NCBI GenBank assembly: GCA_016212095.1
Contig: JACRHH010000036.1
Span: 1-64,000 of the forward strand
Length of the DNA stretch: 64,000 nucleotides
Direction: 5' to 3'
From: Nitrospirota bacterium
GTDB taxonomy: Bacteria > Nitrospirota > Thermodesulfovibrionia > SZUA-242
The notes under the pieces are model-generated. The model was not told the origin of the DNA and ran no database searches. It saw only the letters and a list, made by a program, of their open reading frames with translations. Positions 1 to 64,000 of the stretch are shown here, piece by piece; position 1 is the first letter of the stretch, and each line of letters opens with the position of its first letter. The translations under genes were made by a program, and so were the position numbers.

Positions 1-288
1 TTCGTCGGAAAGCGCGCCGCCGCCGTGAAAATCCTCCGGTCTGAACGGTATCGGCTCGATGCGACCGTCGATGCCCCGCCTCAACGGGACAATCCTTCGT
101 CTGTCTTCAAATCGGTCGCCGGAGAACGATTTCGAAATAACCGCGATGTCGATATCGCTATCCTCCCCGGCGGTTCCTTTGGCATATGAACCGAACATGA
201 TCACCTCTTCCACGGCAATCAAGTTCCTTCGCAACTCCGCCACATATTGCCTTACAGCATTTAGCGCCGAATCTGTTGTAACAGCCAT
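1..288 (-). CDS. MNT-type minimal nucleotidyltransferase, antitoxin of a HEPN/MNT pair (partial)
   Basis: Reading leftward from ATG at 288, the protein begins MAVTTDSALNAV and carries GSYAKGTAGEDSDIDIAV, the GSxxxG...SDIDIAV nucleotide-binding motif of Pol-beta-like minimal nucleotidyltransferases. The frame is still open at the window edge after about 96 residues, so the C-terminus is missing. The start lies 28 bases inside the end of the HEPN gene, which implies translational coupling. In characterised HEPN/MNT systems the MNT partner neutralises the HEPN RNase, in some cases by adenylylating it. The catalytic GS and DxD residues are present, so an active enzyme is plausible. Function is inferred from the motif and the neighbour. 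Confidence 0.85.
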   Translation of the reverse strand, partial: MAVTTDSALNAVRQYVAELRRNLIAVEEVIMFGSYAKGTAGEDSDIDIAVISKSFSGDRFEDRRRIVPLRRGIDGRIEPIPFRPEDFHGGGALSDE

Positions 289-653
289 TCCCTTATCTCG
301 CCGATCCTTTCAAGATGCTTCTGCGTAAAATCTCGCGTGCATTTATTGAAAAACGAAAACTTTTCATCCGGATAGCGCGCCTCAAGATTGAAGTCGGTTA
401 TTATTTCAAGCAATTCAACAAGTTCGGATGTCAAGGGCAGTTCCGCCTTTTCGGCAAGCCATACCAGCCTGTGGGTGAACGGCGGGGGAGAATCAGACTT
501 AGCAACGATGATGGCCTTTAACAGTTTCTCAATAGTCAGATGGCCGAAAAAAAGCGAGTACGGGTAATCCTGTTTTTCAAAAAGGTGATCGGCAACCACC
601 CGGTCGCGCTCCGATGATTCCACCCAGTAATTTACCTTCTCGGACTTTGTCAT
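261..653 (-). CDS. HEPN domain protein, probable RNase toxin
   Basis: This 130-residue all-helical protein fits the HEPN family (PF05168 type). It has the segments HLTIEKLLKAII and LEARYPDE typical of these proteins, and the R-x5-H motif RDFTQKH near the C-terminus that forms the RNase site in HEPN toxins. It starts at ATG 653 and overlaps the following MNT gene by 28 bases. The pair has the classic order, HEPN first and MNT second. It sits downstream of the exporter operon in the same direction, but an AT-rich palindrome just before its start suggests its own promoter. Family assignment is firm; toxicity is inferred. Confidence 0.85.
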   Translation of the reverse strand: MTKSEKVNYWVESSERDRVVADHLFEKQDYPYSLFFGHLTIEKLLKAIIVAKSDSPPPFTHRLVWLAEKAELPLTSELVELLEIITDFNLEARYPDEKFSFFNKCTRDFTQKHLERIGEIREWLLQQIRR

Positions 654-656
654 ACA

Positions 657-670
657 TTGTAAATATACAA
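657..670 (-). promoter_or_regulatory. Palindrome immediately upstream of the HEPN gene
   Basis: TTGTA-AATA-TACAA is a perfect 5-bp inverted repeat with a 4-base spacer, ending four bases before the HEPN start. The surrounding bases are AT-rich and include TATATT and TACAAT on the minus strand. It could be an autoregulatory operator overlapping a promoter; no good Shine-Dalgarno sequence is visible for the HEPN gene. Confidence 0.4.
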
Positions 671-698
671 GTATTGTGGCGGCATGTGAAACTAATTA

Positions 699-1622
699 TC
701 ACTCTCCCGCAATTGAGCCCGCCGCAATCGCCACCTCAACCCGCTGCCCAAGCTTGAGCGGCGTGGGTTCGTCAAGCGCAACTTTCACAACCAGCACGCG
801 CGTGTCCGACGGCTTGCCGGGGTCTTGCGGCTTGAGGCTGCGGCTGGTAACTGCGTCCGGAACCTCCTCCACATGGCCCTTCCACGACATGCCGTCGTAG
901 CCCTCCGCCGTAACAGCCACCGGGCTTCCGACCGCCATTCGCCCGGCGTCGTACTCGTCAACTTCGGCCTCGATGCGCGTGCGCCTGAGGTTGGCAATCG
1001 TAACAATCGGCCTGCCCACATCCAGCATCTCGCCCGGATGCGCGTGTCTGTCGATAACCACGCCGTCAATCGGCGAAACGATGCGCGTCTTGGCGATTGT
1101 GGCCTCAATGCGTTTCACCGTGGCCCCGGCAAGCTCGCCGCGCGCCTTCGCCGCGTCCCTGTCCCGAATGTTTTTATCCAATAACTGCCGCGTTGCCACG
1201 CCGGTTGCAAGAAGCTTTTCGGCGCGTTCAACCTCGGCTTCGGCAAGCTTCAAGTTCGTTTCGGCCTCGGCCACGCCCGCCTGCGCCTCGCCAAGCGCGG
1301 CCTGAAGATCGGCGGATTTCATCTCCGCAATCAACTCGCCGCGTTTCACCGCGCTTTTTTCCTTCACGGCCATGCGCTCGACAACCGCCGCGATTTCGGC
1401 GCTCACCGTAACCTGAGCGCCCGGATAGGCAACAAGCCGCCCCTCGCCCACAATTCTGGCCGCGGCCTTTCCGGCTTTCTCGCTCTTCCGCGCCGCTTGA
1501 TCCGCCTCTTTCTTCCCGCCGCCGTCCGCTCCGCGCCATGCGCTTACAGCGACAACCGCCAAAACCGCCAATATCGCCAATTTGGCCAATTTGGCCATCC
1601 ATGCAATCTTTCTTATATTCAT
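699..1622 (-). CDS. HlyD/DevB-like periplasmic adaptor of an ABC exporter
   Basis: The protein has one N-terminal membrane segment (from MAKLAKLAILAVLAVVAV) followed by a biotinyl-lipoyl-like half, a long alpha-helical hairpin rich in Ala, Glu and Lys, and a second lipoyl half with SPIDGVVIDRHAHPGEML. This is the usual membrane fusion protein plan. It would link the inner-membrane DevC-like permease to an outer-membrane channel. ATG at 1622 is preferred over an upstream TTG at 1628; a GAGAGGGA stretch precedes it. It is the last gene of the tetR-permease-ATPase-adaptor run, separated from the ATPase by a repeat. The exported substrate cannot be told from sequence. Confidence 0.85.
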   Translation of the reverse strand: MNIRKIAWMAKLAKLAILAVLAVVAVSAWRGADGGGKKEADQAARKSEKAGKAAARIVGEGRLVAYPGAQVTVSAEIAAVVERMAVKEKSAVKRGELIAEMKSADLQAALGEAQAGVAEAETNLKLAEAEVERAEKLLATGVATRQLLDKNIRDRDAAKARGELAGATVKRIEATIAKTRIVSPIDGVVIDRHAHPGEMLDVGRPIVTIANLRRTRIEAEVDEYDAGRMAVGSPVAVTAEGYDGMSWKGHVEEVPDAVTSRSLKPQDPGKPSDTRVLVVKVALDEPTPLKLGQRVEVAIAAGSIAGE

Positions 1623-1640
1623 TTCCAATCCCTCTCAATC

Positions 1641-1726
1641 AATCCCCCTCTCCTTAAGGAGAGGGGCAGGGGTGAGGCAGCTCCCCAACCCTCCCTTTAC
1701 CGCAGAGAGGGGCAGGGGTGAGGCAG
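1641..1726. repeat. Intergenic palindrome with 20-bp direct repeats
   Basis: A perfect 22-bp palindrome (CCCCTCTCCTT then AAGGAGAGGGG, 1645-1666) is followed by GAGGGGCAGGGGTGAGGCAG, present at 1661-1680 and again at 1707-1726. It fills the gap between the ATPase and adaptor genes. A closely related hairpin occurs inside the 3' end of proC near 42671. It looks like a dispersed small repeat and could modulate expression inside the operon. Confidence 0.7.
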
Positions 1727-1727
1727 A

Positions 1728-2396
1728 TCAATCCATCAAAACGCCGTCCCGAATCCGAAGCACGCGGTCTGAAATCTCCCGCACCTTCGTATCGTGCGTA
1801 ACAATTAAAAGCGCCCTGTTTTCCTTCTTTGCCAGATTTCTGAAAATTTCCAGCACCTGAGCGCCTGTATGCGAATCGAGGTTCGCCGTGGGCTCGTCGG
1901 CCAGAATCAGCGGAGACCTTCCGGCAAGCGCCCGCGCTACTGCCACCCGCTGCTTCTGGCCGCCGGAGAGATCGCGCGGCAGGAAGTTCTTCCGGTCGCC
2001 AAGCCCGACGTCGTCAAGCACGCGCTCAGCCTCAAGCCTTGCGTCGTTGCCCTTTAGCCCCTTGATATTCAACGAATATTCCACGTTTTCCCGCGCCGTG
2101 AGCGACGGAAAAAGATTGAACTGCTGGAACACGAAACCGATGGATTTCTTGCGCACTCCGGCCATCGCGCGCGCATTGTCGCCCACCGCCACGTCCTCGA
2201 TCATCACCCGTCCGGAAGTGGGCGTGAGGATGCAGCCCAGAATCGAGAGCAGCGTGGTTTTGCCGGAGCCGGACGGGCCTTCGAGCGTCACAACCTCGCC
2301 CGCGCTTATGCTCAGATCGATCCCGTGCAGCACAGGCACTGCCTGCCGTCCCTCCTGAAAGGTTTTGGTTATTGCGTGAGCTTCAAGCACTGCCAT
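1728..2396 (-). CDS. DevA/LolD/MacB-type ABC exporter ATPase
   Basis: This is an ABC ATPase of about 222 residues with Walker A GPSGSGKTT, signature LSGGQKQRVAVARAL and Walker B LILADEPTANLD, all intact. The spacing and sequence match the MacB/LolD/DevA class that drives FtsX-like permeases. ATG 2396 is chosen because MAVLEAHAITKTF is the normal family N-terminus; an upstream in-frame extension is just the overlapping permease end. It lies 11 bases after the permease gene. It probably energises the DevC-like permease at 2408-3544. Confidence 0.92.
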   Translation of the reverse strand: MAVLEAHAITKTFQEGRQAVPVLHGIDLSISAGEVVTLEGPSGSGKTTLLSILGCILTPTSGRVMIEDVAVGDNARAMAGVRKKSIGFVFQQFNLFPSLTARENVEYSLNIKGLKGNDARLEAERVLDDVGLGDRKNFLPRDLSGGQKQRVAVARALAGRSPLILADEPTANLDSHTGAQVLEIFRNLAKKENRALLIVTHDTKVREISDRVLRIRDGVLMD

Positions 2397-2407
2397 CGTT
2401 TTTTTCC

Positions 2408-3544
2408 TCAAGTCCGGAACACAAGCGCCGGATCGATCTTCGCCACCTTGTGAAACGAGATCATCGCGGACGCAAGGCAGAGAACAAGCGTTCCGGCGAA
2501 GCACCACGCCATCGCCTCAGGCGGCATTATCAGCTTCAGGTCAACCTTTTCCATAAGCGGTTTCATTGCGTAGGACTGCGCCGCGCCAAGCGAAAATCCG
2601 CACACGGCTGAGATCACCGCCTGTTTGGCGAGGATCATGTAGATGTCGAGGTTCGTGCCGCCTATCGCCTTCACCGTGCCGAACTCGCGTATGTGCTCCA
2701 TCGTCATCGTGTAGAGCGTCTGGGCCACCACAACCACGCCCACGAGACAGCCCAGAAACACGGTCATGTACATGTTCAGGCCGATTCCGGTGCTGTCAAC
2801 CCAGTAGTTGCGCGATGCGGCGGCCCATTCGTCGCGGGTGTAAACGTCGTTGAACGGCAGGCGGCGGCGGATTTCGGCAAGCGCCGCCTGCATGTCGGCG
2901 CCCGGCTCCAGCTTCGCCACGATGTAGGCTGTTCGGCCCGAAAACATCTGGTAGGCAAGCGACTGCGCCAGTTGATAGTCCATGAACGCTATCGGCGTTG
3001 TGGTAAAAGACCGCGCCTCGCGGGTAAGCCCGATTATTTTCAGGCGCTGGCCCAGAATCTCGCGGTAATCGCCGATGCCGAACTTTCCGAAGCGTCCGGC
3101 AGCCGATTCATCGAGAAGAAAATATTTGCCTCGCCGCAGGTCGGCCACATCGCCGGAAAGGATGTTCCACGGGAATTTCCATCGGGCGAAGTCATCCATC
3201 GCGTAGACCATAAGCCCCTCGCGCGCGCCGCTCGGCAGGGTGATCTGCATGAATGTGACAAGCAGGTTGTCGGCGCGGCCCACGCCCGGAACCGAACGCA
3301 CGCGGTTGACCATCGATTCCGGGAAATCGTTGGCGAAATCGACGTTCGGGGTGTTTTTCGATGTTATCCAGATGTCGGCGTCGAGCTTTCTGATGGTGAT
3401 CGTCGCGCTGTCCAGAAGTCCTACGAAAAGCCCAAGCTGAACCAGCACCAGCGTTACCGCAAACGCCACGCCCGACACGGTGATTACAAACCGGAGCTTG
3501 TCGTGAAACAGTATTTTTCGCGCCAGATCAACCGCCATCGCCAT
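2408..3544 (-). CDS. DevC-like FtsX-family ABC exporter permease
   Basis: This 378-residue permease has an N-terminal membrane helix (FVITVSGVAFAVTLVLVQLG), a large extracytoplasmic domain of about 220 residues and three C-terminal helices. The C-terminal part has MEHIREFGTVKAIGGT, the conserved FtsX/MacB core motif. The N-terminus (LARKILFHDKLRF) matches DevC-type permeases rather than MacB. In cyanobacteria DevBCA exports glycolipids through TolC; what this homologue exports is unknown. The gene overlaps the tetR end by 17 bases. No outer-membrane partner is encoded nearby. Confidence 0.88.
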   Translation of the reverse strand: MAMAVDLARKILFHDKLRFVITVSGVAFAVTLVLVQLGLFVGLLDSATITIRKLDADIWITSKNTPNVDFANDFPESMVNRVRSVPGVGRADNLLVTFMQITLPSGAREGLMVYAMDDFARWKFPWNILSGDVADLRRGKYFLLDESAAGRFGKFGIGDYREILGQRLKIIGLTREARSFTTTPIAFMDYQLAQSLAYQMFSGRTAYIVAKLEPGADMQAALAEIRRRLPFNDVYTRDEWAAASRNYWVDSTGIGLNMYMTVFLGCLVGVVVVAQTLYTMTMEHIREFGTVKAIGGTNLDIYMILAKQAVISAVCGFSLGAAQSYAMKPLMEKVDLKLIMPPEAMAWCFAGTLVLCLASAMISFHKVAKIDPALVFRT

Positions 3545-4172
3545 CCGGCGTTCGCATCAGTCCGCGAACAACCGCCTCCATCATCACGCTGAATCGTTTT
3601 TCAAGCGGTCGCCACTCAACCCATTCGTCGTCGCCCTTGGCGATATGAAGCGACACCACGCCGTGAATGGCGGCCCAGCAGGTTTGGGCGACAAGCTCCG
3701 CGTCGGCGATCTCCGGGCGGAAAAGCCCGGCGCTTATGCAATCGTTAACGGCGTCAAGCAGGAACGCGTAGGCGTCTTCCTCCGGATTGCCGCGCATACA
3801 GGAGAAGTCCTCAGGCTTGGCGGGGCTTTTAATCATGAACATCAGCCGGTAATGGTGCGGATGCTCGACGCCGAACTCGAAATATGCCTGCCCGGCGGCG
3901 GCCAGACGCTCAAGCGGGTCTTCGATGCTTCCGCCCATCGCCTGGAATTTTTTGGCAAGCTCAAGGAAATCGTGGTTGCAAAGCTCGCGGATAAGTGTCT
4001 CCTTATCGCGGAAGTGCAGATATATGGCGGTGGGCGAATATTCGATCTTTTCGGCTATCTTCCGCATGGTTACGGCGTCGTAGCCCTCGCTTGCGAACAT
4101 CTCGCGCGCCGCGTCCAGAATTTTGGCGCGAAGCTCTTCCTGCTCGCGCTGCTTTCGTTCCTGAATTCCCAT
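3528..4172 (-). CDS. TetR/AcrR family transcriptional repressor
   Basis: The 214-residue protein has an N-terminal TetR helix-turn-helix (ILDAAREMFASEGYDAVTMR ... SPTAIYLHFRDKE, residues about 18-63) and a helical ligand-binding domain of the TetR_C-33/WHG type. It is the first gene of the exporter operon and overlaps the permease gene by 17 bases. A perfect 19-bp palindrome about 50 bases upstream is a good candidate operator. The simplest model is a local repressor that senses a compound handled by the exporter. Confidence 0.9.
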   Translation of the reverse strand: MGIQERKQREQEELRAKILDAAREMFASEGYDAVTMRKIAEKIEYSPTAIYLHFRDKETLIRELCNHDFLELAKKFQAMGGSIEDPLERLAAAGQAYFEFGVEHPHHYRLMFMIKSPAKPEDFSCMRGNPEEDAYAFLLDAVNDCISAGLFRPEIADAELVAQTCWAAIHGVVSLHIAKGDDEWVEWRPLEKRFSVMMEAVVRGLMRTPDGDGG

Positions 4173-4221
4173 GCTGCCGCTCGCTTCCGTTGATAATTTT
4201 CAGCACAAAACCACGTCACCC

Positions 4222-4240
4222 AACTTAACACTGTTAAGTT
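4222..4240 (-). promoter_or_regulatory. Perfect TetR-type operator palindrome
   Basis: AACTTAACA-C-TGTTAAGTT is a perfect 9-bp inverted repeat with one central base, located 50 bases before the tetR start. Size, symmetry and position are those expected for a TetR dimer site controlling its own operon. It also lies 106 bases before the divergent gene at 4347 and could affect both. Confidence 0.7.
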
Positions 4241-4346
4241 AATGGACGCCGGTCAGTTTGTCAAGCGGCAGGCTTGCGTCTCTGCGGCCATGTGATACAG
4301 TTGCCTATCTGTCCATGGCACGACACATGGCGCTACTGGAGAAAGA

Positions 4347-4934
4347 ATGGGCAACAGGCTGAGCGAGATACTTGAAGAGATAAGGGAACTTGAAAAGGCT
4401 GTGCAGGAGGAGATGCGATGCAAGCAGGAGGAGCTTAAATACAGGGTAGCCAAGGGCCAGGTTGTTTTCGAAGCGGAAATCGCCGAGCTGCACAGGCGAT
4501 TGTCGCAGTCTCTCCTGCTGTATGTCTTCGGCGCCCGCGCCGCCGTTTTCCTCTCGGCGCCGGTAATCTACTCGCTGATAGTTCCGGCGGCAATGCTGGA
4601 TGCGGGCATGACCATCTATCAAAGTGTCTGTTTCCCGATATACGGCATTCCAAGTGTGAAACGAAGCAGTCACATGATTTACGACCGCCAGTACCTTGCC
4701 TACCTGAACGCGCTGGAAAAGCTGAACTGCCGTTATTGCAGCTACATGAACGGCCTGTTTTCATACATCAGCGAAATTGCGGCCAGAACGGAACAGTACT
4801 GGTGTCCGATAAAACATGCATCGGGGCGGGGGCGGCATTCCCGCTATCACCTGTTCCTCGACTACGGCGACGCGGATGCTTACAAGTCAAGGCTGGATGA
4901 ACTCCGGAAGAAGTATGAGGATGCGGTGGAATAG
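4347..4934 (+). CDS. Conserved hypothetical protein with hydrophobic centre and Cys motifs
   Basis: I do not recognise a named family with certainty. The 195-residue protein starts with a charged helix likely to be coiled coil (LEEIRELEKAVQEEMRCKQE). Two hydrophobic stretches follow (residues about 55-90). A strongly patterned C-terminal half contains LNCRYCSYMNGLF and TEQYWCPIKHA, four Cys that could bind a metal or cofactor. The start is supported by GGAG six bases upstream. It is transcribed away from the tetR operon and shares its promoter region. It stands alone, so its job cannot be inferred from neighbours. Confidence 0.75.
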   Translation: MGNRLSEILEEIRELEKAVQEEMRCKQEELKYRVAKGQVVFEAEIAELHRRLSQSLLLYVFGARAAVFLSAPVIYSLIVPAAMLDAGMTIYQSVCFPIYGIPSVKRSSHMIYDRQYLAYLNALEKLNCRYCSYMNGLFSYISEIAARTEQYWCPIKHASGRGRHSRYHLFLDYGDADAYKSRLDELRKKYEDAVE

Positions 4935-4978
4935 GATCACGATCCGGCGGCGGCGTTTGCCGGCCTGCCGCTGCCGGT

Positions 4979-5398
4979 CTATTCCCATGGGTTAAACAGT
5001 GAAACGCCGCTTTCTTCCATGTCGGCAGCGTTCCTTGTGGCAACCGTTAAATGATGGGCAATTCCGGTGGCGGCAATCAGGGAGTCTATCGCTGGCATCG
5101 GCCTGCCAACTTTTTCGGCCATTCCCTGAATCTTCCCCCATGCCGTCGCAACCTGCAGATCGACATTAATGGTTCGGTTTGCGAATCTATCCTGCAGGTC
5201 GTTATCAACCCAATTGTGCAGTTCCGCCTTTCTTTTCGATTCCGCCAGCTTTTCTATGCCTTTGTGAAGTTCGCCGAACGTCAGGACGCTGATGAAAAGG
5301 CTGTTTTCATCCTCCCGCGCGATCCATTCGACGACCTTGCCTGACGGATTCGGGCGGATAAGTTCGGAGATGACGCATGTGTCAAGCAGAAATTTCAT
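4979..5398 (-). CDS. VapC-type PIN-domain toxin
   Basis: The 139-residue protein opens with MKFLLDTCVISELIRPN, the PIN-domain N-terminus with the first catalytic Asp. A conserved acidic residue follows in LTFGELHKGIEKL, and the last active-site region is MPAIDSLIAATGIAHHLTVATRN, where the Asp and Asn are in place. VapC proteins are Mg-dependent RNases that cut tRNA or rRNA. The start overlaps the antitoxin stop by four bases (ATGA), so the two are coupled. The active site looks complete. Confidence 0.92.
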   Translation of the reverse strand: MKFLLDTCVISELIRPNPSGKVVEWIAREDENSLFISVLTFGELHKGIEKLAESKRKAELHNWVDNDLQDRFANRTINVDLQVATAWGKIQGMAEKVGRPMPAIDSLIAATGIAHHLTVATRNAADMEESGVSLFNPWE

Positions 5399-5652
5399 AG
5401 CTCAACATCCCTTGAAGAACTCTTGTCCCTCGCCAGGTCGAGGCTTGCACCCAAAAGAGGGGAGTTTTTAAAAAAAGACAGCAGGTCTGATTTCGGCCTG
5501 CCAAGTTTTCGATAGTCTTCGATGGCAATAACCACAACGGACTCCTTGCCATGCCGCGTGACAATCTGCGGGCCATCGTGTCGAGCCTTGTCCACCAGAT
5601 TGCTGAATCTGTTTTTCGCTTCTTGCAGTTGCCATACATTGCCCATGATCAC
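5395..5652 (-). CDS. Phd/YefM-family antitoxin
   Basis: The 85-residue protein has the Phd/YefM DNA-binding fold signature: WQLQEAKNRFSNLVDKARHDGPQIVTRHGKESVVVIAIEDY, split across residues 6-46. Its C-terminus is the part expected to bind VapC. Translation may begin at 5652 or at MGNVW (5646). A same-strand frame at 5382-5639 is only a shadow. Together with the PIN gene it forms a type II module; such antitoxins repress their own promoter, and a good promoter lies just upstream. Confidence 0.9.
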   Translation of the reverse strand: MIMGNVWQLQEAKNRFSNLVDKARHDGPQIVTRHGKESVVVIAIEDYRKLGRPKSDLLSFFKNSPLLGASLDLARDKSSSRDVEL

Positions 5653-5688
5653 ACCTCGCGGAGCGGATATTCTATCCAGTCTAGCCAG

Positions 5689-5717
5689 ATTCTATGACAA
5701 GTTGCGAATTCAGTCAA
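5689..5717 (-). promoter_or_regulatory. Sigma70-type promoter of the Phd/VapC pair
   Basis: On the minus strand TTGACT (5717-5712) is followed after exactly 17 bases by TAGAAT (5694-5689), five of six matches at each box. ATAGAAT occurs twice, overlapping the -10 box and again about 20 bases downstream, which could be repeated antitoxin sites. The predicted transcript begins some 30-40 bases before the antitoxin start. Confidence 0.6.
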
Positions 5718-5826
5718 TAACGGGACAGATTCGTTACGGATCGTTTTAATTCAACAGGACGCTTGTCTCCGGTTTAAGGATGCCTGTTTCTTGTCATGCC
5801 GCCGACGGCTGTGTTTTAATTGCCGT

Positions 5827-7560
5827 ATGAAACATGCAAAATCCGCCTGCATCAATGCGTCGATAGCCTTCATTCTATGGGTGTCCGTCACGGCCTGCGC
5901 ATCGGCAAGCACAAGCGCAAGACCTCTTGCCGAAACGCCTCCGGTAAATGAAGGCGCGGCATGGCATTTCATGGCCGGGTACAATCAGGAGCTGAAGGGC
6001 GAAACGGCGGCGGCTATAGATCATTACAGAAAGGCGATGGAGTTCGACCCGGAATCCTCGTACCTTCCGGTTCAGCTTGGACGCGCGCTTCTTCGCTCAG
6101 GCTCGCCGGACGAGGCGGCATCCGTTGCCGAAAAACTGCTGGCCCGGAATCCGGACGACATAAACGCTCTCATGCTTCTTGCGGAATGCAGAAAAGCCGC
6201 CAACCGCAAGCCGGAAGCGGCTGCCGCATATAGAAAAATTACCGGAATTGCCCCAAGGAACACCGACGCGCTGATGCAGCTTGGCGTGCTGCTGATGTTT
6301 TCGAAGGAGTACGACGAGGCCGCCAAGGCGTTCGAGCGGCTTCAGGCAATACAGCCGGAAGGCTTCATGGCGGTTTACTACCTCGGCAATCTTTACCTCG
6401 AACAGGGCGATTACATAAAGGCAAAGCCATACTTCGAGCGGATGCTCGAACTGAAGCCGAATTTCGATCAGGCCCTGATAAACCTTGGAATAATCAGCGA
6501 AACCGAGGAGAACTGGGAGAAGGCGGCATCTTACTACGGAACCGCGCTAAAGGCCAATCCCGACAACATCCGCGTGCGCGAGCGTCTTGCCGCCGCGCTT
6601 GTGCGCAAGCAGTCGTACGCGGAGGCTATCGAGCAGTACAGAAAGATGAGCGAAGCCAATCCGGCCAGCGCGGAGCTTCATTTCCGGATAGCCATTCTGC
6701 ACCTTGAAAACAAGCGGCTTGAAGATGCCGTAAGCGAATTGAGCCGAACGCTGGAACTCGCGCCGGAGGATGCCGCCGCGCTTTATTATCTGGGCGTGTC
6801 GTTGCAGGAACTCAAACGGCATGACGAGGCTATCGAGGTTTACAAAAAGGTTATCAACCGGAATCCATACGAAATACGAGCGTACATACAACTTGGTTAC
6901 ATATACGGCAAAACCGGCAGGCTCGACGACGCGATAAAAACATTCCGCGAGGTGCTCGAATTCAACAGGGAGGCCCCGGAAGTCTATCTCTACCTTGGCG
7001 GCGCGCTGCTTGAGGCGAAGCGCTACGATGAGGCGAAGGCCGAACTTGAGGCAGGGCTGGCAATAGCCACGGCGCACCGCGACGACTTTTTTTTCAACCT
7101 TGCCGTCGTTCAGGAAAAGCTCGGCTCGTTCGATGAAATGGTGCGGCTTCTTCGCGAAACCCTCGCGGAAAACCCGGATCACCCGGAGGCGCTGAACTAT
7201 CTGGGATACAGCCTTGCCGAACGCGGCATGAACCTTGACGAGGCTCTCTCGCTTATACAAAAGGCTGTTGCCCTCAAGCCCGACAGCGGCTACATCAGGG
7301 ACAGCCTTGCATGGGCTCTCTACATGCTTGGGCGATACGCCGAGGCGCTTGCCGAGCAGTTGAAGGCGTCCGAAACCGTGAAGGACGATCCGGTGATGTA
7401 CGACCACCTGGGCGATATTTACCTGAAAAACAACATGCCCGAAGAAGCGCGCGCGGCATGGCGTCATGCTCTGGAGGTTGTCAAGGACAATCCGGAGCTT
7501 GTGCGCAAGCTAAACGAAAAGCTTTTGTCCGGGCAGGCCGGCAGACCAAACGGCAAGTAG
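5827..7560 (+). CDS. Tetratricopeptide repeat lipoprotein
   Basis: From ATG 5827 the protein has a lipoprotein signal: charged start, hydrophobic core and lipobox VTAC. The remaining 550 or so residues are TPR repeats, roughly 14 or more, with the usual W/Y-G-A-P pattern (for example YEIRAYIQLGYIYGKTGRLD). A 12-codon upstream extension is not used because it would spoil the signal sequence. TPR lipoproteins of this layout act as scaffolds for envelope complexes. It precedes ispE by 13 bases, an order also known from Geobacter-like genomes. The binding partner is unknown. Confidence 0.88.
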   Translation: MKHAKSACINASIAFILWVSVTACASASTSARPLAETPPVNEGAAWHFMAGYNQELKGETAAAIDHYRKAMEFDPESSYLPVQLGRALLRSGSPDEAASVAEKLLARNPDDINALMLLAECRKAANRKPEAAAAYRKITGIAPRNTDALMQLGVLLMFSKEYDEAAKAFERLQAIQPEGFMAVYYLGNLYLEQGDYIKAKPYFERMLELKPNFDQALINLGIISETEENWEKAASYYGTALKANPDNIRVRERLAAALVRKQSYAEAIEQYRKMSEANPASAELHFRIAILHLENKRLEDAVSELSRTLELAPEDAAALYYLGVSLQELKRHDEAIEVYKKVINRNPYEIRAYIQLGYIYGKTGRLDDAIKTFREVLEFNREAPEVYLYLGGALLEAKRYDEAKAELEAGLAIATAHRDDFFFNLAVVQEKLGSFDEMVRLLRETLAENPDHPEALNYLGYSLAERGMNLDEALSLIQKAVALKPDSGYIRDSLAWALYMLGRYAEALAEQLKASETVKDDPVMYDHLGDIYLKNNMPEEARAAWRHALEVVKDNPELVRKLNEKLLSGQAGRPNGK

Positions 7561-7573
7561 CTCCCGCTTCGCA

Positions 7574-8434
7574 ATGCAGCCGATGCGCATATACGCACCC
7601 GCAAAGGTGAATCTCTGCCTCAGGGTAATCGGCAAGCGTTCCGACGGCTATCACAACATAGAATCGGTCTTCTATCAGGTCAATCTGTTCGACACGCTGT
7701 TCATCGAGCCGCGCGAAAAGCTGGAATTCGTTTGCGACAGCCGCGACATCGGCCCGCCCGAAAGCAATCTGGTGGTAAAGGCGGCGGAATTGCTTCGCCT
7801 TGAAACCGGCACGACGGCAGGCGCGCGCTTGAGGCTTGAGAAGAAAATCCCGGCGGGCGCCGGGCTTGGCGGCGGAAGTTCGGACGCGGCGGCGGCTTTG
7901 AAGGGATTGAACGCGTTCTGGCGGCTTGGCCTGCCAGTTCACCGGCTGCACGAATTGGCCGAACGCCTCGGCTCGGACGTGCCGTTTTTCATCCATGGCC
8001 CGGCTGCCCGCGTGGGCGGACGCGGAGAAGTGGTGGAGCCGTTCATTCCGCCTGAGCCCCTGCATCTTCTCCTTGTGAAACCGGAATGCAGCGTGCCCAC
8101 CGCCTGGGCTTACCGGAGCCTTGATTTGACAAATAAGGGTACTGATTATAAACTAGCCTGCTTTGGCATCGCCGATCTTGCGACAGACCGGATGCCGGAA
8201 GCCTTTCACAACGACTTCGAGGCGGTGGTAATCGCCCGGTTTCCGGTAATCGGCGAGATTAAATCGCGCCTTCTGGAGCTTGGAGCGATGGGCGCTGTCA
8301 TGAGCGGAAGCGGATCGGCTGTGGCAGGGATATTTTCTTCTAATGCTGAAGCAGAAAAGGCTGCTGACGGATTCGGCGGCTGGTGGCACGCGGTGGTGGA
8401 AACATTGGCGCAGAAGCCAAGGCCGGGGCTGTAA
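7574..8434 (+). CDS. ispE: 4-diphosphocytidyl-2-C-methyl-D-erythritol kinase
   Basis: IspE phosphorylates 4-diphosphocytidyl-methylerythritol in the non-mevalonate isoprenoid pathway. The protein begins with MRIYAPAKVNLCLRVIGKR, has the GHMP kinase ATP loop PAGAGLGGGSSDAAAAL at residues 93-109, and a C-terminal GAVMSGSGSAVAGIF motif 3. Length (286) is normal. Start may be 7574 or ATG 7583. It lies between the TPR gene and tRNA-Gln, a conserved arrangement with prs and rplY downstream. Confidence 0.96.
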   Translation: MQPMRIYAPAKVNLCLRVIGKRSDGYHNIESVFYQVNLFDTLFIEPREKLEFVCDSRDIGPPESNLVVKAAELLRLETGTTAGARLRLEKKIPAGAGLGGGSSDAAAALKGLNAFWRLGLPVHRLHELAERLGSDVPFFIHGPAARVGGRGEVVEPFIPPEPLHLLLVKPECSVPTAWAYRSLDLTNKGTDYKLACFGIADLATDRMPEAFHNDFEAVVIARFPVIGEIKSRLLELGAMGAVMSGSGSAVAGIFSSNAEAEKAADGFGGWWHAVVETLAQKPRPGL

Positions 8435-8478
8435 GCACCGGCGTGGTAGATGATGCCGGAGGATTTGGCCGTAGGACT

Positions 8479-8553
8479 TGGGGCGTAGGCCAGCGGCAAG
8501 CCACGTGACTTTGACTCACGGAATCCCTGGTTCGAATCCAGGCGCCCCAGCCA
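8479..8553 (+). tRNA. tRNA-Gln (anticodon UUG)
   Basis: A full cloverleaf can be drawn: acceptor TGGGGCG (8479-8485) pairs with CGCCCCA (8543-8549), discriminator G and encoded CCA (8551-8553). The D stem is GGC/GCC. The anticodon stem CGTGA/TCACG carries loop CTTTGAC with anticodon TTG, which reads CAA (Gln). The T arm is CCTGG-TTCGAAT-CCAGG. The weak first pair (U1-A72) and the 3-bp D stem are typical of bacterial tRNA-Gln. Confidence 0.97.
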
Positions 8554-8586
8554 GTACATTTTGAGATACAGGACATAAACGCAATT

Positions 8587-9528
8587 ATGTATAGAAAACT
8601 GAGCATATTAAGCGGCAACGCAAACAAGCCCTTGGCCAAGGAGGTTGCGGCCTTTCTTGGAATGCCGCTTGGCGAGGCTCGCGTCAACCAGTTCAGCGAC
8701 GGCGAGATAATGGTGCATATCGACGAAAACGTGCGCGGCTCCGACGTCTTCGTCGTCCAGTCCACATGCGCGCCGGTCAACGACAACCTGATGGAGCTTC
8801 TGCTCATAACAGACGCGCTCAAGCGAGCGTCGGCGGGCAGAATCACGGCTGTTATTCCCTACTACGGATACGCCCGGCAGGACAGAAAGGCCCAGCCGCG
8901 CGTGCCGATCTCCTCGAAACTGGTGGCCGACATCATTACCGCCGCCGGAATCAACCGCCTGCTCACCATCGATCTTCACGCCGGACAGATTCAGGGTTTT
9001 TTCAATATACCGGTGGATCATCTGTATGCCGCTCCGATAATTCTGAAATACGTAAAAGACAATCTGCTTGAAAATCTCGTGGTCGTTTCGCCCGACGCGG
9101 GCGGCGCCGAAAGGGCGCGCGCATTCGCCAAGCGGCTGGACACCCCGCTTGCCATTGTGGACAAGCGCCGCGAAAAGGCGAACGTTTCGGAAGTGATGAA
9201 CGTTATCGGAAACGTGGAAGGCAAGGATACGCTTCTGCTGGACGACATGATAGACACAGCCGGAACCATTGTTCAGGCCGCCAAGGCGCTCAAGGATCAG
9301 GGCGCGAAGCGGGTCTTTGCCGCCTGCACGCATGGCGTGCTTTCCGGCCCGGCCATCGACCGCATGAACGCGTCGGTTATCGACAAGCTGATCGTCACAA
9401 ACACCATCCCGATGGGCGAAAAGATGACGCAATGCGATAAAATCGTCCAGTTAAGCACCGCACCGATTCTGGGCGAGGCGATTCGCCGGATACACGAGGA
9501 GACATCGGTCAGCTCGCTGTTTGTCTAG
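8587..9528 (+). CDS. prs: Ribose-phosphate pyrophosphokinase
   Basis: This enzyme makes PRPP from ribose 5-phosphate and ATP, for nucleotide, His and Trp synthesis. The 313-residue protein has the class I features: [18 protein letters not shown] near the start, [10 protein letters not shown] of the ATP site, [11 protein letters not shown], and the PRPP loop [12 protein letters not shown]. The length is typical. It follows tRNA-Gln and precedes rplY, a common bacterial order. Confidence 0.98.
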
Positions 9529-9582
9529 GCACAATATTAATATGCAATAACCGCCTGACACAGGGCGTTAAGGAGGATTACG

Positions 9583-10203
9583 ATGGAAGCAGTAACAATC
9601 GACGTGACTATCAGGGACAAGAGCGGCAAGGGCGTCGCCCGCAAGCTTCGCGCGGCAGGCAGGTTCCCGGCGGTGCTGAACCGCAAGGGCAAGTCCGTGG
9701 CGCTTGATATCGAGAAGAAGCCGGTGCTGAAGGTCATCAACAGCCACAAGGGCGAGTTCGTGGTGTTTCGCCTGAACGTGCCGTCGGATCCGGCTGCCGG
9801 AGAGCGCCTTGCGATGATCAAGGAGTATCAGGTTCATCCGGTCACTGGCGAGCTTGTGCATATGGATCTCACCGAGATCAAGATGGACGAGAAGGTGATC
9901 ACGCGCGTTCCGGTTGTAATCGACGGCGTGTCGAAGGGCGTGAAGGCCGGCGGCACGATGGAGATTCTGAACCGAAAGGTGAAGGTCGAGTGCCTGCCGG
10001 AGCATATCGTGGAAGCCATTCACCTCGATGTCACGGACGTGACCGCCGGAAAGACGGTTCACGCTTCCGACCTGAAACTCCCGGAGGGCCTGACACTGAA
10101 AACCGCTCCGCGAACCTCGCTAATTACAGTCATTATGCCCAAGGGAGTGGATGAGGCCGAGGCTGCCGCAAAACCTGCCGCAAAGGGCAAGGGCAAGAAA
10201 TAA
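9583..10203 (+). CDS. rplY: 50S ribosomal protein L25, CTC/TL5 form
   Basis: The 206-residue protein has an N-terminal L25 domain that binds 5S rRNA (KSGKGVARKLRAAGRFPAVL) and the C-terminal TL5 beta domain (LPEHIVEAIHLDVTDV). It ends in a Lys/Ala-rich tail. This is the long form also known as general stress protein CTC. The start has a clear AAGGAGG upstream (9570-9576). It sits between prs and pth as in many bacteria. Confidence 0.96.
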   Translation: MEAVTIDVTIRDKSGKGVARKLRAAGRFPAVLNRKGKSVALDIEKKPVLKVINSHKGEFVVFRLNVPSDPAAGERLAMIKEYQVHPVTGELVHMDLTEIKMDEKVITRVPVVIDGVSKGVKAGGTMEILNRKVKVECLPEHIVEAIHLDVTDVTAGKTVHASDLKLPEGLTLKTAPRTSLITVIMPKGVDEAEAAAKPAAKGKGKK

Positions 10204-10235
10204 TCGGGCTTTGCGCCTGATGACGGCATAACATC

Positions 10236-10811
10236 ATGCCGCGATGGTTATTGGCGGGCCTTGGAAATCCTGGGGCCCGCTACGCATTTACAAGGCACAA
10301 CATCGGCTTCATGATAGCCGATGCGCTCTCCGTCCGCCTTGGCATCCCGCTTTCACAAACATCGTTCCAGTCGCGTAGCGGACGCGGCGTTTACGCCGGA
10401 AACGGCATCGTCATTGCCGAACCGCAGACCTTCATGAACAGGAGCGGCGAGGCGGTGTCGGCCATCCTCGATTACATGGGCGGCGACGCAAGCCTTATCG
10501 TCATGCATGACGACCTCGACATGGAAACCGGCAGGATTAAAATACGGCGCGGCGGAAGCGGCGGCGGCCACAGGGGAGTGGAAAACATCATATTCCATCT
10601 TCACAGAACCGACTTTATCCGGGTGAAGGTCGGGATAGGGCGCAAAAAAGGCGTCCCCGTTGAGCACTACGTTCTGACCACGTTCGACAGGGACGAACGC
10701 GCTATAATCGAGTCCGCCATAGTTACAGCCGCCGATGCCGTCGAGGCGATAATTCGTGAAGGCATTGATGCTGCCATGAACAGATATAACGCAAAGGCGG
10801 AGGAAAAGTGA
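10236..10811 (+). CDS. pth: Peptidyl-tRNA hydrolase
   Basis: Pth releases peptides from peptidyl-tRNA that drops off the ribosome. The sequence has LAGLGNPGARYAFTRHNIGFM with the catalytic His, QTFMNRSGEAV, and HDDLDMETGRIKIRRGGSGGGH, all family hallmarks. The protein is 191 residues, normal size. It ends in GTGA, which is also the start of the next gene, so the metal importer is translationally coupled to pth. Confidence 0.97.
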   Translation: MPRWLLAGLGNPGARYAFTRHNIGFMIADALSVRLGIPLSQTSFQSRSGRGVYAGNGIVIAEPQTFMNRSGEAVSAILDYMGGDASLIVMHDDLDMETGRIKIRRGGSGGGHRGVENIIFHLHRTDFIRVKVGIGRKKGVPVEHYVLTTFDRDERAIIESAIVTAADAVEAIIREGIDAAMNRYNAKAEEK

Positions 10812-11695
10812 ACCTTCTGCTCCTGCTTCTTCTGGCATTTCCTTTCCTCGCCCACGCCCAGCCGCCAATTCCGGTTGCCGCCGGCATTCAGCCCGTGGCC
10901 GATTTCGCGCGGCAGGTGGGCGGCGAGAGGGTGAACGTGACGCGCCTGCTTCCACCCGGCGCGAATCCGCATTCGTTCGATCCGTCCCCGTCCCTGGTCG
11001 CCTCGCTCTCAAACGCGCGCGTTTTCTTCCGCGTGGGCGCCGGGCTTGAATACTGGGCAGACCGCATCGTTTCATCAAGCGCGTCCAGCGTAAAGACAGT
11101 CACGCTCATCGACGGGCTTGACGTTCTGCCGTTTGGCGAGGAAGACCCTCAGGCGCATGGCGATCATGGGCATGATGATGACGGGCATGAGCATGGAACA
11201 ATCGATCCGCATGTCTGGCTCGATCCGCTTCTTGCCATGCGAATGGTTGACCGCATGGCTTCCGAGCTTTCATCTCTCGATCCGTCCGGCGCGGGGTTTT
11301 ACAATAAACGCGCCGAACTCTACAAGGCGGAGCTTAAAAAACTCCACGACGACATCGTAGCGTCCGTTTCGCGCTTCAGGACAAAAGAGTTTGTCACATT
11401 CCACAATTCGTGGAATTACTTCGCGCGGCGGTACGGCCTGAAGCTTGCCGGTATTATCGAGGAAGCGCCGGGCCGGGAGGCCGGGCCGCGAAAGCTGGCG
11501 GCGCTGGTAAGGCGAATCAAGTCGTCGGGCATCAAGGTGATATTCGCGGAAACCCAGTTCAGCCCGCGCGCGGCGGAAGCCATCGCGCGTGAGTCGGGCG
11601 CGCGCGTGGCGATGCTCGACCCCATGGGCGGCGGCCCCGGTTATATTTCGATGATGCGCGCCAATCTGGCCGCGATGGAAAAGGCGATGAAGTAG
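10808..11695 (+). CDS. znuA: Zinc/manganese ABC transporter substrate-binding protein
   Basis: This is a cluster A-I (ZnuA/TroA) binding protein with a signal peptide cut near AHA-QPP. Likely metal ligands lie in NPHSFDPSP, TIDPHVWLDP, TFHNSWNYFARRYG and FAETQF. A His/Asp-rich loop, HGDHGHDDDGHEHG, precedes the second ligand site, a feature of zinc-binding ZnuA proteins. The GTG start overlaps the pth stop by four bases. Zinc is the best guess; manganese cannot be excluded. Confidence 0.9.
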   Translation: MNLLLLLLLAFPFLAHAQPPIPVAAGIQPVADFARQVGGERVNVTRLLPPGANPHSFDPSPSLVASLSNARVFFRVGAGLEYWADRIVSSSASSVKTVTLIDGLDVLPFGEEDPQAHGDHGHDDDGHEHGTIDPHVWLDPLLAMRMVDRMASELSSLDPSGAGFYNKRAELYKAELKKLHDDIVASVSRFRTKEFVTFHNSWNYFARRYGLKLAGIIEEAPGREAGPRKLAALVRRIKSSGIKVIFAETQFSPRAAEAIARESGARVAMLDPMGGGPGYISMMRANLAAMEKAMK

Positions 11696-11697
11696 CG

Positions 11698-12474
11698 ATG
11701 GCGGCGGCGCTCGAAATAAGCGGCCTCAACCTCTCCATTGGCGGACAGGAGATTTTGAGCAATATTTCGCTCAGGCTCGATGAGGGAAAATTCCTCGGCA
11801 TCGTGGGGCCAAACGGCGGCGGCAAGACGTCGCTTCTGCGCGTGATTCTTGGCCTCCAGCAGCCCATGTCGGGCAGCGTGCTGATTTTCGGCAACAGGCC
11901 GGGCGAACTTGGCCACAACAGGAACGTCTTTGGCTACCTTCCGCAGAGGGCCACAGCCGAACGCGGCTTTCCGCTTCGCGTGATCGATGTGGTTATAATG
12001 GGCCTGTACGGACGCATCGGGCTTTTCAGGTGGCCGGGGCGCAGCGACAAAATCCGCGCGCGCGAATGCCTGAACATGATGGGCATCGCCGATCTTGAGT
12101 CGGCGCCGTTCGACCGTCTTTCCGGCGGCCAACAGCAGCGCGTCTCGATAGCCCGCGCTCTTGCCTGCGAGCCGAGGCTTCTGGTGCTGGACGAGCCGTC
12201 AACAGCTATCGACGTGGTTGGGCAGGAGGATTTCTACCACCTTCTCAAGGGGTTGCAGGGCAGGCTCGGCATAACCATCCTTATGGTGACGCACGACATC
12301 GGTGCGGTCACGTCGTATGTGGATGAGATCGCCTGCCTGAACAGATCGCTTCACTATCACGGCAATCCGCTTGGGGCGCTGGATGAAAGCGTGATGGCCG
12401 GGCTTTACGGAAAAAGCGTGGACATACTGATGCATTCGGCGGTCTGCGACAAGTGCGAGCGCCTCAGGCCATGA
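11698..12474 (+). CDS. znuC: Metal ABC importer ATPase
   Basis: The 258-residue ATPase has Walker A GPNGGGKTS, signature LSGGQQQRVSIARAL and Walker B LLVLDEPSTAID. The long C-terminus with Cys (AVCDKCERL) resembles the metal-importer branch. It starts two bases after the binding-protein stop and overlaps the permease by four bases. It energises the transporter formed with the znuA and znuB products. Confidence 0.92.
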   Translation: MAAALEISGLNLSIGGQEILSNISLRLDEGKFLGIVGPNGGGKTSLLRVILGLQQPMSGSVLIFGNRPGELGHNRNVFGYLPQRATAERGFPLRVIDVVIMGLYGRIGLFRWPGRSDKIRARECLNMMGIADLESAPFDRLSGGQQQRVSIARALACEPRLLVLDEPSTAIDVVGQEDFYHLLKGLQGRLGITILMVTHDIGAVTSYVDEIACLNRSLHYHGNPLGALDESVMAGLYGKSVDILMHSAVCDKCERLRP

Positions 12475-13283
12475 TCGAACTTCTGCAAACCGGTTTTGGA
12501 CAGAGGGCGCTTTGGGCCGGGCTTGCCGTGAGCGTGGTCTGCGGGCTGGTTTCGGTCTTCGTGGTGTTGCGGCGCATGTCGTTCATCGGGGCCGGAATTT
12601 CGCACGCGGCTTTCGGGGGCGTGGCCATCGGCTTTCTGACCGGCATCAATCCGCTTCTTACGGCTGTGATATATTCGCTTGCCGCCGCCGTGGGCATAGA
12701 CATTGTCGGCAGACGCTCGCGCGTTTCAGCCGACACCGCAATAGGCATCTTCTTTGCCAGCTCCATGGCGCTGGGCATCGTGCTGATCGGGCTGTCGAGA
12801 AGCTACAACATGGATCTCTTCGGCTATCTTTTCGGCAGCATCCTTGCCATAACGCCCGAAGAGGCGTGGATGGCAGGCATTATGGCTGCGGCGGTTGCCG
12901 GATTCATACTGCTTTTCCTGAAAGAGCTTTTCCTTGCCGCCTACAACGAGGAGCTTGCCATGGTTCACGGCATTCCGGTGAGGGCGCTGAACCTGCTTTT
13001 TCTGGCCGCGCTCTCGATCGCGATTGTGGTTTCTATACGGATGGTCGGCATTGTGCTTGTCTCGGCGCTGCTTGTCATACCCGGCGCAACCGCCCGCCTG
13101 ATAGCCAACAGCCCGTTTTCTATGGCCGCGCTCTCGTGCCTGTCCGCCGCCATCTCCACCATTGCCGGGTTGTATGTCTCCTTCACGCTCGACATCGCGC
13201 CCGGCGGCGCGATTGTGCTTGCGGCCACGCTGATGTTCTTTGTCACCATGGGAACGCGCGCGCTGCTGGACGCAAGGAAATAG
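12471..13283 (+). CDS. znuB: Metal ABC importer permease
   Basis: This is an ABC-3 family permease of about 270 residues with eight or more hydrophobic helices. Family motifs are visible: SFIGAGISHAAFGGVAIGF near the start and LVSALLVIPGATARLI in the second half. The ATG at 12471 overlaps the ATPase stop (ATGA). It ends one base before the stop of the convergent MobB-MobA gene, with no obvious terminator between. Confidence 0.92.
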   Translation: MIELLQTGFGQRALWAGLAVSVVCGLVSVFVVLRRMSFIGAGISHAAFGGVAIGFLTGINPLLTAVIYSLAAAVGIDIVGRRSRVSADTAIGIFFASSMALGIVLIGLSRSYNMDLFGYLFGSILAITPEEAWMAGIMAAAVAGFILLFLKELFLAAYNEELAMVHGIPVRALNLLFLAALSIAIVVSIRMVGIVLVSALLVIPGATARLIANSPFSMAALSCLSAAISTIAGLYVSFTLDIAPGGAIVLAATLMFFVTMGTRALLDARK

Positions 13284-14366
13284 TCAGCGTTCTTCCAGAA
13301 ACATCCGCAGATCTTCCGGCGTGTTCAGGTTGGTGAATGCCGGCACGAACTCTTCCGGAACCGCAGGCGTGGCAACCTTCAGATGATCGGCCAGTCTGCG
13401 TAGCCGCAACTCGCCCCGCAATGCCATCGTCTCAACCTCCGGCATGATCATCGGCTCGTAGCAGGCGAATAATGGTTCGGGGCGATCCTTCCCGGCAAGA
13501 TGCGGCATGACGGCCCATCGCCCTGCCCTGCGCTCGCCAAGAAGCCACCGGATAGCTTCCGGCGAAATTCTGGGCATGTCAACGGCGCATATTAGCCATG
13601 CCGACTCCGGCGACCATCGCATTGCCGCCACAAGTCCGGCGATTGGCCCGGAGATGTGGGTTGCATCCGGCAGTCTGTCGAGCATTGCGAGGCTTTCCGG
13701 AACATGCCCGGCTCCAAGCAGCATCGGCGCCGCGGAGCCGGTTGCCTCGCCCAGAACACGGGCAATCCGCGCGGCCATCGGTTCGCCGTCGATCAAAATA
13801 CCCGCCTTCGGCCTGCCCATGCGCGAGCTTTTGCCGCCGATCAGGATTCCGCACCGCAAAGGGCGTTCACGCACTGAACGCTCGATCTCGCCGCGCACTA
13901 TTTCGAGAAAACGTGCAAGTCTGTCCGGCGCGCCCCACTGAAGAATTTCAAAGGGCGGAATGTCGGATTCGGGCGGCGCGATCCTGTCCGTTCCTTCAAG
14001 CCAGACACGCCTGATCGGCGCGCTTTTGTGTCCTTCCACCAGCACGATGTCAACATCGCGCGGAACAAGCCGCGCCGCGCCGGCAAGCTCAGGCCCGCAG
14101 GAAGTCACAAGAATCGATTCGCGCGGGCCATGACCCAGAACCGAAACCGCTCCGGCCCGCGTGAAACGGGCGGTGTCGGAACCCGGACGGTCGATGTCGA
14201 GGCCGTGCCGGTCGTGCTTGATGACGGCAACGCGAAATCCGGCGTCGCATAGCGGGGGAATCGCCGCCTCTATCAGCGTTGTCTTGCCGGAGCCGGAATA
14301 GCCGCAGACGCCAAGCATAAGGTTATGGAATGGAAACACGCGCTGACGGCCAGCGGAATTCGTCAC
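13284..14366 (-). CDS. MobB-MobA fusion, molybdenum cofactor guanylylation
   Basis: The N-terminal half (residues about 14-165) is MobB, a GTPase-like P-loop protein with GVCGYSGSGKTTLIEA and AVIKHDRHG. The C-terminal half (about 170-360) is MobA, which attaches GMP to molybdopterin to make the guanine dinucleotide cofactor. Its motif is ILIGGKSSRMGRPK, followed by ICAVDMPRISPE. Fusions of the two occur in several bacteria. The product implies molybdoenzymes of the DMSO reductase family (formate dehydrogenase, nitrate reductase or similar) elsewhere. The start is GTG. Confidence 0.93.
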   Translation of the reverse strand: MTNSAGRQRVFPFHNLMLGVCGYSGSGKTTLIEAAIPPLCDAGFRVAVIKHDRHGLDIDRPGSDTARFTRAGAVSVLGHGPRESILVTSCGPELAGAARLVPRDVDIVLVEGHKSAPIRRVWLEGTDRIAPPESDIPPFEILQWGAPDRLARFLEIVRGEIERSVRERPLRCGILIGGKSSRMGRPKAGILIDGEPMAARIARVLGEATGSAAPMLLGAGHVPESLAMLDRLPDATHISGPIAGLVAAMRWSPESAWLICAVDMPRISPEAIRWLLGERRAGRWAVMPHLAGKDRPEPLFACYEPMIMPEVETMALRGELRLRRLADHLKVATPAVPEEFVPAFTNLNTPEDLRMFLEER

Positions 14367-14650
14367 AGGATAAACTCCAGATAGTTCTCCCGGTTGACAC
14401 CAATAAACACCCTCGGTTTCTCGATCGATCTGCTGGACAGGTAGCCTTGCTGAATATACATTATTTAAAATTGAGTCATTAAACTGACCGTATTATAACT
14501 AATTCGGTCTTTATTTCATGAAGGGAATTGCAAGCGGTCATGAAAGCTTATGATTGTATGAACCGCAGATTAAGCGGATTACACTGATTGCCCTGATGCA
14601 ATCCGTGCAATCCAGCAATCCCGGCAATCCCGGCAATCCCGGCAATGGAA
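14367..14650. other. Intergenic stretch with 9-bp tandem repeat
   Basis: No gene is visible in these 284 bases. The left part is AT-rich and probably carries the mobBA promoter; TATAAT lies on the minus strand near 14493. At 14614-14649 the unit GGCAATCCC is repeated with variation four times, just after the stop of the hybrid kinase. The preceding bases resemble a dispersed repeat built from short GATT/AATCC words. Confidence 0.5.
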
Positions 14651-16240
14651 TTACGAGGTTACAATGACCGCTGCCAGTGTTTCCTTCATCCTGGCGATAC
14701 GGTACGGCTTTTCCAGCGCAGCAAGGAATCCGTGATCCCTGTGCTCGCCGAAGGATATCTGATCGGAATAGCCGCTTGAAAGCACCATCCGTACATATGG
14801 ATCCATTTCCAGCAGTCTGCGCGCAGTTTCAAGTCCGCCCATTCCGCCTGGAACGATCATGTCAATGATTACCGCGTCAAACCTTGCATCCGTTTCGAGA
14901 CTCCGCCTGTATGCGTCCACGGCCTCGGCTCCGTCCGACGCCGTGACAACCTCGTATCCAAGATGCAAAATCATCTCCTTGAGCACCTGCCGAACCATCG
15001 GCTCATCATCCATCACAAGGATCCTGCCGGACATCTTGAACGACGCCTCTCCCATCCCGGCATCATCAACAGATGACTTATGCGCGGTCGAGACTGGCAG
15101 ATACAGATAAACCGTTGTGCCCTTGTCCGCTTTCGAATCGATACGAATATGGCCGCCATGACGCGAAATTATCGAATTGGCAATCGAAAGCCCAAGCCCG
15201 TGAACGCCGCTGGAGGAATAGCCCTTGAAAAATGGCTCGAACACGCGCGCAAGCTGTTCCGGCACAATTCCCTGCCCCTGATCCTGAACGGCAACAAGAA
15301 CATATTGCCCAGATTTCAGCGGTATGCCGGAGGAATCGTCGCACATGAAATTATGCGCGCTGATGCGTATCGTGCCGCCGTGGGGGGAAGCCTGACAGGC
15401 ATTGATGATGATGTTGTCTATCGCAATGCCGACCTGCGTTCTGTCCACCTCCACCGGCCAAAGATCATCGGCAATGGATATGTCGGCGGTAATATTCGAA
15501 CCGTAAAGTGCCCTGTCCGCCAGTCCGGCAAGAAATTCCGGACTCAGGACGCCTGGCGAAACAGGAATGCCGCCGCTGGCAAACGTCAACAGCCGGTTGG
15601 TAAGCTCACGAGCCTTCAACGTGGCAACCTCCGCATTTTCGAGAAATGACCTGACTTCGATATGTTCCGTTGTACCCTTTGCAAACTCCACATTGCCGAG
15701 GATTGCCTGCAGAAGATTGTTGAAGTTGTGCGCCACGCCCGCCGCAAGCATTCCAACCGACTCAAGCCTGCCGCTCAGGTGTCTCTCCTCCCGAATTCGC
15801 TCACGGGCAGTAACATCCCTGAAAACAAACACGGCCCCGCATATTTCGCCCGACTCGTTTCGTATGGGTGTTGCGCTGCTTTCGATAAGACACTCGGAGC
15901 CGTCTTTTCTGAATAATATCGCGTTGCCTTCAAGCCTGTCCGTGCGCCCATTCGACAAAACCTCATCAACGGGATTGCGGCAGCATTCACGGCTCCTGTC
16001 TATGACTGTTTTGAAGAATGCGCCGATCGGCATGGCAACAACCTCGTCACGTCTCCAGCCGGTTATCGCCTCCCCCTTGTCATTTATCAGGGTAACCAGA
16101 CCGCGACGATCGGTAAAGATTACTCCATCGCCAATTGAGTTAAGCGTGTTTGCCAAGAACTCACTCTCGGATGAACACTTTTCGGTTGGATTGCCTTCCT
16201 GCGTCTCTCCGTCTGATGCCGAAGGCTTCGGATTACTCAT
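14651..16240 (-). CDS. Hybrid histidine kinase (PAS, HisKA, HATPase, receiver)
   Basis: The soluble 529-residue protein has a PAS domain (about 30-150), a HisKA segment with the phospho-acceptor in AAGVAHNFNNLLQAI, a HATPase domain with GQGIVPEQLARVFEPFF and GLGLSIANSI, and a C-terminal receiver with phospho-acceptor Asp in VIIDMIVPGGMGG. There is no membrane segment, so it senses an internal signal. A TTG at 16261 is an alternative start. The HNFNN H-box is shared with the kinase at 18253-19857, so the two may belong to one pathway with the NtrC-type regulator. Confidence 0.92.
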   Translation of the reverse strand: MSNPKPSASDGETQEGNPTEKCSSESEFLANTLNSIGDGVIFTDRRGLVTLINDKGEAITGWRRDEVVAMPIGAFFKTVIDRSRECCRNPVDEVLSNGRTDRLEGNAILFRKDGSECLIESSATPIRNESGEICGAVFVFRDVTARERIREERHLSGRLESVGMLAAGVAHNFNNLLQAILGNVEFAKGTTEHIEVRSFLENAEVATLKARELTNRLLTFASGGIPVSPGVLSPEFLAGLADRALYGSNITADISIADDLWPVEVDRTQVGIAIDNIIINACQASPHGGTIRISAHNFMCDDSSGIPLKSGQYVLVAVQDQGQGIVPEQLARVFEPFFKGYSSSGVHGLGLSIANSIISRHGGHIRIDSKADKGTTVYLYLPVSTAHKSSVDDAGMGEASFKMSGRILVMDDEPMVRQVLKEMILHLGYEVVTASDGAEAVDAYRRSLETDARFDAVIIDMIVPGGMGGLETARRLLEMDPYVRMVLSSGYSDQISFGEHRDHGFLAALEKPYRIARMKETLAAVIVTS

Positions 16241-16897
16241 TTGGCAGCAATGCAGGCACAACGAAAAACAACATTAATTACTCCATTACCGGCATTCAAA
16301 AGAAATGAGCACAAAACGCACGTTACAGCGAATCAATCTGCTCTTTTGCCCCATGTAATCGCCGAAAAACAGACCGGACACCCTAAGCAACGCCTCGCGC
16401 TCATCTCAAGCGGTGACACTGAAACCGGCATACGGCCTTACTTCCCTCAGGCCGTATGCCGACTTCAAACAACCCTCCAACCCGACTCATCCCACCCTCA
16501 AAATCCCGTTCATTCCCACCCGGAAAGCACTGCAATTTTAAAAGGTGTTTCATCAACAGCAAGACGCATACCACATATACAATGCCGATTCCAAATCATG
16601 CACTCATAAGCCCACCCTTTCCTGACTCAGAAGGTTTCATTCTAATTTGCACAAGAAACTGAAATATTATGGTTCGAAATATCCTTCAGGATTTGAATCC
16701 AGCCCTGAAAAAGGGCTAAATATTACAGACCGGGGCGTAAGCCCCGGTTATATGGCGTGGAAGTACGGGTTCCGCCGGGGTTTGCACACACCGCCCCAGT
16801 CGGGGCTGATCCAGAAGCCAAATGGATCAATTATGGAATTGGCTCTATATGGAAAACATTCCATATGGAATAAATTCCATATGGAATGTTTTCCATA
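16241..16897. other. 657-bp non-coding region with several hairpins
   Basis: No convincing gene is present; open frames here have low-complexity composition. It holds a 13-bp hairpin (16426-16461), two short palindromes AGCCCT-GAAAA-AGGGCT (16701-16717) and ACCGGGGC-GTAA-GCCCCGGT (16729-16748), and a long hairpin at 16847-16898. The middle palindromes look like remnants of a dispersed palindromic repeat. The promoter of the hybrid kinase should lie in the left part. Confidence 0.6.
16426..16461. repeat. 13-bp perfect hairpin, possible terminator or attenuator
   Basis: CGGCATACGGCCT (16426-16438) pairs perfectly with AGGCCGTATGCCG (16449-16461) around a 10-base loop. It lies about 190 bases before the hybrid kinase start, on the upstream side. 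No long T-run follows in either direction. Confidence 0.5.
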
Positions 16898-16898
16898 T
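16847..16898. repeat. 24-bp perfect inverted repeat at the end of the NtrC-type gene
   Basis: The arm at 16847-16870 is matched base for base by its reverse complement at 16875-16898, with loop TAAA. CCATATGG and TTCCATATGGAA occur nested inside each arm, so the element is a palindrome of palindromes. It ends at the stop codon of the regulator gene. It could form a long RNA hairpin that ends or stabilises the transcript, although no T-run follows. Confidence 0.75.
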
Positions 16899-18256
16899 TA
16901 CTGAATACTGTATTCCTTCATCTTGGTAAGAAGCGTCTTGTAGTCCACCTGAAGCATGACTGCGGCCTTCGACTTGTTCCCGCCCGAAAGCTCAAGCGCG
17001 CGCCGAATGGCACGCGTTTCGGCATCGCGCACAACGGCTCCTGAAACCTGCTTCAACGGCAGCACAGGCCCGTGCGAAGCCTGGGCGTCCGCCGCATTGT
17101 ACGAATCGAGAAGCAGATCGTTCATCCTTATAGTGCCGTCGCTGGAAAGAAGCACGGCCTTGCGGATAACGCTTTTCAATTCCCGCACATTGCCGGGCCA
17201 CGAATGCCCTGTTATCGCCATTTCAGCCTCCTCGTCGATGCCGCGCATCGGCTTGCAGAGCTCCGCGGCGCATTCATCCATGAAGCGCTCCGCAAGGCGC
17301 GGAATGTCTTCCGTCCGTTTCGAGAGAGGAGGGATCGTTATCACGAATTCGCCAAGGCGGAAGTAGAGGTCTTCACGGAATCGGCCTCGTCTGCCGCCCT
17401 GCCTGACATCGATATTCGTCGCGCTGATTATGCGCGCGTCTATGGCAACCGGCCTGCTTGAGCCCAGGCTGTAAACCACCTTTTCGTCCACGGCGCGAAG
17501 CAGTTTTCCCTGCGTAACAAGCGACATGTTCTGCAACTCGTCTATGAACAGCGTTCCACCCTGCGCAGCCCGAAACATGCCCTCGCGCTTTCGCTCGGCT
17601 CCGGTAAACGCGCCCTTCTCGTGGCCGAACAGCTCGCTTTCAACCAGTGTTTCCGGAATCGCGCCAATATCCACCGCCACGAACGGCCCCTTCGACCTGC
17701 GGCTTTCGCCATGAATGGCGCGCGCCACGACAGACTTGCCGGTTCCCGTGTCGCCCTGTACAAGCACCGACATGTCGCTCCATGCCACCTGCCGGATCTG
17801 CTCGATAACCGTCTTCATGGCGGCGCTCGATCCGAGAAGCCATTCGAGCGAGTTGGGCGGATTGGCGTCGATGCTCTTGACCTTGCGCTCCAGTTCCAGC
17901 CGCTCCACCGCCCGGTTGATCGTGGCCACGAGCCGCTCGATATGCGGCGGTTTCGTGACGAAATCATATGCGCCCTGCTTCATGGCGGTCACGGCCTCCT
18001 CCACGTCGCCGTGGCCGGTAATCATGATCACCGGAACCGCCTTGTCGATTTTACCCAACTCCGCAAGCGTTTCCATGCCGCCCATCCCAGGCATCCTGAG
18101 GTCGAGAAGCACAACCGACGGGCGGTTTTTAGTAAATATATCAATAGCTTGCCTACCATCAGAAACGCCCGTCGTTTTGAAACCGAATTCCTCAAGCAGT
18201 TCTCCCAGGCCCTCCCGAATAGACTGCTCGTCATCCACTATCATTATCGTATTCAT
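16898..18256 (-). CDS. Sigma54-dependent response regulator, NtrC/AtoC family
   Basis: The 452-residue protein has a receiver domain (Asp in VVLLDLRMPGMGG), a sigma54-interacting AAA+ domain with Walker A GDTGTGKS and the GAFTGA loop in HEKGAFTGAERK, Walker B-like GTLFIDELQNM, and a Fis-type helix-turn-helix (ALELSGGNKSKAAVMLQVDYKTLL). All key elements are intact, so it should activate sigma54 promoters. ATG 18256 overlaps the kinase stop by four bases, so it is the kinase partner. Confidence 0.95.
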   Translation of the reverse strand: MNTIMIVDDEQSIREGLGELLEEFGFKTTGVSDGRQAIDIFTKNRPSVVLLDLRMPGMGGMETLAELGKIDKAVPVIMITGHGDVEEAVTAMKQGAYDFVTKPPHIERLVATINRAVERLELERKVKSIDANPPNSLEWLLGSSAAMKTVIEQIRQVAWSDMSVLVQGDTGTGKSVVARAIHGESRRSKGPFVAVDIGAIPETLVESELFGHEKGAFTGAERKREGMFRAAQGGTLFIDELQNMSLVTQGKLLRAVDEKVVYSLGSSRPVAIDARIISATNIDVRQGGRRGRFREDLYFRLGEFVITIPPLSKRTEDIPRLAERFMDECAAELCKPMRGIDEEAEMAITGHSWPGNVRELKSVIRKAVLLSSDGTIRMNDLLLDSYNAADAQASHGPVLPLKQVSGAVVRDAETRAIRRALELSGGNKSKAAVMLQVDYKTLLTKMKEYSIQ

Positions 18257-19857
18257 GATTGCCCCCCGAAATTGCTCCCTGTTGCCGACATGCATATCCT
18301 GAATGAGGTTCCACTGCCCGGCGAGCTTTCAACGGTTATGCGTCCCTTGTGCAGTTCGACTATTCCATAAGCGGTTGAAAGCCCAAGCCCAGTTCCCTTG
18401 CCCGGCTCCTTCGTGGTGAAGTATGGATCGAAGATGCGGGAAACCGTATCGGCGTCCATGCCGATGCCCGTGTCGGAAACGGTGATAACGGCGCATAATC
18501 GCGACTCGCAACCCGGAACCATGGGACAGCGCGGCCCGTTGGGCGACTCCAGCGAAAGCGCGATGCCAAGCTCGCCGCCCAAAGGCATGGCGTCGCGGGC
18601 GTTTACCGCCATGTTCATGATGACATGCTCCAGTTGGCCGGCATCCGCCATGGCCATGACCGGCGCTTCAGGCATGACGACAGACAGCTTTATCGACGAC
18701 TCCAGCGCGCTGTCCAGCATCGAGGCCGCATTTTTCACAACATTGCGCAGATCGGTCAGCGACGGCCTTATGGCCTGCTTCCTGCTGAATGCAAGAAGAT
18801 CCTGCACAGACCTGACACCCTTCCCGACCGCCTCCGCAATGACATCGAGGTAGCGGGAGATTTTCGCATCGCCTGAGCCCTTCTTGCGGATCAACTGTTC
18901 GTTCACGCTGATACTGGTCAGTATGTTATTGAAATTATGAGCTATTCCGGTTGTCAGCGTTCCGATGGTCTCCATCTTCTGCGAATGAACAAGCTGCGCC
19001 TGCAACTCCTCCTTTTCCGCCTCCCTGCGCACGATCGTGTCGGCCATCTCGTTGAACGCAAAGCCAAGCTCTCCCACCTCATCGCAGACATGTTGCGGAA
19101 CCCGGCTGGCCCTGTCGCCCGATCCAAACGCGGTCACGGCATCCGACAACCGTTGCAACCTGGAAGTTACGATCCTGGCCAGCACGCATGACGCAATCAG
19201 GCCAAGACAGAGCGCCATCGTTCCAATGAGCAGACTTCTCCAGACAACAAACGAAAGCTCCCTTTCAAGGCGGTCAAGCGTCACATCCATATGGACAAAC
19301 CCAAGAACCGGCGTTACCGCCGATGCCTGCGCTTCCGATTTGGCCAATCCGTCCAATTTGGCCGATATGGCCCGCCCCTCCAGATCGTAACGCCCCTGAA
19401 TCACCGGCAGCCACACATCGATTTCCCCATCGTGTTCCCCATAAACCGGCATCGCGGATCCGCGCAGCCGGGCCATCATCGCCTCGTCAATCGCTGCAAC
19501 AGTGTCGCATGTCCCGACTGAGGATAGCGAGGAACGCCGGTCGCCCCTGGCCATAAGCTTTCCATCGTTGTCGAATATGGCCGCGCATAGCACCATCTCC
19601 TGCATCATCGCCGAGTTCACCACGTTTTCGAGCATCACGCGGTCGCCCGCAAAGAGCGCCAGCCGGGAATTATGCGCAACATTGCTTGCGAGCATGGAGG
19701 CGCTCATGCTTATATCCTCGTGAAGCTCGGCCTTGAAATATTCGTAAAAAAACAGTGAGAACGTCGCGGTGGTTATCAGCATCAAAACCGACACGCCCGT
19801 GAACAGGCGTGAGGCAAAACGTCCGCGGGCAGTGGGAAAGATTGAGAGATACCTCAT
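18253..19857 (-). CDS. Membrane histidine kinase paired with the NtrC-type regulator
   Basis: The 534-residue kinase has an N-terminal membrane helix (VSVLMLITTATFSLFFY), a periplasmic domain of about 165 residues beginning with HEDISMSASMLASNVAHNS (CHASE8-like), a second helix, a HAMP linker, a HisKA H-box LTTGIAHNFNNILTSISV and a HATPase domain (GKGTGLGLSTAYGIV). MRYLSIF at 19857 is the chosen start; upstream in-frame codons overlap the end of the next gene. The upstream binding protein at 19964 may deliver the ligand to the periplasmic domain, by inference from context. Confidence 0.92.
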   Translation of the reverse strand: MRYLSIFPTARGRFASRLFTGVSVLMLITTATFSLFFYEYFKAELHEDISMSASMLASNVAHNSRLALFAGDRVMLENVVNSAMMQEMVLCAAIFDNDGKLMARGDRRSSLSSVGTCDTVAAIDEAMMARLRGSAMPVYGEHDGEIDVWLPVIQGRYDLEGRAISAKLDGLAKSEAQASAVTPVLGFVHMDVTLDRLERELSFVVWRSLLIGTMALCLGLIASCVLARIVTSRLQRLSDAVTAFGSGDRASRVPQHVCDEVGELGFAFNEMADTIVRREAEKEELQAQLVHSQKMETIGTLTTGIAHNFNNILTSISVNEQLIRKKGSGDAKISRYLDVIAEAVGKGVRSVQDLLAFSRKQAIRPSLTDLRNVVKNAASMLDSALESSIKLSVVMPEAPVMAMADAGQLEHVIMNMAVNARDAMPLGGELGIALSLESPNGPRCPMVPGCESRLCAVITVSDTGIGMDADTVSRIFDPYFTTKEPGKGTGLGLSTAYGIVELHKGRITVESSPGSGTSFRICMSATGSNFGGQS

Positions 19858-19963
19858 GCGGGCTATTGTACCAAAGGGGCGAGTCCATGTAGAGTCCAGA
19901 CAGGACATGTAGAGTCCATTCAGGGCATGGGCAGGGACGAACGCTCGCCCCCTCTGCGATAAT

Positions 19964-20854
19964 TTATCTGACTTCCCCGACCGAAACGCCAAGGTTTCGA
20001 GCCACGCGGTAATTTATCGAAAGACGCCCGCCTTCGGCATACGCGGCGTTCGACGATACTCCGTCAAGCACGTTCCTTGCAATCCGCCCTGCCTGCCGCC
20101 CCGCCTCGGCGGATTCGAACCCAACGCTCATCGACATCAGCGCGCCCTTGTCAACATGACTCTTCGAGAATGTGAGCACCGGAATGCCGCTCTCAAGCGA
20201 AAACAGCAGGAGCGCATCGACAATGCCGGGCATGGCAACCGTTTCATCCGGAATGATCCAGAACGCGTCGATCGATTTTTCCATCGATCGGACTACCGGC
20301 ATCACTTCAACCGGCCTGCGCACCTCGGCGGTAAGCAGTTCGATGCCCATTCCCGCCGCTGCCGTCACCGCCTCCCGCACGAATCCGGACGAGTGCGCCG
20401 GATTGTATACAAGACCGATACGCCGCAGATTCCTGACGACGCCGGTAAAGGCAGCAATCTGCCGCTCCGGCGATACGGCCATCCTGATGCCGGTAACATT
20501 GTCACGGCCCTCCGCAGCCATTTTGGCCAGAGACGGCATGAAATAAACGACAGGAATATTTTCAACTCCCCTTAGGCGGGAATATGAATTCTCGCCTATC
20601 GCAAGTATCACATCAGGCTTGACCTGCCTGACCTCACGCCGCACATCGAAATACGGATCGGCATCGGAAAGCGCCACCAGCTTCACCGTGCAGTCGCAGC
20701 TTGCGGCAAACTCCTTCACAATATTGCCGCATGGCCCGATGTCCAACGAAATGAAAACAAGCGCATTCGGCTTTGCGACAGGCTCCACGGCCAGCGTGGA
20801 ACCATACACGGACAACATACATGCAACAAGAATTGCGATCCCCCCGAATTTCAT
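19964..20854 (-). CDS. Periplasmic ABC_sub_bind (PF04392) protein
   Basis: The protein has a signal peptide (MKFGGIAILVACMLSVYGSTLA) and a type I periplasmic-binding fold of the PF04392 family, with VKPDVILAIGENS, RIGLVYNPAHS, IDAFWIIPDETVA and IPVLTFSKSHVDKGALMSM. Members bind amino acids such as tryptophan or nucleobases in ABC importers, but no permease or ATPase is encoded here. It lies upstream of a membrane kinase in the same direction, suggesting a sensing rather than a transport role. The 106-base gap to the kinase holds a short direct repeat (CATGTAGAGTCCA twice). Confidence 0.85.
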   Translation of the reverse strand: MKFGGIAILVACMLSVYGSTLAVEPVAKPNALVFISLDIGPCGNIVKEFAASCDCTVKLVALSDADPYFDVRREVRQVKPDVILAIGENSYSRLRGVENIPVVYFMPSLAKMAAEGRDNVTGIRMAVSPERQIAAFTGVVRNLRRIGLVYNPAHSSGFVREAVTAAAGMGIELLTAEVRRPVEVMPVVRSMEKSIDAFWIIPDETVAMPGIVDALLLFSLESGIPVLTFSKSHVDKGALMSMSVGFESAEAGRQAGRIARNVLDGVSSNAAYAEGGRLSINYRVARNLGVSVGEVR

Positions 20855-20880
20855 GACTCACCCCTTATCCAAATTCTTGC

Positions 20881-20957
20881 TTGTCATTCCGGCAGTAATC
20901 AGGCCGGAATCCGGAACGCCTTGAAAAACTGGATTCCCGCCTTCGCGGGAATGACAA
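20881..20957. repeat. 77-bp dispersed palindromic repeat
   Basis: The ends TTGTCATTCC (20881-20890) and GGAATGACAA (20948-20957) are perfect inverted repeats. Inside are CCGGAATCCGG and CCCGC-CTTC-GCGGG hairpins. This is a common type of dispersed repeat in proteobacterial and related genomes. It lies between the ribF-fusion stop and the start of the binding-protein gene and may serve as a terminator. Confidence 0.75.
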
Positions 20958-20983
20958 ATCACAATCCCAAAATAATGCAATAT

Positions 20984-22681
20984 CTACGCCAGAATCTCCT
21001 TCGCCACCATCACATCTTTCCTTATCTGCGCCGTCAACGCCTCAAGCGATTCAAACCGCTTCTCGTCGCGGATTTTCCTTACGAAAAATATCGTGATCTC
21101 CTTGCCGTAAATATCGCGCGAAAAATCGAACAGATGCGCCTCCACGCAGAGTTCGCGCTTGTTGAAGGTGGGCCGGAACCCGGCGTTCACCACGCCGTCG
21201 AACTGGCTTCCCTCCACAAACGCCCGCACGGCATAAACGCCCGGGTAGGGCATGATCTCGTGAACCGGCTCAAGGTTGGCAGTCGGAAAGCCAAGAAGCC
21301 TGCCCCGCCTGTCGCCGCCCACAACTCTGCCGGTAATGGCGTATGGTCTGCCCAGAAGCCGGGCGGCGTGCTCAACGTCGCCAGCGCGAAGCAGATCGCG
21401 AATCTTGGTGCTGCTTATCACCTCGCCGTCAACCGCAACCTCGCGAACCTCGTTCACGCTAAAACCAAGCTCCGCGCCAAGCTCGCGAAGCGTATCAACC
21501 GGTCCCTCGCGCCCGCGCCCGAACCGGTAGTTGAAGCCCACGTAAACCTCGCCGGCGTTCAGCGTGTCTTTAAGAATCGTTTTGGCGAAATCGCGCGCGC
21601 TCATGGCGGCAATCTCCGGCGTGAACGGGATCATGAGCAGAATATCTATGCCAAGCTCCTGAAACATCGCCACTTTTTCGTCATACGTGCTGATAAGCGG
21701 CGGGCACGCCTTCGGGGCAAGAATCTTTAGCGGATGCGGATGGAAGGTAAACACAATTCCGCAGCCGCCGATCTCACGCGCCCTGCCGACCACCTGACGC
21801 ACAAGCGTCTGATGCCCCACATGCAGGCCGTCGAAGTTTCCCAAAGTGATAACGCCGGGCCTGCCGCAGCAGCCTGCCGCATGATCGAGCGAGGTTATCA
21901 GCTCCATGCGCGGCCCGCCAACCAGCCCGGTAAGCTCGCGGAATATCGCCTTGCCGATTTCAATTCCCTGATCGATGAACTCCGGCCCGTACAATCTGCC
22001 GGTTTGGGTGCGGAACGTCTCCTTGATCCGGCGAATGTAGTCCAGATTCTGGAGAAAGCGCCTGTGCAGGCTTTCAAGCGTGGGGCCGCCCGCCGATTCC
22101 ATCATCAGCCAGAGCGTGTGGGTGAAGTTGTCCGGCCCCCAGCGGAACTTGTCGGCGTCGTAGAGCACATCGCTTATCAGCCGGGAGATTTCATCGGCCG
22201 GCTCATTGGCCAAATCATCGGCCTGTTTGAACGCCTCGTGGTTTTGAATGGCCAGAACAATCGCGCTCTTGAGGTTGCCGGGAATGTCGAAGTCCCTGAT
22301 GATTTCCGCCGCAGCAGCAGCTCCGGCAAGCGCGTGGTGCTTCTCTGCCCGCTTGATGTCGTGCAGAAGCGCGGCTGTCTGAACGGCAAGCATCAGCAAA
22401 TTCGTTCCGTTCGCATAACGTATACCGCGAGCCTCCGCCTCCACGCGCACCAAAGCGCCCGCGTCTCGCGCCACAGCCTCGGCGTGTTTCAGGCCATGCC
22501 CCATATTCTCGGACGACGGGCCGATGAGCTTGCGGCATTCGGCCAGAATCGGCGACTCGGCAAGCATCCGCTCCGAAACCGCCAGCGCGCCAGGATAATC
22601 CGCATGAAAACGCGGCTGCGGCTGGCCTGCCGCGAATTCCCGCGCCCTCTGTTTAAGCGCCCGTTTCTGCTCGGCTATCAA
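20984..22681 (-). CDS. ribF: Fusion of HD phosphohydrolase domain and RibF (riboflavin kinase / FAD synthetase)
   Basis: Residues from about 259 (MELITSLDHA) to 565 form a complete RibF: adenylyltransferase motif GNFDGLHVGH and riboflavin kinase motifs RRGRLLGFPTANLE and VNAGFRPTF. It converts riboflavin to FMN and FAD. Residues 1-250 form an HD-superfamily hydrolase with HGLKHAEAV, LLHDIKRAEKHHALAG, IQNHEAF and DADKFRWG, so the metal ligands appear complete; it resembles YpgQ-type HD proteins. The reading frame is continuous and no ribosome-binding site precedes Met259, so this looks like a real fusion. The start is TTG 16 bases after the previous stop. The HD substrate is unknown. Confidence 0.9.
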   Translation of the reverse strand: MIAEQKRALKQRAREFAAGQPQPRFHADYPGALAVSERMLAESPILAECRKLIGPSSENMGHGLKHAEAVARDAGALVRVEAEARGIRYANGTNLLMLAVQTAALLHDIKRAEKHHALAGAAAAAEIIRDFDIPGNLKSAIVLAIQNHEAFKQADDLANEPADEISRLISDVLYDADKFRWGPDNFTHTLWLMMESAGGPTLESLHRRFLQNLDYIRRIKETFRTQTGRLYGPEFIDQGIEIGKAIFRELTGLVGGPRMELITSLDHAAGCCGRPGVITLGNFDGLHVGHQTLVRQVVGRAREIGGCGIVFTFHPHPLKILAPKACPPLISTYDEKVAMFQELGIDILLMIPFTPEIAAMSARDFAKTILKDTLNAGEVYVGFNYRFGRGREGPVDTLRELGAELGFSVNEVREVAVDGEVISSTKIRDLLRAGDVEHAARLLGRPYAITGRVVGGDRRGRLLGFPTANLEPVHEIMPYPGVYAVRAFVEGSQFDGVVNAGFRPTFNKRELCVEAHLFDFSRDIYGKEITIFFVRKIRDEKRFESLEALTAQIRKDVMVAKEILA

Positions 22682-22696
22682 TTCCGCCCGCGCCCC

Positions 22697-23101
22697 TTAC
22701 GCGTTTCCAACGGTTTCCGGGCCGCCGATTGCGCCAAATCCGTCGCTTTCACCCGATTCAACCGAACGGCGATAGACTTCGACAGACTCCTCGGCCACCT
22801 GCTTTATCATCTCAGCCTTCGCCTGCTCAAGCCGCGCAACAGGAATCTTGAGCGGCCCGGCGATTTCCTCAAGAGCCTCGCCCCTGTTGAAATGCATCTC
22901 GGCTACCAGAATCTTCAGATAATCGTCGATTATGATCTTGCGAAGCTCCTCATTTTCCACCTTGATGGCGGAACAGGCCTCGTCGAAGCCCATGCCGCCG
23001 TCAACAGCCGCCTTGATTGCGGTCATCGCCTCGTCGTAAATCCTGTTTTCGTCATCGTCGTAACCGTCTTCGGCAACAATGCCTGTCCATTCCTTAGCCA
23101 T
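22697..23101 (-). CDS. Hypothetical acidic helical protein
   Basis: I do not recognise this 134-residue protein. It begins MAKEWTGIVAEDGYDDDENR, is acidic and helical throughout, and has a repeated pattern of Glu/Lys-rich helices (VENEELRKIIIDDYLKILVA, EEIAGPLKIPVARLEQAKAE). A ribosome-binding site (AAAGGA) precedes ATG 23101. No signal peptide, membrane helix or Cys is seen. It lies 16 bases before the HD-RibF gene and was probably transcribed with it. A soluble adaptor or DNA-binding role is possible, but nothing proves it. Confidence 0.75.
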   Translation of the reverse strand: MAKEWTGIVAEDGYDDDENRIYDEAMTAIKAAVDGGMGFDEACSAIKVENEELRKIIIDDYLKILVAEMHFNRGEALEEIAGPLKIPVARLEQAKAEMIKQVAEESVEVYRRSVESGESDGFGAIGGPETVGNA

Positions 23102-23117
23102 AGTATCCTTTCTAGCA

Positions 23118-23147
23118 GTCAACAGGGGGCTGAAGCCCCCTGTTGAC
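23118..23147. terminator. 14-bp perfect hairpin at the end of the TrmH-type gene
   Basis: GTCAACAGGGGGCT and AGCCCCCTGTTGAC form a perfect 14-bp stem with a 2-base loop. The stem contains the stop codon and last eight codons (QQGASAPC) of the methyltransferase. It is strong enough to act as a terminator or to separate this gene from the next one, but a T-run is lacking. It may be a repeat unit that has provided a new C-terminus. Confidence 0.55.
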
Positions 23148-23943
23148 TTCGCTTTCTCACAATCTCATATATCACAACCGCCGCCGCTGTCACGTTCAGG
23201 CTCTCGGCCCTGCCGAACACCGGAATCGAAACCGCTTCATCAAGCGCGCCACGCACCGGCTGGCGCAGCCCCATGCCCTCGCTTCCAAACAGAAGCGCAA
23301 CCGGGCCATCCGCCGATATGTCCCAAACGCTTGCGCCGCCAGCATGTCCGTCCGCGCCAACAATCCGCATTCCGCGCGACTTCGCCCAGGCAATAAACTC
23401 TTCCGGCGCTGCCCGCGCAACAGGAATGAAAAAGACGCTTCCGGCAGACGAACGAACCGCTTTCGGGCCAAGCGGATCGGCTGAGCCGTCCAGAATTATC
23501 ACCGCGCTTGCGCCCGCGGCCTCGGCTGTTCGCACAAGACCGCCCAGATTGCCCGGATCCTGAATGCCGTCGGCCACAACCACAAGCGCATCCGGCGCAA
23601 GTTCCATGGCTTCAAGCGCCGGAAATTCAATTACTGCAACCGCCGCCACGCCCTGCGGGGTTCCGGTGGTTGCGATTTTCCGCATAACGGCGTCGGAAAC
23701 CTCGACAATATCGGCTTCAGCCCGGCAGGATATTCCCGCGATTTCGACGTCAGCTTCAGCGCCAGGCGCAATAAACAGCTTTTCGATCCGCGCTCTTGAA
23801 GATTCCAGCGCCGCGCCAATTACATGCGGCCCTTCAAGCAGAATGCGCCATGCGCCGTCTCGATTTTCCGGTTTGTGAAGCCTGACAACCTCCTTCACAA
23901 GCGGATTAGACGCGCTTGTGATCTCTTTTCTAGGCGGCGGCAT
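23119..23943 (-). CDS. TrmH/SpoU-family RNA 2'-O-ribose methyltransferase
   Basis: This is a SPOUT methyltransferase of about 274 residues. An N-terminal substrate-binding domain (ITSASNPLVKEVVRLHKPENR) precedes the knotted catalytic domain, with motif 1 VVADGIQDPGNLGGLVRTAEA, motif 2 LLFGSEGMGL and motif 3 SIPVFGRAESLNVTAAA. It probably methylates 23S rRNA or tRNA; the site cannot be predicted. ATG 23943 overlaps the HD gene stop by 14 bases; the long upstream frame is an Arg-rich shadow. The last residues come from a palindromic repeat. Confidence 0.92.
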   Translation of the reverse strand: MPPPRKEITSASNPLVKEVVRLHKPENRDGAWRILLEGPHVIGAALESSRARIEKLFIAPGAEADVEIAGISCRAEADIVEVSDAVMRKIATTGTPQGVAAVAVIEFPALEAMELAPDALVVVADGIQDPGNLGGLVRTAEAAGASAVIILDGSADPLGPKAVRSSAGSVFFIPVARAAPEEFIAWAKSRGMRIVGADGHAGGASVWDISADGPVALLFGSEGMGLRQPVRGALDEAVSIPVFGRAESLNVTAAAVVIYEIVRKRSQQGASAPC

Positions 23944-24445
23944 TCCCCATCCAGCCCTCGATCTCGCGGTGAAGGCGAATGACCCGCCCCACTGCCGGAT
24001 TATCGCTGCCAAGCCGCCTCTCGAACATCTCCAGACACTCCTCGAACGAGACCTCCACGTGGCCCTTCGTAAGATTGTCGGCATGAGCCACGATCTTCTC
24101 CTCCGGCGTCTCCGGAACATAATCGCCCGACGGAAGCCCCAGCAGGGCGGCTTCATCCGCAGCTATGCCGGCTCCGATATGGCGCTCGATGATACGCGCA
24201 ATCCGTTCGTCGATTCCCGTTTCGCGGGCGATGCGCGCGCCTTCCACGGCATGAGTGATGCCGTGCGTGCGGCTTCGCCCGATGTCGTGCAGCATCGCCC
24301 CGGCCTCCAGAAGCTCAAGATCGAGATCTACAGACTTCACGCGGGCGGCAATCGACATGGCGGTGTTTCTGACAGACAGGCAATGCGCAACGACGTTTTC
24401 CGGACATCCGGCATCGCGCAGCATTGCAACGTATTTATCGGGCAT
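23930..24445 (-). CDS. HD-domain phosphohydrolase (TIGR00295-like)
   Basis: The 171-residue protein has the HD motif set: HCLSVRNTAMSIA, EAGAMLHDIGRSRTHGITHAVEGA, RIARIIERHIGAG and KIVAHADNLT. It resembles the small HD proteins classed as TIGR00295, whose substrate is unknown. ATG 24445 overlaps the methyltransferase stop by one base and the end overlaps the TrmH-type gene by 14 bases. A second HD domain is encoded in the same operon inside the RibF fusion. Confidence 0.88.
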   Translation of the reverse strand: MPDKYVAMLRDAGCPENVVAHCLSVRNTAMSIAARVKSVDLDLELLEAGAMLHDIGRSRTHGITHAVEGARIARETGIDERIARIIERHIGAGIAADEAALLGLPSGDYVPETPEEKIVAHADNLTKGHVEVSFEECLEMFERRLGSDNPAVGRVIRLHREIEGWMGNAAA

Positions 24446-24993
24446 CAGTCTGCTTCCTTGCGCATGATCGCCCACCGGGTGAATATCGACTTGCCGCTGT
24501 CGGTTGTGACGAATCCGCGCTGCTCGAAGATCGAAACCGTCCGCGCCATGGCGTCTTCCTTCACCTCGATGACCGGCTCATATACGGCAAGCCTGCCGCC
24601 CACCTTCAGCGCGCGCGCAATGTTGGAGGCCGCCGCGTCCTGATCGCGTATCTCGTGAAAGCTGTAGTAGAGAAAAGCAACATCGACGCTTCCGGGCGCA
24701 AGCTGAAGGGTGGCGATGTCGGCCACGCGGATTTCGATTGGCGAGTTCGGCACGACGTTTTCGAGCGACTTGTAGAGCTTCTCCGCCATCGCCTCCTGAA
24801 GCTCGACCGCGATAACCTTGCGCGCGGCCCTTGCGATAACCTCGGTGAAGAAACCGTTGCCCGCGCCGACTTCAAGCACGACCGAACTTCGGTCTATTCC
24901 GGCTGCATCAAGAATTCCGGCCCTGTTTGAAAATAGTTTTCTGAGCGGATTTCTGAGAATCCACGCATGAGAGGGAGGGCATATTGGCGCCAA
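24445..24993 (-). CDS. Class I SAM-dependent methyltransferase
   Basis: The 182-residue protein has SAM motif I VVLEVGAGNGFFTEVIA, motif II VIAVELQEAMAE and the post-motif region DVAFLYYSFHEI. These are features of small class I methyltransferases of the ubiE/COQ5-like group. The start is TTG 24993, supported by GGAG six bases upstream. It is the first gene of the minus-strand run that ends with HD-RibF. The substrate is unknown. Confidence 0.85.
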   Translation of the reverse strand: MAPICPPSHAWILRNPLRKLFSNRAGILDAAGIDRSSVVLEVGAGNGFFTEVIARAARKVIAVELQEAMAEKLYKSLENVVPNSPIEIRVADIATLQLAPGSVDVAFLYYSFHEIRDQDAAASNIARALKVGGRLAVYEPVIEVKEDAMARTVSIFEQRGFVTTDSGKSIFTRWAIMRKEAD

Positions 24994-25143
24994 TTGATTG
25001 AATCTCCGGTATTACGAACAGTTTATCCTTGCTTATTCGGCATCCGATAAGCGATTATACACGACTGACGTATTATTTTAATATTTACACCGCGCATCGC
25101 CACGATAAAGGCGAACACCGGTGGACGAGGATATGCAAGCAGG

Positions 25144-26262
25144 GTGTTCAAGTTTTCACCGTTAACCATCAAAGGCATCAGGATTGAAGTACCGATAATT
25201 CAGGGGGGGATGGGCATTGGCGTATCGCTCCACCCCTTGGCGCAGGCCGTTGCAGCCGAAGGCGGCGCCGGCATAATTTCGAGCGCCGCGCTCGACCGTC
25301 TGGTCAGCAGGCGCAACAACAAGAAAACCAACGCCTACGAGGCCGCCTACGAGGAGATATCGCTTTCCAAGGCGAAGGGCGGCGTGGCCGGCATCAATAT
25401 AATGGTTGCGCTTGAGCGCGACTACGAGGATTCCGTGCGCGGCTCGGTAGACGCCGGGGCCGACATGATCATATCCGGCGCCGGGCTTCCGTTAAAGCTT
25501 CCAGCCATAGCAAAATCAAAGCATACCGCGCTTGTGCCGATTGTTTCATCGGCGCGCGCGCTCAGGCTGATCTGCAAGAAATGGGAGAAGCTTGGCTATC
25601 GCCCCGACGCCGTGGTGCTGGAAGGGCCGCTTGCAGGCGGCCATCTGGGCTTTCGCGGAGAACAGGTGGATCAGGATGAGTTCAGTCTCGAAAACCTTTT
25701 TCCTCCCGTGAAAGACGCGGCTAACGAACATGGCGGAATTCCGGTTATCGTGGCGGGCGGCATATACACCCACGACGACATCAAGCGCTTCATGGCAATG
25801 GGAGCCGACGGCGTTCAGATGGGCACGCGATTTCTTGGAACCGAGGAGAGCACCGCAACCGAAGAATACAAGGCCGCGCTTGTTGCCGCGCGCAAGGAAG
25901 ACATAATTGTGGCCGAGAAACCCGGCTCGCCATGCGGTCTGCCGATACGCCTGATCAGCGGCTCCCCGATGTATCAGGATGCGCTTGCGCAGGCGCGCAA
26001 GCCCAAGTGCGACAAGGGCTACGTTCTGCTGCGCGACAAGGAAGGCAAATACACCGTCTGTCCGGCGCGATACGACAACCGCGACTCTTTCTGCATATGC
26101 AACGGCCTCCTGAGTTCGGCGGGCTACAATCCCGACAAGGAGCGCCCGCTGTACACGGTAGGCGCGAACGCATGGCGCGTTGACAGAATCATGCCGGTGC
26201 GCGATCTCATGAATGAACTCAAGGGCTTGCCCGTTCAGGAACCTGTTGCCTCTCCCGCCTGA
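25144..26262 (+). CDS. Nitronate monooxygenase family flavoenzyme
   Basis: The protein fits the FMN-dependent NMO family (2-nitropropane dioxygenase): PIIQGGMGIGVSLHPLAQAV at the start, LEGPLAGGHLGF with the family His, VIVAGGIYTHDDIKRFMAMG and ADGVQMGTRFLGTEES for FMN phosphate binding. An extra C-terminal part carries several Cys (KCDKGYVLL, TVCPARY, FCICNGL), which could bind a metal. The start is GTG 25144. It is transcribed alone, divergent from the methyltransferase operon. The real substrate in anaerobes is often unknown. Confidence 0.88.
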   Translation: MFKFSPLTIKGIRIEVPIIQGGMGIGVSLHPLAQAVAAEGGAGIISSAALDRLVSRRNNKKTNAYEAAYEEISLSKAKGGVAGINIMVALERDYEDSVRGSVDAGADMIISGAGLPLKLPAIAKSKHTALVPIVSSARALRLICKKWEKLGYRPDAVVLEGPLAGGHLGFRGEQVDQDEFSLENLFPPVKDAANEHGGIPVIVAGGIYTHDDIKRFMAMGADGVQMGTRFLGTEESTATEEYKAALVAARKEDIIVAEKPGSPCGLPIRLISGSPMYQDALAQARKPKCDKGYVLLRDKEGKYTVCPARYDNRDSFCICNGLLSSAGYNPDKERPLYTVGANAWRVDRIMPVRDLMNELKGLPVQEPVASPA

Positions 26263-26296
26263 CGCCGATTCACGCAAACTTCACAAACCAGACTAT

Positions 26297-26839
26297 TCAG
26301 AACCAGAATTCGGGGTATTTCCGGTTTTTGGGAATATTGTTCACCAGAAGCGCAACCGCCAGCATTATGGTCACTCCGGCAGCAGTGGGAATAACCGCAT
26401 AGAGATAGCCGAGCTTATGCACGCTGTCGCCTCCGATGACGGCGATCAGGGCCGTTGCTCCGCCGGGAGGATGAAGCGTCTTTGTGGCATGCATCACGGC
26501 AATTGCCGTTGAAACCGCCATCGCGGCTGCAAGCCATATGTTCGGTTGGAACAACTGATACGCTGTTACGCCGATGATGGCGGATAAGACATGCCCGCCG
26601 ACAAGGTTTCTCGGCTGGGCCAGCGGGCTTTTCACCGCGCCGTAGATGAGCACCGCGGACGCCCCGAAGGAGCCGATTATCATGGTAAGCCCCTTGCCCT
26701 CAAGCACCTTGTAGCTGATTAATCCAACTGTCGCAATGCCGAGAAAAGCCCCGATCCACGACCAGACGATCTCGGAAAGATTGACGGCAGGCGGGCTTTT
26801 GGCGCTTCCCCGCATTTTATTGAAATAGGCTTCAAGCAT
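26297..26839 (-). CDS. HPP-family integral membrane protein
   Basis: The 180-residue protein has four to five hydrophobic helices and the family-naming HPPGGATALIAVIGG motif, with SFGASAVLIYGA and QPRNLVGGHVLSAIIG. HPP proteins include cyanobacterial and plastid nitrite transporters, but most have unknown substrates. It follows a CBS gene by five bases on the minus strand. In other bacteria HPP and CBS domains are often fused in one chain, which supports a joint function here. Confidence 0.9.
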   Translation of the reverse strand: MLEAYFNKMRGSAKSPPAVNLSEIVWSWIGAFLGIATVGLISYKVLEGKGLTMIIGSFGASAVLIYGAVKSPLAQPRNLVGGHVLSAIIGVTAYQLFQPNIWLAAAMAVSTAIAVMHATKTLHPPGGATALIAVIGGDSVHKLGYLYAVIPTAAGVTIMLAVALLVNNIPKNRKYPEFWF

Positions 26840-26844
26840 CTCTT

Positions 26845-27453
26845 TTAGCCCCCGCCGGTCAGCAACAAGGCGCGCACGACGTCGGTTCTGGAGACAATGC
26901 CGGTCAGTTCTCCTTTTGCGCCGACAACAGGAACCCGGTTGATCAGTTTTTCTGTCAGGATGCGGGAGATTTCGCCAACCGGCAAATCCTCCATGACGCT
27001 GACAGCCGGTGAGGTCATCATGTCTTCGGCCTTCAGCAAGCCGGCAACCATGGTCAGGTCGCCTTTTCCCTGAAGAAATTCGGCAAGAACAGCCATGAAA
27101 TGACTCTTGCCGCCGGTTCCCATGCGGGAAAGAAAGTCTTTCTCGGAGATGACGCCGGCCACGGTTCCGTCTTTGTCCAGAACAGGGAGGCCGGAAATGC
27201 GGCGCGCTGCCATGATTTCGGCAACTTCACGGACAGGCGTGTTCCTGTTGACCGAGAACACCAGGCGAGTCATGATGTCCCGCGCCCTGACCGAACGCGT
27301 CATGCGTTCCAGCGCATGTCGGTATGCGAATTTGTAGAGTTCCTTCAGGTCGGCGGGCGTGACATCGAGATAGCCCTGGACATCCTTCATCGCGTCGTAG
27401 ATGTCGTCGTCCGATATCTCCAGATTCATGGCAGGATCGATTCTATCGCTCAT
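26845..27453 (-). CDS. Tandem CBS-domain protein
   Basis: Residues about 60-200 form a CBS pair (ARDIMTRLVFSVNRNTPVRE ... GLPVLDKDGTVAGVISEKD, then MTSPAVSVMEDLPVGE ... RVPVVGAKGELTGIVSRTD). The N-terminal 50 residues are acidic and helical (DDDIYDAMKDVQGYLDVTPA). CBS pairs bind adenosine nucleotides and gate transporters or enzymes. It is five bases upstream of the HPP gene and probably regulates that membrane protein. ATG 27453 is the likely start. Confidence 0.9.
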   Translation of the reverse strand: MSDRIDPAMNLEISDDDIYDAMKDVQGYLDVTPADLKELYKFAYRHALERMTRSVRARDIMTRLVFSVNRNTPVREVAEIMAARRISGLPVLDKDGTVAGVISEKDFLSRMGTGGKSHFMAVLAEFLQGKGDLTMVAGLLKAEDMMTSPAVSVMEDLPVGEISRILTEKLINRVPVVGAKGELTGIVSRTDVVRALLLTGGG

Positions 27454-27483
27454 AACGGCACGCTCCCCATCATCCCATGCTGT

Positions 27484-28392
27484 TCACGCAAGCAACCGCG
27501 CAACCACCCTGTTTCGCCCGGAGCTTTTCGCCTCATACAGCGCCTTGTCGGCAAGCGCCACAAGAGCTTCCTGCTCCGCCGAGTCGGAGTCAAGCTCGCT
27601 CACCCCGATGCTTATCGTGATCCGGATGGTTTCGTCGCCGCATTTGACGCAATGCGCCTCAACGCAGGCGCGGATTCTTTCGGCAACCGCCGCTGCCGTG
27701 TCGATCTGGGTTTCAGGCAGAAGACAGCAGAATTCCTCGCCGCCGTATCTGATGAGCATGTCGGTAAGCCGCAGTTCGCTTCCAACCACGGCGGCAACAG
27801 ACTTCAGCACCTCGTCGCCGCACTGATGGCCATGCGTGTCGTTCACGCGCTTGAAATGATCGATGTCCCACATCAGCAGGCTGAGCGGCCTGCCGTAGCG
27901 CTTGTGGCGCTCGCATTCATCCGGCAGGCGGGCATCCAGAAACCGGCGGTTGAATGCGCCGGTCAGCGGATCGCGCGTGTTCAATTCAACCAATCTACGC
28001 TCATACGCCGCAACCTCGGTCACGTCCTGCACCGATATGAAAAGCTGCCTGATTGCGTTTCCATCGTCCCTGAGCGGCCCCATGGTGCAGCTCTGCTGCA
28101 TCCGGTCGAACATGCCAGCAAAAGACGTCACCGGCTTGAACGGGAAAAGCCATCGATGAAGCTTCTGCGAGAAAAAACAGAAGTTTCCAAACGTCAGGAC
28201 AGACTTGCAGTTTTTTGTGAAGCGGGTGGTGTTGAGGTTCGGATAATGGTCGAAAAGAGATTTACCGACGATCTCAGCCTCAGGAATTCCGCTGTGAAGC
28301 TCCATCCACCGGTTCCAGTGGCGCACGGTCAAGTCCGGATCGAGAATCACCAGGCCGATGTTTATAACCTCGAAAATCCGGGGTGAAATCAT
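27484..28392 (-). CDS. Diguanylate cyclase (PAS plus GGDEF)
   Basis: The 302-residue protein has an N-terminal PAS-like domain (NIGLVILDPDLTVRHWNRWM) and a C-terminal GGDEF domain starting DPLTGAFNRRFLDARL. The active site is YGGEEF, preceded by RLTD, a typical inhibitory I-site at the right spacing. It should make c-di-GMP with feedback inhibition. ATG 28392 overlaps the CheC-like gene stop by four bases. The operon thus joins a receiver, a CheC phosphatase and a c-di-GMP synthase. Confidence 0.94.
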   Translation of the reverse strand: MISPRIFEVINIGLVILDPDLTVRHWNRWMELHSGIPEAEIVGKSLFDHYPNLNTTRFTKNCKSVLTFGNFCFFSQKLHRWLFPFKPVTSFAGMFDRMQQSCTMGPLRDDGNAIRQLFISVQDVTEVAAYERRLVELNTRDPLTGAFNRRFLDARLPDECERHKRYGRPLSLLMWDIDHFKRVNDTHGHQCGDEVLKSVAAVVGSELRLTDMLIRYGGEEFCCLLPETQIDTAAAVAERIRACVEAHCVKCGDETIRITISIGVSELDSDSAEQEALVALADKALYEAKSSGRNRVVARLLA

Positions 28393-29030
28393 TCATAACG
28401 CTCCATGAAGCTGTGCAGGGCGCTCACCATCCACGCGATGGACTCGTTGCGTGTGATGAGAAAAAGGTATCCGCTTATATTCTCGTTCTCGAAACTGAAG
28501 AGCGTTCGCATCACAATGGCGGTGCTGTCGGGATCGAACATGTCGCGGGTGACGGTTGCGCGCGGGTCGTCCTCAACCAATACCCTAGGCGGAGAATAGG
28601 TGATCTGGTCGTCGAGCAGTTCGGCCAGTTTCCCCACACATGCGCCGATTAGTATGTTGCCGACTTCCATCAGCGTTTCCCGCTCCAGAAGCGCTATGCT
28701 GTGAAGCGCCGATTGCTCGTCTTCCTGCCCCAGAATCGATATGAGCTTCCTTCCGGCTTCCGACGGAAATATCAGAAGCGCGACACCCTGAAACCGGCCC
28801 ATGAAGCTCTGCTCCACAACGCTTATGCGCTCGAAATCGCGAATCTCGCTTCCGATGTAACCGGCCAGTTCGGACGCGTTCAGAAGCGCCACATCGGGAA
28901 CGCTAAGAACCACGTAAATATCTATAACCTCGGCCAGATCGGCGGACGCCTTGCCGAAGGCTATGTTCATGACCTCCTGAAGGATGTCCTTCTCGTTGGC
29001 GGTGAAGATGGATTCCGATTGCCGGCTCAT
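28389..29030 (-). CDS. CheC-family phosphatase
   Basis: The 213-residue protein has both CheC active-site helices: ILQEVMNIAFGKASADLAEV near the start and ETLMEVGNILIGACVGKLAE in the middle, each with the E-x2-N arrangement used to dephosphorylate CheY-P. Later residues (SYMFLI-like fold, SGYLFLITRNESIAWMV) complete the fold. It overlaps the receiver gene by four bases upstream and the diguanylate cyclase by four downstream. It is likely the phosphatase of the CheY-like product at 29027. No other chemotaxis gene is nearby. Confidence 0.9.
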   Translation of the reverse strand: MSRQSESIFTANEKDILQEVMNIAFGKASADLAEVIDIYVVLSVPDVALLNASELAGYIGSEIRDFERISVVEQSFMGRFQGVALLIFPSEAGRKLISILGQEDEQSALHSIALLERETLMEVGNILIGACVGKLAELLDDQITYSPPRVLVEDDPRATVTRDMFDPDSTAIVMRTLFSFENENISGYLFLITRNESIAWMVSALHSFMERYE

Positions 29031-29416
29031 CGTCTGCGCTCGCTATCTTTCAAGACTTCCTCCGCCTTTTCGAGCGCGTCTTTCACGCCTTCCCTGCTCA
29101 TGGGCTTTTTCAAGACCATGAGCGCTCCGGCGTCGAGCACGCGGAAGAGGGTTTTGGTCTGGATGTCGGCGGTCGCAACAATGATGACGGCCTCAGGATC
29201 GAACTTTCTGATATCCACAATCGATTGAAAGCCGTCAACCACCGGCATGGTGAGATCCATGAAGGTGATGTCGGGCCTCTCGGCCTGATACACTTTGAGC
29301 GCAATCTCACCGTTTCCGGCCTCCAGAATCCTGAAGGTTTCATCCGGCGGAAGGCAGCGGATGAGTATCTTCCGGGCGATGGGAGAGTCATCAACTATCA
29401 GCAGTGTTCTGCCCAT
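29027..29416 (-). CDS. CheY-like single-domain response regulator
   Basis: The 129-residue receiver has the acidic pair in LLIVDDSPIARK, phospho-acceptor Asp in ITFMDLTMPVVDG, the conserved Thr/Ala position in IIVATADIQ and Lys in VLKKPMSRE. No output domain is attached. It is the first gene of the three-gene operon and overlaps the CheC-like gene by four bases. Its kinase is not encoded in the operon. Confidence 0.93.
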   Translation of the reverse strand: MGRTLLIVDDSPIARKILIRCLPPDETFRILEAGNGEIALKVYQAERPDITFMDLTMPVVDGFQSIVDIRKFDPEAVIIVATADIQTKTLFRVLDAGALMVLKKPMSREGVKDALEKAEEVLKDSERRR

Positions 29417-29480
29417 GAAATGGCCTATCGGCAGTCATTAAGGGGAACTTGATGGTTTCGCTCGGTGCTATCATTTACGG

Positions 29481-30824
29481 TCAGAAAGTGCCGGCCATAG
29501 ATGCTTCAAACATGTCCATCATCGCCGCAAGCTCCTCCATCGTTATCGAAAGCGGCGGCATGAGCACAATAGTGTTGCCGAGCGGGCGTAATATCAGCCC
29601 AAGCTCCAGCGCCTTGCGGCAGACCGCCCAGCCCATTTTGGCCTCATAAGGAAACGGAATGCGGGTTGCCTTTTCGGCCACAAGCTCCACGCCCGCCATC
29701 AGGCCAACGCTTCTGGCCTCTCCAACATGCCGGTGCGCGGATATTGCGTCAAGGCGCATCCGGAAGTATTCGATCTTTTCGGCCAGCCGCTCAATTATCC
29801 GCTCCGATTCAAAGAGATCGAGCGACGCCAGCGCCACGGCGCAGGCAAGCGGGTTGCCGGTGTAGGTATGACCGTGAAAAAACGTCTTCAATTCGCCGAA
29901 AGCACCGAGAAATTCATTGTAAATACGGTCGGTTGCCACGGTCGCCGCAAGCGGCAGATAGCCCCCGGTTATTCCCTTCGACAGGCAGATGATGTCGGGC
30001 GTCACGCTTTCATGCTCACAGGCGAACATCCTGCCGGTTCGGCCAAAGCCGGTTGCCACCTCATCCAGAATCAGAAGCGTGTCGTATTTGCGGCAGGCAT
30101 CCGCAACTCTTTTCAAGTAACCCGGCGGAGCCGTAATCATGCCACCCGCGCCCTGAATCAGCGGCTCAAGGATAACTCCGGCCACCTCATCCTCGTGGCG
30201 GGCAAGAATCGTCTCAAGCCGCTTGGCGCAGGCAAGATCGCATGAACGGATATCCTTGCCAAGCTCGCATCGGTAGCAGTAGTGCGAAGGAGCCTTGAAC
30301 CCCTTCATGAGAAGCGGGCCAAAAGCCTCGTGAAAAAGTTCGATGCCGCCAACCGCCACCGCGCCAAGCGTATCACCGTGATAGGCGTTATTGAGCGAAA
30401 CAAAGCGCGTGCGGCTATTTTCGCCCTTGTGCCGCCAGTACTGGAAGGCCATTTTAAGCGCAACTTCCACGGCTGTTGAACCGTTGTCGGAGTAGAAAAC
30501 GCGCGTGAGGCCATCGGGCAGCGCCGCCGACAGCCTTGCGGCAAGCTCTATCGACGGCGGGCTTGCAAAGCCCAGAAGCGTGGAATGGCATATTTTGTCA
30601 AGCTGCGCCTTCGCCGCTTCGTCCAGCTCACGCTTGCGGTGGCCGTGAATGTTGCACCACATCGATGAGATGCCGTCGATGTGCCGGCGGCCCCGCGTGT
30701 CGGTCAGATAAACGCCTGAGCCTTCGGCAATCATCACCGGCGCATCCTCCACCCACTCGCGCATCTGCGTGAATGGGTGCCAGACATGCCGGTGATCCAG
30801 CCTTACAAGCTCATCGTCGTTCAT
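29481..30824 (-). CDS. bioA: Adenosylmethionine-8-amino-7-oxononanoate aminotransferase
   Basis: BioA makes 7,8-diaminopelargonate in biotin synthesis, using SAM as amino donor. The 447-residue class III aminotransferase has HPFTQMREW near the N-terminus, a BioA hallmark, FYSDNGSTAVEVALKMAFQY, NAYHGDTLGAVA, LILDEVATGFGRTG, and PLP Lys in CLSKGITGGYLP. It lies 22 bases after the M42 peptidase gene; no other bio gene is in the window. Confidence 0.96.
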   Translation of the reverse strand: MNDDELVRLDHRHVWHPFTQMREWVEDAPVMIAEGSGVYLTDTRGRRHIDGISSMWCNIHGHRKRELDEAAKAQLDKICHSTLLGFASPPSIELAARLSAALPDGLTRVFYSDNGSTAVEVALKMAFQYWRHKGENSRTRFVSLNNAYHGDTLGAVAVGGIELFHEAFGPLLMKGFKAPSHYCYRCELGKDIRSCDLACAKRLETILARHEDEVAGVILEPLIQGAGGMITAPPGYLKRVADACRKYDTLLILDEVATGFGRTGRMFACEHESVTPDIICLSKGITGGYLPLAATVATDRIYNEFLGAFGELKTFFHGHTYTGNPLACAVALASLDLFESERIIERLAEKIEYFRMRLDAISAHRHVGEARSVGLMAGVELVAEKATRIPFPYEAKMGWAVCRKALELGLILRPLGNTIVLMPPLSITMEELAAMMDMFEASMAGTF

Positions 30825-30846
30825 GAACAGTCGATTTCAGCCTCTT

Positions 30847-31908
30847 TCAGTTCGGTATGAAGTCGGTTTTCGGCGTGACTTTCTTGATGAATTCCGCAAG
30901 CAGCATCGCTGCGTTTTCGAGGTCTTCGCCAGAAATCACCTCAACCGGCGTATGCATGTACCGGTTCGGCACGCTGACCAGACCGGCTGCAACGCCGGAG
31001 CGCGTAAGCTGTATGAAGTTGGCGTCGGTTCCGGTTGCGCGCGGCGAGCCGGAGACCTGATACGGTATTTTCTTGTCCTTCGCGGCGTCCACCAGCAGGC
31101 TGAAAACCATCGGATTGACGTTCGGGCCGCGCGCGATAACCGGCCCCTTGTCGAGCGCGATGTCGCCCACCATGTTCTTGTCGATCGTCGGATAGTCGGA
31201 GGCAAAATCCACGTCGCAGGCGATGCCCACATGCGGGTCGATTCCGTAGGCGCTGGTCTGCGCTCCTCGAATGCCGATCTCCTCCTGCACAGTGGCAACC
31301 GAATATACGGCGGCGCTTATCTTCGATTTCTTCAGCAGGCGCATCGCCTCCATCACGACATATGTTCCCATCTTGTCGTCGAAGCCGGTTGCCATCAGCC
31401 TGCCGTTCATCAGTGTCCTGAACTGGATGTCGAAGGTTATCGGATCGCCAATGCTGACGACATCGAGCACTTCCTTCTTGTTTTTGGCGCCGATGTCTAT
31501 CCAGAGGCCTTTTATCTCCGACACCTTCTTGCGCTCCTCCGGATCCATCAGATGAATCGGCTTTTTGCCGGTAACGCCAAGAATCGGCCCGCCGGCCGCA
31601 TGGATGTAAACCCGCTGACCCGGCACGATGTTTTCGTCGAATCCGCCGATGGCCGCGAAATAGATGAACCCGTCATCGTTAACGTGCTTCACCATGAAAC
31701 CGATCTGGTCGCAGTGTCCGGCAAGCATTATGCGAACCTTGCCCTTGGGGTTCAGCACGCATATCGTGTTGCCGTGAACGTCGGTGCGGATTTCGTCGGC
31801 CACGCCCTTCATCCATTTCCGCACAACGCGCGCGGCAGGCTGCTCGAAGCCCGACGGGCTTGGAGCCTCAATAAGCTCGCGCAGAAAATCGAGTGATTCC
31901 TTTCTCAT
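30847..31908 (-). CDS. M42-family aminopeptidase (TET/FrvX-like)
   Basis: This metallopeptidase of about 353 residues has the M42 features: EAPSPSGFEQPAARVV at the N-terminus, MLAGHCDQIGFMV with a metal His/Asp, TGFDDKMGTYVV with the bridging Asp, TVQEEIGIRGAQ with catalytic Glu pair and IACDVDFASD. It probably degrades peptides in the cytoplasm as a large oligomer. ATG 31908 is chosen over 31923 because AAGGA lies at the right distance. It is transcribed ahead of bioA. Confidence 0.93.
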   Translation of the reverse strand: MRKESLDFLRELIEAPSPSGFEQPAARVVRKWMKGVADEIRTDVHGNTICVLNPKGKVRIMLAGHCDQIGFMVKHVNDDGFIYFAAIGGFDENIVPGQRVYIHAAGGPILGVTGKKPIHLMDPEERKKVSEIKGLWIDIGAKNKKEVLDVVSIGDPITFDIQFRTLMNGRLMATGFDDKMGTYVVMEAMRLLKKSKISAAVYSVATVQEEIGIRGAQTSAYGIDPHVGIACDVDFASDYPTIDKNMVGDIALDKGPVIARGPNVNPMVFSLLVDAAKDKKIPYQVSGSPRATGTDANFIQLTRSGVAAGLVSVPNRYMHTPVEVISGEDLENAAMLLAEFIKKVTPKTDFIPN

Positions 31909-32000
31909 TCTCAATCCTTTCATATATTGATGCCATGTTGCGATGCATCGGAAAGTTCTACAACGGTTATATTATCAAAAATCGTATTTTCGTTATTTGC

Positions 32001-32041
32001 TTGACAGTTGCGCGATATTTGTATAGTTTAATGGTTAAACT
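32001..32041 (+). promoter_or_regulatory. Promoter and overlapping palindromic operator
   Basis: A consensus TTGACA (32001-32006) is followed by TATAGT after 15 bases or TAGTTT after 17. Overlapping the -10 region is a perfect 7-bp palindrome AGTTTAA-TGG-TTAAACT (32025-32041). The region 31924-32161 is AT-rich with no gene I can support. This should drive the LysM gene with a leader of about 120 bases. Confidence 0.55.
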
Positions 32042-32161
32042 GTTATGGCTTAACCGTATGAAACAAAATAATATTTCCACACTGCACCGACAGCTTGAAA
32101 CAGGCCTTGATATTGCATTGATTCCAATCGCCGGATATTTCCGCCCCGCTGGAGGCAGATG

Positions 32162-33304
32162 ATGAGAATACGGGCGTTTGTTCTTGGCGCAACGCTGGCA
32201 GTCTTTACATCGCCCGCGAACGCGGGCGAGACAATCACATCACCTGCCAAGGCAGGTGAGACAATCACATCACCTGCCAAAGCAGGCGAGACAGCAACAT
32301 CACCTGCCAAAGCAGGCGAGACAGCAACATCACCTGCCAATGGCCTGATCTCGGCCTACCGCTTCGAGAGCTACACGGTGAAGCAGGGCGGCACACTCTG
32401 GGACATCGGACGGGAGAAGCTCGCCAACCCATACACATGGCCCAGGGTCTGGCAGGTGAATCCTGAAATAAAACATGCCGACAGACTGTATCCCGGCCAG
32501 GTCATCCGCATACCTGTGGAGCTTTTAAAACCCGAACTCCGCCCGGCGGAGGCCCCGCAGGTTGAGCCGCCGAAGGTCGAAGCCCCGAAAGCCGTGAAAA
32601 CCAAGACCGTACCGATCGCGGCGCCAATTCCTGCTGCTCCGGCTGAAACCCCGGTTACGGTCATGCAGGCCGAATATCTGGCCGAGCCGGACGTTATGGC
32701 ATCGGCGGGTTTTGTCTCATCCGATCTTGCCGTTCGCGGACATATCAAGGGCAGCCCGACAGGGCGGGCCATATTCGGCAAGGACGACAGCGTATATATC
32801 ACGCTTGCCGGCGATGAAGCCGCGAAGCGTTATTCCATTTTCCGCAAGGTCAGGGACATAATCCATCCGATTACGAAGCTTCCGGCTGGAACCCTCTACG
32901 AGGAACTGGGTTCTGTCGAGGTTACAGGCCCCAAAACGGCCGTAATCGCGGAATCGTTCAACCAGATCGAAAACGGCTCGATGCTTGGCGATTACATTGA
33001 GCAGTCTCCGGCATTGGTCAGCGCAAGCCCGCGCAGGCCCGGCATCACCGGCCATGTGCTTACGCTCAAGGAGTTCCGCCGCATGGTGGGCTTGAACGAC
33101 ATCCTGTATCTCGACAAGGGAGGCGACGCGGGAATCGAGGCGGGCGACGCCTTCGGCATCATTCACAAAACCGTGTCGAAGGATGAGGCCGTTGCCGACG
33201 TCCGCATTCTCAGGGTCATGCCGAACACCTCAACAGCCATCGTGATTCGCGGGATCGAAGAGATCGGCGAGGGAGATGAATTCGGCCAGATGTCAGGCGA
33301 ATAG
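32162..33304 (+). CDS. Secreted LysM-domain protein with tandem-repeat N-terminus
   Basis: The protein has a signal peptide ending TSPANA-GE. Next are four copies of a ten-residue unit like TSPAKAGETI, and a LysM domain (YTVKQGGTLWDIGREKLA ... LYPGQVIRIP, about residues 65-115), the peptidoglycan-binding fold. A Pro/Ala linker leads to a C-terminal region of about 200 residues of unknown fold. ATG 32162 is preferred over 32159 because GGAGG lies six bases before it. It precedes a DD-carboxypeptidase, so a cell-wall role is likely. Confidence 0.88.
   Translation: MRIRAFVLGATLAVFTSPANAGETITSPAKAGETITSPAKAGETATSPAKAGETATSPANGLISAYRFESYTVKQGGTLWDIGREKLANPYTWPRVWQVNPEIKHADRLYPGQVIRIPVELLKPELRPAEAPQVEPPKVEAPKAVKTKTVPIAAPIPAAPAETPVTVMQAEYLAEPDVMASAGFVSSDLAVRGHIKGSPTGRAIFGKDDSVYITLAGDEAAKRYSIFRKVRDIIHPITKLPAGTLYEELGSVEVTGPKTAVIAESFNQIENGSMLGDYIEQSPALVSASPRRPGITGHVLTLKEFRRMVGLNDILYLDKGGDAGIEAGDAFGIIHKTVSKDEAVADVRILRVMPNTSTAIVIRGIEEIGEGDEFGQMSGE
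32207..32340 (+). repeat. 30-bp in-frame tandem repeat in the LysM gene
   Basis: The phrase ACATCACCTGCCAA recurs at 32237, 32267, 32297 and 32327, a period of exactly 30 bases; a diverged copy begins at 32207. Each unit contains CCTGCC-AA-GGCAGG or a close variant, so each can form a small hairpin. The period keeps the reading frame. It starts at the signal peptidase site. Confidence 0.85.
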
Positions 33305-33374
33305 TGTCAGGCGAATAGTCTTGGCGGACGAGAACATAAATTGTCCGGGTAACAAACAACATGGAGCAGACAAA

Positions 33375-34451
33375 ATGACATCAGCACCCCAGGGACGGCG
33401 TTTCATGGCGCTTATCGCGACGCTTGCGTTTCTTTTCCTCTTCAACTCAACGCATGTTTCCGCCGACACCGGCATTCGGGCCAGAACGGCAGTCGTTATC
33501 AACGCCGCCGACAACCGGATACTCTACGGAAAAAATCCCACGCTCAAGGTAATGCCCGCAAGCACCACCAAGCTTATGACCGCGATGGTTGCCCTCGACA
33601 AGCTGAACCCCGACGCCATTGCCGTGATAAGCGAGACTGCCGCCGAGACGCCATCGGTTCCGCCGCGCATACGGGCAGGCGAGCGATACACAATCCGCAA
33701 TCTTCTGCATCTTGCGCTCATGCGTTCCGTAAACAGCGCGGCGGTGGCGCTTGCCGAAGCCACGGCCGGATCGGAAGCGGCCTTCGCCTCGATGATGAAC
33801 AGGAAGGCGGTCGAAATCGGCGCGACGGACACACGGTTCATAAACGCATCAGGACTGCCGGGAGAGGGCCAGCAGATCACGGCCATGAACCTGGCCGGAA
33901 TCATGAAACATGCGCTTGGCTACCCGCTCATAAAGGAAATAATCAATACCCGCACAGCCATGATCCATTCCCAGGACGGTCGGCGGCTGCCGCTTGCCAA
34001 CACGAACCATCTGCTGATCACAGAGGATTCCATCGGCGGAAAAACCGGATACACGCGAGACGCGGGTCATTGCCTTGTGAGCGCTTCGGAAAAGGGCCAC
34101 AACCTTCTGATATCGGTGGTTCTTGGCGAGCATGTCAGAAATGCCATATGGGACGATTCGCGCGCCATCATCGATTCGGCTTCCGAAGTGCTGGCCCAAA
34201 ACCTGGCTCCTGTTGTTTACCGCACCGAAGTCGATGAGGGGCCGGTTGTCATGGCCTCGTACAAGAAGAGCCGCGCCTTTGCCGCCGCGCGCGCGGCGCT
34301 GGCCGGCGACACGGCGGAACGTCCGAACTATTCAACGCACAAGAAGTACAGGCACAAGGGCGCGAAAGTCCGCGCCGCCGCCGCGCGCAAGGCCGCAAAT
34401 GAACGACGATACATTCAGCGCATGAAGCGCAAGCACGGTCTGGCGACTTAG
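33375..34451 (+). CDS. D-alanyl-D-alanine carboxypeptidase, S11 family
   Basis: This is a penicillin-binding protein of the DacA type, about 358 residues. It has a signal peptide (ALIATLAFLFLFNSTHVSA), SxxK in MPASTTKLMTAM, SxN in MRSVNSAAVAL and KTG in GGKTGYTRDAGH. It trims the terminal D-Ala of peptidoglycan stem peptides. The C-terminal tail is very basic (KKYRHKGAKVRAAAARK), unlike the usual amphipathic anchor. ATG 33375 has GGAG eight bases upstream; it lies 70 bases after the LysM gene. Confidence 0.93.
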   Translation: MTSAPQGRRFMALIATLAFLFLFNSTHVSADTGIRARTAVVINAADNRILYGKNPTLKVMPASTTKLMTAMVALDKLNPDAIAVISETAAETPSVPPRIRAGERYTIRNLLHLALMRSVNSAAVALAEATAGSEAAFASMMNRKAVEIGATDTRFINASGLPGEGQQITAMNLAGIMKHALGYPLIKEIINTRTAMIHSQDGRRLPLANTNHLLITEDSIGGKTGYTRDAGHCLVSASEKGHNLLISVVLGEHVRNAIWDDSRAIIDSASEVLAQNLAPVVYRTEVDEGPVVMASYKKSRAFAAARAALAGDTAERPNYSTHKKYRHKGAKVRAAAARKAANERRYIQRMKRKHGLAT

Positions 34452-34488
34452 CAGGATTGGGCCGGGCGAGGCCGCTAACTAATTCCAA

Positions 34489-35463
34489 ATGCTTGCCTGG
34501 CTTGCAAAGCGCCTGATCGATATGATCCCGACATTCTTCGGGATAACGCTCATCTCATTCGCCATCCTGCATCTTGCGCCGGGCAAGCCCACCGACGTGC
34601 TCACCGAGATGAACCCGAAGATCACGCCGGAGGCGCGCTTGCGGCTCGAAAAATACTACGGCCTCGACAAACCCCTTCACGAGCAATACGTTCTCTGGCT
34701 CAAGCGCGTCGTAAAACTTGATTTCGGCGAATCGTTCGCATCCGACCACCGCCCTGTTTGGGACAAGATCAGGGAGCGGTTGCCTGTCACCATCAACCTC
34801 AACCTTATCTCGATGGCGCTGATGCTTGCCATTGCCGTGCCTGTGGGCGTGTCTTCGGCGGTGCGGGCCTACTCTCTCTACGACAAGATAACGACAGTCA
34901 TAGTATTTATCGGCTTTGCCGCGCCCACATTCTGGCTCGCGCTTCTTCTGATGATGTTTTTCGGCGTTACGCTGGACTTGCTGCCGATCTCCGGGCTGAA
35001 ATCGATGGATCACGACACAATGGGCTTCTGGGGGAAAACATTGGATTACGCACGCCACATAGCGCTTCCAATACTTGCCGGAACCATCGGAAGCGTTGCG
35101 GGGCTGTCGCGCTACATGCGCTCGAACATGCTTGAGGTTGTCCGGCAGGATTTCATCACGACCGCACGCGCCAAGGGGCTTTCCGAACGTGTCGTGATCT
35201 ACCGCCATGCCTTGCGAAACGCGCTTCTTCCTGTTATAACCATTCTTGGCCTCTCTGTTCCGGGACTGATCGGCGGAAGCGTTATCATGGAGAATATCTT
35301 CAGCATTCCAGGCATGGGGCAGTTTTTCTATCAGGCGCTGATGACGCGCGACTACCCGTCGATAATGGGCGTTCTCACCATTGGCGCGGCGCTCACGCTT
35401 GCCGGAAACCTGCTTGCAGATGTCGGATACGCGGCGAGCGATCCGCGCATACGCGCGCGATGA
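34489..35463 (+). CDS. DppB/OppB-type peptide ABC importer permease
   Basis: The 324-residue permease has six predicted helices. Family motifs are visible: MLAWLAKRLIDMIPTFFGIT at the N-terminus, the EAA loop in TTARAKGLSERVVIYRHALRNA and the C-terminal PGLIGGSVIMENIFSIPGMG. It forms a heteromer with the following DppC-type protein, which it overlaps by four bases. No binding protein or ATPase is encoded alongside. Confidence 0.94.
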   Translation: MLAWLAKRLIDMIPTFFGITLISFAILHLAPGKPTDVLTEMNPKITPEARLRLEKYYGLDKPLHEQYVLWLKRVVKLDFGESFASDHRPVWDKIRERLPVTINLNLISMALMLAIAVPVGVSSAVRAYSLYDKITTVIVFIGFAAPTFWLALLLMMFFGVTLDLLPISGLKSMDHDTMGFWGKTLDYARHIALPILAGTIGSVAGLSRYMRSNMLEVVRQDFITTARAKGLSERVVIYRHALRNALLPVITILGLSVPGLIGGSVIMENIFSIPGMGQFFYQALMTRDYPSIMGVLTIGAALTLAGNLLADVGYAASDPRIRAR

Positions 35464-36314
35464 GCGGAATATTCCTCTCCCGCTTCCGCGAAAACCGCCT
35501 GGCCGTGCTTGGCGCCGGGATAATCTGCGCGCTTGCCATGGCCGCCGCGCTCGCCCCGCTTATCGCCCCGTTCGATCCGGCGGCGATTGACCGCAGGCAT
35601 ATTCTTGAAGCGCCCGCGCCGTCGCATCCGCTTGGCACCGACGATCTTGGACGCGATCTTCTTAGCCGCATGCTTTATGGCGCGCGCATTTCGCTTCTTG
35701 TGGGCTTTGTTTCGGCAGGAATTTCGACCGTTGTCGGTTCTGTATTCGGCGCGATTGCCGGTTATTACGGCGGATGGATCGACAGGGCAATAATGCGTTT
35801 TGTTGACATAATGCTGGCTATTCCCACATTTTTCCTGATTCTTGCCGTAATCGCCTTCCTTGAGCCGAGTATCTGGAACATCATGGCAGTGATCGGGCTT
35901 ACATCGTGGACAGGTGTCGCGCGCTTTGTCCGCGCGGAATTCCTCTCGCTTTCGGAGCGAGAGTTCGTGCTTGCGGCCCGAAGCCTCGGAGCCTCCGATA
36001 TTCGCATAATGACGCGTCACATGTTCATGAACAGCCTGTCTCCGGTAATCGTTTCGGCGGTGCTCGGAGTTGCCTCGGCTGTGCTGGTGGAATCGGGGCT
36101 GAGCTTTCTCGGCATCGGGGTTCAGCCGCCCACTCCAAGCTGGGGGAACATTCTTACGGCGGGCAAGGCCAATATCGAGATAGCGTGGTGGCTTTCGGTC
36201 TTCCCCGGCCTTGCGATACTTGTGACCGTGCTCGGCTACAACCTTCTTGGCGACGGCATCCGCGACGCCGCCGATCCGCGCCTCTGGCGCGGCGGACGCG
36301 GGCCCGGAAGCTGA
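35460..36314 (+). CDS. DppC/OppC-type peptide ABC importer permease
   Basis: The 284-residue permease has the OppC N-terminal helix (LAVLGAGIICALAMAAALA), the conserved HPLGTDDLGRDLLSRMLYGA stretch, and the EAA loop in VLAARSLGASDIRIMTRHMF. ATG 35460 overlaps the preceding permease. The cluster lacks the Dpp ATPases and binding protein, so those must be supplied from elsewhere. Confidence 0.94.
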   Translation: MSGIFLSRFRENRLAVLGAGIICALAMAAALAPLIAPFDPAAIDRRHILEAPAPSHPLGTDDLGRDLLSRMLYGARISLLVGFVSAGISTVVGSVFGAIAGYYGGWIDRAIMRFVDIMLAIPTFFLILAVIAFLEPSIWNIMAVIGLTSWTGVARFVRAEFLSLSEREFVLAARSLGASDIRIMTRHMFMNSLSPVIVSAVLGVASAVLVESGLSFLGIGVQPPTPSWGNILTAGKANIEIAWWLSVFPGLAILVTVLGYNLLGDGIRDAADPRLWRGGRGPGS

Positions 36315-36324
36315 CGGTCAGGCG

Positions 36325-37026
36325 ATGGCGAAGACCCTCGATTTCCGTTACAGATTCGATTTCCCTGACGGCGGATCGGAGGCGTTCGCTGTCCGCCTCG
36401 ATGAAGACAGTCTCGACATACGCATTGACGACAGCGCGCAACAGCCTCATTGGGCCGCGCTCGCATTTCATAAATGCCAAAACTGCACGCTAAATCCGGA
36501 CGGCAATCCGTTCTGCCCGGCGGCTCTGGCGCTTGCCGGAATAATCACCGGGTTTAAAAACGTTCAATCGCACAGCGACGTGAAGGTGACTGTCGAAACC
36601 CCTGAGCGCGTGATCCTGTGCGAGACGACCGCGCAACGAGGGGTCAGTTCGCTGATCGGCCTTCTGATGGCCGCAAGCGGCTGCCCGCGCACCCGATTTC
36701 TGAAACCGATGGCCCGGTTTCACCTGCCGTTTGCCACGGAGGAGGAGACCATCTACCGCGCCGCCTCGATGTACACGCTTGCGCAGTTCTTCAGATGCCG
36801 GAAAAGCTGCGCCATCGATCTGGAACTTGCGGGACTGAAAGCGCTTTACGACGAGTTGCACATCGTAAACATGGCAATGGCCGCGCGCCTCAGGGCCGCC
36901 TGCGAGAAGGATTCGGCGGTGAACGCGCTTGTCATCCTCGACCTTTTCGCCAAGGCGATGCCCTACTCCATCAGGGAATCGCTCGACGAATTCCGCCGTT
37001 TTTTCTGCCCGTATCTGGAAGACTAA
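36325..37026 (+). CDS. Conserved Cys-containing protein (DUF6901-like)
   Basis: The 233-residue protein has an N-terminal beta region (FRYRFDFPDGGSEAFAVRLD) and a Cys cluster FHKCQNCTLNPDGNPFCPAA that could bind a metal. Further Cys occur in the helical part, which starts near ETTAQRGVSSLIGLLMAASG. I tentatively link it to the uncharacterised DUF6901 group known mostly from deltaproteobacteria. It follows the permeases by ten bases, so co-transcription is likely. Its stop overlaps that of the convergent CBM48 gene. No function is known. Confidence 0.7.
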   Translation: MAKTLDFRYRFDFPDGGSEAFAVRLDEDSLDIRIDDSAQQPHWAALAFHKCQNCTLNPDGNPFCPAALALAGIITGFKNVQSHSDVKVTVETPERVILCETTAQRGVSSLIGLLMAASGCPRTRFLKPMARFHLPFATEEETIYRAASMYTLAQFFRCRKSCAIDLELAGLKALYDELHIVNMAMAARLRAACEKDSAVNALVILDLFAKAMPYSIRESLDEFRRFFCPYLED

Positions 37027-37589
37027 ACCACGACTACCGAGTTGTCGCCCCCGTAAGGATTCGGCTCGTAACGGTCGGCAAACCAGTCGTTTTCCCATCG
37101 CTGACCGTCGATCAGGAACCTGTAATGGTACTCCTTGCCGCTTTCGAGCGAAACGGTTGCCGCATAGCATCCGTCCTTCGTTTTCTTCATCGGCGTGGCC
37201 TCTGTTTCCCAGTTGTTGAAATCGCCCACGATCATGACGCTGCCGGCCTTTGGGGCGGCGTCTTTCGGGAGTTGGAAGGTTACCTTGCAGACCGGCTTCG
37301 ATTTCATGTGCAGTTTCGTGATGCCTGAGGAACAGGCTGGGGAGCCGTTTCCTGCCGCGGTCTTTTCAAGAGCGCCGGAAGCGTCTGCTTTCGCGGTTGA
37401 ACTCTTGCCGGGTTTGGCGGGTGCAACGGCAGCCTTGGCAGCGGTTGCCGGTCTTGACGATTGCGCCTGCTTCGGCGCTGTTTTTTCCTTCGCCTGATTG
37501 GCCGATTTGGCCAATGCGGCTGATTTGGCCGATTTGGCCAATGCGGCTGATTTGGCCGATTTGGCGGGCTCGGTTGCTTTCTTCATCAT
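37023..37589 (-). CDS. CBM48 (AMPK-type glycogen-binding) protein with Lys/Ala repeats
   Basis: Residues about 100-188 form an isoamylase-N/CBM48 domain: VTFQLPKDAAPKAGSVMIVG, DFNNWETEATPMKKTKDG, YHYRFLIDGQRWENDWFADR, a fold that binds glycogen or other alpha-glucans. The first 80 residues are low-complexity, rich in Lys, Ala and Ser, and include units like AKSAKSAAL encoded by a 27-bp tandem repeat. It has no signal peptide. AGGAGG lies six bases before ATG 37589. With glgA at 52987 it suggests glycogen metabolism in this organism. Confidence 0.85.
   Translation of the reverse strand: MMKKATEPAKSAKSAALAKSAKSAALAKSANQAKEKTAPKQAQSSRPATAAKAAVAPAKPGKSSTAKADASGALEKTAAGNGSPACSSGITKLHMKSKPVCKVTFQLPKDAAPKAGSVMIVGDFNNWETEATPMKKTKDGCYAATVSLESGKEYHYRFLIDGQRWENDWFADRYEPNPYGGDNSVVVV
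37504..37566. repeat. 27-bp in-frame tandem repeat in the CBM48 gene
   Basis: The unit GATTTGGCC (or GATTTGGCCAATGCGGCT) is iterated across these bases, with a full 27-bp copy at 37522-37548. The coding frame is kept because the unit is a multiple of three. TTGGCC-rich iterations like this also occur in the adaptor gene near 1575 and in the kinase gene near 19340. Confidence 0.75.
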
Positions 37590-37693
37590 GATTTACCTCC
37601 TTGATCCGACGAATCTGAGCAGTGACGAAAACGATTATACGTCCACTTTTCAAAATCTCAAAACAATTTCGTCATGCGGCTTCCACCGTGTCA

Positions 37694-37723
37694 TTGCCTG
37701 GCATCTTGCCGGACGCCTATAAT
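37694..37723 (+). promoter_or_regulatory. Promoter with a start at or near the TonB-like start codon
   Basis: TTGCCT (37694-37699), an 18-base spacer and a perfect TATAAT (37718-37723) precede ATG 37729 by only five bases. A transcript starting about seven bases after the -10 box would have no leader. No ribosome-binding site is visible. Confidence 0.5.
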
Positions 37724-37728
37724 TGACC

Positions 37729-38586
37729 ATGCGCCGGGCACTTATCGCATCCGTAATCCTTCATATTGCTCTGATTGCGCTTCTGCGGCTGCTTCCGGAA
37801 TCCGCGCCGGTGCAGCCGGACAGAGAGCCGATGAGGGTGAGAATTGTCCCGCCGCTGCCAACGGCGGTTAGCAAGATTGTCCCGCCTGTGCCGGTTGCGA
37901 AATCTGCGCCGCCGAAGGTCGTAATTCCGCAGCCTGAACCCGAAATCCCGGCAATCACTTCGAAAATCCCCGTGATCGAATCGAAAATCCCCCCCGGCCT
38001 CCCTTTGCAAAAGGAGGGAGATATGCCGCCTGCGCCGATTCAGCCGGCAACGCCAGCTCCATCAGCAACTCCAAGTGGCGAAAACAGAGGTTCGCCCATT
38101 CCAACAGCGCCTTCATCCATTCCCTCCCCTGGCAGGTGGGGGCAGGGGGGAGTCCTCCCCGGCGGCAACCGCGCCGCCCTGTTCGATCCGAAGGTTATCG
38201 AGCAGTACGGCGCGGCGAAGAAGGAGGATGCGCCGATTACGCTTGATATTGAGCAATTAAAGCAGATTAGTCGCGAAAGAGAGATTAATGCAAATATTCG
38301 GGAAATTGTGCATCTTTGGCTGGATAACATCCGGAAATACAACATTGAACAGGAATTGACCGGCAGCTACTACGATCTTTATTTCCACTTTGAAGTTATG
38401 ACAGACGGTTCGGTAGGCAACATCCAGTTGATAAGAACTTCCGGCATTCCAATGCTTGACAGGGCAGCACTTGAAGCGATGCGTGATGCAGCACATTTCC
38501 CTCCGCTTCCGAAGCAGTGGAATGGCAAAACACTTTTAGTGCAAGGTCAATTTGTTATTTTTAACAAAAATTATTACTTGCGCTGA
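37729..38586 (+). CDS. TonB-type energy transducer
   Basis: The 285-residue protein has an N-terminal membrane helix (ALIASVILHIALIALL), a long Pro-rich periplasmic stretch (about residues 30-140) and a C-terminal TonB-like domain (YDLYFHFEVMTDGSVGNIQL, SGIPMLDRAALEAMRDAAHF). Such proteins span the periplasm and power outer-membrane receptors with ExbB/ExbD, which are not encoded here. Two repeats fall in the Pro-rich stretch: one near 37991 and one near 38116, both pyrimidine/purine-rich and in frame. ATG 37729 is chosen over TTG 37723. Confidence 0.88.
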   Translation: MRRALIASVILHIALIALLRLLPESAPVQPDREPMRVRIVPPLPTAVSKIVPPVPVAKSAPPKVVIPQPEPEIPAITSKIPVIESKIPPGLPLQKEGDMPPAPIQPATPAPSATPSGENRGSPIPTAPSSIPSPGRWGQGGVLPGGNRAALFDPKVIEQYGAAKKEDAPITLDIEQLKQISREREINANIREIVHLWLDNIRKYNIEQELTGSYYDLYFHFEVMTDGSVGNIQLIRTSGIPMLDRAALEAMRDAAHFPPLPKQWNGKTLLVQGQFVIFNKNYYLR

Positions 38587-38590
38587 GTCG

Positions 38591-38899
38591 CTACTTAACC
38601 AGCCCCCGCACCGCCGCCTCATCCGCTCCCTCCACCCTCACAACCTTGTTTTTCGACGTCTGCCCGCCTGCGATAGACACCTGAGCTTTTCTTGCGCCAA
38701 GCGCTTTTGCGACAATTTCGATCAATTCCTCGTTCGCCCTGCCCTCAACCGGCGGCGACGAAAGCCGCACCTTCAGCGCGTTTCCATGCAATCCGGCAAT
38801 GCCGGGCCGCGACGATCGCGGCTCTACTTTCACCGTTATGCGGATTGCGCCGCTTTTGTCGAAGGAATAAAACTCGCTACTGCTCAATTCAGTGTTCAA
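38591..38899 (-). CDS. DUF167/YggU-family protein
   Basis: The protein of up to 102 residues has the YggU family pattern: IRITVKVEPRSSRPGIAG, LKVRLSSPPVEGRANEELIE and VSIAGGQTSKNKVVRVEG. The function of the family is unknown; its genes often sit near yggT and yggS. Here yggS and yggT are 2-4 kb away on the other strand. The start is uncertain; TTG 38899 gives an extended N-terminus. It follows the sensor kinase gene by eight bases. Confidence 0.85.
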   Translation of the reverse strand: MNTELSSSEFYSFDKSGAIRITVKVEPRSSRPGIAGLHGNALKVRLSSPPVEGRANEELIEIVAKALGARKAQVSIAGGQTSKNKVVRVEGADEAAVRGLVK

Positions 38900-38907
38900 C
38901 CCGGCTC

Positions 38908-40260
38908 TCAGGCCGGGATCCGAACGGTGAAAACAGTGCCGCCGCCTTCACGGGCCGCGCATTCCACGCTTCCCTCGTGCGCCTCGACAATGCTCTTCAC
39001 AATCGCCAGCCCCAGCCCCAGCCCCTCACTGTCGCGCCCCTTGTAAAAACGCTCGAATATCCTTTCACGGTTTTCCGGATCGATGCCGCGTCCGGTGTCG
39101 GCAACTTCGATAACCGCCTGGCCGCCCTGCCTGTAAACCGAAACATCAACCCTGCCATGATCGGTGTACCTGAGCGCGTTCGAAAGAATATTCACCACAA
39201 CCTGATTCAACCTGTCCGGATCGCCATGCACCACAATTCCGCCGCCGGAATCGCGGTTTACCCCAAGCGCAATCCCCTTGCGGATGAAAAGAGGCCGGTA
39301 GCTTTCGGCCACGCTGGCTACAAGAACATCTAGTCCCACCGCGTCTTTTCTTATGAAAAAATAGCCTGATTCAGAGCGCGCCATCTCCTCGATGCCCGAA
39401 ACCAGGCGCTCAAGCCGCCGCGTTTCCTCGACGAGGTTTTTCAGTGTCGCGGCATCGGGTTTTATCACGCCATCATCTATGGCCTCGAAGGTTCCCGCCA
39501 ATACGCTGAGCGGCGTCCGGAATTCATGCGCCAGATCCGTGACCAGGTTCTTCCTGAGCGCCTCCTGACGCTGAAGAGTTTCAACCATCTCGTTGAAAGC
39601 GTGGCCAAGCTGTCCGATCTCATCGTTATGGAGGGAAGTTCCCACCCGTGCGCCAAGATCGCCCTCGCGAATCCTTTTTGCCGCATCGGTCAGGGCGCTG
39701 ATGGGCCTGTTGAGGTACAGGGTGAGCGCAAGCCCGGCGACAAAGGCTCCCACGCCTGTTCCGATCAGTGACACAAGCAGGAACATCCGTCCGCGCGCCC
39801 GGAATACGTCGGCCCGCGCATCGCGAACCCGCGCCGTCTCCGTGTCGCGCACCTCAAGAGTGCCGATCTGCCTGCCTGAAAGATACAGCGGATAGGTCTC
39901 GAATCCGCCCTCGGATCGGGTCGGCATTACGCCAAGCCCCTCAAGCCGCCTGATAACAAGAGGCCCGGCTCCGGAAAGCATCCCCCTGGTGTCGGCGGCA
40001 AGCTGTCTTGCCTCATCGAACACATTAACCTCATAGCCCAGCATCAGCGCCCAGAACAGGGTGTTGTCGAGCGTCTTTGCGTCCCATCCGCTTTCGTCGT
40101 AAGAGCTTTCAAGCGATGCAAGCAGCAGATAGATCCTGTCCTCCTGCCCGCCCCTCATGAAATCCTCGAAGTCGTGCGCCATCATGTTTCGAAACGCAAT
40201 ATTCGACAGCAAGGAAATCGCGGTTACAAGGGCAAATGCAAGGAAAAACTTGACTTTCAT
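38908..40260 (-). CDS. Membrane sensor histidine kinase, BaeS-like
   Basis: The 450-residue kinase has an N-terminal helix (FFLAFALVTAISLLSNIAF), a periplasmic domain of about 140 residues, a second helix (MFLLVSLIGTGVGAFVAGLA), a HAMP domain, the H-box LVTDLAHEFRTPLSVLAG and a HATPase domain ending with GLGLGLAIVKSIVEAHEG. It lies six bases after the response regulator gene and pairs with it. Signal unknown. Confidence 0.94.
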   Translation of the reverse strand: MKVKFFLAFALVTAISLLSNIAFRNMMAHDFEDFMRGGQEDRIYLLLASLESSYDESGWDAKTLDNTLFWALMLGYEVNVFDEARQLAADTRGMLSGAGPLVIRRLEGLGVMPTRSEGGFETYPLYLSGRQIGTLEVRDTETARVRDARADVFRARGRMFLLVSLIGTGVGAFVAGLALTLYLNRPISALTDAAKRIREGDLGARVGTSLHNDEIGQLGHAFNEMVETLQRQEALRKNLVTDLAHEFRTPLSVLAGTFEAIDDGVIKPDAATLKNLVEETRRLERLVSGIEEMARSESGYFFIRKDAVGLDVLVASVAESYRPLFIRKGIALGVNRDSGGGIVVHGDPDRLNQVVVNILSNALRYTDHGRVDVSVYRQGGQAVIEVADTGRGIDPENRERIFERFYKGRDSEGLGLGLAIVKSIVEAHEGSVECAAREGGGTVFTVRIPA

Positions 40261-40266
40261 CAGGGC

Positions 40267-40974
40267 TTATTTTTCATCCGGCAGGCCGATGAATCTGTAT
40301 CCCACGCCGTAAACCGTCTGGATAAACAACGGGTTCCTGGGATCGGCATCGATCTTGTGGCGTATGTTCTTTATATGGGCATCGACTGTCCTGTCGAAGC
40401 CTTCGAACGAATATCCGTAAACCAGATCGATCAACTGGGCTCGCGTAAGCGCAAGCCCCGCATTTCTGGAAAGCGCAAGCAGGGCCTTGAATTCAACCGG
40501 CGTAAGCTCCACCTGCTGACCGTTCGCCCTCACCTCGCGCCTTGCCTCATTGATTACAAGAATGCCGCCATTGAAACTGACATGCGCGGAATTGGCGGCG
40601 TCGCGCTCGCGGCCTCCATCGGCCCGCTTGAGAACCGCCTTGATTCGAAGCATCAACTCTCGCGGACTGAACGGCTTGATGACATAGTCGTCGGCGCCAA
40701 GCCCAAGCCCGCGAACCCTTTCCTCCTCGGAGCTCTTGGCTGTTAGCATGATTATCGGCACGTCTGATGTAAGCCGAACCCTGCGGCAAACCTCCTCCCC
40801 CTCGATATCCGGAAGCATAAGATCGAGAATCACCAGATCGGCCCAGCCCAGGGCGCGGGATATTCCCTCGATGCCGCTGGATGTCCAGGCCGCCTCAAAT
40901 CCCTCCGCATCAAGATAAATCTTGATGATGTCGGCGATCTTCTTTTCGTCTTCAATAATTAGAATGCGTTTCAT
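40267..40974 (-). CDS. OmpR-family response regulator, BaeR-like
   Basis: The 235-residue protein has a receiver (RILIIEDEKKIADI, LVILDLMLPDIEGEEV, IMLTAKSSEEERV, DDYVIKPFSPREL) and a winged-helix output domain (VELTPVEFKALLALSRNAGL ... HIKNIRHKID). ATG 40974 fits the family start; a longer frame extending to 41835 is antisense to yggS and is rejected. It is the regulator for the kinase downstream. Confidence 0.95.
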   Translation of the reverse strand: MKRILIIEDEKKIADIIKIYLDAEGFEAAWTSSGIEGISRALGWADLVILDLMLPDIEGEEVCRRVRLTSDVPIIMLTAKSSEEERVRGLGLGADDYVIKPFSPRELMLRIKAVLKRADGGRERDAANSAHVSFNGGILVINEARREVRANGQQVELTPVEFKALLALSRNAGLALTRAQLIDLVYGYSFEGFDRTVDAHIKNIRHKIDADPRNPLFIQTVYGVGYRFIGLPDEK

Positions 40975-41065
40975 TTTTCCCCCGAACCCAGACGCTTGAG
41001 AACAACGACCGCGCATAATATAACCGATGGCGCGCATGCTTGCCACCTGCGCTGATAGTGCCGGG

Positions 41066-41123
41066 CAAAACAAGCGTTTCGCGCTTGCCGAAATCTTGCC
41101 AAAACAAGCGTTTCGCGCTTGCC
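41066..41123. repeat. 24-bp direct repeat in the regulator / yggS intergenic region
   Basis: CAAAACAAGCGTTTCGCGCTTGCC occurs at 41066-41089 and again at 41100-41123, ten bases apart. Each copy contains the hairpin CAAGCG-TTTCG-CGCTTG. The 183-bp region also holds promoters for the divergent regulator and yggS genes; TTGCCA with GATAAA 16 bases on precedes yggS. Confidence 0.7.
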
Positions 41124-41157
41124 AAACCCGCGGACAGCGTGATAAAGTCCTGATGCT

Positions 41158-41844
41158 ATGGGCGTCCGCGAGAATTTGAGCGATGTGTTGGAGCGGATCG
41201 ATGCGGCAGCGCGCCGCTCTGGGCGCAAGGGTTCGGATATAGCGCTTGTGGCCGTGACGAAAACCGTGGAACCGGCGCTGATGCTGGAAGCGGCTGAGGC
41301 CGGAGCGAAAATATTCGGCGAAAACCGGGTGCGGGAAGCCGAAGAAAAGAAGGCCATGAGATGGCCCGACGGCGCAAGCTGGCACATGATCGGCCATCTT
41401 CAGCGGAACAAGGCAAAAACCGCCGCCGGAATATTCGACATGATCCAGTCGGTTGACAGCGTCGAACTTGCGCGGCATATCGACAGACATGCAGGCGCGA
41501 TTGGAAAGACCATGCCGGTTCTGCTTGAGATCAACATGGGTTCGGAGGAATCCAAAACCGGATTTCCTCCGGATGGCGCATTCGGCGCGGCGGACGAGAT
41601 TGCCGCCTTCAAGAATATAAAGGTTGAAGGGCTGATGGCAATTCCGCCGTATTGCGAGAATCCGGAAGACGCAAGGCCGTATTTCAGGCGGCTTGCCGGT
41701 CTGCGCAAAGAGTTTGAGAAGCGCGGTCACCATTTCCGCGAGCTTTCGATGGGCATGTCGCACGACTTCGAGGCGGCGATTGAAGAAGGAGCAACGATAG
41801 TGCGGGTGGGCACAGCCATTTTCGGCGGGCGTCACCAGCGTTAA
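41158..41844 (+). CDS. yggS: YggS-family PLP-binding protein
   Basis: The 228-residue protein has the alanine-racemase N-like fold with PLP lysine in ALVAVTKTVEP, the SLSRA-like segment WHMIGHLQRNKAK and C-terminal ELSMGMSHDFEAAIEEGATI. YggS (PLPBP) buffers free PLP and affects amino-acid homeostasis; it has no known enzyme activity. It is the first gene of the yggS-proC-yggT-divIVA-hisS run. Confidence 0.96.
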   Translation: MGVRENLSDVLERIDAAARRSGRKGSDIALVAVTKTVEPALMLEAAEAGAKIFGENRVREAEEKKAMRWPDGASWHMIGHLQRNKAKTAAGIFDMIQSVDSVELARHIDRHAGAIGKTMPVLLEINMGSEESKTGFPPDGAFGAADEIAAFKNIKVEGLMAIPPYCENPEDARPYFRRLAGLRKEFEKRGHHFRELSMGMSHDFEAAIEEGATIVRVGTAIFGGRHQR

Positions 41845-41857
41845 CTGTTATTAAATT

Positions 41858-42724
41858 ATGGAAACGCACATCTCTTTTATTGGCGGCGGCAACATGGCCG
41901 AGGCTCTTCTTAAAGGGCTGCTTCGGGCAGGATATGGCTGCGAGCGCATAGCCGTCAGCGAGCCAAGCGCCGAACGCAGGGCGGAGCTTGAACGGCTTTA
42001 CGGCATCTCCGCTACATCCGAAAACATCAAGGCCGCGCATTTCGGCCAGATCATAATTCTTGCCGTGAAGCCCGCCGTCATTCCTGCCGTCTGCCGCGAA
42101 ATCGCTGGCGTGGCATCGGGCAAGCTTATCGTTTCTATTGCCGCTGGCGTCGGCTCCGCCGCCATTCTGGATGCGCTTGGCGGCGACGCGCGGATTGTCC
42201 GCGTAATGCCGAACACGCCCGCCCTGGTTGGCGAGGGCATGTCTGCGTTGTCGGCAGCCGGAAGCGCGGCTGACGCCGATCTGCAGGCGGCTGTGGAAAT
42301 ATTCGCAACCGTGGGCAAAACGGTTATCGTGAAGGAAGAGCTTCTCGATGCCGTGACCGGGCTTTCCGGAAGCGGCCCTGCCTATGCGTTTCTGATGATA
42401 GAGGCGTTGAGCGACGGCGGCGTGCTGGCCGGGCTTTCCCGCGCCGACGCGCGGCTTCTTGCGGCTCAGACGCTTCTTGGCTCGGCCCGCATGGCGATTG
42501 AAACAGGGCTTCATCCGGGCGCGCTAAAAGACATGGTGACATCGCCCGGCGGAACAACGATTCACGCCCTGCAGGTTCTTGAGAACGCCGGGGTGCGCGG
42601 CGCGCTTATCGACGCCGTGGCGGCGGCGGTTGCGCGTTCGCGCGAACTTGGGGGAAGCGCCTCACCCCATCCCTCTCCTTCTGGAGAGGGGGCGGCGGAC
42701 GGGCGATCGGGAGTGAAAAAATAA
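41858..42724 (+). CDS. proC: Pyrroline-5-carboxylate reductase
   Basis: ProC makes proline from pyrroline-5-carboxylate with NAD(P)H. The protein has the Rossmann motif FIGGGNMAEALLKG, VRVMPNTPALVGEGM, LSGSGPAYAFLM and the signature MVTSPGGTTIHALQVLE. The last 25 residues (from GGSASPHPSP) are unlike normal ProC ends; they come from a palindromic repeat at 42661-42697. The stop and the yggT start overlap (TAATG). Confidence 0.95.
   Translation: METHISFIGGGNMAEALLKGLLRAGYGCERIAVSEPSAERRAELERLYGISATSENIKAAHFGQIIILAVKPAVIPAVCREIAGVASGKLIVSIAAGVGSAAILDALGGDARIVRVMPNTPALVGEGMSALSAAGSAADADLQAAVEIFATVGKTVIVKEELLDAVTGLSGSGPAYAFLMIEALSDGGVLAGLSRADARLLAAQTLLGSARMAIETGLHPGALKDMVTSPGGTTIHALQVLENAGVRGALIDAVAAAVARSRELGGSASPHPSPSGEGAADGRSGVKK
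42671..42690. repeat. Hairpin repeat inside the proC 3' end
   Basis: CCCTCTCC-TTCT-GGAGAGGG is a perfect 8-bp stem inside the coding region, preceded by CTCACCCCAT. It belongs to the same repeat type as the palindrome at 1645-1666. It is read in frame as SPHPSPSGEG. Confidence 0.75.
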
Positions 42725-43023
42725 TGTTTGTTGCCGCAAATTTTCTAACCACGGTGGCCTGGCTGCTCGACAAGGTTCTCGATCTGTATTCCTGGGCGTT
42801 CATCATCGCGGCGCTTCTAAGCTGGGTCAACCCCGATCCGTACAATCCGATAGTGCGTTTTCTGCGTAGCGTAACCGAGCCGGTTCTATACCGCATCCGG
42901 CGCGTGCTGAATATCAGCGCTTACGGCGGAATCGATTTCTCGCCGATAATAGCCATTCTGGGCATACAGTTCATACGGATGTTTTTCATCAAAACCCTAT
43001 TCGACATCGCCGGACAGATGTAA
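42724..43023 (+). CDS. yggT: YggT-family membrane protein
   Basis: The 99-residue protein has two hydrophobic helices and the family motif WAFIIAALLSWVNPDPYNPI followed by FLRSVTEPVLYRIRR and GGIDFSPIIAILGIQF. YggT proteins are linked to division and osmotic homeostasis; the exact role is unknown. It is translationally coupled to proC and precedes divIVA by 17 bases. Confidence 0.93.
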   Translation: MFVAANFLTTVAWLLDKVLDLYSWAFIIAALLSWVNPDPYNPIVRFLRSVTEPVLYRIRRVLNISAYGGIDFSPIIAILGIQFIRMFFIKTLFDIAGQM

Positions 43024-43040
43024 TTAAAGGAGGTAGTTTC

Positions 43041-43514
43041 ATGAGGATTACCCCTCTGGATATTCAGAACAAGCAGTTCCCTGTGCGTTTCCGGGGTTTC
43101 GACATGCAGGAGGTGAGCGACTTCCTCGAAATGATCCGAGAGGAACTGGAGGAGCTCATTCGCGAGAACAACTGGCTGAAGGAGCAGGCCAGCAGAAACG
43201 AGGAGCAGATTCGGGAGTACGGCAAGCTTGAGGTCGTGCTGAAAGACACCCTTGTTTCGACGCAGGAGATGGTGCGCGAATACAAGGAAACCGCGCGCAA
43301 GGAAGCGGAGCTTATCCTGAAAGACGCCGAGTTGAAGGCCGAAAACCTTATCCGCGAGGCGCAGGAGAAGGCGATCAAGATCCACGAGGATATTACCGAC
43401 CTCAAGGGCATCCGCCGCCACTACCGCGAGGAGCTTATCCGCCTGCTCGACAACCACCGCAGGATGGTGGAGTTCGACATTCGATCAGAGGAAGATCAGG
43501 GTAGTGAAATATAA
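43041..43514 (+). CDS. divIVA: DivIVA-family septum/pole protein
   Basis: The 157-residue protein begins MRITPLDIQNKQFPVRFRGF, the DivIVA membrane-binding N-terminus, followed by DMQEVSDFLEMIREELEELI and long coiled coil through residue about 130. DivIVA proteins recognise curved membrane. In deltaproteobacteria-like genomes it sits after yggT as here. AAAGGAGG precedes the start. The end overlaps hisS by 11 bases. Confidence 0.94.
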   Translation: MRITPLDIQNKQFPVRFRGFDMQEVSDFLEMIREELEELIRENNWLKEQASRNEEQIREYGKLEVVLKDTLVSTQEMVREYKETARKEAELILKDAELKAENLIREAQEKAIKIHEDITDLKGIRRHYREELIRLLDNHRRMVEFDIRSEEDQGSEI

Positions 43515-44745
43515 GGGGGTCAAGGGAACCCGCGACATCCTGCCGCCGGAGACAGACATCTGGCGGCATCTCGAATCAACGGCGGCAGGCGTTTTCCAGA
43601 CATTCGGTTTCCGCGAAATCCGCGTTCCGGTGATGGAGGAGACGCAGGTTTTCACCCGCAGCATCGGCGAAACCAGCGACATCGTTGAAAAAGAGATGTA
43701 CACCTTCACAGACCGGGGCAACCGCAGCGTTACCCTTCGGCCTGAAGGCACGGCTCCGGTTGTGCGCGCGCTTGTGCAGAACGGCGTGTTCGTGGAGCAT
43801 CCGGCAAGCAAGTTTTTCTACATGGGGCCGATGTTCCGCTACGAACGCCCGCAGGCCGGGCGATACAGGCAGTTTCATCAGATCGGGGCCGAGGCGTTCG
43901 GCATAGACGACCCAAGGCTTGACGCCGAAATTCTTCTCATGCTCACCGTGCTTCTGGACAAGCTGGGATTGAAAAACCTCGACTGCCAGATCAATTCGAT
44001 CGGCTGTCCGCAGTGCCGCCCGCGTTTCCGTGAGGCTGTGAAGGCGTTTTTCGCAGAAAGACTCGACGGCCTCTGCGCCGACTGCAAGCGCCGATACGAA
44101 ACCAATCCGCTTCGCATCATGGACTGCAAGGTTCCTGCCTGCGTGGAGCTTCGCGCCGGAGCGCCGTCGGTGCTCGATCATCTGGACGAGGCATGCGCCG
44201 CGCATTTTAGAACGCTTACCGACACGCTTGCGCATCTTGGCGTGCCGTTTACCGTGAAGCCGACGCTTGTTCGCGGCCTCGACTACTACACCCGCACAAC
44301 CTTCGAGGTGGTGGCCGGAAGCCTCGGCGCCCAAAACGCGGTTGCGGCGGGCGGCAGATACGACAAGCTGGTGGAAGAATTCGGCGGGCCGAAGACACCG
44401 GCAATCGGATTTGCGCTCGGCGTTGAACGCATGGTTTCGCTTCTTGCCGAAACCGCGCCGCCCGCGCCGCGCCCGGCGCTTTTCATAGCCGCGCTCGGCG
44501 AACCTGCGGCGCTTCGCGCATTGAGCATCGCGTCGGCGCTGCGAAAGAGCGGCGTTTGGGCGGAATGCGGCTATTCGGGCTCGCTAAAAAGCCAGATGCG
44601 CCGCGCCGACAAGCTTGGCGCGCGGTTTACGCTAATCATCGGCGACGAGGAAGTTGCCAGCGGATTTGCCCAGCTTCGGAACATGGAGACGAAAGAGCAG
44701 GAGTTGATCGGGCTGGACGAGGCGGCGAAGCGGTTTATGGACTGA
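43504..44745 (+). CDS. hisS: Histidyl-tRNA synthetase
   Basis: This class II synthetase of 413 residues has motif 1-2 (PEGTAPVVRALVQNG, FYMGPMFRYERPQAGRYRQF), the HisA region LVRGLDYYTRTTFEV, motif 3 IGFALGVERMVSLL and a C-terminal anticodon domain. The GTG start overlaps the end of divIVA. Length and motifs are normal. Confidence 0.97.
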   Translation: MKYKGVKGTRDILPPETDIWRHLESTAAGVFQTFGFREIRVPVMEETQVFTRSIGETSDIVEKEMYTFTDRGNRSVTLRPEGTAPVVRALVQNGVFVEHPASKFFYMGPMFRYERPQAGRYRQFHQIGAEAFGIDDPRLDAEILLMLTVLLDKLGLKNLDCQINSIGCPQCRPRFREAVKAFFAERLDGLCADCKRRYETNPLRIMDCKVPACVELRAGAPSVLDHLDEACAAHFRTLTDTLAHLGVPFTVKPTLVRGLDYYTRTTFEVVAGSLGAQNAVAAGGRYDKLVEEFGGPKTPAIGFALGVERMVSLLAETAPPAPRPALFIAALGEPAALRALSIASALRKSGVWAECGYSGSLKSQMRRADKLGARFTLIIGDEEVASGFAQLRNMETKEQELIGLDEAAKRFMD

Positions 44746-44813
44746 AATCGCTTCGTCTGCCTCGTCCCTCAATGCTACTTGCCGGAATTCAGTTTTCGGA
44801 TTGCAAATATTAA

Positions 44814-45518
44814 TTAAATGTCGCGTTCTGGCATGTAAAACGGTTTGAACTCGCTGGCAATTATATCACTGAATGGAATAGCCGGATGCGTGATTTCCGA
44901 ATAACGCAGCTTCTTGCCCTCGATCATTATTTTCAATGAGTGCTTGACCATATTCTCAAGCACTTCTCCTGTAACCTTATTCGGGCTTTGCGACATCATC
45001 GGAACCAGCCATATGCCGAACCATGTTTCGACCGAATCGTTTGTCCGTTTCTTCTCAACCAGATTCATGTTGTTATCGTATATCTCGATCACCATTGAAT
45101 AATTGTCTGTCGCAAACGAGGGGATTAAGCCCAAGGTATATCCGGTAATGAAGCCTGCAGCCATGGCCGCTCCGCTGCTTGCGTGGTTGTAAACATACAT
45201 CTTGATCTGATAATCGTTGCCATTTGCCTTGTCCGGTTCCATCGTATAGCTGCCGAAAAGACTGCTCTTGTCCAAGACCGACTTCACTATTCCGGTCAGC
45301 ATTTCAGTTGCTTGTGGCATTTCGGTCTTGTCAACAGCCTCCGGCTCGCTGCGATAAAACTTCACTTCGATGTAAGCGGATGGTTTATGCTGATAGGCGG
45401 AAACATCAGGCATCGCATCAACCGCGCCTATCTCCTTGTTGGGAAATGAGGCGCATCCGCTTGACACAGTAACGGCCACAAGCAGCAAGGCAAACAGGAT
45501 AAGACGTTTTGTTTTCAT
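44814..45518 (-). CDS. DUF4410-like outer-membrane lipoprotein
   Basis: The protein has a clean lipoprotein signal (KRLILFALLLVAVTVSSGC) with lipobox SSGC. It is about 234 residues; later segments include AAGFITGYTLGLIPSFATDN, similar to small lipoproteins that end in a beta-rich domain with a Gly-zipper. The exact family is uncertain. ATG 45518 is preferred: GGGAGG lies six bases upstream. It stands alone, convergent with hisS, at the edge of the accessory zone. Confidence 0.8.
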   Translation of the reverse strand: MKTKRLILFALLLVAVTVSSGCASFPNKEIGAVDAMPDVSAYQHKPSAYIEVKFYRSEPEAVDKTEMPQATEMLTGIVKSVLDKSSLFGSYTMEPDKANGNDYQIKMYVYNHASSGAAMAAGFITGYTLGLIPSFATDNYSMVIEIYDNNMNLVEKKRTNDSVETWFGIWLVPMMSQSPNKVTGEVLENMVKHSLKIMIEGKKLRYSEITHPAIPFSDIIASEFKPFYMPERDI

Positions 45519-45737
45519 CTGAGACCTCCCGATGCGAATTACGCACTTCATGGTGCGTTCATTTATCAAGGACGCAAAGCTGAGGACTATGGAACCGGAT
45601 TATGCCTATAAGCCCCCTCACGATGCAGACCTCGGTTAAACAGCCCGAAGTGCTGAATTTATAACAGATTTATCCGGTAATATGCAATGCAGTTGCGACA
45701 GAAACTCATTGCATGGCAATGGATCAGAATCGCATCT

Positions 45738-45774
45738 TTGACGAAACCCCGCGCAGATGCTATTGTAATACAAT
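45738..45774 (+). promoter_or_regulatory. Promoter with palindromic operator of the CopG/PIN pair
   Basis: TTGACG (45738-45743), 17 bases, TATTGT (45761-45766). The -10 box overlaps a perfect palindrome ATTGTA-A-TACAAT (45762-45774). The position suits autorepression by the ribbon-helix-helix antitoxin. AGGAGG precedes the antitoxin start. Confidence 0.65.
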
Positions 45775-45795
45775 CTAATACAGTAGGAGGTTGCC

Positions 45796-46038
45796 ATGCC
45801 CTCACAACGCGCGGTCATGACCATTTCACTTCCGCAGTCGATGGCAAGCGAGTACAGACGGATTGCAAGGGAGAAGGGGGAAACTGTCAGCGAGCTTTTC
45901 AGAGAGATATTCGCCTTCTACAAGCAGCAGAATCTCAAGCGCGAACTGGCCGAACTTCAGGAATACGGCGCATCTAAAGCCCGCGATGCCGGGATCACCG
46001 AGGAAGACATTGAACGGCTCGTTTTTGGGGACAGGTAG
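45796..46038 (+). CDS. Ribbon-helix-helix antitoxin (CopG/RHH type)
   Basis: The 80-residue protein has the RHH pattern: strand RAVMTISLPQSMASEYRRIA then helix GETVSELFREIFAFYKQ. The C-terminal half (GITEEDIERLVFGDR) is the part expected to bind the toxin. Its stop shares one base with the toxin's GTG start. A promoter and palindromic site lie upstream. Confidence 0.9.
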   Translation: MPSQRAVMTISLPQSMASEYRRIAREKGETVSELFREIFAFYKQQNLKRELAELQEYGASKARDAGITEEDIERLVFGDR

Positions 46039-46439
46039 TGCCGAGGGTTGTCTTCGACACAAATATCTTCATATCCGCACTCATCACACCGGGAGGCCGG
46101 GGGGAAACCGCGTACCGGCAGGCAATCGAAGGCGCGTTTGAACTGTATTCATCCGTGCCGATTCTGACAGAAACCGCCGGTAAGCTTACCAATAAATTCG
46201 GCTGGAGCAATGACCGGGTTACGGCGGCTGTCCGACACATTGCCGCAACCGCCACTGTTATCAAGCCAGCTGTGAGAGTTTCCATTCTTGCCGATGAGCC
46301 GGATAACCGCATTCTAGAATGCGCCGTTGCAGCGCAGGCCGAATTCATCGTGACCGGAGACAAGCATCTGCTTGCGCTTGAGAATTATGAGGGGATTGCC
46401 ATACTCACGCTGGCGGAGTTTTTGGGGATGCGGGTATGA
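46038..46439 (+). CDS. PIN-domain toxin
   Basis: The 133-residue protein begins MPRVVFDTNIFISALI, with the first PIN Asp and Asn, and has later acidic residues in EPDNRILECAVAAQAEFIVTGDKHLL, the PIN_3 (COG1569) type. It is likely a Mg-dependent RNase. The start codon is GTG, overlapping the antitoxin stop by one base. Confidence 0.92.
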   Translation: MPRVVFDTNIFISALITPGGRGETAYRQAIEGAFELYSSVPILTETAGKLTNKFGWSNDRVTAAVRHIAATATVIKPAVRVSILADEPDNRILECAVAAQAEFIVTGDKHLLALENYEGIAILTLAEFLGMRV

Positions 46440-46448
46440 TTTCAATAA

Positions 46449-46477
46449 TTGACATCATGACGCTATAACGCTACGAT
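46449..46477 (+). promoter_or_regulatory. Promoter of the RHH/RelE pair
   Basis: A consensus TTGACA (46449-46454) is followed after 17 bases by TACGAT (46472-46477, four of six matches). TATAAC lies between the boxes. The predicted transcript begins about 20-25 bases before the antitoxin ATG at 46508. Confidence 0.5.
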
Positions 46478-46507
46478 GATTGGCATAATCGATTCCAGGG
46501 TGGTGCT

Positions 46508-46741
46508 ATGAGCGAGTTATCCAAAAGGTCTACGGTTTATTTCGATCCGTCTATTCATCAGGCGTTGAGGTTAAAGGCCGCGTCAACTCACGTATCGTTT
46601 TCGGAGCTGGTTAACGAGGCGGTTCGTTTGCTTATGCGTGAAGATCAGGAAGACCTTGCAGCCTTCGCGGAAAGAGCGAATGAGCCGGAAATTAGTTATG
46701 AAGCCTTGCTTGACGACTTGAAGGCGCATGGAAAGATATAG
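46508..46741 (+). CDS. Ribbon-helix-helix antitoxin of a RelE/ParE pair
   Basis: The 77-residue protein has STVYFDPSIHQALRLKAAST (RHH strand and first helix), FSELVNEAVRLLMREDQEDL and an acidic C-terminus EISYEALLDDLKAHGKI that should bind the toxin. It overlaps the RelE-like gene by 14 bases. AGGGTGG lies before the ATG. Confidence 0.9.
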   Translation: MSELSKRSTVYFDPSIHQALRLKAASTHVSFSELVNEAVRLLMREDQEDLAAFAERANEPEISYEALLDDLKAHGKI

Positions 46742-46991
46742 GATCACCTTCAAGAAATCTGTCGCAAAAGATCTTCGTGATATACCAAATCAAGACGTAA
46801 AGCAGATCCTTGCTCGCATCGTCACCTTGGCCGACAATCCGAGGGGCAACGGCTGCATAAAGCTCTCCGGTCAAGAGCGGTATAGAGTCAGGCAGGGGCT
46901 GTATCGCATCATCTATGAAATTCAGGATGACCGGCTGATGGTTCAGGTTGTGAAGGTCGGCCATCGTTCAAGCGTTTATGGCAGCGGATAG
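46728..46991 (+). CDS. RelE/ParE-family toxin
   Basis: The 87-residue protein matches the RelE fold: YRITFKKSVAKDLRDIPNQD, CIKLSGQERYRVRQGLYRII and the C-terminal VQVVKVGHRSSVYGSG, where basic and aromatic residues of RelE toxins lie. RelE toxins cleave mRNA on the ribosome. Coupled to the antitoxin by overlap. The following 198 bases to 47189 hold no gene that I can support. Confidence 0.92.
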   Translation: MERYRITFKKSVAKDLRDIPNQDVKQILARIVTLADNPRGNGCIKLSGQERYRVRQGLYRIIYEIQDDRLMVQVVKVGHRSSVYGSG

Positions 46992-47189
46992 CTTGAAGTA
47001 TAATCATTGCAAACAAATTGGGGAATGCCGAAATAACTTGCCGACACACCATCTTCCCATTTTGCGCAACAACAAGTTGGGGAGGGGCAACGCATGGAAC
47101 ATAGAAATAGCTTGCAATATATTGAAAGATAACGAGAGATTAGCTAATTGCTTTATTCAACAACATGAAGTATTTATGATGGAGGAGAA

Positions 47190-48317
47190 ATGAAAGCATT
47201 TGTAATTATGCCATTTGCACCGGATTTTGACGAGATATACAACCTCTTTATTGCTACAACACTCACCAGTTCCGGGTTTGAAGTTTTTAGAGCTGATACG
47301 ATATTAAGCCAACGAAATATTTTGGAGGATGTAGTAACTTCGATCACCGAGAGTGACCTTATTGTTGCTGATCTAACAGGGTCGAATCCTAACGTTTACT
47401 ATGAATTAGGTCTCGCCCATGCTTTAGGCAAAAGGGTTTTGCTGCTGACACAATCTATTGATGAGCTCCCTTTTGATTTAAGATCGTATAGGGTGATCTC
47501 ATATGACACACATTTTGCCTCGATACAGAAGGCTAAAGATGAATTGACTGCATTTGCCATCGGGGCGAAAGAAAACACCATACCTTTTGGAAGCCCCATC
47601 AAAGACTTCGCATTGCCCGCGTTATCTACGTCAAATCGACTAGCTGACGTGGTTCTTGCTGCCCCAACTGATGACGATTGTGAGCTAGGTTTTTTGGATC
47701 ATATTGTTGGAATGGAAGAGGGATTTGGAAAGTTAACCGAAATTATGAACCAAGTAGGAAGCTGGACGGAATCTATTGGCTTCAAGACAGCAGAAGCGGC
47801 TGCGAAGGTGCAGATGATTAATGCAAATCCTCAACGTGGATCAGCCCGTGAGGTACAAACATATGCAAGAATAATGGCAGAATTTCAAGCCGACTATGGC
47901 AGAAAGTTATCCGTAGCAAATGCTGAGTATAGCGCCACTCTGAAAAACGTTGAGACAAGCCTTGAATATGTAATAAATGCGAATGTGGCCCAATCTGAAG
48001 AACAACGTAACCAATTATCGGAGTGGCTTGAGTTGTTAGCAGGTATCGAAGAGAGTGCATTGACCGGGAAATCCGGATTTTCAGGAATGGCCAAGACATT
48101 AGACAACAGCCCCAAAATGGAGAGGATGCTCACTAAGGCGGGACAGCAGACCAGCAAAGAGCTAAAACGCTTCGTAGCCAATATCGATCAGACTATTGCA
48201 ATGATCTCAAGGGCAAGAGGGATTGGTGAAAGAATACTTAGACATACAAAGTTTGAAACCACTGTAGATGCGGTTGCCGAAGCACCTACGGCAGACGGAC
48301 ACGCAGTTACGCCTTGA
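47190..48317 (+). CDS. Effector-like protein: nucleoside-deoxyribosyltransferase-type domain plus coiled coil
   Basis: Residues 1-115 have the NDT/TIR-like nucleotide-binding fold: MKAFVIMPFAPDFDEIYN, SDLIVADLTGSNPNVYYELG, LAHALGKRVLLLTQ and LPFDLRSYRVISY. Glu72 in YYELG fits the nucleophile of nucleoside 2-deoxyribosyltransferases. Residues about 190-350 are long helices, probably coiled coil, unlike any family I know. The gene is clearly more AT-rich than its neighbours and uses AT-ending codons, which suggests recent transfer. GGAGG precedes the ATG. Domains of this type occur in anti-phage effectors that act on nucleotides; a defence role is inferred only. Confidence 0.75.
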   Translation: MKAFVIMPFAPDFDEIYNLFIATTLTSSGFEVFRADTILSQRNILEDVVTSITESDLIVADLTGSNPNVYYELGLAHALGKRVLLLTQSIDELPFDLRSYRVISYDTHFASIQKAKDELTAFAIGAKENTIPFGSPIKDFALPALSTSNRLADVVLAAPTDDDCELGFLDHIVGMEEGFGKLTEIMNQVGSWTESIGFKTAEAAAKVQMINANPQRGSAREVQTYARIMAEFQADYGRKLSVANAEYSATLKNVETSLEYVINANVAQSEEQRNQLSEWLELLAGIEESALTGKSGFSGMAKTLDNSPKMERMLTKAGQQTSKELKRFVANIDQTIAMISRARGIGERILRHTKFETTVDAVAEAPTADGHAVTP

Positions 48318-48407
48318 ACCGTTTCGAACGACAAAATCACATGGCCTTAAGCCAGGCATCCCGCTTAATTGTCGGAAACCATGTCGAACTAACTTTCGGC
48401 TGAACTA

Positions 48408-49013
48408 ATGATCACCCTCCCTCCCCATATCGTTGTCATCGCCGGGCCGAACGGCTCCGGCAAATCCACAACCGCGCCTTTTCTGCTGAACGGGGCGTTG
48501 CAGGTGAAGGAATTCGTGAATGCCGACATCATTGCGCAGGGTCTTTCCGCCTTCAATCCGGAAATGACTGCGTTTCAGGCCGGGCGGATCATGCTGGAAA
48601 GGCTGCATTTCCTTGCGAACAGGCGCGCCGATTTCGCATTCGAGACAACGCTGGCAAGCAAGTCGTTCGCGCCGTGGATTGCCGGACTGCTGGAAAGCGG
48701 CTACGAATTCCATCTGGTTTTCTTCTGGCTTCCAAACGAGGAATTCGCCGTCAACCGCGTGGCCGACAGGGTTCGCATGGGTGGACACAATGTTCCAAAC
48801 GCTACGATACGCAGGCGCTATCATGCCGGAATCGTTAACTTTTTCAGCATATATAAGCCGTTGGCCGACACATGGATGTTTTACGATAATTCAACCTCCA
48901 GTCCGCATCTTGTGGCATATGGCGAGCGCGAAGCTAAACCGGTTGTTATAGAAACAGCTATTTGGCATAATTGCATTGAAAACTATGGCAGGCTTACAGA
49001 CACCAATAGATAA
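48408..49013 (+). CDS. Zeta-toxin-like P-loop kinase
   Basis: The 201-residue protein has Walker A VVIAGPNGSGKST at the start, ADIIAQGLSAFNPE and FAFETTLASKSF, the pattern of COG4185 zeta-type kinases that resemble toxins phosphorylating UDP-N-acetylglucosamine. C-terminal R-rich helix NATIRRRYHAGIVNF binds ATP phosphate in the family. No ribosome-binding site is clear. The next small gene overlaps its end and may be its partner. Confidence 0.88.
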   Translation: MITLPPHIVVIAGPNGSGKSTTAPFLLNGALQVKEFVNADIIAQGLSAFNPEMTAFQAGRIMLERLHFLANRRADFAFETTLASKSFAPWIAGLLESGYEFHLVFFWLPNEEFAVNRVADRVRMGGHNVPNATIRRRYHAGIVNFFSIYKPLADTWMFYDNSTSSPHLVAYGEREAKPVVIETAIWHNCIENYGRLTDTNR

Positions 49014-49197
49014 CATCAGCGATGCGTTTTCCACGCCTGAGCGGATCACAAATGCTTTGGCGGCAGGCGTTCGCGATGCCTTGCTCAAGCACAAACAGAC
49101 CGGCAATCCGATTGTCGTTTGGCAAAACGGCGAAATCGTATGGATCAAGGCCGAAGACATTCCGCTGGTATTTCCGGAAACACTTACGTCGACTTGA
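48985..49197 (+). CDS. Small partner protein of the zeta-like kinase
   Basis: The protein of about 70 residues begins MAGLQTPIDNISDAF and contains ALAAGVRDALLKHKQTGNPI and VVWQNGEIVWIKAEDIP. Similar small proteins often follow COG4185 kinases, so I take it as the candidate antitoxin or cofactor. Its start overlaps the kinase gene by 29 bases; a TTG nine bases earlier is an alternative. No named family. Confidence 0.7.
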   Translation: MAGLQTPIDNISDAFSTPERITNALAAGVRDALLKHKQTGNPIVVWQNGEIVWIKAEDIPLVFPETLTST

Positions 49198-49245
49198 CGA
49201 ATTCCACCGTCTAATTTCACTTATATTCCAAGAGGTTTGGTTTAA

Positions 49246-51159
49246 ATGTCCGACGCAGTTCATACAGCGCATGAGGAGAGTTTCGAGTTTCAGGCCGAGA
49301 TCAGGGAGCTTCTGCATCTGCTCATCCACTCGCTCTACACCAAGAAGGAAATATTCGTGCGGGAGCTTGTTTCGAACGCTTCCGACGCGCTTGACAAGAT
49401 GCGGTACATCCAGCTTGCGCATCCGGAAACCGGAGGCGGCGAGATTCCGCTGGAAATACGGATAGAGGTAGACGAGACCGCCAAAACGCTCGCCATCTCC
49501 GACACCGGAATCGGCATGACGCGGGCCGAGATCGTTCAGAATCTGGGAACGATTGCGAAATCGGGCTCGATGGAGTTTATCAAAAAGCTTGCCGAAGACA
49601 AGCGCGGCGACATGAACCTGATCGGCCAGTTCGGCGTGGGGTTCTATTCCGCGTTCATGGCGGCATCGGAAGTGCGCGTGATTACAAAGTCTTACCGCGA
49701 CGACGAGCCGGGCCAGATCTGGATTTCGGGCGGATCGGGTAGTTACACAATTCGGGAGATTCCGGTTGAAAAACGCGGAACGCGCATCGAGGTTCAGTTG
49801 AAGGATGACGCCTCGGAATTTTTGAGCGCCGTTAGGCTTGAAAATATAATTAAAAAATACTCGAATTTCGTGCCGTATCCGGTTTTTGTGGCCGGAAAGC
49901 AGGCAAACAGCGTGTCAGCCATTTGGACGAAGCCTAAAAACGACATAACCGACGAGGAATACGACGAATTCTATAAATTTCTGAGCGGCTCGCCAGACGG
50001 CCCGGCCACGCGGCTTCATCTTGTAAGCGACGCGCCGCTGTCGTTTCAGTCGGTGCTGTTCGTGCCGAAGACCAACTTCGAGAAGATGGGCATGGGCAAG
50101 CTGGAACACGGCCCCGATCTTTACGCGCGCAAGGTGCTCATTCAGCACAACTGCAAGGAACTCGTGCCGGACTACCTGCGTTTCGTGCGCGGCGTGGTCG
50201 ATTCCGAGGACATCACGCTGAATGTTTCGCGCGAAACCATTCAGGACAACGCGGTTCTTCGCAAGATCAGCCGCAATCTTGTGAAGAAGCTGCTCGATCA
50301 TCTGGCCTCGATGCTTGCCGGGCGGCGCGAGGATTATCTCAAATTTTACGGGGAGTTTGGCCGCATCTTAAAAGAAGGCGTGGCGATCGATTACGAAAAC
50401 CGCCAGCGCCTTGGCAAGCTGTTTTTATACCCAACGTCAGCCGGTGCAGACGACGCGCCGGTTACGCTGAAGGAATACTCCGAGCGCATGAAGGAAGGGC
50501 AGAAGGCGATCTACTACCTTGCCGCGCCCGACAGGAGGGCGCTTGACGCAAGCCCGCATCTTGAGATGTTCCGCAAGCGCGGCATCGAGATTGTTTACCT
50601 CTACGATCCGGTTGACGACTTCGTGCTTTCGGGCCTTGGCGAGTTCAACGGCAAGCCGCTCAAATCTGCCGACCAGGTTGAGCCAGACGAACTTAAAGAC
50701 ATCGCGATGCCGGAAGGCGCTGAAAAAACTGAGGGAAAGAAGGAAGACACCATCGCTTTCTCGTCGGCGTTCGACGCGTTCCTGAAGCGGTTCAGGGAAA
50801 TTCTTGGCGACCGCGTGGAGGACGTGAAGGAGTCGGCGCGCCTCAGTTCAAGCCCATGCCTCCTGGTTACGCCGGGCAGCGGCCCAAGCATTCAGGCGCA
50901 GAAAGTCATCAGCATGATCGACCGCGATTTCCGGATGGCAAAGCGCGTGCTGGAAGTTAACAAGGACAATCCGCTTGTCAGAAACCTTGTGGCGATGCAC
51001 GGGGAACAGCCGGAATCGCCGCTGGTTTCGGCCTGCTGCGAGCAGTTGTTCGAAAACGCGATGCTTATGGAGGGCATCCTTCCCGATCCGTCCGGCATGG
51101 TTCCGCGCATTCAGCGAATTATGGAAGAGGCGGCATCCGGAAAAGCGAATCGGACTTGA
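49246..51159 (+). CDS. htpG: Hsp90-family chaperone
   Basis: HtpG is the bacterial Hsp90, an ATP-driven chaperone. The 637-residue protein has the GHKL ATPase domain: LLIHSLYTKKEIFVRELVSN, SNASDALDKMRY, LAISDTGIGMTRAEI and IGQFGVGFYSAFM, then the middle domain (LPDYLRFVRGVVDSEDITLN-like) and dimer domain. AGAGG lies upstream. It is a housekeeping gene inserted in, or adjacent to, the toxin-antitoxin zone. Confidence 0.98.
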   Translation: MSDAVHTAHEESFEFQAEIRELLHLLIHSLYTKKEIFVRELVSNASDALDKMRYIQLAHPETGGGEIPLEIRIEVDETAKTLAISDTGIGMTRAEIVQNLGTIAKSGSMEFIKKLAEDKRGDMNLIGQFGVGFYSAFMAASEVRVITKSYRDDEPGQIWISGGSGSYTIREIPVEKRGTRIEVQLKDDASEFLSAVRLENIIKKYSNFVPYPVFVAGKQANSVSAIWTKPKNDITDEEYDEFYKFLSGSPDGPATRLHLVSDAPLSFQSVLFVPKTNFEKMGMGKLEHGPDLYARKVLIQHNCKELVPDYLRFVRGVVDSEDITLNVSRETIQDNAVLRKISRNLVKKLLDHLASMLAGRREDYLKFYGEFGRILKEGVAIDYENRQRLGKLFLYPTSAGADDAPVTLKEYSERMKEGQKAIYYLAAPDRRALDASPHLEMFRKRGIEIVYLYDPVDDFVLSGLGEFNGKPLKSADQVEPDELKDIAMPEGAEKTEGKKEDTIAFSSAFDAFLKRFREILGDRVEDVKESARLSSSPCLLVTPGSGPSIQAQKVISMIDRDFRMAKRVLEVNKDNPLVRNLVAMHGEQPESPLVSACCEQLFENAMLMEGILPDPSGMVPRIQRIMEEAASGKANRT

Positions 51160-51191
51160 CCGTCAGGCTTATCCGGTATAATATGCCCCAT

Positions 51192-51479
51192 ATGGATGCG
51201 AAATTATACTTCCATCGCAAGAACATAGAGCCTGATGGCAGCATTGTGGAGATGAAGATCTGGAATGTTCCGCCGTCTCATGACAAGCCGCACGGTCTTA
51301 AATACTCGCTTGTGTATATACGTGACGGGAAACGCATTGTCGGATACGACAATGCCGAGGGCCGGGGCGATCACAGGCATGTGCGACGGCGGGAATATGG
51401 CTATTCTTTCATCGATATGGACACGTTGCTTGGTGATTTCTTGCGCGATGTGGAAATGGCGAGGCGAGGTGAATTATGA
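51192..51479 (+). CDS. TumE-like toxin (DUF6516 family)
   Basis: The protein of about 95 residues begins MDAKLYFHRKNIEPDG and has KIWNVPPSHDKPHGLKYSLV, YIRDGKRIVGYDNAEGRGDH and HVRRREYGYSFIDMDTLL, as in the DUF6516/TumE toxins found with winged-helix partners. ATG 51192 is preferred; upstream codons overlap htpG. TATAAT lies at 51177-51182, so the transcript may have almost no leader. The stop overlaps the antitoxin start (ATGA). Confidence 0.85.
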   Translation: MDAKLYFHRKNIEPDGSIVEMKIWNVPPSHDKPHGLKYSLVYIRDGKRIVGYDNAEGRGDHRHVRRREYGYSFIDMDTLLGDFLRDVEMARRGEL

Positions 51480-51850
51480 AAGTCAAGAAGATCGACATCG
51501 GCATCAAAGGCCTCCCGGAAAGCCTGCATGACTTTGCCGCCGCATGGAAAAAGCTGGAATCAGGCAAGGAGATCAGGAAGGACGAGGGCGTTTATTTCGA
51601 TTCCATCGATACGATGCGGGCGGTACTAACCAATAACAGGCTTCTGGTACTGAAAACCATTCGCGAGAAGCATCCCGCTTCCGTCTACGAGCTTGCAAAA
51701 ATGCTGAAACGCGACCTCAAGAACGTCAATCAGGATCTGAGGATGCTGGCCGAAGCAGGGCTGGTAACGCTGGAGAAGACGGAGACAGACAAGAAACGCG
51801 TCGTGCCGCATGTCGATTACGGGAAAATACTTCTGGAAATTCCGGTGTGA
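51476..51850 (+). CDS. TumA-like winged-helix antitoxin
   Basis: The 124-residue protein has a C-terminal winged-helix domain (NRLLVLKTIREKHPASVYEL, AKMLKRDLKNVNQDLRMLAE, AGLVTLEKTETDKKRVVPHV), the MarR/HVO_A0114 type, and an N-terminal helical part. It follows the DUF6516 gene with a four-base overlap. It should bind DNA and neutralise the toxin. Family link from the gene pair and fold. Confidence 0.85.
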   Translation: MKVKKIDIGIKGLPESLHDFAAAWKKLESGKEIRKDEGVYFDSIDTMRAVLTNNRLLVLKTIREKHPASVYELAKMLKRDLKNVNQDLRMLAEAGLVTLEKTETDKKRVVPHVDYGKILLEIPV

Positions 51851-51880
51851 CAGGCGAGCCCGCCTGCGCGGGAACGCCTG
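51851..51880. terminator. Nested hairpin after the TumE/TumA pair
   Basis: CAGGCG (51851-51856) pairs with CGCCTG (51875-51880). Inside, CCCGC (51859-51863) pairs with GCGGG (51868-51872) around CTGC. The sequence ATTTCG follows. It may end the toxin-antitoxin transcript, though the T-run is poor. Confidence 0.45.
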
Positions 51881-51888
51881 ATTTCGTA

Positions 51889-51897
51889 TGATATAAT
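51889..51897 (+). promoter_or_regulatory. Extended -10 promoter upstream of galT
   Basis: TG-A-TATAAT matches the extended -10 motif (TGn plus TATAAT at 51892-51897). No clear -35 box lies 17 bases before it. It would give galT a leader of about 75 bases, ending with AAGGAGG ahead of the ATG. Confidence 0.45.
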
Positions 51898-51980
51898 GTA
51901 GCCTGCCTGCGCGTAATAATATTATTGAAGCGTCAAGGCAGATGCGCTAAAAGCCGTAAATTAAGGAGGCTTTCCGGATT

Positions 51981-52979
51981 ATGCCTGAGCTTCGCAAAGA
52001 CCCTATCATCGGACGGTGGGTGATCATATCGGTTGAACGCGGCAAGCGCCCGTCCGACTTCATAACCCGCGGACAGAGAAGAAAAGGCGGCTTCTGCCCG
52101 TTCTGTCCGGGTAACGAATACACCACTCCAAACGAAATAATTTCATTCCGCCCATCGGACAGCAAGCCGAACTCGAAGGACTGGACGCTTCGCGTTGTGC
52201 CGAACAAGTTCCCGGCGCTTCAGGTTGAAGGCGGACTTGGCCGCGCCGGAGAGGGCATCTACGACATGATGAACGGAATCGGCGCGCACGAGGTGATCAT
52301 CGAGTCGCCGGATCATGAGGCCACGATGTCCACCATGCCGCTGAAGGCGCTTGAGGACGTGATGTGGGCGTTTCATCACCGCATGGGCGACCTGAAGAAA
52401 GACAGCCGCTTCCGTTACGCGCTTATCTTCAAGAACGAAGGCGAGGTTGCGGGAGCAACCCTTGAGCACACGCATTCGCAGTTGATAGCCACCCCGATAG
52501 TTCCGTCCCTGGTGAAGGAGGAGATGGAAGGCGCGCGGCGCTATTTCGACTACAAGGAGCGTTGCATCTTCTGCGACATCGTGCATCAGGAACTGGAAAC
52601 CGGAGCTCGCGTTGTGTGGGAAAACCGCAATTTCATAGCGCTTGAGCCATACGCGCCGCGCGTGCCGTTTGAAACCTGGATCATGCCAAAACAGCATGAG
52701 TCGCATTTCGATTACGCATACGAGGGCAAATACGCCGGGCTGGCCGAGATCCTGCAACAGACTTTGAAACGAATGGACAGGATTCTTGACACGCCGCCGT
52801 ACAATTTCGTCATTCATACCTCGCCGTTCAATACCGAGGTGAACGACTACTATCACTGGCATATCGAGATCATGCCGAAGCTGACCAAGCCCGCCGGTTT
52901 CGAATGGGGATCTGGCTTCCATATCAATCCGACGCCGCCGGAGGAGGCGGCCAAATTCCTGCGCGAGGCAAGGGTATAG
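51981..52979 (+). CDS. galT: Galactose-1-phosphate uridylyltransferase family
   Basis: The 332-residue protein has the GalT features: PIIGRWVIISVERGKRP at the start, zinc-type CPFCPGNE and CIFCD pairs, EHTHSQL with the catalytic HxHxQ (Pro of HPHxQ replaced by Thr) and SPFNTEVNDYYHWHIEIMPK. It transfers UMP between hexose 1-phosphate and UDP-glucose, or may act on another sugar phosphate. It lies seven bases before glgA, so the product is likely tied to glycogen metabolism. Confidence 0.93.
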   Translation: MPELRKDPIIGRWVIISVERGKRPSDFITRGQRRKGGFCPFCPGNEYTTPNEIISFRPSDSKPNSKDWTLRVVPNKFPALQVEGGLGRAGEGIYDMMNGIGAHEVIIESPDHEATMSTMPLKALEDVMWAFHHRMGDLKKDSRFRYALIFKNEGEVAGATLEHTHSQLIATPIVPSLVKEEMEGARRYFDYKERCIFCDIVHQELETGARVVWENRNFIALEPYAPRVPFETWIMPKQHESHFDYAYEGKYAGLAEILQQTLKRMDRILDTPPYNFVIHTSPFNTEVNDYYHWHIEIMPKLTKPAGFEWGSGFHINPTPPEEAAKFLREARV

Positions 52980-52986
52980 GCTTGTA

Positions 52987-54438
52987 ATGAGAATATTGAT
53001 CGCCGCGTCGGAGGCGGTTCCGTTTGCCAAGACCGGCGGACTTGCCGACGTGGCGGGTTCGCTGGCCGTTGCCTTCAGGGGCATGGGGGCCGATTCATCA
53101 TTGATAATGCCGCTCTACCGGCGCGTGCGCGAGCATTTCCGCCTGAAACCGCTCGGCATAGAGTTTTCTGTGCCGCTTGGGCCGGTCACCCAGACCGCGC
53201 GAATATGGACAGCAGCCCGCGCGAAAGGCGTTCCGGCATACTTCATCGAAAACGATTTTTTCTTCGACCGTGAATACTGTTACGGCACTCCCGACGGCGA
53301 CTATCCGGACAACGCCTCGCGCTTCATATTCTTCTCCCGCGCCGTAATCGAGGCGGCCATCCGGCTTGAGCTTGCGCCGGACGTGATCCATTGCCACGAC
53401 TGGCAGACCGCGCTCATTCCGCTATACCTGAAAAGCGTTTACCGCAGCCGATTGCCCGAAACAGCCTCGGTTTTCACAATTCATAACCTTGCCTATCAGG
53501 GGCGTTTCTGGCACTGGGACATGCCGCTTACCGGCGTTGGCTGGGAACACTTCACGCCTGAGGGAATCGAGTTTTTCGGGAAAATCAACCTCATGAAGGC
53601 AGGCATCGTTTACGCCGACGAGGTGACAACCGTAAGCCCCACATACGCCCGCGAGATCATGACACATGCGCATGGCGAAGGATTGGACGGCGTGCTGAAA
53701 AATCGTCGCGACTCGCTTGCAGGAATCCTGAACGGAATAGACACGCACGACTGGAACCCGGCAACCGACAAGCGCATAGTCGCGGTTTACGGCCCGGACG
53801 ACCTGTCGGGCAAAAAGCTCTGCAAGGCGGCGCTTCAGCGCGAGTGCGGACTCAAGCGCTCGGCCAGGACGCCGCTTGCGGGCGTGGTTTCCCGGCTTTC
53901 CGGCCAGAAGGGAATAAGCCTTCTGGCTTCGGCATGTGAGCAGATCTTGGGCAAACACGATATTCAGCTTGTGGTGCTCGGAGCCGGAGACGCGGCGCTT
54001 GAGCGCAGAATGCAGCGTTTGGCCGGGGAATTCGAAGGCCGAATGCACACGCATATCGGATATAGCGACGAAATGGCGTACAGGGTGTATGCCGGGGCCG
54101 ACATGTTTCTTATGCCGTCCCGGTATGAGCCGTGCGGCCTGAGCCAGATGATCGCCATGCGCTACGGCGCGGTTCCGGTAGTCCACAAGACCGGCGGCCT
54201 TGCCGACACCGTGACTGAAGCGGATGACGGCGGAAACGGGTTCGTATTCAGCGGGTTCAGCGTGGAGCGGCTTGTAGCGGCGGTCGAGCGGGCGCTGGAG
54301 GCCTTCGGCAACAGGCGGCGATGGGCCGGGATTGTAAAGAGCAGCATGACAGGCGACTATTCGTGGCGCCATTCGGCGCGCGAGTATCTGGATCTCTACC
54401 GTAAAACATTCGAAAGAACAATCGGCCATGTCGCTTAA
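52987..54438 (+). CDS. glgA: Glycogen synthase (GT5)
   Basis: The 483-residue GT5 enzyme has KTGGL in RILIAASEAVPFAKTGGLAD, VIHCHDWQTALIPLYL, FTIHNLAYQGRFW and C-terminal MFLMPSRYEPCGLSQMIAMR with the E-x7-E motif (RYEPCGLSQMIA). It builds alpha-1,4-glucan from ADP- or UDP-glucose. Length is normal. The stop overlaps the next gene by 11 bases. Confidence 0.96.
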   Translation: MRILIAASEAVPFAKTGGLADVAGSLAVAFRGMGADSSLIMPLYRRVREHFRLKPLGIEFSVPLGPVTQTARIWTAARAKGVPAYFIENDFFFDREYCYGTPDGDYPDNASRFIFFSRAVIEAAIRLELAPDVIHCHDWQTALIPLYLKSVYRSRLPETASVFTIHNLAYQGRFWHWDMPLTGVGWEHFTPEGIEFFGKINLMKAGIVYADEVTTVSPTYAREIMTHAHGEGLDGVLKNRRDSLAGILNGIDTHDWNPATDKRIVAVYGPDDLSGKKLCKAALQRECGLKRSARTPLAGVVSRLSGQKGISLLASACEQILGKHDIQLVVLGAGDAALERRMQRLAGEFEGRMHTHIGYSDEMAYRVYAGADMFLMPSRYEPCGLSQMIAMRYGAVPVVHKTGGLADTVTEADDGGNGFVFSGFSVERLVAAVERALEAFGNRRRWAGIVKSSMTGDYSWRHSAREYLDLYRKTFERTIGHVA

Positions 54439-57400
54439 ACGGCGCTTCGTCCTTTTTGCCGCGATATACATAAGCGTTGTTTTGGTTGTGGGCTGGATGG
54501 CCTATTCCATAGACACGATCTCCGTGCAATCGCCGGCGGGCGAATATCCGGGCGGATACGCCGAACGTTTCGGCCTCTACCGCGTTCTCACCTTTTCGCT
54601 GTTCGTCATTCTCGCTCTCACCTTCTATTTCGTTGTGCGCGCGGCCCAATGGATTTCAGCGCCGGTCGGCAGGCTCACCGAAGGCTCGCGGAGGATACGC
54701 GAGGGCGACTTCGCCTTCCGGATAGACCTCGACCGCGATGACGAATTCGGCTCGCTGGCCGCTTCGTTCAACGAGATGGCGGCGGCGCTTGGAGAATCAC
54801 ATAACCGCCTGAGGACAAAGCTTCTTGAAAGCGAAACGCTCATGGAGGTTTCGCAGGCCGAGAATTCGAGCCTTGAACTGGGAGCCATACTGTCGTCGAT
54901 CACGGCGATTGTGGCTTCCCGCATGAACAAGGACGTATGCTCCATCTACCTGTTTACCGAAGACCGCAAGTCGCTTGTCCTTCGGGCTACAAAAGGTCTT
55001 GCCCCGTCGGCGGTCGGCACGGCGCGCCTTGCAATAGGCGAGGGCATAGTCGGCGCGGCGGCAAGGGAGATGAGTCCTGTTGCCGTTGCCGACGTAAGGA
55101 GCGACAGCCGTTTCAAGGAACTTCCGGAGACGAGGGAAACGGAGTATCTGTCGCTTCTGGCCCTTCCGATCCTGCGCGAGGGATCGTGCCTTGGCGTCAT
55201 AACCATCCAGTCCCGCGAGGTCTACGCTTATTCGGGCGAGGAGATCGATTTCCTGACGCTCATATCCCACAACGTGGGAAGCGCGATAAGAAACGCCCGC
55301 CTGTACGACAGCATAAGAAGACGGCTTCAGCGCCAGCGAATGCTGCACGAGCTGGGCATGGCGATCAATTCCATACTCGACCTCGATCAGCTTCTTCACG
55401 ATGTCTGCATGAGGACAGCCCAACTGCTGAACGCCGAAGGGGCGATAATCCGGCTGATCGAGGGCGATCACCTGATTATTAAAGCGTCTTACGGGCTTCC
55501 GCCGGGCGTGGAGACCATGCGACCGCTGGCTCTGGGCGAGGGAATCGCCGGAATAGTAGCAATGGAGGGAAGGCCCCTGAACGTGGACAACGCCGGCAGC
55601 TTCGGCGGCCATGTGAATGTTCCGGGCGTTGACGCTAAATCGGTGCTCGCGGTTCCGCTTCGGGCCGGAGCTGTCGTGATAGGAACCATCGGGCTGTACA
55701 ACAAGCGCAGCCACGGCGCTGATGCAACTTTCGACATTGATGACATCGAAACGATGTCGTCCGTTGGCGCGATGTCGGCAATTGCGATAGAGAATGCGCG
55801 GCTTTACCGGGAAGAGAAGCTTCGCGAGAGCGAGGTTCGCATGGCCGGACACAGGCTCGAAACCCTCTTTGAGAGCGTGCAGGGCGGCATAATCACGATA
55901 GGCCGCGATCTTGCGGTGCGGTCGGCCAACAGGTTTGTGGAGAGATGGATCGGCGGTGATGTCGATTCCATCATTGGAAGGCATTGCTCCGCGATCAGAA
56001 CGGGCGAAACCGGCATCATTCCGGTTGAGCCTGTCGCGGAAACATTCGAAACCGGCAATCCGCGCGCCATCGATGTTCAGGGCCATATGGACGGCGATCC
56101 GCTCTATCTGCAGATGACCACCTACCCCATGCGGCACGAGTCCGGCGAAATCGAGGAGGTTATTATCTTCCTCCTGGACATAACCGAGCGGGTGCGAAGC
56201 CAGAAGGAGATGCTTTCCCTCTACAGCGAGGTGAGCCAGACAAAGAAATACCTCGAATCGCTGATCGACAATTCCGCCGACGCGATCATCACGACAGACC
56301 TGAACGGAAATGTCATGTCGTGGAACAAGGGCGCGGAACGCATCTACTGGTATTCGGCGGACGAGGTGATTTACAAGCCGATTCCGGTGCTGCCTGAATT
56401 TCTGCTTCCGGCCGAGGCCGAGAATACGGAGCTTATCAGGCGCAAGGAGACGCTACGCGACATCGAGACGCTTCGCCGCAGAAAGGACGGCACGCTGATC
56501 GAGGTTAGCGTCACGCTCTCCCCGGTTATCGATGAATACGGCAACGTTATCGGAGTAAGCGGAATCTCCCGCGACATATCGGACAAGCGGCGCACCGAGC
56601 AGGAGCTTACCCGGCGCAATCAGGAGCTTTCCCGCCTGCTCTTTATAAGCAACGCCATGCGCTCCACGCTCGATCTGCACAGGCTGCTGCGGATGACGCT
56701 CACCGCCGTCACCATGTCTGACGGCCTGGGCTTCAACCGGGCGCTTCTACTGGAAGTGGACAGCGACAGGCGGATTCTCAAGGGCTTGATGGGCGTTGGG
56801 CCGGGCAGCCTCGAAGACGCGTGGCGGATCTGGGGCGAGCTTGCCATGGCGCGGAAATCGCTCGAAAACATAATGGACGAAATCGCCTCGCAGCCCATTC
56901 AACGCACATCGTTTCTCGACCGTCTGGCGCAGAATCTTGAAATACCGATCGGCGATGACGCGGACAGCATCCTGGCAACGGTCGTAAGGGAAAAGAAACC
57001 GATGAACGTTTCCGACGCCCGGTCTGATGCGCGCGTCGATCCGATACTTGTTCAACAGCTTGGAACCGAGGCGTTCGCGCTCATCCCGCTCCTGTCGCAG
57101 GACAAGGTGGTGGGTGTTCTATGGGTTGACAACCTGTTCAACCGCCGTCCGATAACGGACGACGACCTTCGCTTTCTGGCCGCGTTCGGCAACCATGTGG
57201 CGTCCGCCGTCGAGAGCGCGAGGCTGTTTGAAAAGGTTTCCATGGCAGAGGCGGAACTGGAAAACATATTCGAGTCGATCTCCGACATGGTCTATTTCAA
57301 CGACCGCGATTACAACATCAAGAAGGTGAACAAGGCGGTGGTGCAACGGATAGGACTTCCGGAGAGCAGAATCGTCGGACGCAAATGCTACGAGGTGTTT

Positions 57401-58273
57401 CACGGGATAGACGAGCCTTTCCACAAATGCCCGCATTCCAAGACCATTCAGAGCGGCAAGGCGTTCATCGAGGAGGTTGAAGACCCGAATCTGGGCGGCG
57501 TGTTCATGGTGTCGTCGTCGCCCATACGCGATCTGTCGGGCGAACTCATTGGAACCGTGCATATTTCCCGCGACATTTCCGATGCGCGAAGATTGAACGA
57601 GAAGCTCAAGAAGGCCGAGAAGATGGCGGCGCTTGGCGAGATGGCGGCAAAGATAGCCCACGAGATCAGAAATCCGCTCACATCGATAGGCGGCTTCGCC
57701 AGAAGGCTGGAGAAGCAGCTCGACGGCAAGCTGAAAAACTATGCGACCATCATGGTCGATTCCGTGACGCACCTGGAATCGCTCCTGAAGGATATTCTCG
57801 GTTTCGTCAGGGAGACGCAGATAGTGCTCATGCGTGGCGACATTGTCGAGATCATGGATCAGATCGTGTCGCTCTTTGCGCCATCGCTCAAGGAAAAGAA
57901 TATTTTGCTCGAAAAGCATTATCAGGATATTTCGCTTGAAGTTCCGCTCGATTCAAATAAAATAAGAGAAGCGCTGACGAACCTGATCACCAACGCAAGC
58001 CAGGCGATGGAAAAAGGCGGCGTCATTTCGGTGGGAATCTGGAAGACCGACCATGATGCGGTAATCGAGGTCAGAGACACCGGAACCGGAATGTCGGAAG
58101 CGACGCTAAAGCATCTTTTCGATCCGTTCTTTACGACAAAGATGTCGGGAACCGGTCTTGGGCTGGCGATAACCCAGAGGGTGATCGAGTTGCATCGCGG
58201 ACGCATCGAGGTTGAGACCGAGCAGGGTATCGGCACGGCTTTCAGAATATATCTGCCTTTGAAGGAGGAGTAA
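54428..58273 (+). CDS. Large multidomain sensor histidine kinase
   Basis: The 1281-residue protein has two membrane helices (about 7-28 and 53-72) around a short periplasmic loop, a HAMP domain (72-125), GAF domains at about 150-290, 320-455 and 745-935, PAS domains at 475-590, 605-720 and 942-1055, a HisKA H-box GEMAAKIAHEIRNPLTS (His1078) and a HATPase domain. The third PAS carries GRKCYEVFHG and HKCPHSK, a Cys pattern seen in PAS_4-like sensors. ATG 54428 overlaps glgA. The next gene is a lone receiver, probably its partner. Inputs are unknown. Confidence 0.93.
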   Translation: MSLKRRFVLFAAIYISVVLVVGWMAYSIDTISVQSPAGEYPGGYAERFGLYRVLTFSLFVILALTFYFVVRAAQWISAPVGRLTEGSRRIREGDFAFRIDLDRDDEFGSLAASFNEMAAALGESHNRLRTKLLESETLMEVSQAENSSLELGAILSSITAIVASRMNKDVCSIYLFTEDRKSLVLRATKGLAPSAVGTARLAIGEGIVGAAAREMSPVAVADVRSDSRFKELPETRETEYLSLLALPILREGSCLGVITIQSREVYAYSGEEIDFLTLISHNVGSAIRNARLYDSIRRRLQRQRMLHELGMAINSILDLDQLLHDVCMRTAQLLNAEGAIIRLIEGDHLIIKASYGLPPGVETMRPLALGEGIAGIVAMEGRPLNVDNAGSFGGHVNVPGVDAKSVLAVPLRAGAVVIGTIGLYNKRSHGADATFDIDDIETMSSVGAMSAIAIENARLYREEKLRESEVRMAGHRLETLFESVQGGIITIGRDLAVRSANRFVERWIGGDVDSIIGRHCSAIRTGETGIIPVEPVAETFETGNPRAIDVQGHMDGDPLYLQMTTYPMRHESGEIEEVIIFLLDITERVRSQKEMLSLYSEVSQTKKYLESLIDNSADAIITTDLNGNVMSWNKGAERIYWYSADEVIYKPIPVLPEFLLPAEAENTELIRRKETLRDIETLRRRKDGTLIEVSVTLSPVIDEYGNVIGVSGISRDISDKRRTEQELTRRNQELSRLLFISNAMRSTLDLHRLLRMTLTAVTMSDGLGFNRALLLEVDSDRRILKGLMGVGPGSLEDAWRIWGELAMARKSLENIMDEIASQPIQRTSFLDRLAQNLEIPIGDDADSILATVVREKKPMNVSDARSDARVDPILVQQLGTEAFALIPLLSQDKVVGVLWVDNLFNRRPITDDDLRFLAAFGNHVASAVESARLFEKVSMAEAELENIFESISDMVYFNDRDYNIKKVNKAVVQRIGLPESRIVGRKCYEVFHGIDEPFHKCPHSKTIQSGKAFIEEVEDPNLGGVFMVSSSPIRDLSGELIGTVHISRDISDARRLNEKLKKAEKMAALGEMAAKIAHEIRNPLTSIGGFARRLEKQLDGKLKNYATIMVDSVTHLESLLKDILGFVRETQIVLMRGDIVEIMDQIVSLFAPSLKEKNILLEKHYQDISLEVPLDSNKIREALTNLITNASQAMEKGGVISVGIWKTDHDAVIEVRDTGTGMSEATLKHLFDPFFTTKMSGTGLGLAITQRVIELHRGRIEVETEQGIGTAFRIYLPLKEE

Positions 58274-58626
58274 TGATGAAGATTCTGGTGGTGGACGACG
58301 ACAAAAGGATACAGCTCCTCTACCAGGCCGAGCTTGAGGAAGAAGGTTACGAAGTGTTCATTGCGGGCTCCGGAAGCGAGGCCATTGAAATGTTCGATAC
58401 CGTCAATCCCGACCTGGTCACACTGGACATACTGATGCCCGACATTGACGGCATTCAGGTGTTGCGAAAGATGAAGGAAAAAAATCCGCTGCTGCCGGTA
58501 ATCATGTCTACAGCCTACGACTACCGGGACGACTTTGCCGTATGGGCGTCCGAGGCCTATCTCGTGAAATCATCCGATCTGGCCGAGCTGAAGCTGACCA
58601 TCAAGAAACTTATTGGCGGCCCTTGA
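58273..58626 (+). CDS. Single-domain response regulator
   Basis: The 117-residue receiver has ILVVDDDKRIQLL, phospho-acceptor Asp in LVTLDILMPDIDG and MSTAYD; the family Lys is in YLVKSSD. No output domain. ATG 58273 overlaps the kinase stop (TAATG); 58276 is also possible. It likely receives phosphate from the 1281-residue kinase. Confidence 0.92.
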   Translation: MMKILVVDDDKRIQLLYQAELEEEGYEVFIAGSGSEAIEMFDTVNPDLVTLDILMPDIDGIQVLRKMKEKNPLLPVIMSTAYDYRDDFAVWASEAYLVKSSDLAELKLTIKKLIGGP

Positions 58627-59863
58627 GGAACTTCTTGTCACCGGCATCGCCAACGGCGGATACGGCATCGCCCGAACCGCCGTTGGCGGTGTCTTTGTCG
58701 ATGGCGCGATTCCTGGCGAACTGGTTCAGGCGCGCATCGTCCGCTCTGTCCGTCAGAGCCGATTCGCCGACGTTGAATCGGTAATTTCCCCCTCGCCCCG
58801 GAGGGTCGATCCGCAGTGTCCGCTGTTTGGCGAATGCGGCGGCTGCCGGTGGCAATTCATCGATTATCCGGCACAGGTAGCATTCAAGGTGGAAATCCTT
58901 CGCGACTGCCTGCGGCGTATAGGCGGAATAGACTTCCATCCTTCTTCTACACCGCTTGCCGGGGGATCGGTTAATTCCCCGCCGCTTGTCGGGGAGGCGT
59001 TCGGCTATCGATACAGAGCAAGGCTCAGCGTTTCGAAGCGCGGCGAAATTGGCTTTCTTCGCCGCAATTCGCACGATGTTGTCGCGTTCGAAAATTGCAT
59101 TATTCTGCGGGATGAACTAAATGAGGCAATCAGGCGCATCCGGTCGGCAGCCAAATTCAAGGCCGGCGGCGAGATAATTGTCGTGTGCGGGGATCACGGA
59201 ATCGCGGCGGCTGTCAACGGCGACTTCATCGCCGGTTCAATCACCGACAAGATGCGTTTCATCAGGGAAACAGGGCTTTCCGGTCTTGACGTCAATGGAA
59301 AAAGATTCGGAAATCCGGCAATCGCCTTCGATCTTTCAGGCCTGCAATACACAGTTTCGGCCCGGAGTTTCTTTCAGGCCAACTGGCGGCTGAACCTGAA
59401 AATGGTTCAGGCGGTTTGCGAGCTTGCGCCGAAGGGCGCAAGAATTGCCGACATCTACGCCGGGGCCGGTAATTTCGCCATCGCCCTGGCCGCGCGCGGC
59501 CACGATGTTACAGCCGTGGAGGGCGACAAATCTTCATCCGCCGACGGCGAGCGAAACGCAAGGCAGATCAAATCCGGCAACATTCGTTTCATCCGTAAAA
59601 GCGCGGAAGCGGCAATTGCAAAGCTTCAACCGGCGGATGCCATGATCGTCGATCCGCCGCGCGCGGGAATGGAGCCGGCGGCTGTCGAGGCCATCATGCG
59701 CATGAAACCGCAGCGCCTGATATACGTTTCATGCGATCCGGCCACGCTTGCGCGCGACATGAAAAAGCTGGCGCGGCTATATGATGTAGAATCATTGCGC
59801 CTCATAGACATGTTTCCGCAGACAGGCCACATCGAGGCGCTTGCGGAGATGAGGCTTCGCTGA
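58613..59863 (+). CDS. RlmCD/TrmA-type RNA uracil-C5 methyltransferase
   Basis: This 416-residue enzyme has an N-terminal TRAM domain, a [4Fe-4S] Cys set with CPLFGECGGCRWQFIDY and FENCIIL, SAM motif ADIYAGAGNFAIALA, DPPRAGM and catalytic Cys in YVSCDPATLARDM. It methylates uracils in 23S rRNA (RlmC/RlmD) or tRNA; the target cannot be told. The start is a TTG overlapping the receiver end; the exact start is uncertain. It ends 11 bases before the Crp/Fnr gene. Confidence 0.92.
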   Translation: MAALEELLVTGIANGGYGIARTAVGGVFVDGAIPGELVQARIVRSVRQSRFADVESVISPSPRRVDPQCPLFGECGGCRWQFIDYPAQVAFKVEILRDCLRRIGGIDFHPSSTPLAGGSVNSPPLVGEAFGYRYRARLSVSKRGEIGFLRRNSHDVVAFENCIILRDELNEAIRRIRSAAKFKAGGEIIVVCGDHGIAAAVNGDFIAGSITDKMRFIRETGLSGLDVNGKRFGNPAIAFDLSGLQYTVSARSFFQANWRLNLKMVQAVCELAPKGARIADIYAGAGNFAIALAARGHDVTAVEGDKSSSADGERNARQIKSGNIRFIRKSAEAAIAKLQPADAMIVDPPRAGMEPAAVEAIMRMKPQRLIYVSCDPATLARDMKKLARLYDVESLRLIDMFPQTGHIEALAEMRLR

Positions 59864-59874
59864 AGGAGGATTCA

Positions 59875-60567
59875 ATGGAAAACACAGTCGTTACAACCCT
59901 CTCGAACAGCAGACTGTTTGGGCATCTGGGCAAGGACGACCTTGCTGATATTGCGCCTGCCTTCAAGCTGGAACGCTTCGGCGGCGACGAGTATATCTTT
60001 GCCGAGAGCGACCGCGCCGAAAGGCTATACCTTGTTTGCGAGGGCCGCGTGAAGATCGTGAAACACACGCCGGAGGGCAAGGACGTCATCCTTGAGGTTA
60101 TCGATCCGCCGGAGATATTCGGCGGCGTAGCGGTGCTCGACGGGCGGCCGTATCCGGCGTCGGCGCTCACGATGGAAGAAAGCGCGGTGATCTCGATCAA
60201 CCGGAAGGGCTTTTTTGAACTGATAGACCGCTACCATGTGCTGGCGCTGGAGGCCACGATATATTTCGGCGAGCGCCTGAGAAACGCCTACGACATGCTG
60301 AAGGCGGTGGCCGTGGAGCGCGTGGAGCGGCGCATCGCATCGCTTCTGTTCCGGTTCGGCGAGCGCCTTGGCACAAGAAGCGCCAAGGGCGAGATCGTGA
60401 TGGAGATGGGCCTGACCATGCAGGAGATAGCCGAAATGGTCGGAACAACCGTCGAGACCACGATACGCACGATGAACAAGTTCAAGAAAGAGGGGCTGAT
60501 ACAGTATGGGCAGGGCCGGACGGTGCTCTACCCCGGCCTTCGCGAAAAGCTTCCGGTTGCGGAGTAA
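59875..60567 (+). CDS. Crp/Fnr family transcriptional regulator
   Basis: The 230-residue protein has an N-terminal cyclic-nucleotide-type domain (ERLYLVCEGRVKIVKHTPEG, PEIFGGVAVLDGRPYPASAL), a dimer helix and a winged helix-turn-helix (LTMQEIAEMVGTTVETTIRT). The PYPASA stretch matches CRP-type cNMP pockets, but there is no Fe-S Cys set of Fnr. AAGGAGG precedes the ATG. It may regulate the liv genes that follow by 82 bases or the genes upstream. Confidence 0.93.
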   Translation: MENTVVTTLSNSRLFGHLGKDDLADIAPAFKLERFGGDEYIFAESDRAERLYLVCEGRVKIVKHTPEGKDVILEVIDPPEIFGGVAVLDGRPYPASALTMEESAVISINRKGFFELIDRYHVLALEATIYFGERLRNAYDMLKAVAVERVERRIASLLFRFGERLGTRSAKGEIVMEMGLTMQEIAEMVGTTVETTIRTMNKFKKEGLIQYGQGRTVLYPGLREKLPVAE

Positions 60568-60649
60568 GCATCCTTCACCATTGGCAGGTTGACATGCAAC
60601 GCCCTGAAAGTGGATAGTTATTCCGGAATTCACGGTTTCGGCGCAAAAA

Positions 60650-61579
60650 TTGGAAATACTCGTTCAGCAGATAATTAACGGCCTCGTGCTCGGCAGCATC
60701 TACGCGCTCGTGGCTCTGGGCTATACGATGGTTTACGGCATCCTCGGCCTGATAAATTTCGCGCACGGCGAAATAGTGATGATCGGGGCGATGATCGCAT
60801 CCACCGTGATACGCAAAATCGTCGAGGCCGGAATAAAGCTGCCCGGCCTTGTTATTGCCGCTCTTGGCCTGCTTGTTGCCGCTCCGGCCTGCATGGCGCT
60901 CGGCATCGGCATCGAGCGCGTCGCCTACCGGCCATTAAGGCGCGCTCCCCGGCTTGCCCCGCTTATAACCGCCATCGGCGTCTCGATTGTGCTTCAAAAC
61001 GCGGCGATGCTTGCGTGGGGGCGGCAGTACATTTCGTTTCCGCCGATTCTGCCTGACGGAACGCATACGATTGCCGGCGCGAGAATCACCGATATCCAGA
61101 TCATAATAATCCTGCTGGCCGTAACGATCATGGCAGCGCTTCACCAGCTTGTTCACAAAACCCGGTTGGGGCGCGCGATGAGGGCCACGGCGCAGTCGCC
61201 GGACATTGCCGGGCTGATGGGCGTTGACGCAAACAGTATTGTTGCCGTCACGTTCGTTATCGGATCTACGCTTGCCGCGGTTGCCGGGCTTATGGTTAGC
61301 GGATATTACGGCCTTTCGCACTACAACATGGGCTTCATGCTTGGCCTGAAGGCGTTTACAGCTGCGGTGCTTGGCGGCATCGGCAATCTTGGCGGCGCAA
61401 TGATCGGCGGCATCCTGCTTGGCCTGATTGAAAGCATCGGAGCCGGTTACATCGGCCCGCTCACAGGCGGTTTTCTGGGCAGCCATTATCAGGATGTGTT
61501 CGCCTTCTTCGTGCTTATTCTGGTTCTCACGGTCAGGCCGTCGGGGCTTATGGGAGAGCATGTTGCCGAGCGGGCCTAA
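60650..61579 (+). CDS. livH: Branched-chain amino acid ABC importer permease LivH
   Basis: The 309-residue LivH-type permease has QQIINGLVLGSIYALVALGYT and GLINFAHGEIVMIGA at the N-terminus and C-terminal ILGGIGNLGGAMIGGILLGL-like motifs. Eight or so helices. Start is TTG 60650. It overlaps livM by 20 bases. Confidence 0.95.
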   Translation: MEILVQQIINGLVLGSIYALVALGYTMVYGILGLINFAHGEIVMIGAMIASTVIRKIVEAGIKLPGLVIAALGLLVAAPACMALGIGIERVAYRPLRRAPRLAPLITAIGVSIVLQNAAMLAWGRQYISFPPILPDGTHTIAGARITDIQIIIILLAVTIMAALHQLVHKTRLGRAMRATAQSPDIAGLMGVDANSIVAVTFVIGSTLAAVAGLMVSGYYGLSHYNMGFMLGLKAFTAAVLGGIGNLGGAMIGGILLGLIESIGAGYIGPLTGGFLGSHYQDVFAFFVLILVLTVRPSGLMGEHVAERA

Positions 61580-62681
61580 GGATTTTATCAGCCGCCTTGT
61601 TAGCAACCGGTGGCTTGCCTTCGGTCTTCTTTCTGTTTTTCTTGCCGCGCTTCCATTTGCAGTTGAGGCGATTGCCGGACTCACATGGGTTCGCATCATT
61701 GGCTTCGCAATCCTGTACGCGATGCTGGCGCTGGGGCTGAACATAGTTGTCGGCTTCGCCGGTTTGCTCGATCTTGGGTATATCGCCTTCTACGCCGTTG
61801 GCGCGTACACCTACGCCCTGCTTTCCTCGCCGCATTTTGGCATTCATCTGCCGTTCTGGCTTGTGATGCCGGCAAGCGCCGCGCTCGCCTGCCTCTTCGG
61901 CGTTCTGCTTGGCGCGCCCACGCTTCGGCTGCGCGGCGATTATCTGGCCATCGTAACACTAGGTTTCGGCGAGATAATACGCATATTCCTGAACAACCTG
62001 AACGCGCCGGTGAACATAACAAACGGGCCGCAAGGCATAAACATGATCGATCCGATAAGCGTTGCCGGCTTCGACATGAGCCGCCCGTCTTTTGGCGGCG
62101 CGGTTCCGGGCGTTTATAACTACTATTACCTGTTTCTCGCGTTCGCGATGCTCATAATATTTGTCTCGCTCAGGCTTCAAGACTCGCGCATAGGCCGCGC
62201 CTGGGTGGCGATTCGAGAAGACGAGGTTGCCGCCGAGGCGATGGGCATTAATATCCGAAACATAAAATTGCTCGCCTTTGCTATGGGCGCGTCGTTTGGC
62301 GGGGTGAGCGGCTCGCTTTTCGCCGGTTTTCAGGGTTTTGTAAGCCCCGAAAGCTTCGGCCTGATGGAGTCGGTGATGATTCTCTGCATGATCGTGCTTG
62401 GCGGCATGGGCAATATCGCGGGCGTGATCACCGGCGCTGTGGTGCTTTCAATTCTGCCGGAAGCGCTTCGCTATCTGGGGCCGCTTGAGGAATTCCTGTT
62501 TGGCCGGGTGCTTGTCGACCCAGCCGATCTGCGGATGCTCCTCTTCGGTTTCGCCCTTGTTGCCATGATGCTGTTTCGGCCAGCCGGAATCGTGCCGTCG
62601 GCCAGAAGGCAGGATGAGCTTAGGCCGGAGCCCGCGATTGCGAGTCAGGAGCAGGCAAGCCTTTTCGACACGAGTGATTAG
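61560..62681 (+). CDS. livM: Branched-chain amino acid ABC importer permease LivM
   Basis: The LivM-type permease of about 373 residues has [40 protein letters not shown] and [23 protein letters not shown] 61560 (MLPSGPKDF) is chosen over an upstream frame that is antisense-like. Pairs with LivH. Confidence 0.95.
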
Positions 62682-62723
62682 CGTGGCGATGAAGCACGGT
62701 GACAGAAGGCATGGAGTTAATTC

Positions 62724-62809
62724 ACATGGATGAACAGGATAAACAGGATGAAAGAAACGATCCGGTTCATATTCCAGGCATATATAATGTGCATCCTGTT
62801 CATCCATGT
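62724..62809. repeat. Inverted repeat of 17 bp in the livM-livG gap
   Basis: ACATGGATGAACAGGAT (62724-62740) is matched by its reverse complement at 62793-62809, with 52 bases between. A second AACAGGAT lies beside the left arm. Such 'gaacaggat' repeats are scattered in many genomes. The gap between livM and livG (172 bases) is otherwise empty. Confidence 0.75.
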
Positions 62810-62853
62810 TAAACCTCTTTCTCGCATGAATAAATAGGCGGAAGGCGGCTACG

Positions 62854-63615
62854 GTGCTTTTATCGATCGAAAACATCTCGAAGAACTTCGGCGGCCTGAA
62901 GGCTGTCAGCGAGGTTTCGCTTGCCGTCTCAAAAGGAGAAATCTTCGGCCTGATCGGCCCGAACGGCGCGGGCAAGACAACGCTTTTCAATCTTGTCACC
63001 GGTCTGTATCATCCGTCCGGCGGCGAAATTAAATTGAACAATCAACGGGTTGACGGCCTCAAGCCGCACGATGTGGCCCGGCTCGGCATCGCCCGAACAT
63101 TCCAGAATATCCGGCTGTTTGCAAACATGACAGCGCTCGAAAACGTTATGGTGGGGCGGCATGTGAGAACCCGCGCCGGTCTGGTTGGAGCAATCGTTAG
63201 AACCGGCGGCGCGCGCGCCGAGGAGGAGGCGATACGGCGGCGGGCGTTGGAGCTGCTGCACTACGTCGCCATTGCGCCCCACGCCGACAGGCTTGCGCGG
63301 CATCTGTCATACGGCGACCAGCGGCGGCTAGAAATCGCGCGCGCCCTTGCAACCGAACCGGCTTTGCTTGCGATGGACGAGCCGGCTGCGGGCATGAACG
63401 AAACCGAAACGCTTTTGCTTAAAAAATTGATCGAACGCATCCGGGATGACGGAGTGACAGTGCTGTTGATCGAGCACGACGTGCCGCTTGTGATGGGGCT
63501 TTGCGACAGGGTGGCGGTGCTCGATTACGGCAGAAAGATAGCCGAGGGCGCGCCAGCCGATGTGCAGCGAAATCCGGCGGTTATCGAGGCGTATCTGGGC
63601 GGCGTGCCGGAATAA
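62854..63615 (+). CDS. livG: Branched-chain amino acid ABC importer ATPase LivG
   Basis: The 253-residue ATPase has Walker [37 protein letters not shown] typical of LivG, signature [15 protein letters not shown] and Walker [16 protein letters not shown]. The start is GTG 62854. The usual partner livF does not follow: a gene on the other strand begins at 63632. Confidence 0.95.
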
Positions 63616-63631
63616 ACCGGCAATCGCTTTA

Positions 63632-64000
63632 CTATCCCCAGCCCGGAAGCTCCGCGGTTCCTTCGGCAATATCGCTCCTGACAAGATCGAGCACGTCGGG
63701 GCTGTTCAGCGGCACGTCCACAAGCTCGTGCCGAAGCTGCGCCGTGTCGAGCCGGTAGAATTCGCCGTCCGACGCGCATTCAAGCGATATGTCGATGTCC
63801 GGCGCGCCCGCGATGAGTGCCACCATCGCTCCTGCCAGGTCGCCGACCGGCTTTCTGTCGATGTGGCTTGCGCGGCAGAATGCCGAAACCTGCGTGCCGA
63901 TGCCCGGCTCCGAATCTATCGACATCGCGCCAGCCGCCTCCTCGACAGCCTGCCGCAGAAACGACAGCCCAAGCCCCACCTTCCGCGTTGTGCGCGTTGT
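63632..64000 (-). CDS. HATPase-type protein with hydrogenase/Nuo-cluster affinity (partial)
   Basis: The minus-strand frame is open at the window edge and reads TTRTTRKVGLGLSFLRQA, then GTQVSAFCRASHIDRKPVGD and ends DIAEGTAELPGWG. The G2 box of GHKL ATPases is visible. This matches small ATP-binding proteins found next to NADH-dependent hydrogenase or nuoE/F genes in anaerobes. The N-terminal part and the rest of the cluster are outside. Only the C-terminal 122 residues are present. Confidence 0.75.
   Translation of the reverse strand, partial: TTRTTRKVGLGLSFLRQAVEEAAGAMSIDSEPGIGTQVSAFCRASHIDRKPVGDLAGAMVALIAGAPDIDISLECASDGEFYRLDTAQLRHELVDVPLNSPDVLDLVRSDIAEGTAELPGWG

Follow-up and report, generated by a model that had tools for sequence, protein, structure and literature searches.

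An HD phosphohydrolase-like domain fused to RibF in one bacterial family, with a possible role in flavin damage control

The window analysed here is a stretch of 64,000 nucleotides from a Nitrospirota bacterium, whose reverse strand encodes a protein in which an HD phosphohydrolase-like domain is followed by a RibF (Table 1). An earlier note on this DNA had described the gene as a single continuous frame, which is borne out: its 565 codons, opened by TTG, specify 565 amino acids and contain no internal stop. The motifs singled out in that note, HGLKH, LLHD, NHEAF and DADK, lie at residues 62-66, 105-108, 147-151 and 175-178, respectively, and both halves are complete, as it had claimed, with RibF scoring above the cut-off of NF004160 and all metal ligands of the HD part present. 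The hydrolase half (residues 1-254) does indeed precede an enzyme that usually stands alone, at about 310 residues. The neighbourhood was also described correctly, with a second HD protein, a Methyltransf_11 protein and a SpoU methylase encoded upstream on the same strand.

Table 1. Features of the HD-RibF locus; positions are those of the window, and the RibF part is counted from the native start Met position of stand-alone relatives.
Feature	Positions	Strand	Evidence and remarks
HD-RibF fusion gene	20984..22681	(-)	565 codons, TTG start, stop 20984-20986; likewise fused in G002 and G001
HD phosphohydrolase-like domain, residues 1-254	21920..22681	(-)	PF01966, E=8e-4; 58-member alignment; AF2 model; fold matches
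Linker GGPR, residues 255-258	21908..21919	(-)	common to 3/3 fusions; AF2 domain borders
RibF part, residues 259-565	20987..21907	(-)	NF004160, E=3e-97; TIGR00083, E=2e-79
FMN adenylyltransferase domain (FAD_syn), residues 275-426	21404..21859	(-)	PF06574, E=4e-47; GNFDGLHVGH and SSTKIR intact
Riboflavin kinase domain (Flavokinase), residues 443-564	20990..21355	(-)	PF01687, E=8e-44; PTAN and Glu514 intact
141-aa protein, directly upstream of the fusion	22697..23122	(-)	cluster c12; kept in 3/3 family f1 genomes
SpoU-family RNA 2'-O-methyltransferase	23119..23931	(-)	PF00588, E=5e-33; probable start Met76 of the mechanical ORF
Second HD protein, TIGR00295 family	23930..24475	(-)	199.6 bits vs cut-off 172
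Class I SAM methyltransferase (Methyltransf_11)	24445..24993	(-)	PF08241, E=1.5e-17

Ahead of the fusion, the genes for the second HD protein, the SpoU methylase and the 141-aa protein are arranged identically in the three genomes of f1, the family to which the window belongs, and the Methyltransf_11 gene is found in the window and in one of the other two (G002) only. The 141-aa protein matches nothing in NCBIfam and nothing in Pfam below E=0.08, and its gene was found in none of the other neighbourhoods clustered, outside family f1. The second HD gene overlaps the SpoU gene (23119-24475, reverse strand). The NCBIfam model PRK12703, a tRNA (cytidine(56)-2'-O)-methyltransferase, ends in a TIGR00295-like HD domain (E=9e-45, model positions 168-332), and the two overlapping genes of the window therefore represent the separated form of a further methyltransferase-HD pairing. 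No FMN riboswitch was detected near the fusion gene, a tRNA being the only Rfam match in the window, and scans for promoters and terminators returned no more than expected by chance. A short inverted repeat with the arms ATTCCCGC...GCGGGAAT lies 3' of the fusion gene (20930-20966), and a similar element is situated inside the damaged ribF start of another genome (G020, L170:6030-6105). Elsewhere in the window, a 360-aa ORF (13284-14366, reverse strand) resembles a MobB-MobA fusion, with an N-terminal P-loop GYSGSGKTT and a C-terminal nucleotidyltransferase motif GGKSSRMGRPK.

The RibF half is ordinary. The RibF models cover residues 274-565 and score above their cut-offs (NF004160, 325.2 bits vs 295; TIGR00083, 266.9 bits vs 184.35). 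The motifs by which the FAD synthetase family has been defined (PMC2573891) are all present, namely GxFDGxHxGH at G281-H290, SS[TS]xIR at S423-R428, PTAN at P466-N469 and the catalytic Glu at E514, and all of them are invariant across an alignment of 60 RibFs. The fusion is the only FAD_syn match, hence the only RibF, in the genome, so both cofactors, FMN and FAD, must be made by it, barring a contribution from an unrelated enzyme. The residues diagnostic of the clade of HD-linked RibFs are only L293, I330 and T425, and in the RibF alignment they give no obvious sign of a change in nucleotide specificity.

When searched alone, the HD half scores 20.1 bits with PF01966, just under the cut-off of 22 (E=8e-4), and the same model matches 35 of 58 HD relatives at E<=0.01, with the best E-value of 2e-6. 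Residues H62, H66, H107-D108, H116, H148, D175 and D177 are invariant in the 58 aligned members, and the ligand order H...HD...D of the HD superfamily is provided by H66 (or H62), H107-D108 and D177 (or D175); these candidate metal ligands are also intact in all three fusions described below. Dinuclear HD phosphatases exhibit an extended signature H..HD..H..H..D, with two extra histidines between HD and the last Asp (PMC8177086), which the invariant H116 and H148, found in the same interval, resemble as far as sequence positions go. The AlphaFold (AF2) model of the HD half is all-helical, with pLDDT of 93.4, and its best solved match in Foldseek is YpgQ with ADP (probability 1.00, TM 0.71 by target length, with a weak E-value of 6.6e-3); the top solved matches include YpgQ-ADP, 2PQ7 and YedJ, all at probability 1.00 and E of 0.007 and weaker. 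The HD half is thus predicted to fold as an HD protein of the YpgQ/2PQ7/YedJ type. YpgQ is a Mn-dependent nucleotide pyrophosphohydrolase (PMC8177086), the reaction typical of such enzymes being the conversion of (d)NTP into (d)NMP and PPi, and 2PQ7, the only significant solved sequence relative of the HD half (E=5e-7), is an uncharacterised protein; the substrate is not readable from the fold.

Among named families, the closest is the HD part of the DVU_1551 NTP transferases (NF045665), which matches all 58 members (best E=5.6e-11), although at 42 bits against a cut-off of 315 the HD half is not a member. The YqeK model TIGR00488 (cut-off 70.15) is absent from the families listed for the fusion or for the 58 HD members, and its best match in the genome, of 23.3 bits, is at another locus; we have therefore rejected the notion that the HD half is a displaced YqeK. 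There is no curated name for this HD family in the family libraries searched.

The fusion is not confined to the window. A search for genomes with the identical arrangement, as the earlier note had proposed, found it in frame in both other family f1 genomes examined (G001 and G002), which makes three genera in total. In G002 it is full-length, with 563 aa and 68% identity over residues 8-564 of the query; in G001 the gene is split over contigs C169 and C186, which share an exact 144-bp overlap in frame, and of the contig ends inside the gene one lies after the HD half and the other before RibF. The connection between HD and RibF is short (4-6 residues): in the AF2 model the last HD helix spans residues 226-253 and the first RibF strand residues 260-262. 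The linker peptide is GGPR in all three cases, encoded by different codons (GGC GGG CCG CGC, GGC GGC CCA AGG and GGA GGT CCC AGA). Both halves are under purifying selection, with pairwise dN of 0.33-0.41 for HD and 0.18-0.21 for RibF, and with dS saturated or above 2.

Two trivial explanations, both foreseen in the earlier note, are that a sequencing error joined two genes, or that RibF is made only separately, from Met259. The fusion is real, and an assembly or frameshift artefact is excluded because the same in-frame joint recurs in three genomes of three genera. As to a separate RibF, an ATG is retained at the native RibF start in the window and in G001, and in G001 it is immediately preceded by the Shine-Dalgarno-like GGGAGG; G002, however, has CTG at this position, the GGGAGG is found in G001 only, and the linker peptide is constant although its codons change. 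The native start and its Shine-Dalgarno sequence are not kept across the three fusions, so a full-length product is expected in all three genomes, and internal initiation from a non-conserved start may yield an additional RibF product. Taken together, the two artefact explanations are very improbable.

Outside family f1, the HD gene and ribF are co-directional neighbours in 13 related genomes (12 loci in family f17 and one in f20), with HD first and a gap of 5-21 bp before ribF. In G190 both genes share a reading frame that is interrupted only by a single TAA, and G177 retains a remnant of HD, with an internal deletion, in front of ribF; genus g35 of f17 possesses RibF without HD. Several f17 genomes have lost HD yet keep RibF, which indicates that HD is dispensable there. 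In the HD tree the three fusions form one clade (100/97), and in the RibF tree all HD-linked RibFs, together with their HD-less relatives, form one clade on a long branch (100/100); in the linked pair of f20, an HD of the f20 type is paired with a RibF of the HD-linked clade. The pair or the fusion has been kept in at least 16 genomes of three families, and the genes upstream of it change between f1 and f17. We infer that the ancestor had an adjacent, partly overlapping HD-ribF pair, which was lost in some lines and fused once, in f1.

The HD family is far more widespread than its link to RibF. A scan of public genomes returned at least 239 loci, the best 80 of which were examined and belong to Nitrospirota, Desulfobacterota, Zymogenia, Poribacteria and Actinomycetota; within Thermodesulfovibrionia, the class of Nitrospirota that includes family f1, the HD half occurs in 45 of 230 genomes. 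Most members are not near ribF and stand alone in varied contexts, and when the whole protein served as query in eight genomes of other groups, HD and ribF proved unlinked in all of them. Outside Nitrospirota the neighbours comprise c-di-AMP synthase, fmt/peptidase S58 with a YfbR-like HD protein, and moxR/coxE, among others; given this variation, the context points to no single substrate, and the domain could act on something other than a flavin. At L121, L129, L138, L140, L152 and L163, all in a Desulfobacterota-type clade, the gene immediately upstream of HD encodes a c-di-AMP synthase (DAC + YbbR); at L132, L148, L150 and L151 and at L161 and L164, HD adjoins genes for a MoxR-like ATPase and a CoxE-like VWA protein. 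The latter association occurs in both Syntrophaceae and Actinomycetota, with different gene order.

No further HD-RibF fusion was found among the matches listed for 396 Nitrospirota genomes. In the phylum around G231, a Syntrophaceae relative, 50 of 395 genomes carry the HD half, and the convincing HD ORFs are always too short for a fusion with RibF. A frame of 813 codons with HD in G192 was set aside, since the ORF had been lengthened mechanically at its N-terminus, antisense to the neighbouring gene, and HD and ribF are separate there; the long ribF frames of G107, G109 and G198 (515-587 codons) are also mechanical extensions, with no HD upstream in the stretches read.

A further line of evidence concerns PF24102, the COG1058 domain of the FLAD1 type. 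In family f17 it is present in all 12 HD-less genomes as compared to 7 of 15 HD-bearing ones, and in f20 in all 12 HD-less genomes as compared to 4 of 8; pooled, these are 24/24 vs 11/23, and no genome lacks both. Counting genus lineages, the pooled p-value is about 0.002, a figure from which relatedness has been partly removed and which is uncalibrated against control genes. The complementarity is not universal, as both HD and PF24102 are missing from 70 of 229 genomes of the class; it is partial and confounded by descent, and we regard it as suggestive. The window's own genome has no match to PF24102, and the fusion does not qualify as FLAD1-like, i.e. as a MoCF/COG1058 domain fused to the synthase. 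In G020 (L170:5260-6250) a gene for a COG1058/FLAD1-middle-domain protein lies directly upstream of ribF, whose 5' end is broken by an inverted-repeat element and lacks the usual start codon before GNFDG. This pair was set aside as evidence, owing to the damaged ribF and to the arrangement being found in no other genome listed.

What the HD half does may be approached by analogy. The reading that we consider the most likely, with a probability of roughly 0.4, is that the protein would be a bifunctional synthase/hydrolase, in which a damage-control or recycling pyrophosphohydrolase is tethered to FAD synthase. The C-terminal RibF would make FMN by its kinase and FAD by its adenylyltransferase, and the N-terminal HD domain, a putative metal-dependent phosphohydrolase of the YpgQ/2PQ7 fold type, would cut the phosphoanhydride bond in dinucleotides or nucleotides arising at the adenylyltransferase site. 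Candidate targets are surplus FAD, mis-made FAD analogues from CTP, GTP or dATP, or a wrong nucleotide substrate, and HD would act as a damage-control or recycling partner, like YqeK for NadD or the COG1058 domain for human FAD synthase. We favour this tethered hydrolase because the HD-ribF linkage is conserved, the ligands are invariant, the predicted fold is that of YpgQ, precedents exist and the occurrence of HD is partly complementary to that of COG1058. The linkage, the precedents and the partial complementarity also support, though only indirectly, the suggestion of the earlier note that the HD part may act on FMN, FAD or a nucleotide by-product, and most of the HD family occurs away from ribF. 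We infer, rather than observe, the catalytic activity of HD, its substrate and any coupling to RibF; the full-length model has pTM of 0.59 and leaves the domain orientation undefined, so no channelling can be argued. The most specific version, a built-in HD pyrophosphohydrolase removing FAD or its analogues, which would parallel NadD-YqeK in the flavin pathway and stand in, without homology, for the COG1058 FAD hydrolase that is fused to the unrelated FAD synthase of animals and algae, is doubtful.

Close behind the tethered hydrolase, and nearly as probable, comes an uncoupled fusion of operon neighbours, in which HD would be an independent housekeeping nucleotide (pyro)phosphohydrolase encoded beside ribF, the stop codon between them having been lost in one family. 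Such a history fits the HD family being mostly unlinked to ribF, the relatives that lose HD and retain RibF, and the single stop codon that separates fused from unfused in G190. It accounts less readily for the retention of the pair or fusion in at least 16 genomes of three families despite changing upstream genes, for three genera having retained the fusion, GGPR linker included, in spite of codon divergence, and for the partial complementarity with a type of hydrolase known to act on FAD. It is unlikely that HD serves RibF as a regulator or scaffold without catalytic activity: its dispensability in some relatives and the inactive pyrophosphatase domain retained by land-plant FADS (PMC9678776) would agree with such a role, but the plant domain has lost a catalytic residue, whereas all candidate metal ligands of HD are invariant, the three fusions included. 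Less likely still is hydrolysis of a cyclic or linear signalling nucleotide, e.g. c-di-AMP, with the link to RibF incidental or regulatory. The c-di-AMP synthase gene that directly precedes HD in six Desulfobacterota-type loci would fit such a substrate but is a neighbour in one branch of the HD family only, and the fold matches to cyclic-nucleotide phosphodiesterases, which might hint at such a substrate, are weak (E>=0.1, low TM) and rank below YpgQ and 2PQ7.

Damage-control enzymes have been discovered through hydrolase domains fused to cofactor adenylyltransferases, as in cases listed by a gene-fusion survey (PMC4921024) and in the NadD-YqeK study (PMC9426524). The main text of that survey covers RibF and names no HD partner for it, and the literature accessible to our search contained no paper pairing RibF with HD, an earlier unremarked listing being possible. 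A hydrolase fused to a cofactor adenylyltransferase is a known kind of protein; the pair of HD and RibF appears to be undescribed, as does a stepwise series from split to fused HD-ribF within one bacterial class. By analogy, the fusion of family f1 suggests a bacterial equivalent of the enzymes that join synthase and hydrolase in human FAD and mycoplasma NAD synthesis. If HD acts on FAD or its analogues, this would provide a function for a conserved HD family of at least 239 loci that bears no curated name in the libraries searched and reveal another independent way of pairing FAD synthesis with FAD hydrolysis.

Compared with bifunctional bacterial RibFs (NF004160/TIGR00083), residues 274-565 of the fusion are complete and ordinary, with all motifs, and the difference resides in the 254 extra N-terminal residues. 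The HD half shares with YpgQ of B. subtilis and with 2PQ7 the HD fold and the order of metal ligands, but it is only about 18% identical, is longer by about 60 residues and has added invariant motifs around RWGPDNF, TFR and GPE. The DVU_1551 family likewise combines a nucleotidyltransferase, which is MobA-like, with HD; there, however, HD is located at the C-terminus and not at the N-terminus.

The adenylyltransferase NadD and the N-terminal domain of RibF belong to one nucleotidyltransferase superfamily, which brings the fusion close to NadD-YqeK. FADS have been compared with NMNATs (PMC2573891), and in the Mycoplasma NadD-YqeK an HD hydrolase cleaves NaAD analogues made by its own NadD (PMC9426524). 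In both cases an HD hydrolase is fused to a cofactor adenylyltransferase, with split neighbours in relatives; on the other hand, NadD-YqeK serves the NAD and not the flavin pathway, its YqeK is C-terminal whereas HD is N-terminal in the fusion and is followed by the adenylyltransferase and then by a riboflavin kinase domain, and the HD of the fusion does not match the YqeK model TIGR00488. Human FAD synthase contains an N-terminal FAD hydrolase dependent on Co2+/K+ (PMC6941110), and both halves of algal FADS are active; in land-plant FADS the hydrolase persists in a dead form, a catalytic residue having been lost (PMC9678776). The fusion resembles these human and algal enzymes (FLAD1, FADS1) in being an FAD synthase with an N-terminal hydrolase domain, putative in the case of HD, so that a single chain would both form and degrade FAD, but both halves are unrelated in fold, MPTb/COG1058 with a PAPS-reductase-type synthase on one side and HD with RibF on the other.
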